This document shows positions 1 through 43,129 of a stretch of 43,129 nucleotides of DNA, one piece after another. The stretch's first letter is position 1; each line of letters begins with the position of its first letter. The notes beneath the pieces are model-generated. The model saw only the letters and a program-made list of their open reading frames with translations. It made no database searches and was not told the DNA's origin. The stretch is from Catenulispora pinistramenti (lineage in GTDB: Bacteria > Actinomycetota > Actinomycetes > Streptomycetales > Catenulisporaceae), in contig NZ_JAAFYZ010000070.1 of assembly GCF_018274385.1 (NCBI RefSeq), positions 1-43,129 of the forward strand, read 5' to 3'. The position numbers and the translations under genes were made by a program.

Positions 1-664
1 GTGCCGGTGGCCGGGGGTCCAGTTCGCGCTGTACACGGCCGCCGCCTGCCCGCCCGACCGCAGGTGCGCGGACTTGACCCCCGGACACCGGTGCTGTACC
101 CCCCGGGCTGACGACGCGACCGAGGGGAACGGACCGCAACCACCCCACAAACCGCCGCCGCTGAGACTCACCCAGCCACCCGAGGGAACCGCGCTAGTTT
201 CCCTGAGGTTGCCGAGGCCCGCCGGAGGCCCGGGCCTTCACCACAGCCCTTGACCTTGACCTTCAGCTCTTGATCTTGCCTGTGCCGTTGATCTTGCTGT
301 TGATCTTGCTCTTGATCTGGCCTGTGCCCTTGCTTCGACTTGCTGGAGTTGAAGAGGCCTGAGGTGCGCCGGGGTTGTGAACACGCGAACCGGCAGCCGA
401 CAAACACACCCACCGACTCGAACCCCGAACCGGCACAACTATGACCGAAGGCCGTAAAAAGCTTTGAAAGCCACAGACTAACCGCAACCGCCCCCGCAAA
501 CCCCAGCCCCGGGAGCAGGGCAGGGCAGCATGACCCGCCACTACATCATCTGGCGAAACCGCCACGCCGACGACTTCCGCCGACGCCATATCTACGCCAG
601 CTCTACGCCAAATCATCACCAGAGTAAACGTTGCCTGATACGGCATGGCACGGCACGGCACTGA
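1..664. other. Left-edge stretch without a confident gene
   Basis: No gene here can be supported. The second forward frame is open from position 2 to a TGA at 251-253, and its first 35 or so codons have very high G/C in third positions, so the 3' end of a plus-strand gene may enter the window; the codon bias fades after about 120 and I recognise no domain. A minus-strand frame of 132 codons (263-661) reads through simple repeats at 250-335 and has irregular codon use, so I do not call it. The rest, 340-660, is plain intergenic sequence to my eye. Confidence 0.3.
250..335. repeat. Short direct repeats TTGATCTTGC
   Basis: TTGATCTTGC occurs at 270-279, 288-297 and 300-309, with a degenerate copy (TTGATCTGG) at 312-320. 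A second motif, GCCTGTGCC, occurs at 278-286 and 320-328. The spacing is irregular, so this is simple-sequence DNA and not a CRISPR or iteron array. It is less G/C-rich than its surroundings. Confidence 0.6.
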
Positions 665-1744
665 TCACAACAGACCGCCGCTAACGCCGCGCCGCACCAG
701 CGAAGACCGCCGCACCACCAACTCCGGCTGCAACACCACCTGCCGGTGCTCGTGGGCCCCGCCGCCGCCCTCGCCAGCCGACTCCAATTCCAGCTCCTCC
801 AATTCCAGCTCCTCCATCTCCAGCTCCGCCAGCAACAGCTCGGCCGCGAGCCGCCCCATCGCGGCCGCCGGCTGCCGCACCGAGGTCAGCGGGACTGCGG
901 CCGCGGCGGCGAACTCGATGTCGTCGTAGCCGACGATCGCCATGTCCCGTGGCACGCCGACTCCGGCTGCGAACAGTGTCTGCAGTACGCCCAGCGCGAT
1001 CAGGTCGTTCGCGCAGAACACCGCGGTCGGGCGTTGCGGCAGCCCCAGCAGTCGGCTGGCTGCGTCGCGCCCGGCTGCCACGTCCAGGGTCTCGGTCGGT
1101 AGCTCGATCAGTGCCTCGTCGCCGATTCCGGCCTCGGCCAGCGCCGCCAGTGCACCGGCGCGGCGGTCGCGGATCTGTTGCAGGTGGGGTGGGCCGCTCA
1201 CGTAGGCGATCCGTCGGTGCCCGGCTGCGGTCAGGTGCCGGACCGCCAGGGTGCCGCCGGCTACGTCGTCGACCGACACCGAGCAGCCTGCGCCGCCGGC
1301 GCCGACCCGGTCGACGAGTACGAAGGGGATTCCGTGGCGGCGGAAGGCCTCGACGGTGCGGCCGCTGCCGTCGGCCGGTGTCAGCAGCACGCCGCGTACC
1401 CGCTGCTCGGCGAACAGGGCGAGGTACTCCTCCTCCTCGCTCGCGCTCTGGTTGCTCGTGCACACCATCACCCCGAGCCCGGCCCGGTGCGCGGTCCGCT
1501 CGGCGGCGCGGGCCACGTCCACGAAGAACGGGTTGCCCATGTCCAGCACCAGCAGCCCCAGGATGCGGCTGTGGCCGACCCGTAGCTGCCGGGCGTGCAC
1601 GTTGCGGACGTACCCCAGCTCGGCGATGGCCGCCTCGACCCGCCGCCGGGTGTCCTCGCCGACCCGTTCGGGGCTGTTGATGACGTTGGAGACGGTGCCC
1701 ACGGACACGCCGGCGCGCCGTGCCACGTCCTTGATGACGATCAT
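665..1744 (-). CDS. LacI-family transcriptional regulator, probable rhamnose-operon repressor
   Basis: A 359-residue LacI/GalR regulator. An N-terminal helix-turn-helix (residues 2-25, with IKDVARRAGVSVGTVSNVIN) and hinge (about 45-60) are followed by a periplasmic-binding-protein-like effector domain. It is the last gene of the rhamnose importer operon, 22 bases after the binding protein, which suggests it controls that operon and probably binds the TGAATCGATTCA-like sites at 6720, 6803 and 9704. That link is inferred from position and from the CG-centred palindromes typical of the family. Odd feature: residues about 308-331 are an acidic Glu/Leu repeat plus a Gly run, placed in the C-terminal subdomain just before the conserved stretch HRQVVLQPELVVR. 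The insert comes from a DNA repeat at 752-823. LacI family membership is certain; the effector (rhamnose or a derivative) is inferred. Confidence 0.9.
   Translation of the reverse strand: MIVIKDVARRAGVSVGTVSNVINSPERVGEDTRRRVEAAIAELGYVRNVHARQLRVGHSRILGLLVLDMGNPFFVDVARAAERTAHRAGLGVMVCTSNQSASEEEEYLALFAEQRVRGVLLTPADGSGRTVEAFRRHGIPFVLVDRVGAGGAGCSVSVDDVAGGTLAVRHLTAAGHRRIAYVSGPPHLQQIRDRRAGALAALAEAGIGDEALIELPTETLDVAAGRDAASRLLGLPQRPTAVFCANDLIALGVLQTLFAAGVGVPRDMAIVGYDDIEFAAAAAVPLTSVRQPAAAMGRLAAELLLAELEMEELELEELELESAGEGGGGAHEHRQVVLQPELVVRRSSLVRRGVSGGLL
752..823. repeat. 15-bp-type repeat inside the LacI gene
   Basis: The plus strand carries near-identical copies of TCCAATTCCAGCTCC followed by a diverged third copy. 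Read on the minus strand they encode repeated Glu-Leu pairs and a Gly run (residues about 308-331 of the regulator). The frame stays open, so the expansion is in multiples of three. Confidence 0.65.
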
Positions 1745-1766
1745 GCTGTCCGGCCCGGCGGACCGG

Positions 1767-2852
1767 CTAGAAGTTGTACTGGCTGATGTTCGAGGAGTCG
1801 AACACGGTCGGCGCGCCGAGCGTGACCACCCCCTGCGCCCCGATCGTGAAGCTGCCCATCGACCCGGCGGTGAACGCCTGCCCCTGAGCGCCGGTGATCT
1901 GGCCGGAGGCCAAGGCGACCGCGGTGTAGGCGGCCAGCTGGCCCAGTTTGCCCGGGTCCCACAGCTCGAAGGCCTTCACCGTGCCGTCCTGCACATAGGA
2001 CCGCATGTCGTTCGGCGTTCCCAGACCGGTCAGCAGCACCTTGCCCTTGTACTGCGAGCCGTCCAGGTACTGCGCGGCCGCCTTGATGCCGACCGTGGTG
2101 GGGGAGATGATCCCCTTCAGGTCCGGGTACTGCTGCAACAGTCCCTGCGTCTGCTGGAACGACATTTGCGGATCGTCGTTGCCGTACGCGATCTTGACCA
2201 GCTTCATGTTCGCGAACTGCGGCTTCTTCAGCTCGTCCTGCATGTAGCCGATCCACGCGTTCTGGTTGGTCGCGGTCTGTGCCGCCGACAGCACCGCGAT
2301 CTGACCGGTGTAGTTCAGCTCCTTGCCCAGCAGATCCACCTCACTGCGGCCCAGATCCTCGGCGCTGGCCTGGGACACGAACACCTGCCGGCAGCCGGGG
2401 TCGGTGTCCGAGTCGTACGTGACCACCTTGATCCCCGCGCTCATCGCCTGCTTCAGCGCGGTACACAGCGCCCCGGGATCCTGCGCGGAGACGGCGATCG
2501 CGGACACGTGCTGCTGCGTCAGGGTGTTGACGTAGGACACCTGCCCGGCGGTGTCGGTGGCACTGGTGGTCCCGACCTCCTTGTAGCTCTCGCCGAGCGC
2601 GCTCAGCGCGGTGTTGCCGCCGGCGTCGGAGATGTTGAAGTACGGGTTGTTGACCTGCTTGGGCAGGAACGCGACCGCCAACCCCTTCTTCGTCGCGGCG
2701 TTCGGGTTCGCCGACCCGCTCTGCACCGCGGCCGGGGCGCTGGAGGCCGCCTTGTCGGTGGAGCTCTTCGTGGCGCCGCCGCACGCGCTCAGGCTCAGCG
2801 CCAGCAGGCCGGTGGCGGCCAGGGCGGCGACGGCGCCGGATGTTCTGCTCAT
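1767..2852 (-). CDS. rhaS: Rhamnose ABC transporter substrate-binding lipoprotein
   Basis: A 361-residue sugar-binding protein of the type I periplasmic-binding family, anchored outside the membrane as a lipoprotein. The N-terminus has a hydrophobic signal ending in a lipobox (LSLSACGG, Cys about 24) and then a Ser/Ala-rich linker. The mature domain shows features I associate with RhaS proteins: FLPKQVNNPYF near its start and the later stretch SPTTVGIKAAAQ. I start at the ATG at 2852; the same frame stays open far upstream, but that is a shadow of the permease gene. The ATG overlaps the stop of the upstream permease by 4 bases, so translation is probably coupled. It delivers substrate to the two permeases encoded at 2849-3874 and 3867-4937. 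Rhamnose specificity rests on family resemblance and on the neighbouring rhamnosidase; another deoxy sugar is possible. Confidence 0.88.
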   Translation of the reverse strand: MSRTSGAVAALAATGLLALSLSACGGATKSSTDKAASSAPAAVQSGSANPNAATKKGLAVAFLPKQVNNPYFNISDAGGNTALSALGESYKEVGTTSATDTAGQVSYVNTLTQQHVSAIAVSAQDPGALCTALKQAMSAGIKVVTYDSDTDPGCRQVFVSQASAEDLGRSEVDLLGKELNYTGQIAVLSAAQTATNQNAWIGYMQDELKKPQFANMKLVKIAYGNDDPQMSFQQTQGLLQQYPDLKGIISPTTVGIKAAAQYLDGSQYKGKVLLTGLGTPNDMRSYVQDGTVKAFELWDPGKLGQLAAYTAVALASGQITGAQGQAFTAGSMGSFTIGAQGVVTLGAPTVFDSSNISQYNF

Positions 2853-3874
2853 AGCTTTCCCCTTGTCGGTTGATAGATCGAGGCGGCGAAAACCTGCCGG
2901 GCCACCCGCGGCCCGAGTACGGAGACGGTCAGCAACACGCCGGTCACCACCGTCTGGGACTGTGCCGAGACGTTGGCCAGGCTCATCACGTTCTGCAGCG
3001 TGCCGAGCAGGAACACCCCGGCGATCGCGCCGCCGAGCGTGCCCCGCCCGCCGTCGAAGTCCACGCCGCCGAGCAGTACCGCGGCCACGACCGACAGCTC
3101 CAGCCCGGTGGCGTTGTTGTAGGTGGCGCTGGCGTAGTGCAGCACCCAGAACACGCCGGTCAGCGCCGAGACCAGCCCGGTCGCCACGAACAGCGACAGC
3201 TTGACCCGCTTGACCCGCACCCCGGCGAACCACGCCGCCTCGGCCGAGGCACCGACGGCGAACACCGAGCGGCCGAAGCCGGTGGCGTGCAGCACCACGA
3301 CCGCCGCCGCGGCCAGGACCAGCCACGGCAGCGCGGCGGTCGGCAGGAACGAGCCGCCCAGCCGGCCCGAGCCGAAGTCCAGGTAGTTCTGCGGGAAGTC
3401 GGTGACCGAGTTCGACCCGAGCACGACCTGCGCCAGGCCCCGGTACAGCGCCATCGTGCCGATCGTCACCGCCAGCGAGGGCAGCCCGAGCTTGGTCACC
3501 AGCAGCGCGTTGACCAGGCCGCAGGCCACCCCGAGCACGGCGCAGATCACGATGATCTCGTTGATGTTCATGCCGTGGTTCCACAGCGCGCCCATCACGG
3601 CCCCGGACAGCCCGACCGTCGAACCCACCGACAGGTCGATCTCGCCGCCCGCGACCAGCATCGTCATCGGCAGCGCGATCGCCGCGACCGGCAGGGTGTT
3701 GCCGATCAGGAAGCTGAGGTTCAGGGCGTTGCCGAAGCCGTTGACCGTGCTGAAGGAGATGAGGAGCAGGACGACCAGCAAAGCGCCGACGACGGTGTCC
3801 CAGCGCAGGGCGCCGTTCAGGGGTCGGCGGCGCAGGTCCCTGCTCTGGTCCGCGGTTTCCGCGATGTCAGCCAT
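2849..3874 (-). CDS. rhaQ: Rhamnose ABC transporter permease, second subunit
   Basis: A 341-residue inner-membrane permease of the branched-chain/ribose (RbsC-like) family with about 8-10 hydrophobic segments. The family signature lies at MLVAGGEIDLSVGSTVGLSG, and the late stretch VVAAVLLGGVDFDGGRGTLGG is also typical. It pairs with the permease immediately upstream to form the membrane channel of the sugar importer. It overlaps that upstream gene by 8 bases and the binding-protein gene by 4 bases, so the importer is one translationally coupled unit. Which of the two permeases corresponds to RhaP and which to RhaQ is a naming guess from gene order. Confidence 0.87.
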   Translation of the reverse strand: MADIAETADQSRDLRRRPLNGALRWDTVVGALLVVLLLISFSTVNGFGNALNLSFLIGNTLPVAAIALPMTMLVAGGEIDLSVGSTVGLSGAVMGALWNHGMNINEIIVICAVLGVACGLVNALLVTKLGLPSLAVTIGTMALYRGLAQVVLGSNSVTDFPQNYLDFGSGRLGGSFLPTAALPWLVLAAAAVVVLHATGFGRSVFAVGASAEAAWFAGVRVKRVKLSLFVATGLVSALTGVFWVLHYASATYNNATGLELSVVAAVLLGGVDFDGGRGTLGGAIAGVFLLGTLQNVMSLANVSAQSQTVVTGVLLTVSVLGPRVARQVFAASIYQPTRGKL

Positions 3875-4937
3875 TCGTGCCGGTCCTCGCCTGTCGGGCC
3901 CGGCTGCGTAGCAGCCCGGCGATCCGCAGCGCCATCACCCGGTCCACCGAGATGGCCAGGAGCAGCAGGATCCCGTCGATCGCCTCGACCCACACCGAGC
4001 TGACGCCGATCGCGGGCAGGACGCTGTTGATGGAGGTCAGCAGCAGCGCGCCCAGCGCCGCGCCGTGGACGCTGCCCGAACCCCCGGTGAAGCCCACGCC
4101 GCCGACCACCACGGCCGAGACCACCGTGAGCTCGTAACCGTTGCCGGTCCCGGCGTCGGCGTAGCTGAACCGGGCCAGATACAGCGCCCCGGCCAGCCCG
4201 GCGAGCGCGCCGCACAGCACGAACGCCGCCAGCACCCGCCGTCGCACCGGCACCCCGGCCAGTGCCGCGGCCTGCGCGTGCGAGCCGAGGGCGTAGCACT
4301 CCCGGCCGCTGCGGTAGTCGCGCAGGAAGTAGCCGACCGCGATCAGCACCACGGCCGCCACCAACGCCAGATACGGGACCGCCGACACGCCGTCGTGGCC
4401 GAAGGTCTTGTAACCGCTCGGCAGCAGGCTCGCGGTGATCTCGCGGGAGCCGACCCAGATCGAGTCCAGGGCCCGGATGATGTAGAGCGTGCCGAGCGTG
4501 ACCACCAGCGAGGGCACCTGACCGACGCCGACCAGCACGCCGTTGAAGGCTCCCAGGGCCGCGCCCAGCACTACGGCCAGAGCTACAGACAAGACCGGAT
4601 TCCCGCCGTGCTTAAGGAGATCGCCCGCGGCGAAGGCTGTGACACCCAGCACGGAGCCGACCGACAGGTCGACATTGCCGGTGATCACCACGACCGCCTC
4701 GCCGACCGCGACCAGCACCAGGATCGTCGCGTTCAGCAGCAGGTCCTTGATGCCCTGCTCGGACAGGAACGAGGTGTTGTCGATCTGGGTGGCGACCAGC
4801 ATCACGGCCAGCACCACCAGGATCGCCAGCTCGCGCATGCGCAGCACCCGGTCCAGCAGGCCGCGCGCCGACCCGGCGGCGAGCGGCGGCTGAGGCTGCG
4901 GCTGCTGCCCGGCGGCAGCAGTGGTCGGGGCCGTCAT
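3867..4937 (-). CDS. rhaP: Rhamnose ABC transporter permease, first subunit
   Basis: A 356-residue RbsC-like membrane permease. A cytoplasmic N-terminus rich in Pro, Gln and Ala (residues 1-25) is followed by about 8-10 membrane segments. The diagnostic stretch is [20 protein letters not shown], with [20 protein letters not shown] near the end. It forms a heterodimer with the permease encoded next. Its ATG overlaps the stop of the ATPase gene by 4 bases. The two permeases are clearly paralogous, as is usual for rhamnose and autoinducer-2 type importers, which use two different permeases and one ATPase. Substrate assignment follows the rest of the operon. Confidence 0.87.
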
Positions 4938-6460
4938 CTGGCGCTCCCGGCGGTGGCCCCGGTCGCCGCGGCCACCACGGTCTGCTCGGTGGCGTCCGCC
5001 CGGCTGATCTCCGCGGCGATCCGGCCCTCACGCATCACCAGCACCCGGTCGGCCATGCCCAGGATCTCCGGCAGATCCGAGGAGATCATCAGCACCGCGA
5101 CACCGTCCGCCGCCAGCTGCGAGAGCAGCCGGTGCACCTCGGCCTTGGTGCCGACGTCGATACCCCGGGTCGGCTCGTCCACGATCAGCACCCGCGGCCC
5201 GGTGGCCAGCCACTTGGCCAGCACCACCTTCTGCTGGTTGCCGCCGGACAGGGTGCCGACCAGATCGGACAGGCGCGCGTACTTCACCTGGAGCTTGGCC
5301 GCCCAATCCACCGCCCGATCCCGCTCGGTGCGCCGGCTCACGAACCCGGCGGTGGTGGCCGCCTTCAGATCCGCCAGGCCGATATTGCGCTCGACGCTCA
5401 TCTGCATGATCAGCCCCTGCGCCCGCCGGTCCTCCGGGACCAGCGCCAGCCCGGCGGCCATCGCCAGGCTCGGCGAGCCCGGCCGCAGCCGGCGCCCGCC
5501 GACCGCGACCTGCCCGGCGTCGAAGCGGTCGATGCCGAACACGGCGCGGGCCACCTCGCTGCGCCCGGCGCCGACCAGCCCGGCCAGACCCACGATCTCC
5601 CCGGAGCGCACCTGGAACGAGACGTCGGTGAAGACCCCTTCGCGGGTCAGCCTGCTGACATCCAGCGCGACTGCTCCGACCTCGGTCTCCTGCTTGGGGT
5701 AGAGCGAGTCCAACGTCCGCCCGACCATCCGCCGCACCAGATCGGCCTCAGTCAGCCCGGCCAGCGGCTCGGCGGCGACCAGCGCGCCGTCCCGCAGGGT
5801 GGTGACCCGCTGACAGAGCTCGAACACCTCCGAGAGCCGGTGCGAGATGAACAGCACCGCGGCGCCCTGCTCCCGCAAGGCCCGCACCACGGCGAACAGC
5901 CGCGCCACCTCGCTCCCGGTCAGCGCCGCGGTCGGCTCGTCCATGATCAGCACTCGCGCGTCGAATGACAGCGCCTTGGCGATCTCCACCAACTGTTGGT
6001 CGGCGATCGACAACCCCCGCGCCGGCCGCTCCGGATCCATCGCCACGCCGAGCCGCCTGAACAGAGCGGCCACGGCCTCGCGCACCGCCCGATGATCGAC
6101 CCGCCCGAACGACCGCCGGGGCTGGCGCCCCATGAAGATGTTCTCCGCCACGCTCAAATCGGGGAACAACGTCGGCTCCTGATAGATGACCGCCACCCCG
6201 GCGTCCCTGGCCGCGGCCGGCCCCCCGAACTCCACCACCGAGCCGTCCAGCAGGACGGCACCCTCATCCGGCCGGTGCACCCCGGCCAACACCTTGATCA
6301 AGGTCGACTTCCCGGCCCCGTTCTCCCCGGCCAGGGCGTGCGCCTCGCCGGCGTACAGCGACAGCGACACCGAACGCAGGGCACGAACAGCGCCGAAGGA
6401 CTTACTCACCCCCTCCAACGCGAGAACCGGAACAGCGAGGTCCGGACCGGGCTCATTCAT
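4934..6460 (-). CDS. rhaT: Rhamnose ABC transporter ATP-binding protein (double ATPase)
   Basis: A 508-residue sugar-importer ATPase with two ABC domains in tandem, as in RbsA and MglA. The first half has an intact Walker A (GENGAGKST), a diverged signature (LSIADQQ) and Walker B ([10 protein letters not shown]). The second half has the degenerate Walker A usual for this family ([12 protein letters not shown]), an intact signature (LSGGNQQK) and Walker B ([11 protein letters not shown]). I place the start at the ATG at 6460, because GGAG lies 9 bases ahead of it; an in-frame TTG at 6475 overlaps that ribosome site and is less likely. It is the first gene of the importer operon, with a predicted promoter at 6535-6563 and a leader of about 68 bases. 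The symbol follows rhizobial RhaT usage and should not be confused with the unrelated E. coli RhaT symporter. Confidence 0.87.
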
Positions 6461-6510
6461 GAGACGCCACTCCAAGGTCGGCCGGTCCGCACCAGCGGAG
6501 GCGACGAGTG

Positions 6511-6530
6511 AATTGTTTCAATGAAATTGC
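6511..6530. promoter_or_regulatory. Candidate operator over the importer start point
   Basis: TTTCA-A-TGAAA (6516-6526) is a perfect 5-bp inverted repeat around a single base, set in A/T-rich flanks that stand out from the surrounding sequence. It lies just downstream of the predicted -10 box and spans the expected start point near 6528, where a repressor would block initiation. It differs from the CG-centred TGAATCGATTCA sites, so it may bind the same LacI protein weakly or a different regulator. Confidence 0.45.
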
Positions 6531-6534
6531 CGCG

Positions 6535-6563
6535 AGGTTAGCTCCGGGGGTGGGGTGCGTCAA
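6535..6563 (-). promoter_or_regulatory. Predicted promoter of the rhamnose importer operon
   Basis: On the minus strand, TTGACG (6558-6563) is followed after exactly 17 bases by TAACCT (6535-6540). These are good matches to the -35 and -10 boxes of the main actinobacterial sigma factor. The start point would fall near 6528, giving a leader of about 68 bases. Confidence 0.6.
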
Positions 6564-6719
6564 GGGTCGCGGAGCGCCGTGCGAGGGTCAGGGAACGGAT
6601 TCCGGTGTCGGGCACGCGCCGAAACTCGCCCCTGATCAGCGATTCTGTGCCGAACTCGGCGAATAGGAGGGTCTTGAGATCGCTGGGAAGATCTTGCAGG
6701 ATCCTGCGATGATCGAATG

Positions 6720-6731
6720 TGAATCGATTTT
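6720..6731. promoter_or_regulatory. LacI-type operator, site A
   Basis: TGAATCGATTTT matches the perfect palindrome at 6803-6814 in 10 of 12 positions and keeps the central CG of LacI-family operators. Its centre is 83 bp from that of site B, about eight helical turns, which would permit looping by a LacI dimer pair. Confidence 0.5.
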
Positions 6732-6764
6732 AGAAGACCGCCGGGAATGGCGATTTTCGAGGCC

Positions 6765-6793
6765 TTGACGGGGTTCGAATGCCTCGGTAGCGT
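6765..6793 (+). promoter_or_regulatory. Orphan plus-strand promoter between two operators
   Basis: TTGACG (6765-6770), a 17-base spacer and TAGCGT (6788-6793) form a promoter pointing toward the rhamnosidase 3' end. The start point would be near 6800, directly at operator B. No gene follows on this strand: the first structure met is the hairpin at 6833-6864. It may make a short RNA or be a remnant of an earlier gene order. Confidence 0.45.
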
Positions 6794-6802
6794 CACTCGG
6801 AA

Positions 6803-6814
6803 TGAATCGATTCA
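6803..6814. promoter_or_regulatory. LacI-type operator, site B (perfect palindrome)
   Basis: TGAATCGATTCA is a perfect 12-bp palindrome, extended to 14 bp by A at 6802 and T at 6815. Its CG centre and length are those of LacI/GalR-family operators. It overlaps the start point predicted for the orphan plus-strand promoter. Confidence 0.65.
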
Positions 6815-6832
6815 TCTCGTGCGGCGTGAGTC

Positions 6833-6864
6833 GCCGGCCGGCCTGGCGCACCAGGCCGGCCGGC
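6833..6864. terminator. Strong hairpin after the rhamnosidase gene
   Basis: A perfect 14-bp stem (6833-6846 with 6851-6864) closes a 4-base loop, CGCA. It lies 20 bases past the rhamnosidase stop codon and is symmetric, so it could end transcription from both strands. There is no U-run, as is common in actinobacteria. Confidence 0.75.
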
Positions 6865-6883
6865 GGGGCCCCATCACTTCGCG

Positions 6884-9610
6884 CTACTCCACATAGCAAC
6901 CCTTCGCCGAGTCGAACGCCGGGTCGCCGAATACCGTGTCCGTGCAGGGCGTGCTGCCGCTGAAGCTCCCGAAGTGGTACTTGCCGTCCACGCCGAAGGC
7001 GACCTCGTGCGTGCCGGAGAACGTGCAGTTCCCGTTCTCGGCGGCGCATGCCGTCCATGTCGCGAAGGTCGGCGGTGGTCCGAGTAGGTAGCAGGCCTTG
7101 GTGACGTTGGGCGTCGGGTCGCCGAAGACCGCGTCGTCGCAGGCGGTGCCGCCGCTGCCCAGGGTGGCGAACTTGTAGGTGCCGTTGGCGCCGTAGGCGA
7201 CCGTCATCAGGTCGCTGTAGGCGCAGTTCTGGTTTTCGGTCGCGCATTGCTGCCAGCCCGGCGACGCCGGTTGCGCTGTCTGCTCGTAGCACCACTTCGC
7301 CACGCCGCTGTCCGGGTCGCCGAACACCGTGTCCGAGCAGGCCGTGGCGTTGCTCGTCTCCAGGTAGTTGTACTGGCCGCCGGCGCCGAACGCGATCACC
7401 GAGCTCCCGGTGACCGCGCAGCTGCCGTTCTCGGCGGCGCAGCGGGTCCACGTGCCGGGCAGCCCGCGGTAGGCGATCGGCGGGGCGGTCGCCGAGGCGC
7501 TGTAGGCGACGGTGTACGCGCCCGGAGCGACTCCGCGGAAGTAAATGTACTGACCATCGGTGTCCGCGCTCGTGATGCCGGACGCCCCGACGAACGCGCT
7601 CCCGTTCCAGGCGGTCTGTCCGTTCACCGTGACCGTCCGGCTCTGTCCCCAGGTCGGCACCGCGATGACGCCGCTGGAGCCGCTGTTCGTCGAGGAGTCC
7701 ACCTGCAGGCTGAAGTCGCCCGCGGTGTCGTGGTCGTAGCCGGCGTGGATCTGCTTGCCGGCGGCCACCGTCAGGGTTCCCTCGACGTGCGTCAGGTCGC
7801 CGGGGTGCGGAACCACCTGGTACCCGGTCCCGGACGGCGCGGTGGGGGAGATGCCCAGCACGTCGGTGGTCAGCGCGCCGGTGGGCCCGGTCGACCAACC
7901 GTGGGCCAGGCTGGTGAAGTTGCTTGAGTACGCGCTGAGTGTTCCGTTGTTCCCGTAACCCTCCCAGAACGTGCTTCCGGTGCCGATCGGCGACTCCAGC
8001 ATGTAGCCCCACTCGTCGCGGATCAGGTTGAGCGCGTTGACGTCGTCCCCGGCGGCGAAGTGCGCGTAGAGCTCCATGGAGCCGGAGAACGGCGAGATGT
8101 TGTCGTTGAACTCAGGGGCCTGAGCGCCCAGGCTGTTCCAGTCGCCGCGCAGGTGGGCCATGATCGCGGAAGCCTGCGAACTCGACGCCAGCCCGTACCA
8201 GACCGCCAGTGAGTTCCCGTCCTGCGGATAGAGCGTGCTGCTCGGGTTGTCCTTGTACGCGCCGGTGCCCGAGTCCCACAGCGTGGCGTTGACGGCTGTC
8301 TTCAGGCTCGCGGCCTTGCCCGCGTAGGCCGCGGCCAGCGAGCTGTCGCCCTCGGCCGTCGCCAACGACGCGCCGGTGATCAGCGCCTGGTAAAGCAGGG
8401 CATTGGCTTCGATGTTCTCCCCGCCCTGGTCGCCGCGGGCCCAGTCGCTGGTGTTGGTGACGTTCAGCAGGTTGTCGCCGCCGATCTTGGCGGTGATGAA
8501 GCTCATCCCGAGCTGGTACTTGCTCCAGATGCCGTCCAGCCAGGCCTTGTCGGAGGTGTCGAGATAGTACGAGTACGTCCCGATCAGCGTCCACATGTGG
8601 TACGTGTCCGAGCCGTAGAAACTGAACTCGGGCCCGCTGTACGGCAGCTCGCCGGTCGACTTCTGGTTCTGGTACATCGTGGTCAGCGAGTTGCGGATGG
8701 CGAGCAGGTCGTCGGTGCTCACGTACGCGGTGGTCGTCGAGACGCCCATGTCGCCGGGCCACACGGTGCGGTCCCGCTTCGCGCCGTCGGTGAGCACCTC
8801 GGTGCCGGTGCCGATGACGCCGTTGTTCTCCCATCCCGACGACGGCGGCGGCCACACCCGGCCCTCGGTGGGATCGATGGTGTCCAGCTGGGTGGTGTAG
8901 GCGCCGGCGTACCAGACACGGTTCAGCGTGTCGTCGTTGGAGCAGAAGTAGTCGGGGTACGCGGCCGGGTCCGAGGCGTCGGGGGCGGCCGAGAACCCCA
9001 GGGAGACGCCGTCGAGATCGGCGTAGCCGCCGGAGTTCAGGAAGAGTGTCAGGTACCTGAATCCGCCGCGCAGTTTGTCCTTCGGCATGGTGTAGCTACC
9101 GCCGCCGGCCGGAACGGACGCGGACAGGAAGCCGTCCGCACCGCCGCCGCTGGAGGCGTCGCTGGTGTTGCCGACGAACAGGCTGGACTCGGAGAACGCC
9201 AGCCCGATGCTTTGCGAGGAATCGCCGGCGTCCGCGAAGTCCACAGTGACCAGGCCGGCGACGTCCTTGCCGAAGTCGAGCGTCACGGCGGAACCGTTTC
9301 CGGTGAGCCGGGTGTCCTGACCGGTCAACAGCGCTGAGGCGTTGCTGACGTTGCCGTTCGTCGCGTACACCGCGACCGGGCGCACCGTGCGCGAGGTGGG
9401 GGACAGGTTGTCCGCGGCGCACGGGTTCGTCGACGCGGCGTGCTTGGTCGCCGCGGTGTGGCTGCCCGACGCAGAGGGCTTACTCGATGAGGCGTGTCTG
9501 GCGGACGTCGGGTGAGCGGTGGGCGTGGGCGGTGCCGGATCGCCGACGGCGGTACCGACACCACCGAAGGTCAGACCGAGCGAGAGCACGGCGATCGGTA
9601 GGTGTTTCAC
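6884..9610 (-). CDS. Secreted GH78-type alpha-L-rhamnosidase with three C-terminal Cys-rich repeats
   Basis: A 908-residue exported glycoside hydrolase, expected to release L-rhamnose from plant or microbial glycans for the neighbouring importer. The N-terminus is a signal peptide (cleavage near residue 23) followed by a Ser/Thr/Pro-rich linker to about residue 65. A beta-sandwich region precedes an (alpha/alpha)6 catalytic domain, in which the stretches GENIEANALLY and GSTFWEGY carry the acidic residues likely used in catalysis. A C-terminal beta domain follows, then three repeats of 58-59 residues at 720-777, 785-843 and 851-908. Each repeat holds CA-x-EN-x-x-C, FGDP and a final Cys-Tyr; they look like carbohydrate-binding or wall-binding modules. 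The start is a GTG at 9610 behind AAAGGGAG. Operator-like sites at 9625 and 9704 suggest LacI control. GH78 membership is likely; the exact linkage cleaved cannot be read from sequence. Confidence 0.85.
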   Translation of the reverse strand: MKHLPIAVLSLGLTFGGVGTAVGDPAPPTPTAHPTSARHASSSKPSASGSHTAATKHAASTNPCAADNLSPTSRTVRPVAVYATNGNVSNASALLTGQDTRLTGNGSAVTLDFGKDVAGLVTVDFADAGDSSQSIGLAFSESSLFVGNTSDASSGGGADGFLSASVPAGGGSYTMPKDKLRGGFRYLTLFLNSGGYADLDGVSLGFSAAPDASDPAAYPDYFCSNDDTLNRVWYAGAYTTQLDTIDPTEGRVWPPPSSGWENNGVIGTGTEVLTDGAKRDRTVWPGDMGVSTTTAYVSTDDLLAIRNSLTTMYQNQKSTGELPYSGPEFSFYGSDTYHMWTLIGTYSYYLDTSDKAWLDGIWSKYQLGMSFITAKIGGDNLLNVTNTSDWARGDQGGENIEANALLYQALITGASLATAEGDSSLAAAYAGKAASLKTAVNATLWDSGTGAYKDNPSSTLYPQDGNSLAVWYGLASSSQASAIMAHLRGDWNSLGAQAPEFNDNISPFSGSMELYAHFAAGDDVNALNLIRDEWGYMLESPIGTGSTFWEGYGNNGTLSAYSSNFTSLAHGWSTGPTGALTTDVLGISPTAPSGTGYQVVPHPGDLTHVEGTLTVAAGKQIHAGYDHDTAGDFSLQVDSSTNSGSSGVIAVPTWGQSRTVTVNGQTAWNGSAFVGASGITSADTDGQYIYFRGVAPGAYTVAYSASATAPPIAYRGLPGTWTRCAAENGSCAVTGSSVIAFGAGGQYNYLETSNATACSDTVFGDPDSGVAKWCYEQTAQPASPGWQQCATENQNCAYSDLMTVAYGANGTYKFATLGSGGTACDDAVFGDPTPNVTKACYLLGPPPTFATWTACAAENGNCTFSGTHEVAFGVDGKYHFGSFSGSTPCTDTVFGDPAFDSAKGCYVE

Positions 9611-9624
9611 GGTTCTCCCTTTCC

Positions 9625-9636
9625 TGAAACGTTTTT
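9625..9636. promoter_or_regulatory. LacI-type operator, site D
   Basis: TGAAACGTTTTT matches the TGAAACGTTTCA operator class of LacI regulators in 10 of 12 positions. It lies just upstream of the rhamnosidase start codon (9610) and its ribosome site, where bound repressor would act as a roadblock. Confidence 0.45.
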
Positions 9637-9703
9637 GGGCAAGGGGGAGCGGGGCAGCCGGAAGCCGCCGATGTGTGCTGTGTGCGATGGTCCTGCTGGA
9701 GAT

Positions 9704-9715
9704 TAAATCGATTCA
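9704..9715. promoter_or_regulatory. LacI-type operator, site C
   Basis: TAAATCGATTCA differs from the perfect site B in one position and extends to ATTAAATCGATTCAAT with further near-symmetry. It is 94 bases upstream of the rhamnosidase start. A weak minus-strand -10 (TAGCAT, 9735-9740) lies just beyond it, so the site could cover the early transcribed region. Confidence 0.6.
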
Positions 9716-9812
9716 ATCCTCGAATTCACCGGGGATGCTACTCCCGCCCGCGACCGGCGGCCAGAGTCCGCGGGCAAAGAATCAGGGACCTGTGATCGGC
9801 GAGGTCGGAGCC

Positions 9813-9841
9813 TTGACAGCCCCCAGAGTGAGGCGTAAAAC
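9813..9841 (+). promoter_or_regulatory. Predicted promoter of the DeoR-fruK-PTS locus
   Basis: TTGACA (9813-9818), a 17-base spacer and TAAAAC (9836-9841) make a near-consensus promoter. The start point would be near 9848, shortly before the AAAGGGA ribosome site that precedes the alternative GTG start at 9865. Confidence 0.65.
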
Positions 9842-9918
9842 CAACACGAACAAAGGGAAACGGCGTGGAAACCAAATCGCCGTCGCACCGCACGACGGCG
9901 AGCACACTGGGGTGGCCC

Positions 9919-10680
9919 ATGTACGCAGAGGAACGACAGCAGGCGATCCTGCACAAGGCACGCGTGGACGGCCGGGTGGACGTCGTGGTCCTGGCCGAGC
10001 ACCTGACCGTGACCACGGAGACCATCCGCAGAGACCTGACGGCCCTGGAACGCGCCGGTCTGGTGCGCCGGGTCCACGGCGGGGCGATCCCCGTCGAACG
10101 GCTCGGTTTCGAGCCGGCGCTGGCCGTCCGGGACCAGAGCATGACCTCGGAGAAGGAACGGATAGCCAAGGCGGCGCTGGCCGAACTCCCCGAGGAGGGA
10201 TCGGTCATCATCGACGCCGGGACGACCACCGGGCGGCTGGCCTCGATCCTGCCGGCCGACCGGGAACTGACCGTCGTGGTGAACGCCCCGGCGCTGGCCG
10301 CGCAGCTGGTCGCCCGGCCGAATCTCACGGTCCTGATGCTCGGCGGCCGGATCCGGGGCCGCACGCTGGCCGCGGTGGACGAATGGGCGCTGGCCCCGTT
10401 GTCCCAGCTGTGTGTGGACGTCGCCTTCATCGCCGCCAACGGCGTCTCGGTGGCGCGCGGCCTGACCACACCGGATCTGGCCGAGTCGGCGGTGAAGCGG
10501 GCGATGATCGGCGCGGCCCGGCGCACCGTGCTGCTCGCCGACCACACCAAGGTCGGCAACGACTGCATGGCCCGCTTCGGCCGGCTGGACGACGTCGATC
10601 TGTTCATCACCGACACCGGTCTGGACGAGGAGACCGCCGCCGACTTCGGCGGCGCCGGGGTGCGGGTGGTCCGGGCATGA
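9919..10680 (+). CDS. DeoR-family regulator of the sugar PTS locus
   Basis: A 253-residue DeoR/GlpR-type regulator. The N-terminal winged helix (MYAEERQQAIL, then VTTETIRRDLTALERAGLVRRVHGGA) binds DNA, and the C-terminal DeoRC domain (about residues 75-250, with DAGTTTGRLASIL and ADHTKVG) senses a sugar phosphate. It is the first gene of the locus and overlaps the 1-phosphofructokinase start by 3 bases. That arrangement is typical of FruR regulators, which respond to fructose 1-phosphate. Two starts are possible. I use the ATG at 9919, where the protein begins as its relatives do; the in-frame GTG at 9865 adds 18 residues and has a better ribosome site (AAAGGGA). Regulation of the mannitol-type genes downstream is inferred from position. 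Confidence 0.87.
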   Translation: MYAEERQQAILHKARVDGRVDVVVLAEHLTVTTETIRRDLTALERAGLVRRVHGGAIPVERLGFEPALAVRDQSMTSEKERIAKAALAELPEEGSVIIDAGTTTGRLASILPADRELTVVVNAPALAAQLVARPNLTVLMLGGRIRGRTLAAVDEWALAPLSQLCVDVAFIAANGVSVARGLTTPDLAESAVKRAMIGAARRTVLLADHTKVGNDCMARFGRLDDVDLFITDTGLDEETAADFGGAGVRVVRA

Positions 10681-11663
10681 TCGTCACCCTGACCCTCAAC
10701 CCGAGCCTGGACCGCACGCTCACGCTCCAGACGCTGCGCCGGGGCGAAGTGCTGCGCGCGACCGGCGCCCGGATCGACCCCGGCGGCAAGGGCGTGAACG
10801 TGACCCGGGTGCTGCGCGCCTTCGATGTCGGCTCGCACGCGGTGATCCCGTGTGCCGGGCCGGACGGCGAGGAACTGGTGCGGCTGCTGAGCAAGGCCGG
10901 GGTGCCGGTGACCGAGGTCCCGGTCGGCGGGTGGACCCGGTCGAACATCACGCTGGTCGAGGCCGACGGCCGGTCCACGAAGGTCAACGCCCCCGGCGGG
11001 GCGCTGACCGGGCAGGAGGTGGCGCTGCTCGCCGAGACCGTGCTGGACCGGTGCCTGTCACAGGGTACTGATCTGCACGGCCACACCCGCGCCGCCTGGG
11101 CCGTGCTCTCCGGCAGCCTGCCGCCGGGCGTCCCGGACACCGTCTACGCCGAGCTGACCGCGCTGTTCGCCGAGCACGGCGTCCGGGTCGCGGTCGACAC
11201 CAGCGGCGCGGCGCTGCTGGCCGCGCTCGACGCCGGCCCGGACCTGATCAAGCCGAACCGGCAGGAGCTGGCCACGGCCGTCGGGACCCCGTTGAACAGC
11301 ATCGCCGACGTCGTCGAGGCGGCCGACAAGCTGCTGTCCCGCGGCGTCAAAGCGGTGCTGGCCAGTCTCGGCGCCGACGGCGCGGTCCTGGTCGACTCCT
11401 CGGGCGCGGTGCTCGGCACCGCCGACCCGATCGAGCCGCTGAGCACCGTCGGCGCCGGCGACGCGCTGCTGGCCGGATTCCTGGCCGCCGGCGCCGACGG
11501 TCCCGATGCCCTGGTCGAGGGCATGGCCTGGGCCCGGGCCGCCGTGGGCCTGCCCGGCAGTCAGATGCCGGATCCCTCGGACGTGAGCCGGGAAGGAATC
11601 CGGGTCGTCCGCGACCCGGGAGGTAAACCGGTGGGCGCGGTCCACCTCGCAGACAACGGCTGA
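10677..11663 (+). CDS. fruK: 1-phosphofructokinase-type PfkB kinase
   Basis: A 328-residue ribokinase/PfkB-family kinase, expected to turn fructose 1-phosphate plus ATP into fructose 1,6-bisphosphate. The start MIVTLTLNPSLDRTL and the glycine signature DPGGKGVNVTRVL are those of the FruK/LacC branch. The catalytic loop TVGAGDALLAGFL carries the base at D262. The ATG overlaps the DeoR stop codon, so the two are coupled. The FruK/LacC branch also contains tagatose-6-phosphate kinases, which matters here because the PTS downstream is mannitol-type rather than fructose-type. The final 30 or so residues after the kinase core are ordinary. I am sure of the family and fairly sure of the substrate class. 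Confidence 0.87.
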   Translation: MIVTLTLNPSLDRTLTLQTLRRGEVLRATGARIDPGGKGVNVTRVLRAFDVGSHAVIPCAGPDGEELVRLLSKAGVPVTEVPVGGWTRSNITLVEADGRSTKVNAPGGALTGQEVALLAETVLDRCLSQGTDLHGHTRAAWAVLSGSLPPGVPDTVYAELTALFAEHGVRVAVDTSGAALLAALDAGPDLIKPNRQELATAVGTPLNSIADVVEAADKLLSRGVKAVLASLGADGAVLVDSSGAVLGTADPIEPLSTVGAGDALLAGFLAAGADGPDALVEGMAWARAAVGLPGSQMPDPSDVSREGIRVVRDPGGKPVGAVHLADNG

Positions 11664-11664
11664 C

Positions 11665-11682
11665 ATCGCTTTCATCGCTTTC
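11665..11682. repeat. Tandem 9-bp repeat between fruK and EIIC
   Basis: ATCGCTTTC occurs twice in tandem (11665-11673, 11674-11682), with a partial third copy (ATCGCC) after it, in the 94-bp gap before the EIIC gene. DeoR-family regulators often bind direct repeats, so this may be an operator; it may also be chance. Confidence 0.4.
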
Positions 11683-11757
11683 ATCGCCACCGCACGCCAC
11701 GCACAGCAAATGAGGAACACACCCAACGATCTCCCTTGACGTCCCTAGGAGGACGAC

Positions 11758-12903
11758 ATGTCTTCGATGGCTTATACGCCGGCTCCCACCGGCACCGGAC
11801 TGAAAGCCACAGTCCAGAAGTTCGGCTCGTTCCTGGCCTCGATGGTGATGCCGAACATCGGCGCGTTCATCGCCTGGGGCCTGATCACGGCCTTGTTCAT
11901 CCCCACCGGCTGGATCCCGTCCAACTCGCTGGGCCAGCTGGTCACGCCGATGATCACCTACCTGTTGCCGATGCTCATCGGCTACACCGGCGGCCGGATC
12001 GTGCACGGCCAGCGCGGCGCGGTGATCGGCGCGATCGCCACGATGGGTGTGGTGGTCGGGGCCTCGGTGCCGATGTTCCTGGGCGCGATGATCGTCGGCC
12101 CGTTGGCGGCGTGGGTGCTCAAGCAGTTCGACAAGCTCACCGCGGACCGGCTGCGCGCCGGGTTCGAGATGCTGGTCGACAACTTCTCCCTGGGCATCAT
12201 CGGCGGCGCGTTCGCGGTGCTGGGCAAGTGGGCGATCGGCCCGGCGGTGAACCACGTCACCAACTGGGCCGGCACCGGCGTGAACTGGGTGCTGAACCAC
12301 CACCTGCTGCCCTTCGTCAGCATCCTGATCGAGCCGGCCAAGGTGCTGTTCCTGAACAACGCCATCAACCACGGTGTGCTGGACCCGCTGGCGGTCGCGC
12401 AGAGCGCCGCGCACCACAAGTCGATCCTGTTCATGCTGGAGTCCAACCCCGGTCCGGGCCTGGGCATCCTGTGCGCGTACCTGCTGTTCGGCCCGCGCTC
12501 GCTGCGGCCCACGGTCCCCGGTGCCATCGTCATCGAGTTCCTCGGCGGCATCCACGAGATCTACTTCCCGTACATCCTGATGAAGCCGCGCCTGATCCTG
12601 GCCGCGATCGCCGGCGGGTTCGCCGGGGTCTCGGTGTTCTCCATCACCGGTGCCGGTCTGGTGGCCTCGCCCTCGCCGGGCTCGATCTTCGCCTACCTCA
12701 CCGAGACGCCGCGCGGGAGCTACTTCGGGGTGTTGGCCGGAGTCGTGGTGGCCGCGGCCGTGTCGTTCGTCGTCGCCTCGGTCCTGCTCGGGTTCGGACG
12801 CGGTGAGAAAGCCGAAGAGGTCGAGGAAAGCGACGACGTCGATGACGCCGGCGACGGCGCGGCCGTCCCGGCCCAGTCCTCACCTGAAGGAGCCACAGCA
12901 TGA
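11758..12903 (+). CDS. mtlA: PTS mannitol-type EIIC membrane component
   Basis: A 381-residue membrane permease of the fructose-mannitol-glucitol PTS family. The beginning (MVMPNIGAFIAWGLITALF) and the conserved GGIHEIYFPYILM loop are strongly mannitol-like; the His-Glu in that loop belongs to the substrate site in MtlA. I count about 8-10 hydrophobic segments up to residue 345, then an acidic low-complexity tail. EIIA and EIIB domains, fused to EIIC in E. coli MtlA, are separate genes here. A strong AGGAGG lies 7 bases ahead of the ATG. The last codon overlaps the EIIB start by 4 bases. Mannitol is the best guess; related hexitols such as arabitol or glucitol are possible. Confidence 0.88.
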   Translation: MSSMAYTPAPTGTGLKATVQKFGSFLASMVMPNIGAFIAWGLITALFIPTGWIPSNSLGQLVTPMITYLLPMLIGYTGGRIVHGQRGAVIGAIATMGVVVGASVPMFLGAMIVGPLAAWVLKQFDKLTADRLRAGFEMLVDNFSLGIIGGAFAVLGKWAIGPAVNHVTNWAGTGVNWVLNHHLLPFVSILIEPAKVLFLNNAINHGVLDPLAVAQSAAHHKSILFMLESNPGPGLGILCAYLLFGPRSLRPTVPGAIVIEFLGGIHEIYFPYILMKPRLILAAIAGGFAGVSVFSITGAGLVASPSPGSIFAYLTETPRGSYFGVLAGVVVAAAVSFVVASVLLGFGRGEKAEEVEESDDVDDAGDGAAVPAQSSPEGATA

Positions 12904-13208
12904 CCGGCATCCCCGTCTCCGACATCAAGAAGATCATCGTGGCCTGCGACGCGGGCATGGGGTCCTCGGTGATGCTCGCCGGGACCTTGAAGCGGCAGCT
13001 GAAGAACACCGGAGTGATCGTCGAGCACGCGCAGGTCTCGGCCATCCCGGCCGACGCCGACCTGATCCTGACCCAGCAGAGCCTGGCCGAGCGGGCCCGG
13101 GCCGCGGCTCCCGGCAAGCCGGTGGTGACGTTCCAGATCTTCCTGGGCGACCCGGCCGTGAACAAGGTGGTCAAGGCCGTGAAGGAAGGCGGCACCATCG
13201 ATGTCTGA
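12900..13208 (+). CDS. PTS mannitol-type EIIB component
   Basis: A 102-residue soluble phosphocarrier. The loop ACDAGMGSSVM places the phosphorylated cysteine at C16, as in mannitol EIIB. It accepts phosphate from EIIA and passes it to the sugar during transport through EIIC. It overlaps EIIC by 4 bases and the EIIA gene by 8 bases, so the three components are probably made in equal amounts. Length and motif are normal for a stand-alone EIIB. Confidence 0.9.
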   Translation: MTGIPVSDIKKIIVACDAGMGSSVMLAGTLKRQLKNTGVIVEHAQVSAIPADADLILTQQSLAERARAAAPGKPVVTFQIFLGDPAVNKVVKAVKEGGTIDV

Positions 13209-13662
13209 CACCGCTGACGGCCTGCTGACCGAGCAGGCCGTCCGGTTCGGGGTCCACGCCGCCGACCGCTACGACGCGGTCCGGCAGTGCGGCGAACTCC
13301 TGGTCGCGGTCGGCGCCGTGACCGAGGACTACGTCCCGGCGATGCGCGAGCGCGAGGACGAGATCTCCACCCACATCGGCGCCGGAGTGGCGATCCCGCA
13401 CTCCACCGCCGCCGGAAAGAAGTACGTCCGGCGCGACGCGCTGGCCGTTCTGGTCCTGGCCGAACCCGTCGACTGGGGCGAGGGCGAGCAAGTGTCCTTG
13501 TGTGTCGCGATCGCCGCCCTCGGCGACCGGCACCTGGACATCCTCGCCGAGCTCGCCGAGGTCCTGATGGACCCCGACCGGGCCGAACAGCTCCACCTGG
13601 CAACGACCGCTGGCGAAGTGATCCGGCTGCTCCAGCCGGAAGGAAAGGCAGAGAACGTATGA
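13201..13662 (+). CDS. mtlF: PTS mannitol/fructose-type EIIA component
   Basis: A 153-residue EIIA of the fructose-mannitol type. The phosphorylated histidine is H67, in GAGVAIPHST. It takes phosphate from HPr, which is encoded 1.1 kb downstream in the same locus, and gives it to Cys16 of EIIB. The ATG lies inside the end of the EIIB gene (8-base overlap), and its own stop overlaps the dehydrogenase start by 4 bases. The symbol follows usage for separate mannitol EIIA proteins; the nitrogen-PTS EIIA is related but would not sit with EIIB and EIIC. Confidence 0.88.
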   Translation: MSDTADGLLTEQAVRFGVHAADRYDAVRQCGELLVAVGAVTEDYVPAMREREDEISTHIGAGVAIPHSTAAGKKYVRRDALAVLVLAEPVDWGEGEQVSLCVAIAALGDRHLDILAELAEVLMDPDRAEQLHLATTAGEVIRLLQPEGKAENV

Positions 13663-14699
13663 AGGCCGCTGTGTTCCATGGACCCGGGGACGTCCGGATC
13701 GAGGAGGTGCCCGAACCCACCCCCGCCGCCGGCGAGGTGAAACTCAGGGTGCTGGCTTGCTCGATGTGCGGGACCGATCTGAAGATCTTCCGCTCCGGGC
13801 ACTTCCGCATCGCCCCGCCCCGGGTGATGGGGCACGAGATCGCCGGTGAGATCGTCGAGATCGGCGCCGGTGTCCAGGGGTGGGCGCTGGGGGACCGGGT
13901 GCAGGTGATCGCCGCGATCCCGGACGGCACCTGCGAGGAGTGCACGCGCGGGCACCAGACCGTGTGCCTGAACCAGGAGTCGATGGGCTACCAGTACGAG
14001 GGCGGCTTCGCCGAGTTCATGGTGGTGCCGCCGAGCGTGCTGGCCGTGGACGGGATGAACCGCATCCCCGAGGGCGTGGGCGCCGACGAGGCCTCCGTCA
14101 CCGAACCGCTGGCCTGCGTGCTCAACGGCCAGGAGCTGGCCGGGGTCGGCCCCGGCGACGTGGTGGCGGTCTTCGGCGCGGGCCCGATCGGCTGCCTGCA
14201 CGTCCGGCTGGCCCGCTCCCGCGGCGCGGCCCGCATCATCATGATCGAGGTCAACCGCGACCGGCTCCAGCTGGCCGCCGACCTGGTCCACCCGGACGAC
14301 ACGGTGTGCGCCGAGGACGGCGACATCATCGAGCAGGTCCGCAAGCTCACCGACGGCCGCGGCGTGGACGTGGTGATCACCGCCACCGCTGCCGGACCGG
14401 CCCAGGAGCAAGGACTGCAGATCGCCGCCCCGCGTGCCCGCATCAGCTTCTTCGGCGGCCTGCCCAAGGACAAGCCGACCATCACCCTGGACTCCAACCT
14501 GGTCCACTACCGCGAGCTGACGATCGTCGGCGCCAACGGCTCCAGCCCCGCCCACAACGCCCGCGCGCTGGAGCTCATCGCCAGCGGCGAAGTCCCGGTC
14601 AAGGACCTGATCTCCGTGCGGCTGCCGCTGGAGCGGGTGCTGGACGGCCTGGACATCGTGGCCAAGGGCGAGGCCATCAAGGTCACCATCGAACCCTGA
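13659..14699 (+). CDS. Zinc-dependent medium-chain alcohol dehydrogenase, probable sugar-alcohol-phosphate dehydrogenase
   Basis: A 346-residue MDR-family dehydrogenase. The catalytic zinc ligands fit C37 (CSMCGTD) and H59-E60 (MGHE); the Rossmann fold shows FGAGPIG near residue 175. At the structural zinc lobe only C92, C95 and C103 are present: the first of the usual four cysteines is Asp89, a substitution also known among sorbitol-dehydrogenase-like enzymes. Placed between the PTS EII genes and HPr, with 4-base overlap to EIIA, it most likely oxidises the imported hexitol phosphate to a ketose phosphate. Classical mannitol-1-phosphate dehydrogenase (MtlD, a different family) is absent from this window, so this enzyme may replace it. 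Galactitol-1-phosphate dehydrogenase (GatD) belongs to the same family. The exact substrate is unknown. Confidence 0.82.
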   Translation: MKAAVFHGPGDVRIEEVPEPTPAAGEVKLRVLACSMCGTDLKIFRSGHFRIAPPRVMGHEIAGEIVEIGAGVQGWALGDRVQVIAAIPDGTCEECTRGHQTVCLNQESMGYQYEGGFAEFMVVPPSVLAVDGMNRIPEGVGADEASVTEPLACVLNGQELAGVGPGDVVAVFGAGPIGCLHVRLARSRGAARIIMIEVNRDRLQLAADLVHPDDTVCAEDGDIIEQVRKLTDGRGVDVVITATAAGPAQEQGLQIAAPRARISFFGGLPKDKPTITLDSNLVHYRELTIVGANGSSPAHNARALELIASGEVPVKDLISVRLPLERVLDGLDIVAKGEAIKVTIEP

Positions 14700-14729
14700 G
14701 AGGCCGTCGAGGTCACCATCGAACCCTGA
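14671..14729. repeat. 29-bp duplication of the dehydrogenase 3' end
   Basis: The segment 14671-14699, which encodes the last residues (VTIEP) and the stop codon, is repeated at 14701-14729 with two base differences. The second copy is noncoding and lies in the short gap before the HPr gene. It appears to be a recent tandem duplication with a period of 30 bp. Confidence 0.8.
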
Positions 14730-14744
14730 ACCGAGGAGACAGAC

Positions 14745-15029
14745 ATGGTTGAGCGCACCGTCGTCGTCGGATCCACCAGCGGGCTGCACGCCCGCCCGGC
14801 GAAGCTGCTGGTGAACGCAGCCAAGGAGCAGCCGGCGGCGGTGCGGCTCCGCGTGGGCGACCGCCCGGCGATCGATACCCGCAGCATCCTCGCGGTGCTC
14901 ACGGCGCGGGTGAAACAGGGCACGGAGGTCACGCTGGAGGCCGAGGGCGACGGCGCCGAGGCGGCGGTCGCGGCGCTCGCGGACCTGATCGCTCGGAATC
15001 TGGACGAGGAGGGGGACGAGGATGAGTGA
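14745..15029 (+). CDS. ptsH: PTS phosphocarrier HPr
   Basis: A 94-residue HPr. The active-site histidine is H15 in GLHARPAK, and the regulatory-serine region is RSILAVL around S47. It carries phosphate from Enzyme I to EIIA. Its position in the same locus as EIIA, EIIB and EIIC is notable, because actinobacteria often encode HPr elsewhere. The C-terminus is unusually acidic (DEEGDEDE). A GAGGAG ribosome site precedes the ATG. The stop codon overlaps the Enzyme I start by 8 bases. Confidence 0.93.
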   Translation: MVERTVVVGSTSGLHARPAKLLVNAAKEQPAAVRLRVGDRPAIDTRSILAVLTARVKQGTEVTLEAEGDGAEAAVAALADLIARNLDEEGDEDE

Positions 15030-16821
15030 GCGGGTGCTCGGGGGCGGTGCGCTTGGTGAGTCGGCGGCGCTGGCCGTGGCGCCTGCCGGCCAGGTCGGTG
15101 AGGTCGGCACGGCCGACGAGGTCGGTCAGGTCGGTGAGGTCCGTGCGGCGCCCGGCGCCGGGCCGCAGACTGCCGCCACCTCGGTGCTCAGCGGCGTCGG
15201 CGTGAGCGCGGGCACCGCGATCGGTCCGGTCGTGCGCATGACCTCCCCGGAGCCCCTCCCGCCGCCCCGGCCGGTGGCCGATGCCGCCGCCGAGCGGTCC
15301 GCAGCCGAACGTGCCGTGGCGGAGCTCGCCGCCGACCTCGCCGCCCGCGCCGAGCGCCTGTCCGGCGAGGCGAAGGAGATCCTCGAAGCCCTGGCGATGA
15401 TCGCCGAGGACCCGACGCTCGGCGACGACGTCCGGCGGCGCGTCGCCGCCGGCACCGACGCGCCGCACGCCCTCACCGAGGCCTTCGACGCCCAAGCCGA
15501 CCTGCTCCGCGAAGGCGGCGGTTACCTCGCCGAACGGGCCGCGGACCTCGAGGACCTCCGCGACCGCGCCGTGGCCGCCGTCCTGGGCCGCCCCATCCCC
15601 GGAATCCCCGACCCCGGCCATCCCTTCGTCCTGGTCGCCGCCGACCTCGCCCCGGCCGACACCGCGAACCTGAACCCCGATCAGGTCCTCGCCATCGTCA
15701 CCGAGCGCGGCGGCCCGACCAGCCACACCGCGATCCTGGCGCGCGGCCTCGGCATCCCGGCGATCGTGGCCGCCGCCGGCGCGACCGGGATCGCCGACGG
15801 CACGAACGTCGCCGTCGACGGCACCTCCGGGACCGTCACCGTCGGCGTCGAGCCCGCCGCGAACAGCGCCGACGTGCCGCACGCCCGCGCCACCCGCGCC
15901 GCCCGCACCCAGGTGGACCTCGCCGACCTCGGCCCCGGCCACACCAAAGACGGCCACCCGGTATCCCTCTATCTGAACATCGGCTCCATGAAGGACGTCC
16001 GAACCGGCGCCCAAGGCGCCGGCCTGCTGCGCACCGAGTTCCTGTTCCTCGGCCGCAAAGACTCACCTTCGCGAGCCGAGCAGCACGCGGCCTACCTCGA
16101 ACTCTTCAACGCCTTCCCCGGCGCCCGCGTCGTCATCCGCACCCTGGACGCCGGCGCCGACAAACCGCTGCCGTTCCTGGCGCTGCCCGACGAGGAGAAC
16201 CCGGCGCTCGGCGTCAGAGGCCTGCGGACCGCCCGGCTGCGTCCGGAGGTCCTGGACGACCAACTGGCCGCGATCGCCTCGGCGGCCGAGGCCGCGGCCT
16301 GCGAGGTCTGGGTCATGGCGCCGATGGTCGCCACCCCGGCCGAGGCCGCGGACTTCGCCGCCCGGGCCCGGGCCCACGGCCTTCAGCACGTCGGCGCCAT
16401 GGTCGAGATCCCGGCGGCGGCGCTGCGTGCGGCCCGGCTGCTGGAACACCTCGACTTCCTGTCCATCGGCACCAACGACCTCGGCCAGTACACGATGGCC
16501 GCCGACCGCCAGGACGGCCGGCTGCCCGATCTGCTCGACCCCTGGCAGCCGGCGCTGCTGGAGCTGATCGCGCTGGCCGCCGAGGCCGGGCGCGCGGCGG
16601 GCAAGCCGGTGGGGGTCTGCGGCGAGGCGGCGGCCGATCCGCGGCTGGCGGCGGTGCTCGTCGGGCTGGGGGTGACGTCGCTGTCGATGGCCGCCGCCGC
16701 GGTGCCCGCCGTGCACGCCGAGCTGAGCGCGCGGACGCTGCGGGAGTGTCGGGAGCTCGCGGAGCAGGCGCGCGACGCCCTCGACCCGGCCCAAGCCAGG
16801 GCCTTGGCATCGCGGTCCTGA
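15022..16821 (+). CDS. ptsI: PTS Enzyme I (phosphoenolpyruvate-protein phosphotransferase)
   Basis: A 599-residue Enzyme I, which takes phosphate from PEP and gives it to HPr in the cytoplasm. The phosphorylated histidine is H235 in GGPTSHTAILARG; the C-terminal PEP-binding barrel shows LRTEFLFLGR, SIGTNDLGQY and the catalytic cysteine in PVGVCGEAAADP. Compared with the usual length of about 555-575, there is an N-terminal extension of about 50 residues, rich in Gly, Val and Glu and built from short repeats (GEVGTADEVGQVGEV). The normal protein begins near residue 55 (LSGVGVSAGTAIGP). The ATG at 15022 is inside the HPr gene, which supports translational coupling and therefore the long form, but no in-frame ATG lies closer to the domain. 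Confidence 0.92.
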   Translation: MSERVLGGGALGESAALAVAPAGQVGEVGTADEVGQVGEVRAAPGAGPQTAATSVLSGVGVSAGTAIGPVVRMTSPEPLPPPRPVADAAAERSAAERAVAELAADLAARAERLSGEAKEILEALAMIAEDPTLGDDVRRRVAAGTDAPHALTEAFDAQADLLREGGGYLAERAADLEDLRDRAVAAVLGRPIPGIPDPGHPFVLVAADLAPADTANLNPDQVLAIVTERGGPTSHTAILARGLGIPAIVAAAGATGIADGTNVAVDGTSGTVTVGVEPAANSADVPHARATRAARTQVDLADLGPGHTKDGHPVSLYLNIGSMKDVRTGAQGAGLLRTEFLFLGRKDSPSRAEQHAAYLELFNAFPGARVVIRTLDAGADKPLPFLALPDEENPALGVRGLRTARLRPEVLDDQLAAIASAAEAAACEVWVMAPMVATPAEAADFAARARAHGLQHVGAMVEIPAAALRAARLLEHLDFLSIGTNDLGQYTMAADRQDGRLPDLLDPWQPALLELIALAAEAGRAAGKPVGVCGEAAADPRLAAVLVGLGVTSLSMAAAAVPAVHAELSARTLRECRELAEQARDALDPAQARALASRS

Positions 16822-16875
16822 TCTGATCCGGCTCCGGCTGTTCGCGCTGGTTCTGTCCGCCGGGAGGACCCGTTC

Positions 16876-16902
16876 GGGTGCAGGAAGGTTACAAAAGCAC
16901 CC
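16876..16902. terminator. Possible hairpin between ptsI and the permease gene
   Basis: GGGTGC (16876-16881) pairs with GCACCC (16897-16902) around a 15-base A-rich loop and is followed by TTTC. It could end the PTS transcript or form part of the permease leader. The stem is only 6 bp, so confidence is low. Confidence 0.3.
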
Positions 16903-16923
16903 TTTCGGCTCAAACCCTCCACT

Positions 16924-18567
16924 ATGGCGGTACTAGACGCGACACCCGGGGCCCCCGACTCGCACTCCACCAACCTGCGCCGCGAAGTCGGCCTGATCGG
17001 CCTGCTGTGGGCCTCCGAGGGCTCGATCATCGGCTCGGGCTGGCTCTACAGCGCGCAGAAGGCGTTGGTCGCCGCCGGTCCCGCGGCCCTGATCAGCTGG
17101 GGCATCGCGGCGGTGGCGATCATCGCGCTGGCGTTCGTGCACGCCGAACTCGGCGGCATGTTCCCGGTCGCCGGCGGCACCGCGCGCTACCCGCACTACG
17201 CCTTCGGCGGCGCGGCCGGCGCCTCGTTCGGCTGGTTCACCTGGCTGCAGGCGGTGACCGTGCCGCCGATCGAGGTCCAGGCGATGATCGGCTACGCCCA
17301 GCACTACACCTGGGCCGACAGCTGGCAGCACAAGGACGGCACGCTCACCGGCTACGGCGAGCTGGTCGCGATCCTGCTGATGGCGGTGTTCACCGCCGTG
17401 AACTTCCTCGGGATCCAGAAGCTGGCGGCCGTCAACAACGCCGCGACCTGGTGGAAGATCGGCGTGCCGCTGTTCACGATCTTCGTGCTGGCGTTCACGA
17501 ACTTCCACGGCTCGAACTTCACCGCCGAATCCGGCGGCGGCTTCATGCCCTTCGGCGCCCACGGCATCATGTCCGCGGTGTCGACCTCCGGCATCATCTT
17601 CGCCCTGCTCGGCTTCGAGCAGGCGATCCAGCTGGCCGGGGAGTCGCGCAACCCCAAGCGGGACATCCCGCGCGCGACCATCCTCTCGATCCTGATCGGC
17701 GCCGCGATCTACATCATGCTGCAGGTGGTCTACATCGCCGCGCTGCCGGCCGCGACGTTCGCCGCGGGGTGGGCGCACCTGGACTACAAGAACATCAGCG
17801 GCCCGTTCGCGGGGCTGGCGACGCTGGTCGGGCTGGCCTGGCTGGCGACCATCCTGTACATCGACGCGATCATCTCCCCCGGCGGCACGGGGCTGATCTA
17901 CACCACCTCCACCTCGCGCATCACCTACGGCCTGAGCAAGAACGGCTACATCCCGGTGCAGTACGAGTACCTCACCAAGCGGGGCGTGCCGTGGCTGGGC
18001 ATGATCACCGCGTTCGTGGCCGCGTGTATCTGCTTCCTGCCGTTCCCGAGCTGGCAGCAGCTGGTGTCGTTCATCACCTCCGCCAGCGTGCTGATGTACG
18101 CCGGGGCGCCGCTGGCCTTCGGGGTGTTCCGCGAGAAGCTGCCGGACGTCGAGCGTCCCTACCGGCTGGCCGCCGGGGCGGTGCTGGCGCCGTTCGCGTT
18201 CATCGTCGCGAACCTGATCATCCTGTGGGCCGGCTGGGACACCGACTGGCGGCTCGGGATCGCGATCGTGATCGGCTACGTGCTGCTGGCGATCTCGCGG
18301 ATCTTCCATCTGAACCCCAATCACCCGCCGCTGGAGCTGCGCTCGGCGCAGTGGCTGCTGCCGTATCTGGTGGTGATGGGGATCATCGTGCGGACCAGCG
18401 CGTTCGGGCCGATGAAGGATCCGTGGTTCACGGAGTGGACCTCGCTGGCCGCGGTGGCGGTGGTGAGCCTGGTCGTCTACTACTGGGCCAAGGCGGTGGC
18501 GCTGCCGGTGGAGCGGATCGAGGCGCACGTCGCGGGCGTCGCGGTACTCGACGCCGGCGGCCACTGA
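16924..18567 (+). CDS. APC-family amino-acid permease
   Basis: A 547-residue membrane transporter of the amino acid-polyamine-organocation superfamily, with about 12-14 hydrophobic segments. The first segment carries the substrate-binding bend (EGSIIGSGWLYSAQKAL), and the stretch GFEQAIQLAGESRNPKRDIPRA is characteristic of APC permeases. The loop around STSRITYGLSKNGYIP also fits. The start ATG has only a poor ribosome site nearby. It stands alone between the PTS locus and the TetR-type regulator; no biosynthetic or catabolic partner indicates the substrate. An aspartate, glutamate or other amino acid role is possible but not supported by anything I can see. Confidence 0.85.
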   Translation: MAVLDATPGAPDSHSTNLRREVGLIGLLWASEGSIIGSGWLYSAQKALVAAGPAALISWGIAAVAIIALAFVHAELGGMFPVAGGTARYPHYAFGGAAGASFGWFTWLQAVTVPPIEVQAMIGYAQHYTWADSWQHKDGTLTGYGELVAILLMAVFTAVNFLGIQKLAAVNNAATWWKIGVPLFTIFVLAFTNFHGSNFTAESGGGFMPFGAHGIMSAVSTSGIIFALLGFEQAIQLAGESRNPKRDIPRATILSILIGAAIYIMLQVVYIAALPAATFAAGWAHLDYKNISGPFAGLATLVGLAWLATILYIDAIISPGGTGLIYTTSTSRITYGLSKNGYIPVQYEYLTKRGVPWLGMITAFVAACICFLPFPSWQQLVSFITSASVLMYAGAPLAFGVFREKLPDVERPYRLAAGAVLAPFAFIVANLIILWAGWDTDWRLGIAIVIGYVLLAISRIFHLNPNHPPLELRSAQWLLPYLVVMGIIVRTSAFGPMKDPWFTEWTSLAAVAVVSLVVYYWAKAVALPVERIEAHVAGVAVLDAGGH

Positions 18568-18569
18568 GC

Positions 18570-18592
18570 GCCACGGGTCGCTCCGCCGTGGC
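18570..18592. terminator. Possible terminator after the APC permease
   Basis: GCCACGG (18570-18576) pairs perfectly with CCGTGGC (18586-18592) around a 9-base loop, beginning 2 bases after the permease stop codon. No U-run follows. Confidence 0.4.
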
Positions 18593-18649
18593 TCGGCGCT
18601 CGCTCACTCGGCCTTGTCAGCAGGGCCGACGTCGGATCAAGCTGTCGGC

Positions 18650-20284
18650 ATGACGACCCGGAGTGGGACTGGGACCCCGAACCCGCGGGCCGGCGCGCCG
18701 CGAACCGGCGCCGCGCGCCCTGGTGCTGCGCGTTCCGGGCCCGCGCGCTCCGGCGCCGCCCGCCGCGAGCAGCTGACGGCTATCGCCGCCGCCCTGTTCG
18801 CCCGCGACGGCTACCACAACGTGACTGTCGGCGACATCGCCGCGGCCGCCGGCCTGTCGGGCCCGGCGATCTACCGCCACTTCCCGGGCAAGCAAGCGAT
18901 CCTGGCCGAGGTGGTGCGCGCGGGCTTCGACGAAATGGACCGCGTGGTCGCCGCCGACCTGGCCGGCACCACGGACCCGGCCCAACGGCTGCGGATGACC
19001 TACCGCGACCTGGCGTCCTTCGTGATCCGCCACCCGGAGTTCGGCGTGATGTGGCGCCGCGAATACCGCCACCTGACCCCCCACGACGCCGCCGAACTGG
19101 CCCAGCGCATGGCCCGAGCCTGCGAAGCGGCGGTCGCCGAGCTGCGCCTCCTGCGCCCGCAGCTGGAAGCGGCGGACGCCGAGTCGATGGCGTGGGCGGC
19201 ACTGAGCGTCCTGGGCAGCATCTCGGACCATCGGGTACGACTCCCACGCGCGGCCTTCGAGGAACTGCTGGCCGGAATCGCGATGGATGTGGTGGGGACC
19301 GAGCTCGGGGCCGGAGCGACAGATAACTGGCCCCACGAGCCGATCGGTGAGGACAGGAAGGAACGGATCCTCGCAGCCGCCGCACGGCTTTTCCGGGACC
19401 GCGGGTACCACGAGGTCACGCTGGACGAGATCGGCGCGGCGGCGGGGATCGCGGGGCCGAGCGTTTACAGCCACTTCGCGGGCAAGGCGGAGCTGCTGCG
19501 GACGATTACGGAGCGGATCGGGGAGCGGCTGCGGCGGGATGTCGCGGAGAGTGGGGCTGCGGAGGCTGCGGCTGCGGCGAGTGCGGCTGCGGCGAGTGCG
19601 GGCGGCTCAGGCGGTTCGGGTGCCAAGCATCTTGCTGGGAACGAAGCGGCTGCCGATGGTGGGCATCTTGCTGGTGATCGCCGCGCTGTGGGTGATGTGG
19701 CAGCTGGCGCGCGGGCTGGTGGAGCTGAGGGCTTTGCTGAGGGCGAAGCCGCAGCCGGTGGTGGGCGCGGTTCGGATGGTGCCAATGCCGAGCATCTTGC
19801 TGGTGATCGCCGGGTTGTGAGCGATGCGGTAGCCGACCCGCGGGCTGTCGGAGTCGAGCGCCTTGCCGCTGGTGATGCTGCCGCCGAGGCGAGCGTGCCC
19901 ATCTCACTCAGTTCGCAGTCCGCCGCCCTCGCCACCCTCACCGACCTGGCCACCCGTTACGTCACCACCGTCCTTACCTCCCGGGACCTTGTCGCCGCCT
20001 ACTTCACCGAAGGCCACAACCTTCCCGATCGCGATCGCGCCGAGACCCGCCGGTTCCAGCGCGCCTATACCGAGCACTGGGCCGCGCTGCTGACCTTGGT
20101 GCGGCCGGGTGCGTCGGCCGAGGAGGTGCGGATCCGGGTGCTGGCGGCCTTCGCCGTCGTCAATGACGCGGTGCGGACTCGGCGGCTGCTTGAGCGGCCG
20201 GGAGTGGCCGGGCGGTTGCGGGCGTTGATGCTGGCGGTGCTCTTGACACCGGGCTCGCCGTCGCGCGATGTTAATCGCCGTTAG
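18650..20284 (+). CDS. Double TetR-type regulator with repeat-rich insert, probable fatty-acid regulator
   Basis: A 544-residue protein with two complete TetR units in one chain. The first DNA-binding domain is at residues about 38-85 (FARDGYHNVTVGDIAAAAG, AIYRHFPGK), followed by a ligand-type helical domain to about 218. The second is at about 235-283 (FRDRGYHEVTLDEIGAAAG, SVYSHFAGK), and its ligand domain resumes near 420. Residues 300-420 are an Ala/Gly-rich insert with two copies of HLAGDRR; the frame is open throughout. A Pro/Ala/Arg-rich tail precedes the first domain. I start at the ATG at 18650; a TTG at 18614 is in frame but less likely. The gene precedes the acyl-CoA dehydrogenase by 33 bases, so it probably controls that beta-oxidation operon, in the manner of other TetR regulators that sense acyl-CoA. 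That role is inferred. Confidence 0.82.
   Translation: MTTRSGTGTPNPRAGAPRTGAARPGAARSGPARSGAARREQLTAIAAALFARDGYHNVTVGDIAAAAGLSGPAIYRHFPGKQAILAEVVRAGFDEMDRVVAADLAGTTDPAQRLRMTYRDLASFVIRHPEFGVMWRREYRHLTPHDAAELAQRMARACEAAVAELRLLRPQLEAADAESMAWAALSVLGSISDHRVRLPRAAFEELLAGIAMDVVGTELGAGATDNWPHEPIGEDRKERILAAAARLFRDRGYHEVTLDEIGAAAGIAGPSVYSHFAGKAELLRTITERIGERLRRDVAESGAAEAAAAASAAAASAGGSGGSGAKHLAGNEAAADGGHLAGDRRAVGDVAAGARAGGAEGFAEGEAAAGGGRGSDGANAEHLAGDRRVVSDAVADPRAVGVERLAAGDAAAEASVPISLSSQSAALATLTDLATRYVTTVLTSRDLVAAYFTEGHNLPDRDRAETRRFQRAYTEHWAALLTLVRPGASAEEVRIRVLAAFAVVNDAVRTRRLLERPGVAGRLRALMLAVLLTPGSPSRDVNRR
19547..19909. repeat. In-frame repeat expansion within the double TetR gene
   Basis: The segment contains imperfect DNA repeats, clearest as GCATCTTGCTGGTGATCGCCG near 19664 and again near 19793, plus a shorter copy near 19627, separated by GCG/GGC-rich simple sequence. 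It encodes residues 300-420, which correspond to no part of a normal TetR domain. Other frames across it are also open, as expected for simple GC-rich repeats. Confidence 0.6.
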
Positions 20285-20317
20285 GCTGTGGGCCTCGGCG
20301 GATGCAGGGAGTCGTAG

Positions 20318-21508
<1,191 letters not shown>

Positions 21509-21540
21509 CGGACGCGGGATAAAGAGAGAAAGGAACAGCG

Positions 21541-22761
21541 ATGTCGAACGCGTACATCTACGACGCGATCCGGACACCGCGCGGCCGGGGCAAGCAGAAC
21601 GGCTCGCTGCACACCGTGAAGCCCATCTCGCTGATGGTGGGCCTGATGGAGGAGACGCAGGCCCGGCACCCGAACCTGGACCCGGCGCTGATCGAGGACG
21701 TCATCCTCGGCGTGGTGTCCCCGATCGGTGAGCAGGGCTCGGACATAGCCAAGGTCGCGGCGTTGCGCGCCGGGCTCCCGGACACGACCGCCGGTGTGCA
21801 GCTCAACCGGTTCTGCGCCTCGGGCCTGGAGGCGGTGAACACCGCCGCGCAGAAGGTCGCCTCGGGCCTGGGCGAGGACCTGATCCTGGCCGGCGGCGTG
21901 GAGTCGATGTCCCGGGTGCCGATGGCCTCCGACGGCGGCGCCTGGTTCGAGGATCCGGAGACCGCCTACGACATCTCCTTCATCCCGCAGGGCATCGGCG
22001 CCGACCTGATCGCCACCATCGAGGGCTTCTCCCGCACCGAGGTCGACGAGTTCGCGGTCCGGTCCCAGGAGCTGGCCGGCGCGGCGCGCGCCGCCGGCCA
22101 TTTCAAGCGTTCGGTGGTCCCGGTCCGGGATCGCAATGGTCTGACGATCCTGGCCGAGGACGAGTTCATCCGCCCCGGCACCACCGTGGACACGCTGGCC
22201 GGGCTCAAGCCGTCGTTCGCGGCGATCGGCGACCTCGGCGGGTTCGACGCGGTGGCGCTGCAGAAGTACCACTGGGTGGAGAAGATCGACCACGTCCACC
22301 ACGCCGGGAACTCCTCGGGCATCGTTGACGGCGCCGCGCTGGTGTTGGTCGGCAACGAGCAGGCCGGGCAGGCCGCGGGTCTTACGCCGCGGGCCCGCGT
22401 CCTGGCGACCGCCGTTTCCGGTGCCGATTCGACGATCATGCTGACCGGCCCGGCGCCGGCGTCGAAGAAGGCGCTGGCCAAGGCCGGGCTGGAGATCGAG
22501 GACATCGACCTGGTCGAGATCAACGAGGCGTTCGCCGCCGTGGTGCTGCGGTTCGTGCGGGAGATGGGCGAGGGTCTGCCGTTGGAGAAGGTCAACGTCA
22601 ACGGCGGCGCGATCGCCATGGGCCACCCGCTGGGCGCCACCGGCGCGATGCTGATCGGCACGATCGTGGACGAGCTGGAACGCAGGGACCTGCGACGCGG
22701 TCTGGTCACGTTGTGCGTGGGCGGCGGTATGGGCATTGCCACCATTGTCGAGCGGGTCTGA
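21541..22761 (+). CDS. fadA: Acetyl-CoA C-acyltransferase (thiolase)
   Basis: A 406-residue thiolase that cleaves 3-ketoacyl-CoA to acetyl-CoA and a shortened acyl-CoA. The acyl-accepting cysteine is C92 (NRFCASGLE), the histidine is H362 ([11 protein letters not shown]), and the second cysteine is C392 (LCVGGGMG). A GAGAAAGGA ribosome site precedes the ATG. It lies 32 bases after the dehydrogenase and 14 bases before the FadB-type gene, so the three enzymes form a complete beta-oxidation cycle. Start and length are normal for the family. Degradative rather than biosynthetic function is inferred from this context. Confidence 0.93.
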
Positions 22762-22775
22762 GGGCGGGTGCGAGG

Positions 22776-24929
22776 ATGAGCGAGCAGAACCACATCGGTT
22801 GGGATCGGGACGCCGACGGCGTGGTCACGTTGACCATGGACGCGCCCGGCCAGTCCGCCAACACCATGAACCGGGCCTTCATCGAGGCCCTGGGACCGGT
22901 CCTGGACCGGCTGGAGGCCGAGAAGGACGAGATCGCCGGGGTTGTCGTGACCTCGGCCAAGAAGACCTTCTTCGCCGGCGGCGATCTCAATGAGCTGATC
23001 CAGGCCCGGCCCGAGGACGCCGCCGACGTCATGGCGCGCAACCTGCAGATCAAGGCCCTGCTTCGGCGGCTGGAGACCTTCGGCAGGCCGGTCGCCGCCG
23101 CGATCAACGGCGCGGCGCTCGGCGGCGGCCTGGAGATCGCGCTGTCGACCCACCACCGGGTGGCGCTGGACGTCAAGGGCACGGAGATCGGCTTCCCGGA
23201 GGTCACCCTCGGGCTGCTGCCGGGCGCCGGCGGCGTCGTGCGTTCGGTGCGGTTGTTGGGGATCACCGACGCCCTTCTCAAGGTCCTGCTTCAGGGCCAG
23301 CGCTACAAGCCGGCCGCGGCACTGGAAATAGGACTCGTCCACGAAGTCGTTGCCACGCCTACGGAACTGCTGGCCGCCGCCAAGGCCTGGGTGCTGGCCA
23401 ACCCGGAGGCCAAGCAGCCCTGGGACGTGCCCGGCTACCGGATCCCCGGCGGCGACCCGAAGAACCCGAAGTTCGCCGCGAACCTGCCGGCGTTCCCGGC
23501 GAACCTGCGCAAGCAGCTCAAGGGCGCGGACTACCCGGCGCCGCGGAACATCCTGGCCGCCGCTGTCGAGGGCGCGCGCCTGGACTTCGACAACGCGATG
23601 ACCGTCGAGGCCCGCTACTTCGTCGAGCTGGTCACCGGCCAGGTGGCGAAGAACATGACGCAGGCGTTCTTCTTCGACATGCAGAAGGTGACCAACGGCG
23701 CTTCGCGTCCGGCCGGCTACGAGCCCTGGACGGCCACGAAGGTCGCGGTCCTGGGCGCGGGCATGATGGGCGCCGGGATCGCCTACGTCTGTGCGCGCGG
23801 CGGGATCGAGGTCGTGCTGAAGGACGTCAGCGTCGAGGCGGCCCAGAAGGGCAAGGCGTACTCGGCCGAGCTGCTGGACAAGGCGGTGGCGCGCGGCAAG
23901 ATGACCCGCGAGGCCGCCGACTCGGTGCTGGCGCGGATCCACCCGACCGCCGACGCCGCCGATACGGCCGGCGCCGACCTGGTCATCGAGGCCGTCTTCG
24001 AGTCGCCGGAGTTGAAGGCGAAGGTGTTCGGCGAGATCCAGGACGTCATCGCCCCGGACGCGCTGCTCGGCTCCAACACCTCCACGCTGCCGATCACCGG
24101 CCTGGCCCGCGCGGTCAAGCGGCCCGCGGACTTCATCGGCCTGCACTTCTTCTCCCCGGTGGACAAGATGCCGCTGCTGGAGATCATCGTCGGCGAGCAG
24201 ACCTCGGACGCCGCCATCGCCAAGGCCTTCGATCTGGCCAAGCAGATCAAGAAGACGCCGATCATCGTCAACGACAGCCGCGGCTTCTTCACCTCCCGGG
24301 TCATCGGCCGCTTCCTGGACGAGGCGATGGCCATGCTCGACGAGGGCCTGCGCCCGAACTCCATCGAGCAGGCCGGGTCCCAGGCCGGCTACCCGGCGCC
24401 GCCGCTGCAGCTGATGGACGAGCTGACGCTGACCCTGCCGCAGAAGATCCGTAACGAGGCGCGCGCCGCGGCCGGCCCGGACTGGGTCGAGCACGGCTCG
24501 GGGATCGTCCTCAACCGCATGATCGATGAGTACGGCCGGGGCGGGCGTTCGGCGGGGGCTGGCTTCTACGAGTACGTGGACGGCAAGCGCGCCGGGCTGT
24601 GGCCGGGCCTGCGGGAGGCGTTCCCGCCGCACGTCGGGATCCCGTTCCAGGACATGCAGGAGCGGATGCTGTTCGCCGAGGCACTGGACAGCGTTCGCTG
24701 CCTCGATGAGGGCGTGCTGCGGTCGGTGGCGGAGGCGAATGTCGGGTCGATTCTCGGGATCGGGTTCCCGGCTTGGACCGGTGGGGTGATCCAGTACATC
24801 AATGGTTACGAGGGCGGTGTCACTGGGTTTGTGGCGCGGGCTAAGGAACTGCACGGGAAGTATGGGGAGCGGTTTGCGGTGCCGCAGTCGCTGGTGGAGA
24901 AGGCTGAGCGGGGGGAGCGGGTCGAGTAG
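22776..24929 (+). CDS. fadB: Bifunctional enoyl-CoA hydratase / 3-hydroxyacyl-CoA dehydrogenase
   Basis: A 717-residue FadB/FadJ-type protein. The hydratase domain (residues 1-190) has the oxyanion loop NGAALGGGLEIAL and the two catalytic glutamates E120 and E142. The dehydrogenase domain follows, with the NAD fold VLGAGMMGAGIAYV near residue 330 and the catalytic His in GLHFFSPVDKMPLLEII, and a C-terminal helical dimer domain. It performs the second and third steps of beta-oxidation and would associate with the thiolase encoded just upstream. I use the ATG at 22776, 14 bases after the thiolase stop, with GCGAGG ahead; the frame is open further upstream but overlaps the thiolase. Confidence 0.93.
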   Translation: MSEQNHIGWDRDADGVVTLTMDAPGQSANTMNRAFIEALGPVLDRLEAEKDEIAGVVVTSAKKTFFAGGDLNELIQARPEDAADVMARNLQIKALLRRLETFGRPVAAAINGAALGGGLEIALSTHHRVALDVKGTEIGFPEVTLGLLPGAGGVVRSVRLLGITDALLKVLLQGQRYKPAAALEIGLVHEVVATPTELLAAAKAWVLANPEAKQPWDVPGYRIPGGDPKNPKFAANLPAFPANLRKQLKGADYPAPRNILAAAVEGARLDFDNAMTVEARYFVELVTGQVAKNMTQAFFFDMQKVTNGASRPAGYEPWTATKVAVLGAGMMGAGIAYVCARGGIEVVLKDVSVEAAQKGKAYSAELLDKAVARGKMTREAADSVLARIHPTADAADTAGADLVIEAVFESPELKAKVFGEIQDVIAPDALLGSNTSTLPITGLARAVKRPADFIGLHFFSPVDKMPLLEIIVGEQTSDAAIAKAFDLAKQIKKTPIIVNDSRGFFTSRVIGRFLDEAMAMLDEGLRPNSIEQAGSQAGYPAPPLQLMDELTLTLPQKIRNEARAAAGPDWVEHGSGIVLNRMIDEYGRGGRSAGAGFYEYVDGKRAGLWPGLREAFPPHVGIPFQDMQERMLFAEALDSVRCLDEGVLRSVAEANVGSILGIGFPAWTGGVIQYINGYEGGVTGFVARAKELHGKYGERFAVPQSLVEKAERGERVE

Positions 24930-24956
24930 GGGTGGCGTAGAGCTCTTCTAGTGGTG

Positions 24957-24992
24957 ACAGGCCGCCTAAAGCTTTCGTGAAGGGCGGCCTGT
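24957..24992. terminator. Terminator of the beta-oxidation operon
   Basis: ACAGGCCGCC (24957-24966) pairs perfectly with GGCGGCCTGT (24983-24992) across a 16-base loop that itself holds the palindrome AAAGCTTT. It lies 27 bases after the fadB stop codon. Confidence 0.7.
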
Positions 24993-25044
24993 TGCCGATC
25001 CCCCTGCTATGAGGTGTGGGTTGCCGCCCATTAGCATGATTGGC

Positions 25045-25827
25045 ATGAGGGGGAGACTGGCTGTGTTGATGGTTACCGGTGCGGTGACCGGTGTGTTGGC
25101 GGCGGGTTGTTCGTCGCAGGGCACGGTGGGTTCTGGGGTGGGTACGGGTTCCGGCTTGACCGCGACCGGTAGCGCCGGTGCGCACTCCGCTGCCACTGGT
25201 TCGGCGCCGGCCACGTCGCCTTCCTCGGGTTCCGGTTCGGGCTCGGGTTCGGCCCCGCCGAGTGGCGGCGGCCAGCTGCCGGGCGAGGACGCGACGGTGG
25301 TGGTGGGCGTCGGCAAGGTCAAGGTCACCATCTACGAGGACTACCGCTGCCCGCCGTGCAAGGCCGTCCACGACCAGCTGCAACCGGTGATCAGCGCCAA
25401 GCTCGGGTCCGGCGGCATCCAGGTCGAGTACCACGCGGTCGACGTGGTCGACCACACCGCTGGCGGCACCGGCTCGCTGGCCGCCGCCAACGCTGTCAGC
25501 TGCGCCTTCCAGGCCGCCAAGTTCCAGCCCTACCGCGAGGCACTGTTCGCCGCGCAGCCGGACGAGGTCACCGATGCCTTCGCCCAGCCGGACAAGCTGA
25601 TCAGCATCGCCAAGACCATCCCGGGGCTGGACAGCCCGGCGTTCGAGAGCTGCGTCATCTCCAAGCCGTTCGCGGGCTCGATCGAGAGCACCTACGCCGC
25701 GCAGTTCGCCTCGAACAAGATCACTGGCGTGCCGGCGGTGTTCATCAACGGCGCGCAGTGGAGCGTTCCCAGCTCCGGGGACCTGGCGACCGCGTTCACG
25801 CAGGCGTTGGCTGCCGCGGGGGCTTGA
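25045..25827 (+). CDS. DsbA-like thioredoxin-fold lipoprotein
   Basis: A 260-residue exported lipoprotein with a thiol-disulfide oxidoreductase domain. The signal peptide ends in a lipobox, LAAGC, with the lipidated cysteine at C22. A Gly/Ser/Ala/Thr-rich spacer (23-80) leads to the thioredoxin fold, whose active site is C102-P-P-C105 in YEDYRCPPCKAVHD. The cis-proline loop is TGVPAVFING near the end. Relatives catalyse disulfide formation in exported proteins (DsbA/DsbG or mycobacterial-type lipoproteins). I choose the ATG at 25045 because it gives a compact signal peptide; ATGs at 25009 and 25036 are in frame and would only lengthen it. None has a good ribosome site. No partner such as DsbB or VKOR is nearby. 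Confidence 0.85.
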   Translation: MRGRLAVLMVTGAVTGVLAAGCSSQGTVGSGVGTGSGLTATGSAGAHSAATGSAPATSPSSGSGSGSGSAPPSGGGQLPGEDATVVVGVGKVKVTIYEDYRCPPCKAVHDQLQPVISAKLGSGGIQVEYHAVDVVDHTAGGTGSLAAANAVSCAFQAAKFQPYREALFAAQPDEVTDAFAQPDKLISIAKTIPGLDSPAFESCVISKPFAGSIESTYAAQFASNKITGVPAVFINGAQWSVPSSGDLATAFTQALAAAGA

Positions 25828-25840
25828 CGCGGGTTGTGCC

Positions 25841-26962
25841 TCAGCGCAGCCCCTCGAAGAACTCCCCGATATCCGCGGCGAGCACGTCCGGCACCTCCAT
25901 CGCCGCGAAGTGTCCGCCGCGCGGGAACGTCGTCCAGCGCTGCACCTGATACAGCCGCTCGTACCACGAGCGCGGCACCTGGCCTTCGGACACGAACTCG
26001 TTCGCGAACACCGCCATCGCCGTCGGCACGCGTACCCGGTCCTGCGGGCCGATCGGCGAGCCGTGCCAGCGGTTGTCGTAGTAGTCGCGCATCGATGTGG
26101 TGATCGACTCCGTCACCCACCAGATGGTGAGCATGGTCAGCAGGGCGTCGCGGTGGAAGGCGGCGTCCAGGTCGCCGTTGCTGGCGGACCACGAGCGCCA
26201 CTTGTCGAGCACCCATGCGGCCAGGCCGGCGGGGGAGTCGTTCAGTGCGTAGCCGAGGGTTTGGGGGCGGGTCGATTGCACGGCGCTGTAGCCGCGTTCG
26301 GTTGAGTCCCAGCGCTCCACCTGCGCGAGGTACGCCTGTTCCTCGGGCGTGAGTGGTGGTGTGTCGGGGCCGGTGTAGGGGGTCAGTTCCGGTGTGCTCA
26401 GGTGGATCCCGATCACGCGCGCGGGTTCCAGCAGTGCCATGTGCGTGGCGATGCCCGAGCCGAAGTCGCTGCCGCCCGCGCCGTATCGTTCGTAGCCGAG
26501 GCCCTGCATGAGTTGGTGCCACATGCCGGCGACGTGCCGTCGGTCGACCCCGGCGTGGGGCGGCCGTTGGGAGAAGGCGTAGCCGGGGAGTGAGGGCACT
26601 ACCAGGTCGAAGCGGTCGCCGAGGCGGTCCACCAGGCCCAGCAGCTCGGTGAAGGTGCTCGGCCAGCCGTGGGTCAGGATCAGCGGGATCCGGTCGCCGG
26701 TGCCGCGGTGGTGCACGAAGTGGATTCGCGCGCCGTCGATCTCGGCGGTGAAGTGGCGGTACCTGTTGAGCTCGCGCTCCGCGGTGCGCCAGTCGTACCC
26801 GTCGGCCCAGTACGCCAGCAGCTCCCGCAGGTACTCCACATCGACGCCCTGGCTCCAGGCCTTGCCGGGCGCCGGGTCCGGCCACCGGGTCCGGCCGATG
26901 CGCTCCCGTAGGTCGTTCAGGACGGCGTCCGGCACGGACACGGTGAAAGGGGTTACGCGCAT
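25841..26962 (-). CDS. Epoxide hydrolase (alpha/beta-hydrolase with EHN domain)
   Basis: A 373-residue enzyme of the microsomal-type epoxide hydrolase family. The N-terminal EHN region (residues 1-85, PFTVSVPDAVLNDLRERI and related positions) precedes an alpha/beta-hydrolase core with HGWP at 98-101 (oxyanion) and the nucleophile D166 in GGSDFGSG. The catalytic histidine is in PRGGHFAAME near the C-terminus. The reaction would be hydrolysis of an epoxide to a diol; physiological substrate unknown. It follows the small lipoprotein gene by 26 bases on the same strand, so they may share a transcript. It converges on the DsbA-like gene with only 13 bases between stops. Confidence 0.88.
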   Translation of the reverse strand: MRVTPFTVSVPDAVLNDLRERIGRTRWPDPAPGKAWSQGVDVEYLRELLAYWADGYDWRTAERELNRYRHFTAEIDGARIHFVHHRGTGDRIPLILTHGWPSTFTELLGLVDRLGDRFDLVVPSLPGYAFSQRPPHAGVDRRHVAGMWHQLMQGLGYERYGAGGSDFGSGIATHMALLEPARVIGIHLSTPELTPYTGPDTPPLTPEEQAYLAQVERWDSTERGYSAVQSTRPQTLGYALNDSPAGLAAWVLDKWRSWSASNGDLDAAFHRDALLTMLTIWWVTESITTSMRDYYDNRWHGSPIGPQDRVRVPTAMAVFANEFVSEGQVPRSWYERLYQVQRWTTFPRGGHFAAMEVPDVLAADIGEFFEGLR

Positions 26963-26988
26963 CTGCCTATGGTGTCAGGCGGTGGTTG

Positions 26989-27462
26989 CTAATCAGTGCA
27001 GTAAGGGCTCTGGTTCGAGGCGCTGAGGCTGACCAGCTTCCACTTGCTGCTGTCCGGCAGGATGCTCACCATCAGGCACGCGTGCTGGGCGACGGCGTCC
27101 TTGGCCGCGCGGTTGACGTACTCCATACTCACGCCCTCCCCGAGCAGGCACAGGATCCCGCCGCACAGTACGACCACGGCCGCGTGCAGGGCGACGGTGC
27201 TCAGGATCGGGTGGTCGGTGAGGGTGCTGGCCAGGGTCTTGGTGTCGCCGCGGGAGACGAAGCGTTCGCAAGGGGGCGTGCCGCAGACCTTGGTCGCGTC
27301 GTGGGAGGGCGTGGCTGAGGCGACTGCGGATGTGCCGCCGGAACTGGACGAAGAGGAGGAGCCCGAGTCGGCTGTGGACTTGCACGCTGCGGCGAAGAGC
27401 ATCAGCAGCGTCAGGATCAGCGCCAGGCCCGTACGGCCTCGGACATTCGTGTGGTCGGCCAT
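26989..27462 (-). CDS. Small lipoprotein of unknown function
   Basis: A 157-residue exported protein that I do not recognise. A signal peptide with lipobox FAAAC (Cys 27) is followed by a Ser/Gly-rich linker (30-50) and a globular part with five cysteines (VCGTPPC, VLCGGILC, HACL and SPYC regions). The stretch GVSMEYVNRAAKDAVAQHACL looks like the core of small actinobacterial lipoproteins annotated only as hypothetical. A GGGGGA ribosome site precedes the ATG. Co-transcription with the epoxide hydrolase is possible (26-base gap). Function unknown. Confidence 0.72.
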   Translation of the reverse strand: MADHTNVRGRTGLALILTLLMLFAAACKSTADSGSSSSSSSGGTSAVASATPSHDATKVCGTPPCERFVSRGDTKTLASTLTDHPILSTVALHAAVVVLCGGILCLLGEGVSMEYVNRAAKDAVAQHACLMVSILPDSSKWKLVSLSASNQSPYCTD

Positions 27463-27580
27463 GATTCCCCCACTGTTGTACGTAAAGGCCTGATGTACTT
27501 ACCGGCCCTTTTCCACACTAGCGCGACGTCGCCGACTGTTCCCGTGGCGATTCGGGCGAGAGACGGGGTCCGGTGCCACG

Positions 27581-28279
27581 TCATTCGGCGTGCAGGACGA
27601 AGAACAGGAAGCACAAGAACGCCGAGCGGTCCGCCCTGATCTCGTCCGGGAACAGCTCGCGGGCCCGCGGTCCCGGCGGCGGCTCGCTGATGACGGAGAT
27701 GCCGAAGCCCGCGGCGGTGAAGGCGTCGGTCATGGCGTGCAGGGGACGGTGCCAGAATTTCATCAGGGCATTGTGACCGCCGAAGCCCCACTGCTCGGAC
27801 CGCTCGCGCGTCGCGAAGTAGTCGGCCTCCGGGTCCATCAGGGTCGTCACGAGTGGGTGGTCCACCGCCACGATCAGCCGCCCGCCGGGCCGCAGCACCC
27901 GCCGCAGCTCCGCCAGCGGGGCCGACCAGTCCCGCAGGTAGTGCAGGACCAGGCACGCGACCGCGTCGTCGAACGAGTCGTCAGCGAAGGGCAGTGGCTC
28001 GCTCAGGTCGGCCAGCCGCAGGTCCGCATCCGCGCCGAGCCGCGTGCGGGCCAGTTCGAGCATCTGGACGCTGGAATCCATGCCCGTCACGACGGCGCCG
28101 CGCTCCCGCAACGCCGCGGACAGCGGCCCGGCCCCGCACCCGACGTCCAGCACCCGCCTGCCCGCCACATCCCCGGCGAGGTCCAGCATCGCCGGACGGG
28201 TGTAGTGGCCGTTGATGAGGTTGGACTCGGTCTCGGCGGCGTAGGCCTCGGCGAAGCTGTCGTAGTCGTTGAACGGCAT
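27581..28279 (-). CDS. Class I SAM-dependent methyltransferase
   Basis: A 232-residue methyltransferase of the UbiE/type-11 kind. Motif I is VLDVGCGAGPLS (43-54), the acidic residue that holds the ribose is in VTGMDSS, and the post-motif LRRVLRPGGRLIVAVDHP is clear. I start at the ATG at 28279; the frame is open upstream but overlaps the ROK gene. No Shine-Dalgarno sequence is visible. It lies 14 bases after the ROK regulator and is the last gene of the minus-strand group from 32048. The substrate is unknown; a small molecule is more likely than protein or nucleic acid on family grounds. Confidence 0.86.
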   Translation of the reverse strand: MPFNDYDSFAEAYAAETESNLINGHYTRPAMLDLAGDVAGRRVLDVGCGAGPLSAALRERGAVVTGMDSSVQMLELARTRLGADADLRLADLSEPLPFADDSFDDAVACLVLHYLRDWSAPLAELRRVLRPGGRLIVAVDHPLVTTLMDPEADYFATRERSEQWGFGGHNALMKFWHRPLHAMTDAFTAAGFGISVISEPPPGPRARELFPDEIRADRSAFLCFLFFVLHAE

Positions 28280-28293
28280 GAGGTGATCTTGCC

Positions 28294-29529
28294 CTAACCC
28301 CGAAAATAGTCCCGAATCAACTGCTCCACCGTCAGCGAGGCCCCCAGCGCCGCCGCGCCGGCCAGCACCGCGCCGCTCCCCAGGGCCGAGGTTTCCAGCC
28401 GAGGCGGGTACGGCAGGCGCATCGCGAGGCGTTCGGCCACCGGGGTCAGGAGCAGGTCGCCGTTCAGGCCGATCCCGCCGCCGAGCACGACCAGCTCCAC
28501 GTCCACCACCGCCGAGGCCACGGCCACGTAGTTGGTGATCCGGCGGGCCTCTTCGTCCACCACGTCCAGCGCCGCGGTGTCGTCGGCGCGGGCCAGCTCG
28601 AAGACACGCTCCATCGTCAGGTCCTGCTCGCCCGGGAGCTTGGCCGCCGCGTACTGCAGGATCGCCACGGCGCAGGGGTCGATCGCGGTCGGCACGTCGG
28701 GTTCGGGGCCGTGGGGGGTGTCGACGTACTCGGGTTCGAAGGCGCTGTCCAGCTCGCCGGCGGCGCCCTTGAAGCCGCGGACCAGGTTGCCGCCGAGGAC
28801 CAGGCCGGCGCCGACACCGGTGCCGATGGACAGGAACAGGAAGCTGTCGGCGGTGCCGCCGCTGCCGCGGGCGTATTCGCCGTGGGCGGCCAGGTTGATG
28901 TCGTTCTCGACCGTCACCGGGATCTGAAGGGCGGCGCTGAACTTCTCGCGCGCGGCCCAGCCCTGCATGCCGGGGACGTTGGCCGCCTCCCAGACGCTGC
29001 CGTCGTGCCGGTCCACCACACCGGGGACGCCGACCACCGCGTGCTTCACCGCCTCCGGGGCGATCTCGGCGGCGGCGGCCAGCTCGCGGGCCAGCACCAC
29101 CGCGGCGCCGATCATGCTGTCGGCGTCCAGGCCGTCGACCTCGGCGTCGCGGCGTACCACCTCGGCGCCGTCCAGGCCGACCAGGGCGGCGCGCAGGTGG
29201 CGGGCGCCGACGTCGAAGGCGACCGCGTAGGCCGCCTCGGGGCGCGGCTTGAAGAACACCGCGCCGTAGGTGAAGCCGCGGGAGGCGTCGGCCGTTTCGA
29301 CGACCAGGCCGATCTGCAGCAGGTCCTCCAGCACGGCGGAGACCGTGGGCTTGGAGATGCCGGTGGCGCGGGAGATCTCGGCACGGGAGATCGGGGCGTG
29401 CTGCTCGATCACGCGCCACACTGTGCGCAGGTTCAGCTCGCGGACCGTGGCGGAGGTGGCCGGGGTGGGCCGGGCGCCGGGTGGGTTCATCGCCCCAGGA
29501 TAGGGACGGGTCTCAGGCTGGTCGCTCAT
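28294..29529 (-). CDS. ROK-family transcriptional regulator
   Basis: A 411-residue NagC/XylR-type protein: a winged helix (about residues 30-75, ISRAEISRATGISKPTVSAVLEDL) fused to a ROK sugar-kinase-like domain (80-400). The kinase part keeps the VENDINLAAHGEYARG loop and the glycine-rich SIGTGVGAGLVLGG, but the usual zinc site of ROK proteins (Cys-x-Cys-Gly-x-x-Gly-Cys) is absent; at that place the sequence is AAGELDSAFE. It is therefore more likely a sugar-responsive repressor than a kinase. It follows the KamA-type gene by 17 bases and precedes the methyltransferase by 14 bases. Its targets are unknown. Confidence 0.86.
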   Translation of the reverse strand: MSDQPETRPYPGAMNPPGARPTPATSATVRELNLRTVWRVIEQHAPISRAEISRATGISKPTVSAVLEDLLQIGLVVETADASRGFTYGAVFFKPRPEAAYAVAFDVGARHLRAALVGLDGAEVVRRDAEVDGLDADSMIGAAVVLARELAAAAEIAPEAVKHAVVGVPGVVDRHDGSVWEAANVPGMQGWAAREKFSAALQIPVTVENDINLAAHGEYARGSGGTADSFLFLSIGTGVGAGLVLGGNLVRGFKGAAGELDSAFEPEYVDTPHGPEPDVPTAIDPCAVAILQYAAAKLPGEQDLTMERVFELARADDTAALDVVDEEARRITNYVAVASAVVDVELVVLGGGIGLNGDLLLTPVAERLAMRLPYPPRLETSALGSGAVLAGAAALGASLTVEQLIRDYFRG

Positions 29530-29546
29530 GCCTCGCTCTTGCGTTC

Positions 29547-30872
29547 TCAGTCCTCGCCGGCCGATGCCGCCGCCCGGATGTCCGCCGGGGTTCCGGGGAC
29601 GAGTTCGAGGTCGTCGATCCAGGCGGCATCTGCTGAGTAAACAGCACGGAACGGCCTGCCGACCAGACGGGGGTCACGCGCTTGCAGGTAGCGCAGTTCG
29701 AAGTAGCGGCCCGCGCCCGCTTCCTCGGTGACGCCGTCCACCACGATCTTGCCGTTGGTGGTGGACATCACCGGGCCGCGGACGGTGCGGGCCAGGCCCG
29801 GCAGGGTGCTGTAGGCGTCGCGGAAGATGGCGGCGGCGCGGGCCAGCGGGATCTTGAAGTAGTCGCGCGGGCCGGTGTCGCGGGCCACGAACATGTAGTA
29901 CGGGACGGCGCCCGCGCGCTGTTCGGCGCGCCACAGCCGGGCCCACGCCGCGGCGTCGTCGTTGACCCGGCCGATGACCGGGGCCTGGCAGTAGACGACC
30001 GCGCCGGTGTCGCGGATCCGGGCCAGCGCGGTGCGGGCGATGGCCGGCTCCAGCTCGACCGGGTGGCTCAGGTGCGCCATCAGCGCCGGGGTCTTGCCGG
30101 CCTCGGCGATCTGCTCGAACAGCCGCAAGGTGGCGTCGGCGTCGTGGTCGGTGACATAGCGGTGCGGCCAGCTGGCCACCGACTTGGTGCCGATCCGTAC
30201 GGTCTGCAGCGATTCCACGGCCAGGAACGGCTCCAGGTGCTGCCGGAGCCGCTCGGCGGTCATCACCATCGGGTCGCCGCCGGTGACCAGCACGTCGGTG
30301 ATCTCCGGGTGCCGTCGCAGGTATTCGACGGCGCGTGAGGGTTCGGGGGCGGCGAACCGCAGTTCCGGCTCGCCGACGAACTGGGCCCAGCGGAAACAGT
30401 AGGTGCAGTAGGCGTGGCAGGTCTGGCCCGCCGCGGGGAAGTACAGCAGGGTCTGGTCGTACTTGTGTTGTGTGCCGGGCACCGGGCCGGAGGCGTCCTG
30501 CGGGACGTTCAAGTCCTGCTGGTGCTCCGGATGCGGGTTCAGACCGGCCCGGATGCTCGCGATCGCCCGGGCCAGCTCGCCCGGGTCGCCGCCGTCGCGG
30601 GCCGTGGTGAGTAGCTGTTCGTCGGCCGGGGACAACATGCCCGGCTGCGGGAAGAACAAGTGGAAGATCGGGTCGGAATGTGGTTCCGACCAGTCGATCA
30701 GTTCGTTGAGAACATATTCGTTGACCCGGAACGGCAGGACCAGCGAGAACAAGCGGACGCTCTCGCGGAGCCGGGATCGGAGTCCGTACTTCGTGGCGAT
30801 CTCGTCGAGCCGGTTCGGGCCCAGGGCCTGGAACCGGTCGGCGACGGGACGGCCACCGGTGGTGTGCTGCAC
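29547..30872 (-). CDS. KamA-family radical SAM protein (lysine 2,3-aminomutase-like)
   Basis: A 441-residue radical SAM protein of the lysine 2,3-aminomutase group. The iron-sulfur cluster ligands are C152, C156 and C159 (CHAYCTYCFR), and SAM-binding stretches VLVTGGDPMVM and RIGTKSVASWPHR follow. A lysine in NGKIVVDG near residue 388 lies where the PLP-binding Lys of KamA is expected, although the local sequence differs from the Gly-rich loop of characterised enzymes. Known members interconvert alpha- and beta-amino acids (lysine to beta-lysine) or act on EF-P; this one is not close enough by eye to assign. The start is a GTG at 30872, 9 bases after the upstream membrane-protein stop, so the two are likely co-translated. 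Confidence 0.82.
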   Translation of the reverse strand: MQHTTGGRPVADRFQALGPNRLDEIATKYGLRSRLRESVRLFSLVLPFRVNEYVLNELIDWSEPHSDPIFHLFFPQPGMLSPADEQLLTTARDGGDPGELARAIASIRAGLNPHPEHQQDLNVPQDASGPVPGTQHKYDQTLLYFPAAGQTCHAYCTYCFRWAQFVGEPELRFAAPEPSRAVEYLRRHPEITDVLVTGGDPMVMTAERLRQHLEPFLAVESLQTVRIGTKSVASWPHRYVTDHDADATLRLFEQIAEAGKTPALMAHLSHPVELEPAIARTALARIRDTGAVVYCQAPVIGRVNDDAAAWARLWRAEQRAGAVPYYMFVARDTGPRDYFKIPLARAAAIFRDAYSTLPGLARTVRGPVMSTTNGKIVVDGVTEEAGAGRYFELRYLQARDPRLVGRPFRAVYSADAAWIDDLELVPGTPADIRAAASAGED

Positions 30873-30881
30873 GCCCTGACG

Positions 30882-32048
30882 CTACCTGACGCCGGGGACG
30901 GATGGATCCGAGGTTCGAAGCAGGAGATAGGCCGTGTCGGGGATCTCCCCGTAGACCCGGCGGAAGGCGGAGTCCAGCACGGCCCCGACCTGGTCCCGGT
31001 CGGCGGTCTCCAGCCGGCACGAGCGGCCGTCGTTCGCCGCCAGCACCTCGCCGACCGAGCGCCGCAGGAAGCGCTCGACGCGGCGGGAGGCGACGTAGCG
31101 GCGGCCGTCTTCCAGGTCGACGAAGCGGACCAGGTAGGTGCGCTCGATGTTGTCGTCGGTCACCGTGACCGGGGTCAGCGCCTGGTGCGGCGCGGCGGCG
31201 TGCCAGACGGCCTGGAACCGGTTGTTGACGAAGGATCCCAGCGGGCTGTCGACCATCACCTCCAGCTGTTCGGCGCGGCCGGACAGCTTGCCCACCGGGT
31301 AGAACGACACCAGCGCGCGGTCGTCCCAGCGGTACATCGTGACGTCCGGACCGGAGGAGTACAGCCGCACCTGGAAGTCGGCGGCCGAGCCGAGCGCGCG
31401 CGGGCCGCCCTCCTGCTCGAAGGAGCGGTGCAGCCGGGTGATCGTCTCCAGGTTCCGCTCCAGCATCGGGCCGAGTTCGTCGGCCCGGCCCAGCTCCAGG
31501 TCGCGCTGCTCGGCGGCCAGGGTGGTCGGGTTGATCAGCAGGACCCTGATGGACACCCCGCGCGCCACGGCCTCGCGGACCACTGCCTGGAACCGCGCCG
31601 CGTGCGGCTCGGCCAGCAGGTTGGAGTAGGTGTCCAGGATCCGGATCACGCTGTTCGCCCGCCCGGCGTTGGCCAGGAACTGCGAGTAGTCCAGTTCGGC
31701 GTGTTCCCGGACGCCGCCCTGCCCGGCGCGCTCGATGATCGGGGTGATGACGTAGATGGTGAAGACCGCGCCGATCAGGTCCGCGGCGGTGTTCAGCGCG
31801 AAGTTCGGCCAGTACGGCGCGACGGTGCGGCCGATCCAGCCCAGGGTGAGGATCGCGGCCAGACCCACGACCAGCCCGGTGATCCAGCGCGGGTCCGGGG
31901 CGCGGCGGCGCAGCCGGGGCAGCGGCCGCAGCCGGCGGATCAGAGATATGCGACGCGACCGGGACGACTCAAGGCGCGGGTATGCGCGCGGGCCGCGCCG
32001 GCCGCGTCGGTCCTCCTGATCAGAGCGTCCCCGCTCCCCGAAATCCAT
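30882..32048 (-). CDS. Two-TM membrane protein with PLD-like cytoplasmic domain lacking HKD motifs
   Basis: A 388-residue protein that I cannot name. A very Arg-rich, probably cytoplasmic N-terminus (1-53) is followed by two membrane segments (about 56-76 and 83-105) and a C-terminal domain facing the cytoplasm. That domain resembles phospholipase-D folds: IRILDTYSNLL, then VSIRVLLINPTTLAAEQR, then a second half with VTMYRWDDRALVSFYPVG and FVNNRFQAVWHA. The catalytic His-x-Lys pairs are missing, so a binding or sensing role is more likely than hydrolysis. It starts at the ATG at 32048 with no good ribosome site, and TAGCCT 8 bases ahead could serve a leaderless transcript. It is 9 bases upstream of the KamA-type gene. 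Confidence 0.65.
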   Translation of the reverse strand: MDFGERGRSDQEDRRGRRGPRAYPRLESSRSRRISLIRRLRPLPRLRRRAPDPRWITGLVVGLAAILTLGWIGRTVAPYWPNFALNTAADLIGAVFTIYVITPIIERAGQGGVREHAELDYSQFLANAGRANSVIRILDTYSNLLAEPHAARFQAVVREAVARGVSIRVLLINPTTLAAEQRDLELGRADELGPMLERNLETITRLHRSFEQEGGPRALGSAADFQVRLYSSGPDVTMYRWDDRALVSFYPVGKLSGRAEQLEVMVDSPLGSFVNNRFQAVWHAAAPHQALTPVTVTDDNIERTYLVRFVDLEDGRRYVASRRVERFLRRSVGEVLAANDGRSCRLETADRDQVGAVLDSAFRRVYGEIPDTAYLLLRTSDPSVPGVR

Positions 32049-32116
32049 GGTGCCGAAGGCTACTGGTGATGATCGAGTTCTGCCAGGGCTCGCAGGTCAC
32101 CCATGAGCTCGCGGGG

Positions 32117-32923
32117 CTACCGCCCCGGTCGCCAGGGCAGCGGCCAGTCTTTTCCTCGCAATGCGGCATCGGTCCCACCGTCACAGAACACGACCGAGCC
32201 GACGAGGAAGGAGGCCTGGTCCGACAACAGGAACGCGGCGGTGGCCGCGACTTCCTCCGGGCGCCCCGGTCGGCCGGCCGGGATGGTCTTCTCGAAGGCG
32301 GCCATGGCCTCGGCGGTGAGCCCGTCGGTGCGGGCGGCCTGGGTCATCGGGGTGTCGATCATGCCGGGGGCGACGGCGTTCAGCCGGACGCCGTCGCCGA
32401 TCCAGTCGGCGGCGCGGGTGCGGGTGTACCAGGCCAGTGCGGCTTTGGTGGCCGGGTAGGTCGGGATCGCGCTGGGGCCGCCGAGGGCGTCGGCCAGGGC
32501 GCGGGCCCGCGGTTCGTCGCCGGCCAGACAGGCTTCGGCGACGTCGGTCGACCAGTCGGGCTGGCAGGTGATGGAGTTCGAGGACGGCAGGACGACCGCG
32601 CTGCTTCCGGCCGCCTTCAACGCCGGGCGCAGACCCTCCAGGAGCGTGATCGCGCCGAAGTAGTTGACCGAGACCAGCAGCGAGCCGGGGCGGCCGGTGG
32701 CCGGGCCCAGGCCCGCGAAGGGGAGCAGGCCGTCCAGGCGGCCGTGACAGAGTTCTGTGACGGCGGCGACCGCGTCGGCCCGGCCTTCGGCCGTGCCCAG
32801 ATCGGCGTCGACGTCGGCCCCGGCCAGATCCACGCCGATCACCCGGTGGCCCTCGTCGACCAGCCAGGTGGCCAGGGTCGCGCCGATGCCGGAGGCGGCG
32901 CCGGTGACGGCTATGGTGGCCAT
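32117..32923 (-). CDS. Short-chain dehydrogenase, 3-alpha-hydroxysteroid dehydrogenase-like
   Basis: A 268-residue SDR. The nucleotide site is TGAASGIG (7-14) and the catalytic residues are S114/S115, Y156 and K160 (SSNS, YPATK). The overall pattern, including VIGVDL followed by ADLGTAEGR, GLGPATG, VNYFGA and a long insert before the active-site Tyr, closely recalls the 3-alpha-hydroxysteroid dehydrogenase of Comamonas. It would oxidise a secondary alcohol with NAD(P). The steroid assignment rests on my memory of that sequence and is not proven. It is transcribed away from the Old Yellow Enzyme homologue across a 121-base gap full of TGAG/CTCA dyads. Confidence 0.85.
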   Translation of the reverse strand: MATIAVTGAASGIGATLATWLVDEGHRVIGVDLAGADVDADLGTAEGRADAVAAVTELCHGRLDGLLPFAGLGPATGRPGSLLVSVNYFGAITLLEGLRPALKAAGSSAVVLPSSNSITCQPDWSTDVAEACLAGDEPRARALADALGGPSAIPTYPATKAALAWYTRTRAADWIGDGVRLNAVAPGMIDTPMTQAARTDGLTAEAMAAFEKTIPAGRPGRPEEVAATAAFLLSDQASFLVGSVVFCDGGTDAALRGKDWPLPWRPGR

Positions 32924-32960
32924 GGCGTGCAGCGTAGGCCGAAGCGGTGCGGAATGTAAG

Positions 32961-32998
32961 AGTGCTCATTGAGTGCTCATCGGTTATGAGAGCACTCA
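32961..32998. promoter_or_regulatory. Cluster of TGAG/CTCA dyads in the SDR/OYE divergent promoter
   Basis: AGTGCTCAT occurs twice in the same direction (32961-32969, 32972-32980), and TGAGTGCT (32970-32977) is an inverted repeat of AGCACTCA (32991-32998). Each half also forms a small TGAG...CTCA dyad. Three closely packed half-sites suggest cooperative binding by a TetR- or MarR-type regulator that would control both divergent genes. No such regulator is encoded next to them. Confidence 0.6.
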
Positions 32999-33044
32999 TT
33001 GGTTGAGAGCTCAGCGCCTCTGGCATCTTGGCGGGCGCCGTTCT

Positions 33045-34259
33045 ATGGTCCGCGCCGTGACGACGTCAGCGGCGATTCCGAACGAATCGGGCACCGGGGT
33101 GCCTGATGTCCTGGCTCCGGCGGCCCTCGGCCCGGTCCGGCTCCGCAACCGCGTGATCAAGTCCGCGACGTTCGAAGGCGCCACTCCCGAGGCCCTGGTG
33201 ACCGACCGGCTCATCGCCTACCATCGCCGCCCGGCCGCCGGCGGCGTGGGCATGACCACGGTCGCCTACCTCGCGGTGTCCCCGGAGGGCCGCACCGAAC
33301 GCCGCCAGATCCACTGGCGTCCCGAAGCCGTGCCGGGACTGCGCACGCTGACCGACGCCGTCCACGCCGAGGGCGCGGCGGTCGCGGCGCAGATCGGCCA
33401 CGCCGGACCCGTGGCCGACGCGCGCTCGAACCGGGCCACGGCCTTGTCCTGCTCGCCGATGCTGAGCCCGCTCAGCTTCCGGCGTACCCGCGCCGCGACC
33501 GCCGCCGACATCGGGCGGATCACCGCCGACCACGCCCGGGCCGCTCGCCTGGCGATCGAATCAGGGTTCGACAGCGTCGAGATCCACCTCGGCCACAACT
33601 ACTTCGCCAGCGCCTTCCTGTCGCCCCGGCTGAACAAACGCGACGACGAGTACGGCGGCTCGCTCGCCAACCGCGCCAAGGTCGCGCTCGGCCTGGCCCG
33701 CGCGGTGCGGGCCGAGGTCGGCGACCGGATCGCGGTCACCGCGAAGCTGAACATGGAGGACGGCTATCGCGGCGGGCTGCGCATCGAGGACAGTCTTCAG
33801 GTCGCTCAGTGGCTGCAGGAGGACGGCACATTGGACGCCCTGGAACTGACCGCCGGCAGTTCCCTGATGAACCCGATGTATCTGTTCACCGGCGATGCGC
33901 CGGTGCGGGAGTTCGCGGCGCAGTTCCCGCCCTTGCAACGGCTCGGGATCCGCCTGTTCGGTAAGAAGTTTCTGCGTTCCTACCCGTATCAGGACACATA
34001 TCTGATGGAGCGTGCGCAGCGGTTCCGGGCCGAACTCACGATGCCGCTCATCCTGCTCGGCGGCATCACCACGCGGGCCACGATGGACCGGGCCATGGCC
34101 GCCGGTTTCCAGTACGTCGCGATGGGCCGTGCGCTGCTGCGCGAGCCGGACCTGATAAACCGCATCGCGGCGGACGCTGCCACGCCGTCGCTGTGTATTC
34201 ACTGCAACCGTTGCATGCCGACGATATACACCGGGACTCGGTGCCCTGAGATACCTTGA
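33045..34259 (+). CDS. Old Yellow Enzyme-type NADH:flavin oxidoreductase
   Basis: A 404-residue FMN-dependent TIM-barrel oxidoreductase. The typical start LAPAALGPVRLRNRVIKSAT, QIGHAG, the substrate residues in EIHLGHNYFASAFLSPRLNKR, and the FMN-phosphate stretches LLGGITTRATMDRAM and YVAMGRALLREPDL are all present. It ends with CIHCNRCM, resembling the start of the iron-sulfur motif of 2,4-dienoyl-CoA reductases, but the C-terminal NAD(P)/FAD domains are missing, so it is a single-domain enzyme. I start at the ATG at 33045; a GTG at 33057 is also possible. Paired with a steroid-dehydrogenase-like SDR, it may act on an enone or steroid. That pairing is the only functional clue. Confidence 0.87.
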   Translation: MVRAVTTSAAIPNESGTGVPDVLAPAALGPVRLRNRVIKSATFEGATPEALVTDRLIAYHRRPAAGGVGMTTVAYLAVSPEGRTERRQIHWRPEAVPGLRTLTDAVHAEGAAVAAQIGHAGPVADARSNRATALSCSPMLSPLSFRRTRAATAADIGRITADHARAARLAIESGFDSVEIHLGHNYFASAFLSPRLNKRDDEYGGSLANRAKVALGLARAVRAEVGDRIAVTAKLNMEDGYRGGLRIEDSLQVAQWLQEDGTLDALELTAGSSLMNPMYLFTGDAPVREFAAQFPPLQRLGIRLFGKKFLRSYPYQDTYLMERAQRFRAELTMPLILLGGITTRATMDRAMAAGFQYVAMGRALLREPDLINRIAADAATPSLCIHCNRCMPTIYTGTRCPEIP

Positions 34260-34499
34260 CGGCTTCCCGGCCCGGCCGTCCCGGGCGCGTCATCCGATTG
34301 ATCTTTCAACGTGCGGCGGAAGAGCCGCACGATCCCGGCCGGCAGGCACGCTCAGCTTCCCCCGAACGGCGCATGGCGGCTCGCCACCCCCGGCCGCCCG
34401 GGAGCCAGGATGGCGGAGGTGTTCGAACACCAGGCGTCGCCTCGGGTCGGCGGGTTCTCCCGCCGCGACGGCGCTTTCTGATCCCCCGGAGGGGGAGTC
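34260..34499. other. Intergenic gap before the DUF2690-like gene
   Basis: No gene, hairpin or convincing promoter is visible in this 240-base gap. An open frame through it (34256-34624) enters the next gene out of frame and has no domain; I treat it as noise. Confidence 0.4.
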
Positions 34500-34961
34500 A
34501 TGTTCTCTCGTCGAATCGCTTCCCGGATCGGCGTCGGATTCGGTGCCCTCGCGCTGGCGAGCGCCCCGCTGGCCGCCTACGCGGCCGACACGCAGATGCC
34601 GGCCAAGGCCGCCGCCTCCTGTAGCAACCAGGGCTGCAACGGCAAGGATCCGCAGGCCACCGGCTGCTCGCAGACCTACCAGGCCCGCAACATCCGGACC
34701 GCGTCGATCATGAGCAACGGCAAGCAGGTCGGCTGGGTCGAGCTGCGCTGGTCGCCGTACTGCGGCAACAATTGGGCCCGGGTGGTCTCCACCGCCGGCT
34801 CGGCCAACGTGGCCGCGACCGCCACCCGCTCCGACGGCGCCAAGATGTCGGCGTCCGGCAAGGGCACCGTGGTCTGGACCCCGATGATCTTCGGCCGCGA
34901 CCTGTGCGTCTCGGCGACCGGGACCATCAACGGGGCCACCGCGACCACCTCCTGCGGATGA
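34500..34961 (+). CDS. Secreted Cys-rich DUF2690-like protein
   Basis: A 153-residue exported protein. The signal peptide ends near residue 28 (AAYA-AD). The mature part has six cysteines (CSNQGC, ATGC, SPYC, RDLC and the final SCG region), probably three disulfides, and the central stretch VELRWSPYCGNNWARV that I associate with DUF2690. Such proteins are common in Streptomyces and relatives and have no established function. An excellent ribosome site (GGAGGGGGAG) precedes the ATG. It is a single-gene unit closed by the hairpin at 35056-35086. Confidence 0.82.
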   Translation: MFSRRIASRIGVGFGALALASAPLAAYAADTQMPAKAAASCSNQGCNGKDPQATGCSQTYQARNIRTASIMSNGKQVGWVELRWSPYCGNNWARVVSTAGSANVAATATRSDGAKMSASGKGTVVWTPMIFGRDLCVSATGTINGATATTSCG

Positions 34962-35055
34962 CGGCGCGGCCGACCGGGCAGATGATGGAGACGGTACCGG
35001 CCAAGCGGTGTCACTGCGCGTAGCCGGCAGCAGGACCTGTCCCCTCCCAGAAGCG

Positions 35056-35086
35056 GGGCGGGCCGCACGACATTGGCGGCCCGCCC
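35056..35086. terminator. Terminator between the DUF2690-like and HAD genes
   Basis: A perfect 11-bp stem, GGGCGGGCCGC (35056-35066) with GCGGCCCGCCC (35076-35086), closes a 9-base loop. It lies between two convergent genes and can serve both. Confidence 0.7.
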
Positions 35087-35097
35087 GCACTCTTCTG

Positions 35098-35121
35098 GCG
35101 GCAGAGCGGCAGAGCGGCAGA
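35098..35121. repeat. Three tandem copies of GCGGCAGA
   Basis: An 8-bp unit is repeated three times without change, just before the end of the HAD gene. Simple slippage repeat; no role apparent. Confidence 0.7.
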
Positions 35122-35124
35122 GTG

Positions 35125-35799
35125 TCAAACCAGGTCGAGCAGCTCCGTCAGGGAACTGATCGCCGGCACGCCGGCCTCGTTCGGCGCCGCATCGCCGTCC
35201 CGCAGCATCGCGCGCCCCTGATATCCCAGCGCGACGGCGGCCGCGACCAGTTCCGGGGAGTCGTCCACGAACAGGCAGTCGCCCGGGGCCAGGCCGAGGG
35301 CTTCGCTGGCGTGGTGGTACATCCTCGGGTCCGGCTTCTGACAGCCCAGCACCGCCGAGATCGCGTAGGCGTCGAAGAAGCCGCCCAGGCCCAGGGCGTC
35401 GTGCAGATCGGGCAGGGTCGGCCAGGCGTCGGAGACGACGGCCATCGGCACGCCGCGGGCACGCAGCGCCGTCAGCGTCGGGATCACGTCGGGGAACGTT
35501 TCCAGGACGGCGGTCGGCGGGATGTCGCGAACCAGCGCGGCCAGCAGTTCCGGCGACGCCTCGACGCCGATGTGCTCCAGCATCGCGCGGTGGTAACCGT
35601 TGAGTTCCGGGGTGGTGGTCGCGGCGGCCATGACGCGGTCGCCTTCGCGGACCGCCTCGGCCAGATCCTCGTCGGTCACGTGCCGAACGTGTGCTTTCAC
35701 CGTCGCCTCGAAGTCGGCACGGGGATTCCAGCGGCCGCCGATGGGCCGCATCAGGACGCCGCCGGAGTCGAGCAGAAGCGCTTTGGGAGTCTGAGTCAC
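35125..35799 (-). CDS. HAD-family hydrolase coupled to the NHEJ operon
   Basis: A 224-residue haloacid-dehalogenase-type hydrolase (subfamily IA). Motif I is LLLDSGGVL with nucleophile D11; the second Asp of the usual DxD is Gly, as in some HAD proteins written DxGG or DxGN. Motif II is VVSDAW, the motif III lysine is in GCQKPDPRMY, and motif IV is LFVDDSPELV. Members remove phosphate from small molecules. The start is a GTG that overlaps the stop of the LigD polymerase gene by 4 bases, so it is translationally coupled to DNA end-joining genes. A role in cleaning DNA ends or phosphoglycolate is possible but is inferred only from this position. Confidence 0.82.
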   Translation of the reverse strand: MTQTPKALLLDSGGVLMRPIGGRWNPRADFEATVKAHVRHVTDEDLAEAVREGDRVMAAATTTPELNGYHRAMLEHIGVEASPELLAALVRDIPPTAVLETFPDVIPTLTALRARGVPMAVVSDAWPTLPDLHDALGLGGFFDAYAISAVLGCQKPDPRMYHHASEALGLAPGDCLFVDDSPELVAAAVALGYQGRAMLRDGDAAPNEAGVPAISSLTELLDLV

Positions 35800-36674
35800 A
35801 GCCCTGATAGTAGATCGCCGTACCGCGCGACCTGCTCCAAAGCCCGCGCCGGCGGGAACCGCAGATCCTCAGGCTGCTTCGCCGCCGCCAACTGCTCCCA
35901 CGTCACCGGGGCCGACACCGCCGGCTGCGGTGTGGCGCGCAGCGAGTACGGCGCGATCGTGGTCTTGGCGTGGGTGTTCTGCGACCAGTCCACGAACACC
36001 TTCCCGGGCCGCTCGGCCTTGGCCATGCTCGACACCACCAGATCGCGGTGCGTGCCCTCCAACGCCCGGGCGATGGTGTGCGCGAGTTCGCGGGCCTGCT
36101 CGCCCGGGACGTCGGTCAGCGGCGCGTACAGGTGCAGCCCCTTGGCGCCGGAGGTCTTCGCGGACAGCTCCAAACCGTGCGCGGACAACAGATCGCGGGC
36201 GGCCAGCGCGACCCGGACGCAGTCCACGACCGTGGCCGGCGCCCCCGGATCCAGGTCCAGCACCAGCAGATCGTGGTGCGCCTGGTCGGACACCCGCCAC
36301 TGCGGGACGTGGAACTCGATCGCCGCCAGGTTCGCCGCCCACATCAGCGAGGCCAGGCCGTCGATCAGGACGTACTGGACCTTCTTGCCGGAGCTGCTGG
36401 CCGCGATGTCCGCGGTGCGGACCCAGGACGGCCGGTGCGCGGGCGCGTGCTTGGCGAAGAACCCTGAGGCGTCCACGCCGTCCGGGTAGCGGATGAACGT
36501 CACCGGCCGGTCGGTCAGGTGCGGCAGCATCACCGGCGCGATCCGGGCGTAGTAGTCGAGGATCTCGCCCTTGGTGAAGCCGGCTTCGGGATAGAGGACC
36601 TTGTCGAGGTTGCTCAGCTTCACCGCCCGGCCCTCGATCTCAATGGTCTGCGACGCCTGCCCCTCAGGACTCAC
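35796..36674 (-). CDS. ligD: NHEJ polymerase/primase (LigD polymerase domain, stand-alone)
   Basis: A 292-residue protein equivalent to the polymerase domain of LigD. It adds nucleotides to broken ends and fills gaps during non-homologous end joining. The start AVKLSNLDKVLYPEAGFTKGEILDYYARIAPVMLPHL is diagnostic, the metal-binding pair is D140 and D142 (VLDLDPG), and the third acidic residue lies in FVDWSQN. In many bacteria this domain is fused to the ligase; here it is separate. Its GTG start lies inside the ligase gene (11-base overlap). The symbol applies to the domain; some annotators would number it as a LigD homologue. Confidence 0.9.
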   Translation of the reverse strand: MSPEGQASQTIEIEGRAVKLSNLDKVLYPEAGFTKGEILDYYARIAPVMLPHLTDRPVTFIRYPDGVDASGFFAKHAPAHRPSWVRTADIAASSSGKKVQYVLIDGLASLMWAANLAAIEFHVPQWRVSDQAHHDLLVLDLDPGAPATVVDCVRVALAARDLLSAHGLELSAKTSGAKGLHLYAPLTDVPGEQARELAHTIARALEGTHRDLVVSSMAKAERPGKVFVDWSQNTHAKTTIAPYSLRATPQPAVSAPVTWEQLAAAKQPEDLRFPPARALEQVARYGDLLSGL

Positions 36675-38241
36675 GGACCACCTCCGCGGCGTCCTTGTCG
36701 GGCCGGATCCCCTTGAAGACGGGGTGTCGCAGCCGGCCCTTCGACGTCCACTCGCCGAACGTCACCTCGGCCACCACCACCGGCTCGACCCAGGTGGCCA
36801 CCCGCGCGTCGACGACGTCCACGGCCGTCGCGAACGGGCTGTCCGGCACCGCCAGTTCCGCCAACGCCTCCAGCAGGACCCGGCGATCGTGTTCGGTGAA
36901 GCCGCTGCCCACCTTGCCGACGTAGCGCAGCCGGCCGGCGTCGTCCGGCACTCCTAGCAGCAGCGCGCCGATCTGTGTTTGTCGACCGATCTGTGTTTGT
37001 TGTTGGTATCCCCGGGTGCGGCGACCGGCGGCGTCCTGACTCTTCAGCGGGGTGAAGCCGCCGATGACCGCGGACTGCGAGTCGGTCAGCTTGATCTTGC
37101 GCCACGCCGGCGAGCGCGTCCCGGGCTGGTAGGAGGAGTCCAGGCGCTTGGCCACCACGCCTTCCAGCCCGGCGGCGCGCGCCGCGGCGAGCACGTCGGC
37201 GACCGGGGTGTCGGGGAACGTCGGCGGGGTCTGCCAGTGCGGTCCGGACAGTTCCAGGGACTCCAGGAGCTCGCGGCGGTCTTTGTAGGGGAGGTCCAGG
37301 GTGGAGCGGCCGTCCAGATGGAGCAGGTCGAAGATCAAGTAAGAGGCCGGATTCGTCCGGGACAGCCGGACCGCTTCCGATCCGCGGGTGCCGAAACGGG
37401 TCTGGAGCGCGCCGAAGCTGACCTTGCCGGCGTCGTCCAGGGCGATGATCTCGCCGTCGAGCAGGAGGTGTGCGCTGCTGACCGTCTTGGCCAGGGCCTT
37501 GATCTCGGGGTAGGTGTCGGTGAGGTCGTTGCCGTTGCGGGAGCGCAGCCTGGCCCGGCCGCCCTCGATGCGGCACAGGGCCCTGATCCCGTCCCACTTG
37601 AACTCGGTGGCCCAGCCGGTGCCGGCACCGATACCGGCTGGGCCACCGATGCCGGTGCCGGTGCCGGTGCCGGTCGGGGCGGTGCCGGGGATCGCGAGCA
37701 TCGGCCGCAGGTCGTCAGGGACGGCTGCGAAGTCAGAGTCCTGACCCTTCTCGCGGTGGATCATCCAGTCCGCGCCGCCGGTGCGGAACAGGGTGTAGCG
37801 ACCGGAAAGGCGTTCGCCCGCCAGTTCGACTTTGACCTCGTCGTCGGTCCATTTCTCCGGGGTGTAGGTGCCGCGGTCATAGGTGGCGACGGTTCCCGCG
37901 CCGTATTCGCCGGCCGGGATGCGTCCGGTGAAGTCGGCGTATTCGACCGGATGGTCCTCGGTGCGCACGGCGCGGTGATTGCGCCTGGGATCGGTGGGGA
38001 CGCCTTTGGGCAGCGCCCAGGAGACCAGGACGCCGTCGTGTTCCAGGCGGAAGTCCCAGTGCAGGGCGGTGGCGCGGTGTTCCTGGACCACGAAGATCGG
38101 CTGGCGGTTCTTTCCGCTTCGCGCGCGCTTGCCCGGCGCCGCCCGGGGAACCGGCTCGGGGGTGCGTGCCGCGTCGCGCTTGGCGCGGTACTCGCGCAGC
38201 CGGTCTCCCGGCACCGGGGGAGGAGGCGCGGCGGGGGGCAC
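36664..38241 (-). CDS. ligD: ATP-dependent DNA ligase with 3'-phosphoesterase domain (LigD-type)
   Basis: A 525-residue fusion. The N-terminal phosphoesterase domain (about 45-165) has FVVQEHRATALHWDFRLEHDG and the metal-binding His and Asp residues, and processes 3' ends. The ligase core carries the adenylated lysine K215 in TEFKWDGIRA, with LLLDGEIIALD and VAKRLDSSYQPG further on, and a C-terminal OB fold. Between the domains is a Gly/Thr repeat (189-209, GTGTGTGIGG and more), and in the OB fold a Gln/Thr repeat with two copies of QTQIG that comes from a DNA duplication at 36969-37000. The start is a GTG at 38241, 64 bases from the divergent Ku gene. It seals double-strand breaks bridged by Ku. 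Confidence 0.9.
   Translation of the reverse strand: MPPAAPPPPVPGDRLREYRAKRDAARTPEPVPRAAPGKRARSGKNRQPIFVVQEHRATALHWDFRLEHDGVLVSWALPKGVPTDPRRNHRAVRTEDHPVEYADFTGRIPAGEYGAGTVATYDRGTYTPEKWTDDEVKVELAGERLSGRYTLFRTGGADWMIHREKGQDSDFAAVPDDLRPMLAIPGTAPTGTGTGTGIGGPAGIGAGTGWATEFKWDGIRALCRIEGGRARLRSRNGNDLTDTYPEIKALAKTVSSAHLLLDGEIIALDDAGKVSFGALQTRFGTRGSEAVRLSRTNPASYLIFDLLHLDGRSTLDLPYKDRRELLESLELSGPHWQTPPTFPDTPVADVLAAARAAGLEGVVAKRLDSSYQPGTRSPAWRKIKLTDSQSAVIGGFTPLKSQDAAGRRTRGYQQQTQIGRQTQIGALLLGVPDDAGRLRYVGKVGSGFTEHDRRVLLEALAELAVPDSPFATAVDVVDARVATWVEPVVVAEVTFGEWTSKGRLRHPVFKGIRPDKDAAEVVRES
36969..37000. repeat. Direct repeat CGATCTGTGTTTGT within ligD
   Basis: The 14-bp sequence occurs at 36969-36982 and 36987-37000, within the OB-fold part of the ligase. 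It is A/T-richer than its surroundings and encodes QTQIG twice. It keeps the reading frame. Confidence 0.7.
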
Positions 38242-38305
38242 CGTTCCATGACATCCCGGGCCCGGCCGGGGTGCGAGTCCGGATGATCCGAATTAGCGTC
38301 GGGGC

Positions 38306-39274
38306 ATGCGGGCGATCTGGAGCGGCGTCATCTCCTTCGGCATGGTGACGGTGCCGGTGAAGATGTTCGGCGCGACCGAGGAGAAGCGGGTCGCGTTCCA
38401 CCAGGTGCACGCCGCCGACGGCGGCCGGGTGCGGCAGAAGCGGGTCTGCGAACTGGACGGCGCCGAGGTGCCGACGGCCGACATCGCCAAGGGGTACCAG
38501 CTGCCGGACGGGGACGTGGTGGTGCTCACCGCCACGGACTTCGAAGGGCTGCCGGAGGCGATCGCGAAGACCATCTCGGTCGAGGCGTTCGTGCCGGAGG
38601 AGCAGATCGACCCGATCATGTATTCGAAGTCGTACTACCTGGCGCCGGACAAACTGGGCGTGCGCCCCTACGCGCTGCTGCGCGACGCGATGGCCGCCTC
38701 CGGGCGGGTGGCGGTGGTGCGGTTCGCGATGCGGGAGCGGGAGAGCCTGGCCGCGCTGCGGGTGCGCGACGACGTGCTCACGCTGGAGACCATGCTGTGG
38801 GCCGACGAGATCCGCAAGCCCGACTTCGACTTCCTGGACTCCAAGGTCGAGCCGAAGACCGCCGAGCTGAAGATGGCCGAACTGCTGATCGACTCGCTCA
38901 GCGCCGACTTCAACCCCGAGGACTACCACGACAACTACCGCGAGGCGCTGGAGGAGATCATCGAGGCGAAGGTCGCCGGCCGCGAGGTGGTGACCCCGCC
39001 GGCGCCGGCCGAGGGCGGGGCGCAGGTGATCGATCTGATGGCGGCGCTGAAGGCGAGTGTGGAGGCGGCGAAGAAGACGCGCGGGGCGGGGGAGGAGAAG
39101 GCTGAGAAGCCGGCGGCGAAGAAGAGCACTGCGAAGAAGACAGCTGCGAAGAAGGCCGCGACACCCGCGCGCGCGGCGAAGGGGGCGCGAGGCGAGACGA
39201 AGACCACGGATCTGCACAAGCCCGCGCGTAAGAAGCCCGCTACCAAGTCGACGTCTACCCGCCGCAGCGCCTGA
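38306..39274 (+). CDS. ku: Ku protein for non-homologous end joining
   Basis: A 322-residue bacterial Ku. The ring-forming core starts at once (MRAIWSGVISFGMVTVPVKMF) and runs to about residue 235, with VCELDGAEV, IDPIMYSKSYYLAPD and FNPEDYHDNYREALEEII. Ku homodimers thread onto DNA ends and recruit LigD. The C-terminal tail (about 255-322) is a Lys/Ala repeat (AAKKSTAKKTAAKKAAT and similar), as in other actinobacterial Ku proteins, where such tails increase DNA binding and threading. It is divergent from the ligD-type operon with 64 bases between starts, so both directions share a control region. Confidence 0.94.
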   Translation: MRAIWSGVISFGMVTVPVKMFGATEEKRVAFHQVHAADGGRVRQKRVCELDGAEVPTADIAKGYQLPDGDVVVLTATDFEGLPEAIAKTISVEAFVPEEQIDPIMYSKSYYLAPDKLGVRPYALLRDAMAASGRVAVVRFAMRERESLAALRVRDDVLTLETMLWADEIRKPDFDFLDSKVEPKTAELKMAELLIDSLSADFNPEDYHDNYREALEEIIEAKVAGREVVTPPAPAEGGAQVIDLMAALKASVEAAKKTRGAGEEKAEKPAAKKSTAKKTAAKKAATPARAAKGARGETKTTDLHKPARKKPATKSTSTRRSA

Positions 39275-39278
39275 GCCG

Positions 39279-39416
39279 CTCTTGGTCTCAGAGCGTGAGC
39301 GGAGCTCTTGCCTCAGAGTGCGAGGCGGGCTCTTGCTTCAGAGTGCGAGGCGGGCTCTTGCTTCAGAGCGCAGGCGGCCTCTTTGCTTCAGAGTCTGCTT
39401 CAGAGCGCGAGCCGGG
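39279..39416. repeat. Tandem 25-bp repeats downstream of ku
   Basis: Five to six copies of a unit like GCTCTTGCTTCAGAGTGCGAGG follow the ku stop codon. Copies at 39304 and 39329 differ by a single base; those at 39279, 39354 and 39378 are more diverged, and the last is broken. Each unit holds CTCT and AGAG, able to form a small hairpin. The array has no spacer diversity, so it is not CRISPR. It fills most of the gap between ku and the next gene. Confidence 0.75.
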
Positions 39417-39520
39417 CCGCATCTCGGTGATGGCTTCGTCATCCGCTTCGGGGGCGGTACTCGGGTCGGGTCGAAAGGTGTGAACCGCATTAGGGCACGA
39501 CCATCAGCCGCCCGATGCTC

Positions 39521-40204
39521 TCATCCGGCGTGGGCGATCACCAGCGCGACCGCGGCGTCGAGGCCGCCGGGGACGGCGTTGGAGCCGGCGTTGGAGTCGG
39601 CGGCGCGCGCGGCGCGGGCCGCCGCCACGACACCGCCGTCCAGGACGACCGCGGCCGGCCGGTGGGCGAGCAGCGCCGACAGCACCTCCTGGGCCGGCGG
39701 TGCCAGCTCGGAGCCGCCCAGCGCGAGCTCGGCGAGGATCAGGGCCGACATGGTCCAGTCCAGGCCCGGCGGACCCTGGCGGGTGTTCACCCAGTCGATG
39801 ACGACCGGGCCTTCGGACGTATGGATCACGTTCAGGGGATGCAGGTCGAGGTGCAGGATGGCCGTCCCGGGTTCCCCCGCCGCGCCATCGGGGAGCGGAA
39901 CGGCGTGCAGCCTGGCGAGAAGGTCGGCCAGGATCATCCCGACCTCGGCGGTGCCGACCTCCCCGGCCTGTGCCGCGTCCATCAACGTCGGCCCGGTCAC
40001 CCGCCGCATCACCAGGTCGGTGGACGCCTCGTCGCCGGCGGGGCGGATCTCGGGCACCGGGTAGCCGTGGGGGTGCAGGTGGGCCATGACCGCGGCTTCC
40101 CGCGACTGGGAGCGGCCGTCGCGGTTGCGGCGCAGGACCCAGGAACCGTCGAGCGCGTAGACGTCCGCGTCGCGTCCGGAACCGATGAGTTCGCCGATCA
40201 TCAC
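39521..40204 (-). CDS. Aminoglycoside phosphotransferase-like kinase
   Basis: A 227-residue protein of the APH/choline-kinase fold. The catalytic loop is HLDLHPLNVI with D120 and N125, and the metal-binding Asp is D137 in VVIDWVN. The N-lobe is short (IGSGRDADVYALDGSWVLRR). The family phosphorylates small molecules such as aminoglycosides, macrolides, choline or sugars; nothing here indicates the substrate, and resistance should not be assumed. The start may be the GTG at 40204 or the ATG directly after it (40201). TACCGT lies 6 bases ahead of the GTG, so a leaderless mRNA is plausible. The C-terminal 30 residues are Ala/Ser/Asn-rich. Confidence 0.78.
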   Translation of the reverse strand: MMIGELIGSGRDADVYALDGSWVLRRNRDGRSQSREAAVMAHLHPHGYPVPEIRPAGDEASTDLVMRRVTGPTLMDAAQAGEVGTAEVGMILADLLARLHAVPLPDGAAGEPGTAILHLDLHPLNVIHTSEGPVVIDWVNTRQGPPGLDWTMSALILAELALGGSELAPPAQEVLSALLAHRPAAVVLDGGVVAAARAARAADSNAGSNAVPGGLDAAVALVIAHAG

Positions 40205-40230
40205 GGACCAACGGTAGCGGCCGGGCGGGG

Positions 40231-40288
40231 GCTGAGGCTCCCCGCCGGCGCGGCGACGAGACCGCCGGCGACCGAGGCCGGCCTCAGC
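40231..40288. terminator. Possible nested hairpin after the 40284-41003 gene
   Basis: GCTGAGGC (40231-40238) pairs with GCCTCAGC (40281-40288), enclosing two copies of the palindrome CGCCGGCG (40243-40250, 40263-40270). It overlaps the last codons of the minus-strand gene and could end its transcript. The loop is long, so this is uncertain. Confidence 0.35.
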
Positions 40289-41003
40289 TCCAGTCGAAAG
40301 TCAGCAGCGCGAGCCGCTCGACAGGCTCGAAGAACAGCAGAATCGAGTCGGCGCCGCTACGCCGGTAGTGCCAGCCCGGCACCGAGGCCACGAATCGGAA
40401 CGGATTCCCGGCGGGGCTCACGGGCCACGCGATCTGGTCGTCGTGCCCGATGTCGAACAGATCGGGCTGAACCCAATTGCCGTGCGCATCCGCCTCGCCG
40501 CCGAGCTGCTCCAGGAAGGCCACGGCATCAGCCCCGTCGAACAGCGGAGAGCCGTCCTCGCTGCGCATAAGAAGAATGCCCTCACGCCGGAAGGCGTCCC
40601 GGTGCGCCAGGTAACTGCGCCCCTCGGACTCGCAGTGCTCGTGGAGCTGCGCACGGAACTCAGGCCAGGGATCGGGCAGTTCCTCGGGGGTCGTCGCCCG
40701 CGCGAAGTAGCGCCAGTCACCGAGCAGCCGGTAGCGGTCGCCCTCCATCGAGAACCCGAGCCAGTTGGATTTCTGCAACGGCGAGTGGAAGGCTTCCGTG
40801 TGGTCGCCGAGGTAGCCCTCAGCCGGCTCCAACGGACTGACCAGATGAATCCACCCACGCCAGGCCGGGTCCACCCCGGCGAGATCGATCGAGACCAACG
40901 GGTGCAAGTGCTTCGCCAGCCCGGCCTGGTCGGCGACGAACACCTCCGCGGGCTCGGGGTAGACCCGCAACCCCGCCCCGGCAGCCATGACGTCTTCCTG
41001 CAT
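40284..41003 (-). CDS. Hypothetical soluble protein
   Basis: A 239-residue protein I do not recognise. It has no signal peptide and no membrane segment. Aromatic and acidic residues are frequent, with stretches such as SNWLGFSMEGDRYRLLGDWRYFARA and NPFRFVASVPGWHYRRSGADSILLFFEP. The last part looks like an all-beta domain. I start at the ATG at 41003, because GGAGG lies 7 bases before it; an ATG-equivalent 24 codons upstream (41075) would add a basic stretch without a ribosome site. A role in toxin immunity or a DUF1963-like fold is conceivable, but I have no motif to support it. Confidence 0.7.
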   Translation of the reverse strand: MQEDVMAAGAGLRVYPEPAEVFVADQAGLAKHLHPLVSIDLAGVDPAWRGWIHLVSPLEPAEGYLGDHTEAFHSPLQKSNWLGFSMEGDRYRLLGDWRYFARATTPEELPDPWPEFRAQLHEHCESEGRSYLAHRDAFRREGILLMRSEDGSPLFDGADAVAFLEQLGGEADAHGNWVQPDLFDIGHDDQIAWPVSPAGNPFRFVASVPGWHYRRSGADSILLFFEPVERLALLTFDWS

Positions 41004-41125
41004 CGTGAACCTCCATCGCGGCCCCGGTATTCGGCCGAGGCCGCCGGGTATGTAGATCGATCGAGGGACAGTCAACCTTCCCCATCGGACACTCTGGTAG
41101 CCGCCAACTTAAGCGGCAGTGCGAC

Positions 41126-41141
41126 GTGACTTGATAGTCAC
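41126..41141. promoter_or_regulatory. Inverted repeat, candidate operator 1
   Basis: GTGACTTGATAGTCAC is a perfect dyad: GTGACT and AGTCAC around TGAT. It lies in the 251-base gap between two divergent genes. Together with the dyad at 41191 it shares the TGAC...GTCA core. Confidence 0.5.
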
Positions 41142-41190
41142 TCCGCCGCTCGGCACGGAGATCGCGAGCCTGCTCCTGGCCGCGTGCCTC

Positions 41191-41207
41191 CTGACACTAG
41201 ATGTCAG
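41191..41207. promoter_or_regulatory. Inverted repeat, candidate operator 2
   Basis: CTGACACTAGATGTCAG is a perfect dyad: CTGACA and TGTCAG around CTAGA. It lies 48 bases before the start of the gene at 41255. The size and symmetry fit a TetR-type operator. Confidence 0.55.
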
Positions 41208-41254
41208 TGAACCTCCACCATGCTGGGCCCAACTCCCCACGGAAGGGCTCGCTC

Positions 41255-41812
41255 ATGACGGACACCCTGGCCGAACCGCAGGCGGACTCCGGCTCCCAGA
41301 CGGACCCGGGCACCGACGGTCGCCACGACTTCGACTTCGCCTTCGGACGGTGGCGCAACAAGCTCCGGAAGCTCGTCGACACCACCGACCCCGAGTGCAC
41401 CGAGTGGGTGGAGTTCGAGGTGGTCGGCGAGATGCGGCCGATCCTGGGCGGACTGGGCAATTTCGACACGTTCGTGCCCGTCGGCCTGCCCGAAGAGGAC
41501 CGTTTCGAGGGCGCGACGCTGCGCCTGTTCGATCCGGCGACCAGGCTGTGGCGGATCTGGTGGATGTCCTCGCGACACCCCGGCGGCATCGACGTTCCCG
41601 TCGAGGGACGGTTCGAGAACGGGCGCGGGCAGTTCTTCTGCGAAGAGGAGATCGGCGGGCGGCCGGCGATCGTCCGCTACGAGTGGTTCGACCTCGCACC
41701 CGGCTCCACACGGTTCGAGCAGGCGTTCTCATTCGACGGGGGCGAAACGTGGGCGGTGAACTGGATCACGACCGGGACTCGTGAGGACGACGCCTCGGCG
41801 GATGTCGCATAG
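41255..41812 (+). CDS. Hypothetical protein, DUF1579-like beta-barrel
   Basis: A 185-residue soluble protein. After an acidic, Asp/Thr-rich N-terminus (1-28) comes HDFDFAFGRWRNKLRKLVD and a series of beta-strand-like stretches (WVEFEVVGEMRPILGGLGNFDTF, ATLRLFDPATRLWRIWWMSSRHPGG). These resemble DUF1579, a lipocalin-like family without known function. I start at the ATG at 41255, behind GGAAGG; an ATG at 41201 is in frame but lies inside the operator-like dyad. The two dyads upstream suggest that the gene is regulated, perhaps by a TetR protein not in this window. Confidence 0.72.
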   Translation: MTDTLAEPQADSGSQTDPGTDGRHDFDFAFGRWRNKLRKLVDTTDPECTEWVEFEVVGEMRPILGGLGNFDTFVPVGLPEEDRFEGATLRLFDPATRLWRIWWMSSRHPGGIDVPVEGRFENGRGQFFCEEEIGGRPAIVRYEWFDLAPGSTRFEQAFSFDGGETWAVNWITTGTREDDASADVA

Positions 41813-41920
41813 TACGAATCCCGACAACGCGTCTCGAAGAGGAGGGAGCGGGTCTTCCAACGACCCGGCGGTTGAGGGTGGGAACCTGGCGAACATGTCG
41901 GGGCGTACCTTCGGCGATTT

Positions 41921-42787
41921 CTACCGACCATCCAGTCGTCTCGTCACCGCGTCGAATGACGGCCAAGGAGGACCTTCGCGCAGCAAGCGCAGGAATCCCT
42001 CCCCGAATCGTCTCCCGTTCGGAAACTGGTCGCCAAGCTCCCAGCGCCACGCTGCGAGCATCGCGAGGACGAGCTGTCGGCACTCGTCCAGCAGCCCTTG
42101 GTCGACGTTCGGGTAGTGCTCGCCGACCGCCTCGGGAGCATGGGCGAGGTCGAACTCGACGGGTCCGCGGCAGCATGTCTCAAGGTCGATGAACAACGGG
42201 CCGTCCTTCGTGCTGAGCACATTGCCCGACCACGGCTCGCCGTGAAGTAGTTGCTCCACGGCGCCGCGACCCTCGATCGCCTTGCGCAGGCTTCCCAGCC
42301 TGGCGCTGAGGAACACGCGGTCCGTGTCGGCGAGCTCCGGTGAGAGATCCGGGTTGGCGACGATTTGCTCCGCCTCCGCGATCCGGTCCGTGAACCGCGG
42401 GCTCGGCACGTCGACCTCGCGCATGCCGGCGTGCAGCCGCTCCAGCGCCTTGGCGTAGTCGGCTGGTGAGACGTGAGGCGTCACGGGCTCGTAGTAAGTC
42501 CACAGCGTCACTGTGAAGCCATCGCGCGTATACACGCGCGGGTCCACCCGAGGCTCCAAGGGACACACCGGGCCGCCGGCCTCGGTGAGTCGCTGAGCGA
42601 GCTCGATTTCGAACTGTGCAACCTCTTGTCCTACCGGGGCGACCCGGGCGAACACGGTGCATGGAGTAAGCCGCAGTGCCAGCTTGTTCGAGTTCTGCAG
42701 GACGATTGCGTCGTCGGTTGGCAGGTCGAGCGATGCGGCGACCGAAATCGCAGCCGTGATCGCACGTGCGATGTCGGACTTCTCCAT
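41921..42787 (-). CDS. Aminoglycoside phosphotransferase-like kinase, second
   Basis: A 288-residue APH-fold protein, distinct from the one at 39521. The catalytic loop is LLHGEPWSGNVL (H182, E184, N189): the usual Asp of HGD is Glu here, a change known in some phosphotransferase-like subfamilies and of unclear effect on activity. The metal Asp is D201 in FIDLETCC. The N-lobe has LALRLTPCTVFARVAP. The substrate is unknown. The start is the ATG at 42787; GGGG directly before it is too close to act as a ribosome site. It converges on the DUF1579-like gene with a 108-base gap that shows no clear hairpin. Confidence 0.8.
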   Translation of the reverse strand: MEKSDIARAITAAISVAASLDLPTDDAIVLQNSNKLALRLTPCTVFARVAPVGQEVAQFEIELAQRLTEAGGPVCPLEPRVDPRVYTRDGFTVTLWTYYEPVTPHVSPADYAKALERLHAGMREVDVPSPRFTDRIAEAEQIVANPDLSPELADTDRVFLSARLGSLRKAIEGRGAVEQLLHGEPWSGNVLSTKDGPLFIDLETCCRGPVEFDLAHAPEAVGEHYPNVDQGLLDECRQLVLAMLAAWRWELGDQFPNGRRFGEGFLRLLREGPPWPSFDAVTRRLDGR

Positions 42788-42974
42788 CCCCGGACCTTGG
42801 CATCGATGAGCGAGGGCGGGCTAGTGAATTTGTGGCCGCCAGGTACCAACTGTCGTGTCCGGCACACCAGTCGCGACAGCACCATCAGCACCGTCTCGCC
42901 ACCCAAAAACTGGGACTCGCCAGCTACGGCTGGTAGTCACACCCACTGCGATCCGGGGTGTAGGCGCTCACCGG

Positions 42975-43003
42975 TTGACACGCTCGAACAAAACTTCGAA
43001 TAT
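42975..43003 (+). promoter_or_regulatory. Promoter of the right-edge gene
   Basis: TTGACA (42975-42980), a perfect -35 box, is followed after 17 bases by GAATAT (42998-43003), a poorer -10. The predicted start point falls at about 43010, the G of the GTG start codon, so the mRNA would be leaderless. Confidence 0.5.
42984..42999. promoter_or_regulatory. LexA/SOS-box-like site
   Basis: TCGAAC-AAAA-CTTCGA matches the actinobacterial SOS box TCGAAC-N4-GTTCGA in 11 of 12 defined positions. It lies within the -35/-10 spacer, where a bound repressor would block RNA polymerase. Confidence 0.55.
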
Positions 43004-43009
43004 GGCCCG

Positions 43010-43129
43010 GTGGCACTGATCGCGCATACGTTCGACGGGGACGCGGCGTCCGGTGGGCCGGGTGACGGGGACCGCGCGGCGGTGGTGGCGCGGTTGCGGG
43101 TGCTGGTCGGCGGGGGTTTGGCCGGGGCC
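43010..43129 (+). CDS. 5' end of an unrecognised gene, cut by the window edge
   Basis: From a GTG at 43010 a frame stays open to the end of the window (40 codons), with G/C in nearly every third position. The peptide starts VALIAHTFDGDAASGG and continues Arg/Val/Gly-rich; I recognise no domain. The SOS-box-like site in its promoter hints at a DNA-damage-induced gene. In mycobacteria some HNH-endonuclease (13E12/DUF222) genes are controlled in this way, but the visible part does not show which family it is. Confidence 0.5.
   Translation, partial: MALIAHTFDGDAASGGPGDGDRAAVVARLRVLVGGGLAGA

Follow-up and report, generated by a model that had tools for sequence, protein, structure and literature searches.

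Predicted glutamate 2,3-aminomutase encoded beside an HKD-less PLD-like membrane protein in Catenulispora

In the biosynthesis of incednine, IdnL4 is thought to form beta-glutamate, which is decarboxylated by IdnL3 to 3-aminobutyrate; the role of IdnL4 is supported by disruption of idnL4, and in vitro activity of the protein is stated not to have been observed (PMC11284099). Genes for a glutamate 2,3-aminomutase and a beta-glutamate decarboxylase are listed for the producers of salinilactam, micromonolactam and lobosamide in a review which also mentions that the isotope feeding reported for salinilactam A did not in every case agree with the gene cluster (PMC9230918). In methanogens beta-glutamate serves as a compatible solute, and it has also been reported in Nocardiopsis halophila (PMC1224877); eam genes are reported to lie under Na+ riboswitches (PMC9337991).

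Here we describe a locus of Catenulispora pinistramenti, lying in a stretch of 43,129 nucleotides (contig NZ_JAAFYZ010000070.1; hereafter the window), in which a gene for a KamA-like radical SAM enzyme is preceded by a gene for a two-TM, HKD-less PLD-like protein (TMPLD). On balance, the evidence leans towards a glutamate 2,3-aminomutase that is encoded together with a membrane protein which may regulate or anchor it. The original prediction held that no described system has this combination. The open-access literature searched yielded no description of a TMPLD-KamA pair, nor of any phospholipase D-like protein with a radical SAM aminomutase.

Locus layout and features of the KamA-like enzyme

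The TMPLD gene (30882..32048, minus strand; 388 aa, ATG start) is followed on the same strand by the gene for the KamA-like enzyme (29547..30872; 441 aa, GTG start), a ROK-family repressor-type gene (28294..29529; 411 aa, matching PF00480 with 117 bits and showing N-terminal winged-helix matches) and a class I SAM methyltransferase gene (27581..28279; 232 aa, Methyltransf_11). ORF calls confirmed all four reading frames, and with gaps of 9 bases between TMPLD and KamA, 17 bases between KamA and ROK and 14 bases between ROK and the methyltransferase the layout is as first described. In minus-strand reading order an SDR gene (32117-32923) precedes TMPLD, at a distance of 68 bases. Homologues in other species support the prediction that TMPLD and the KamA-like gene are real genes; compared with its counterparts in C. 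rubra and in another Catenulispora genome (G005), the KamA-like protein shows 89% and 97% identity, respectively.

Scored against curated family models, the enzyme stayed below the cut-off of every KamA-type model that it matched: 118 bits with TIGR00238 (cut-off 199.2), 94.1 bits with TIGR03820 (lysine 2,3-aminomutase; cut-off 525.4) and 74.9 bits with TIGR04368 (glutamate 2,3-aminomutase; cut-off 650). The lysine-type models, with 94.1 and 95.0 bits, scored higher than TIGR04368, and the best curated models were the generic KamA and AblA_like_2. These top models favour a rival explanation, according to which the enzyme either acts as an aminomutase on something other than glutamate (lysine, in line with the annotation, or a compound with some other side chain) or has kept the LAM fold but lost aminomutation, and serves to make an unknown metabolite. 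We regard this explanation as unlikely, partly because of the residue found at the position of LAM Asp293 (see below).

The structure model of the enzyme (pLDDT 86, built from 43 sequences) matched LAM (2a5h) with a Z score of 32.4 over 347 residues (model 3..434), the next-best match having a Z score of 14.6; identity over the structural alignment was 19%. In an alignment of 99 family rows, some of them near-copies and three of them from the window locus itself, the cluster cysteines of the CxxxCxxC motif (C152/C156/C159) were present in all 99 rows, and K375, aligned to the invariant lysine of the LAM-like references, in 98. The sole row without K375 was L071, whose match ends at residue 367. 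We take the position of K375 to be that of the PLP lysine (Lys337) of LAM. The predicted LAM fold, the cluster cysteines and the retained lysine bear out the original assignment of the protein to the KamA-type radical SAM enzymes. A by-eye reading that placed an arginine at the PLP-lysine position was dropped, K375 being retained in the alignment with the LAM-like references.

At the position of LAM Asp293, arginine (R331 in the window enzyme) was found in 99 of the 99 family rows and aspartate in seven of seven LAM-like references; in the HMMER alignment R331 pairs without gaps with position 293 (Asp) of the 2a5h chain. In LAM, Asp293 binds the side chain of lysine. Clostridial EAM, as reportedly described by Ruzicka and Frey in 2007, has Lys332 at this position, likewise a basic residue. 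Replacement of Asp293 by Arg331 suggests an acidic substrate and argues against the rival explanation above. The adjacent D332 is likewise invariant, and a one-residue shift of the alignment would therefore overturn the charge argument. A search of plasmids matched the enzyme in 133 records; six homologues (two from Streptomyces and one each from Rhodococcus, Mycetohabitans, Amycolatopsis and Nocardia) were compared at these positions, and all six have both R331 and K375.

Gene context of related enzymes and the likely substrate

Downstream gene context was tested at 86 loci, 36 of which encode enzymes with 60-75% identity to the window enzyme. An aminotransferase-fold gene was present on the same strand within 2.5 kb downstream at 32 of these 36 loci (the four without it being L036, L071, L148 and L153), and it often overlaps the KamA gene by 4 bases. 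Such a gene was found at three of 48 more distant loci, in one case on the opposite strand, and at neither of two Catenulispora loci. At the Salinispora pacifica locus L076 the gene order is KamA, Aminotran_1_2, VinK-type acyltransferase, AMP-ligase, a second AMP-ligase (on the other strand) and ACP. VinK-type starter parts like these are known from beta-amino-acid macrolactams (PMC11284099; PMC10662134), and in the incednine case beta-glutamate is the reported intermediate. That the closest relatives outside Catenulispora adjoin an aminotransferase-fold gene, and one of them lies within a VinK-type cassette, argues further against another substrate.

The same enzyme family is also present in other biosynthetic contexts, such as a cassette of Rhodococcus pDK3 that contains SidA/IucD/PvdA-family and tRNA-ligase-family genes, and the substrate may therefore vary. 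This variety speaks for the rival explanation, as does the annotation of the plasmid homologues, which is lysine 2,3-aminomutase in 13 of the 20 records among the matches listed. In view of the gene context pointing to glutamate, we think that this annotation is probably wrong. The window enzyme is thus probably a glutamate 2,3-aminomutase, and beta-glutamate is its best-supported product.

If the enzyme acts like IdnL4, it would use a [4Fe-4S] cluster, SAM and PLP to shift the amino group on L-glutamate from carbon 2 to carbon 3 and so yield beta-glutamate (3-aminoglutarate), and Arg331, standing in place of the aspartate that holds lysine in LAM, would pair with the side-chain carboxylate. 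An IdnL3-like decarboxylase gene, as which the aminotransferase-fold gene at 32 of the 36 loci above is counted, was absent beside the window KamA and at the two Catenulispora loci tested, for which reason beta-glutamate in Catenulispora would probably either accumulate as a solute or feed into the synthesis of another compound. In the window's genome, the protein closest to the decarboxylase-like protein of L076 was 34% identical, and the KamA family model had one match. With this single KamA-family match, and with nothing in the genome closely related to the decarboxylase-like protein of L076, a dedicated neighbour is unlikely to convert beta-glutamate into 3-aminobutyrate.

Conservation of the gene pair and of its neighbours

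Conservation was assessed in 80 related loci, kept from 560 candidates of a collection scan, in 99 genomes of the order, among them the window's own (G000), and in longer stretches. TMPLD was found to precede KamA in 14 distinct genomes: ten of Catenulispora, three of Streptomyces (G012, G066 and G076) and one of Catellatospora bangladeshensis (L103); L032 and L033, whose KamA proteins are those of G023 and G025, were not recounted. The two genes are thus a conserved pair. In the order sample, 21 of the 99 genomes had a long match to the window KamA at 50% identity or more, and a single-sequence search with TMPLD gave matches of at least 185 bits in 13 genomes, the Streptomyces partners scoring 185-189 bits. 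A TMPLD profile matched 11 of 296 genomes of a phylum sample, strongly only in G000 and G012, the others scoring 20-33 bits. In Streptomyces G033 (L131) a C-terminal KamA fragment was found at the syntenic place and TMPLD had no match. From these observations we infer that the core of the locus is a two-gene operon of TMPLD and KamA, which are predicted to be co-transcribed.

The two genes could also be neighbours by inheritance alone, without a functional link; TMPLD would then belong to a set of DUF5919-like membrane proteins encoded next to unrelated genes. This possibility, which we judge to be somewhat unlikely, is favoured by TMPLD-like paralogues that the window's genome carries at other sites beside unrelated genes, and by a double-domain TMPLD-like protein that was found without KamA in four of four sampled genomes of the family's other genera. 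These double-domain proteins scored 73 to 169 bits, the highest being near the values of the Streptomyces partners, and adjoin a gene with MBL, SCP2 and Rieske domains (one case tested). Against it, the 13 closest TMPLDs of the order sample all adjoin KamA, and order and strand of the pair are the same in Catenulispora, Streptomyces and Catellatospora, at identities of 37-42% (TMPLD) and 53-57% (KamA). Moreover, the pair is kept in neighbourhoods that otherwise differ among these three genera.

In a tree of 40 chosen family rows, from which the long-branch rows L064, L067 and L022 were left out, a branch with 100/100 support divided the KamAs with TMPLD partners into two groups. Placing them in one clade of this tree cost 103 log-likelihood units and was rejected (p-AU 2.9e-5) in an AU test for which the TMPLD group was set by gene context and which followed inspection of a first tree. 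A larger tree comprised 101 rows (97 of the family and four references), the duplicates L001 and L002 and short fragments such as L023 and L031 being excluded. On their own tree the KamA-associated TMPLDs grouped weakly (71/74). Identities of TMPLD and KamA co-vary (r 0.98 over 36 pairs), a correlation dominated by the difference between within-genus and between-genus pairs, and for both proteins Streptomyces and Catellatospora are nearer to each other than to Catenulispora. The pair is either ancestral and was then repeatedly broken up, or it arose on several occasions.

The ROK repressor gene follows KamA directly in nine of nine Catenulispora genomes with sufficient flank (the contig of the tenth ends too early), at distances from about 6 bases in several genomes to about 260 in G005, and it was found directly beside KamA in no other genus. 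At 10 of 96 other loci a different ROK-family gene occurs within 4 kb downstream, in eight cases on the strand of KamA and at L072 as the next gene called. These ten genes, which belong to loci of the argS/plsX group, are 27-32% identical to the window's; nine match only from residue 103 on, that is, without the DNA-binding part, and none adjoins a TMPLD. They look like ROK kinases. The methyltransferase was present at this place in two of eight Catenulispora genomes with enough flank, namely the window's own and its 97%-identical sister G005.

According to the original prediction, all four genes might act in one pathway for the synthesis and subsequent methylation of a beta-amino acid. The small same-strand gaps in the window, the ROK gene beside KamA throughout Catenulispora and the occasional remote ROK-family genes would fit such a pathway. 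The absence of the methyltransferase from this place in six of the eight testable Catenulispora genomes and the remote ROK-family genes, with their low similarity, a DNA-binding part missing in nine of ten and no adjacent TMPLD, speak strongly against it, and we consider it highly improbable; on the grounds of conservation it was rejected. Of the predicted gene order the TMPLD-KamA part holds in relatives, ROK being absent from it outside Catenulispora and the methyltransferase also in most of the testable genomes of the genus. A beta-amino acid, namely beta-glutamate, is likewise the best-supported product, and the methylation step has no basis, since the methyltransferase is at this place only in two sister genomes. 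We read the methyltransferase as a chance neighbour and ROK as an addition confined to the genus, which may regulate the locus.

The membrane protein, possible roles and comparison with known systems

The window TMPLD has a basic N-terminus followed by two hydrophobic segments (~55-73 and ~83-105), a PLD-like/DUF5919-like cytoplasmic part and an additional C-terminal region. The HxKx4D motif of PLD enzymes was looked for in this protein and in eight other KamA-associated TMPLDs, and no H-x-K was found in any of them; the protein is thus HKD-less with two predicted TM segments, as originally proposed. Its PLD-like domain, also part of that proposal, is weakly supported in the window protein, where DUF5919 (PF19319) scored 18.7 bits against a gathering score of 23.5; L120 reached 22.8 bits and L103 had no match. 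The assignment becomes firmer through two double-domain homologues, in which DUF5919 scored above the cut-off (34.8 and 25.6 bits) and PLDc_2 below it. No paper on DUF5919 was found in the open-access literature searched.

The structure model of TMPLD, built from four sequences, was of low confidence (pLDDT 52.6), and the top Foldseek match, TrmBL2 (5box, E 6.3e-4), had an rmsd of 23, so that a TrmBL2-like fold can be taken as a lead only. No TMPLD was found among the plasmids. Models of anti-phage defence systems matched neither the window TMPLD nor KamA; one double-domain homologue gave weak matches to DrmC.

A membrane-anchored, dead PLD-like domain, encoded beside an iron-sulfur enzyme at the window locus and in double-domain form beside an MBL-SCP2-Rieske protein, would fit a regulatory or scaffolding subunit. 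The catalytically dead domain would most likely bind a ligand or serve as a scaffold, and would in this way adjust or localise the enzyme. That TMPLD senses something is speculative.

The osmolyte role originally suggested for the product is likewise speculative in Catenulispora. The idea is reasonable in view of beta-glutamate being a solute, of the reported Na+-riboswitch eam genes and of a 55% homologue of the window enzyme (L093) in Nocardiopsis halophila DSM 44494, which by eye lies beside plsX- and argS-like genes; a plsX-like gene was found within four genes of KamA at 31 of 99 loci. The occurrence of family members in Thermobifida and Nonomuraea, which are not known as halophiles, counts against it, as do the two findings that follow. 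The Streptomyces TMPLD loci lie, by eye, among ilvE-, urease- and agmatine-deiminase-like genes and not among osmotic genes; these surroundings resemble nitrogen and branched-chain amino-acid genes. Rfam models at gathering score had no match between 25500 and 35000 of the window, and in 16 related loci they matched no riboswitch, the only match being one antisense RNA in L076; control by a riboswitch was therefore rejected. A more specific model, in which a ligand-binding TMPLD forms a membrane sensor-enzyme pair with the aminomutase, gates the synthesis of beta-glutamate as a compatible solute, and the argS/plsX-linked genes of Nocardiopsis are the source of this compound in N. halophila, is in our estimate quite unlikely.

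If the preferred reading of a glutamate 2,3-aminomutase with a membrane partner is true, the lysine 2,3-aminomutase annotation of a large, mainly actinobacterial family would need correction, and a gene responsible for beta-glutamate in bacteria like N. halophila would come into view. A reaction whose salt control, as reported in the source cited above, is RNA-based would gain a protein partner, and the membrane PLD-like proteins, an uncharacterised family, would become more accessible to functional study.

Among known proteins, those with DUF5919/PLD-like domains resemble TMPLD in its cytoplasmic part, with scores above the cut-off in the double-domain homologues, whereas the window TMPLD stays below the cut-off, has two TM segments and lacks the HKD motif. 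The Na+-riboswitch eam genes are a precedent for salt-linked synthesis of beta-glutamate (PMC9337991); there the sensor is an RNA, whereas at the window locus no such RNA was found and the neighbour is a membrane protein. Clostridial EAM shares the proposed reaction, but the score with its model, TIGR04368, places the window enzyme in a separate sequence family. The same reaction is proposed for IdnL4 of the IdnL4/IdnL3 system of incednine, and the likeness rests on gene context, that is, on the relatives with an aminotransferase-fold neighbour and on the VinK-type cassette of L076; the window gene differs in having no decarboxylase-like neighbour and in being paired with a membrane protein. 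From LAM (KamA/AblA, 2a5h) the window enzyme is set apart by the arginine in place of Asp293, the low identity and the scores below the family cut-offs, and with it the enzyme shares the predicted fold, the radical SAM motif and the putative PLP lysine.

KamA at argS/plsX sites and in scattered records

In Nocardiopsidaceae and Streptosporangiaceae, one clade of this family of KamA-like radical SAM enzymes recurs at the same kind of chromosomal site, close to genes resembling argS and plsX (as in locus L093, positions 7956-9320, one of several such loci), and this recurring location suggests a primary-metabolic role for the clade. ROK-family genes lie at most 4 kb from KamA at 10 of these argS/plsX loci.

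At a Streptomyces site running from an ilvE-like gene to a transporter gene, KamA is reduced to a C-terminal fragment alone (L131, 7543-7776), and no match to TMPLD, the two-TM membrane protein with an HKD-less PLD-like cytoplasmic part, was found in that genome. A Nocardiopsis-like KamA in a record titled Myxococcus qinghaiensis (L110, 7986-9305) reflects either horizontal transfer or contamination.

Double-domain membrane proteins and a likely end-joining locus

TMPLD-like membrane proteins of double-domain form, 663-832 aa long, were present in all four genomes sampled from other genera of the family (L164, L165, L166 and L167). Their neighbour is a similar gene across these four loci, in L166 encoding MBL, SCP2 (Rv3818-like) and Rieske domains, and genes resembling keto-acid dehydrogenase subunits, recognized by eye, are close by in L164-L167.

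In the window itself, LigD polymerase part-like, DNA ligase-like and Ku-like genes, also identified by eye, likely constitute a non-homologous end-joining locus (35796-39274).

A KamA-headed gene run on pDK3

On the Rhodococcus plasmid pDK3, a gene of this KamA family heads a run (L149, 7935-14729) that continues with genes for a cupin, a MupA-like monooxygenase, a SidA/IucD/PvdA monooxygenase, a class I tRNA ligase family protein and a saccharopine dehydrogenase, an arrangement that resembles N-N bond forming pathways.
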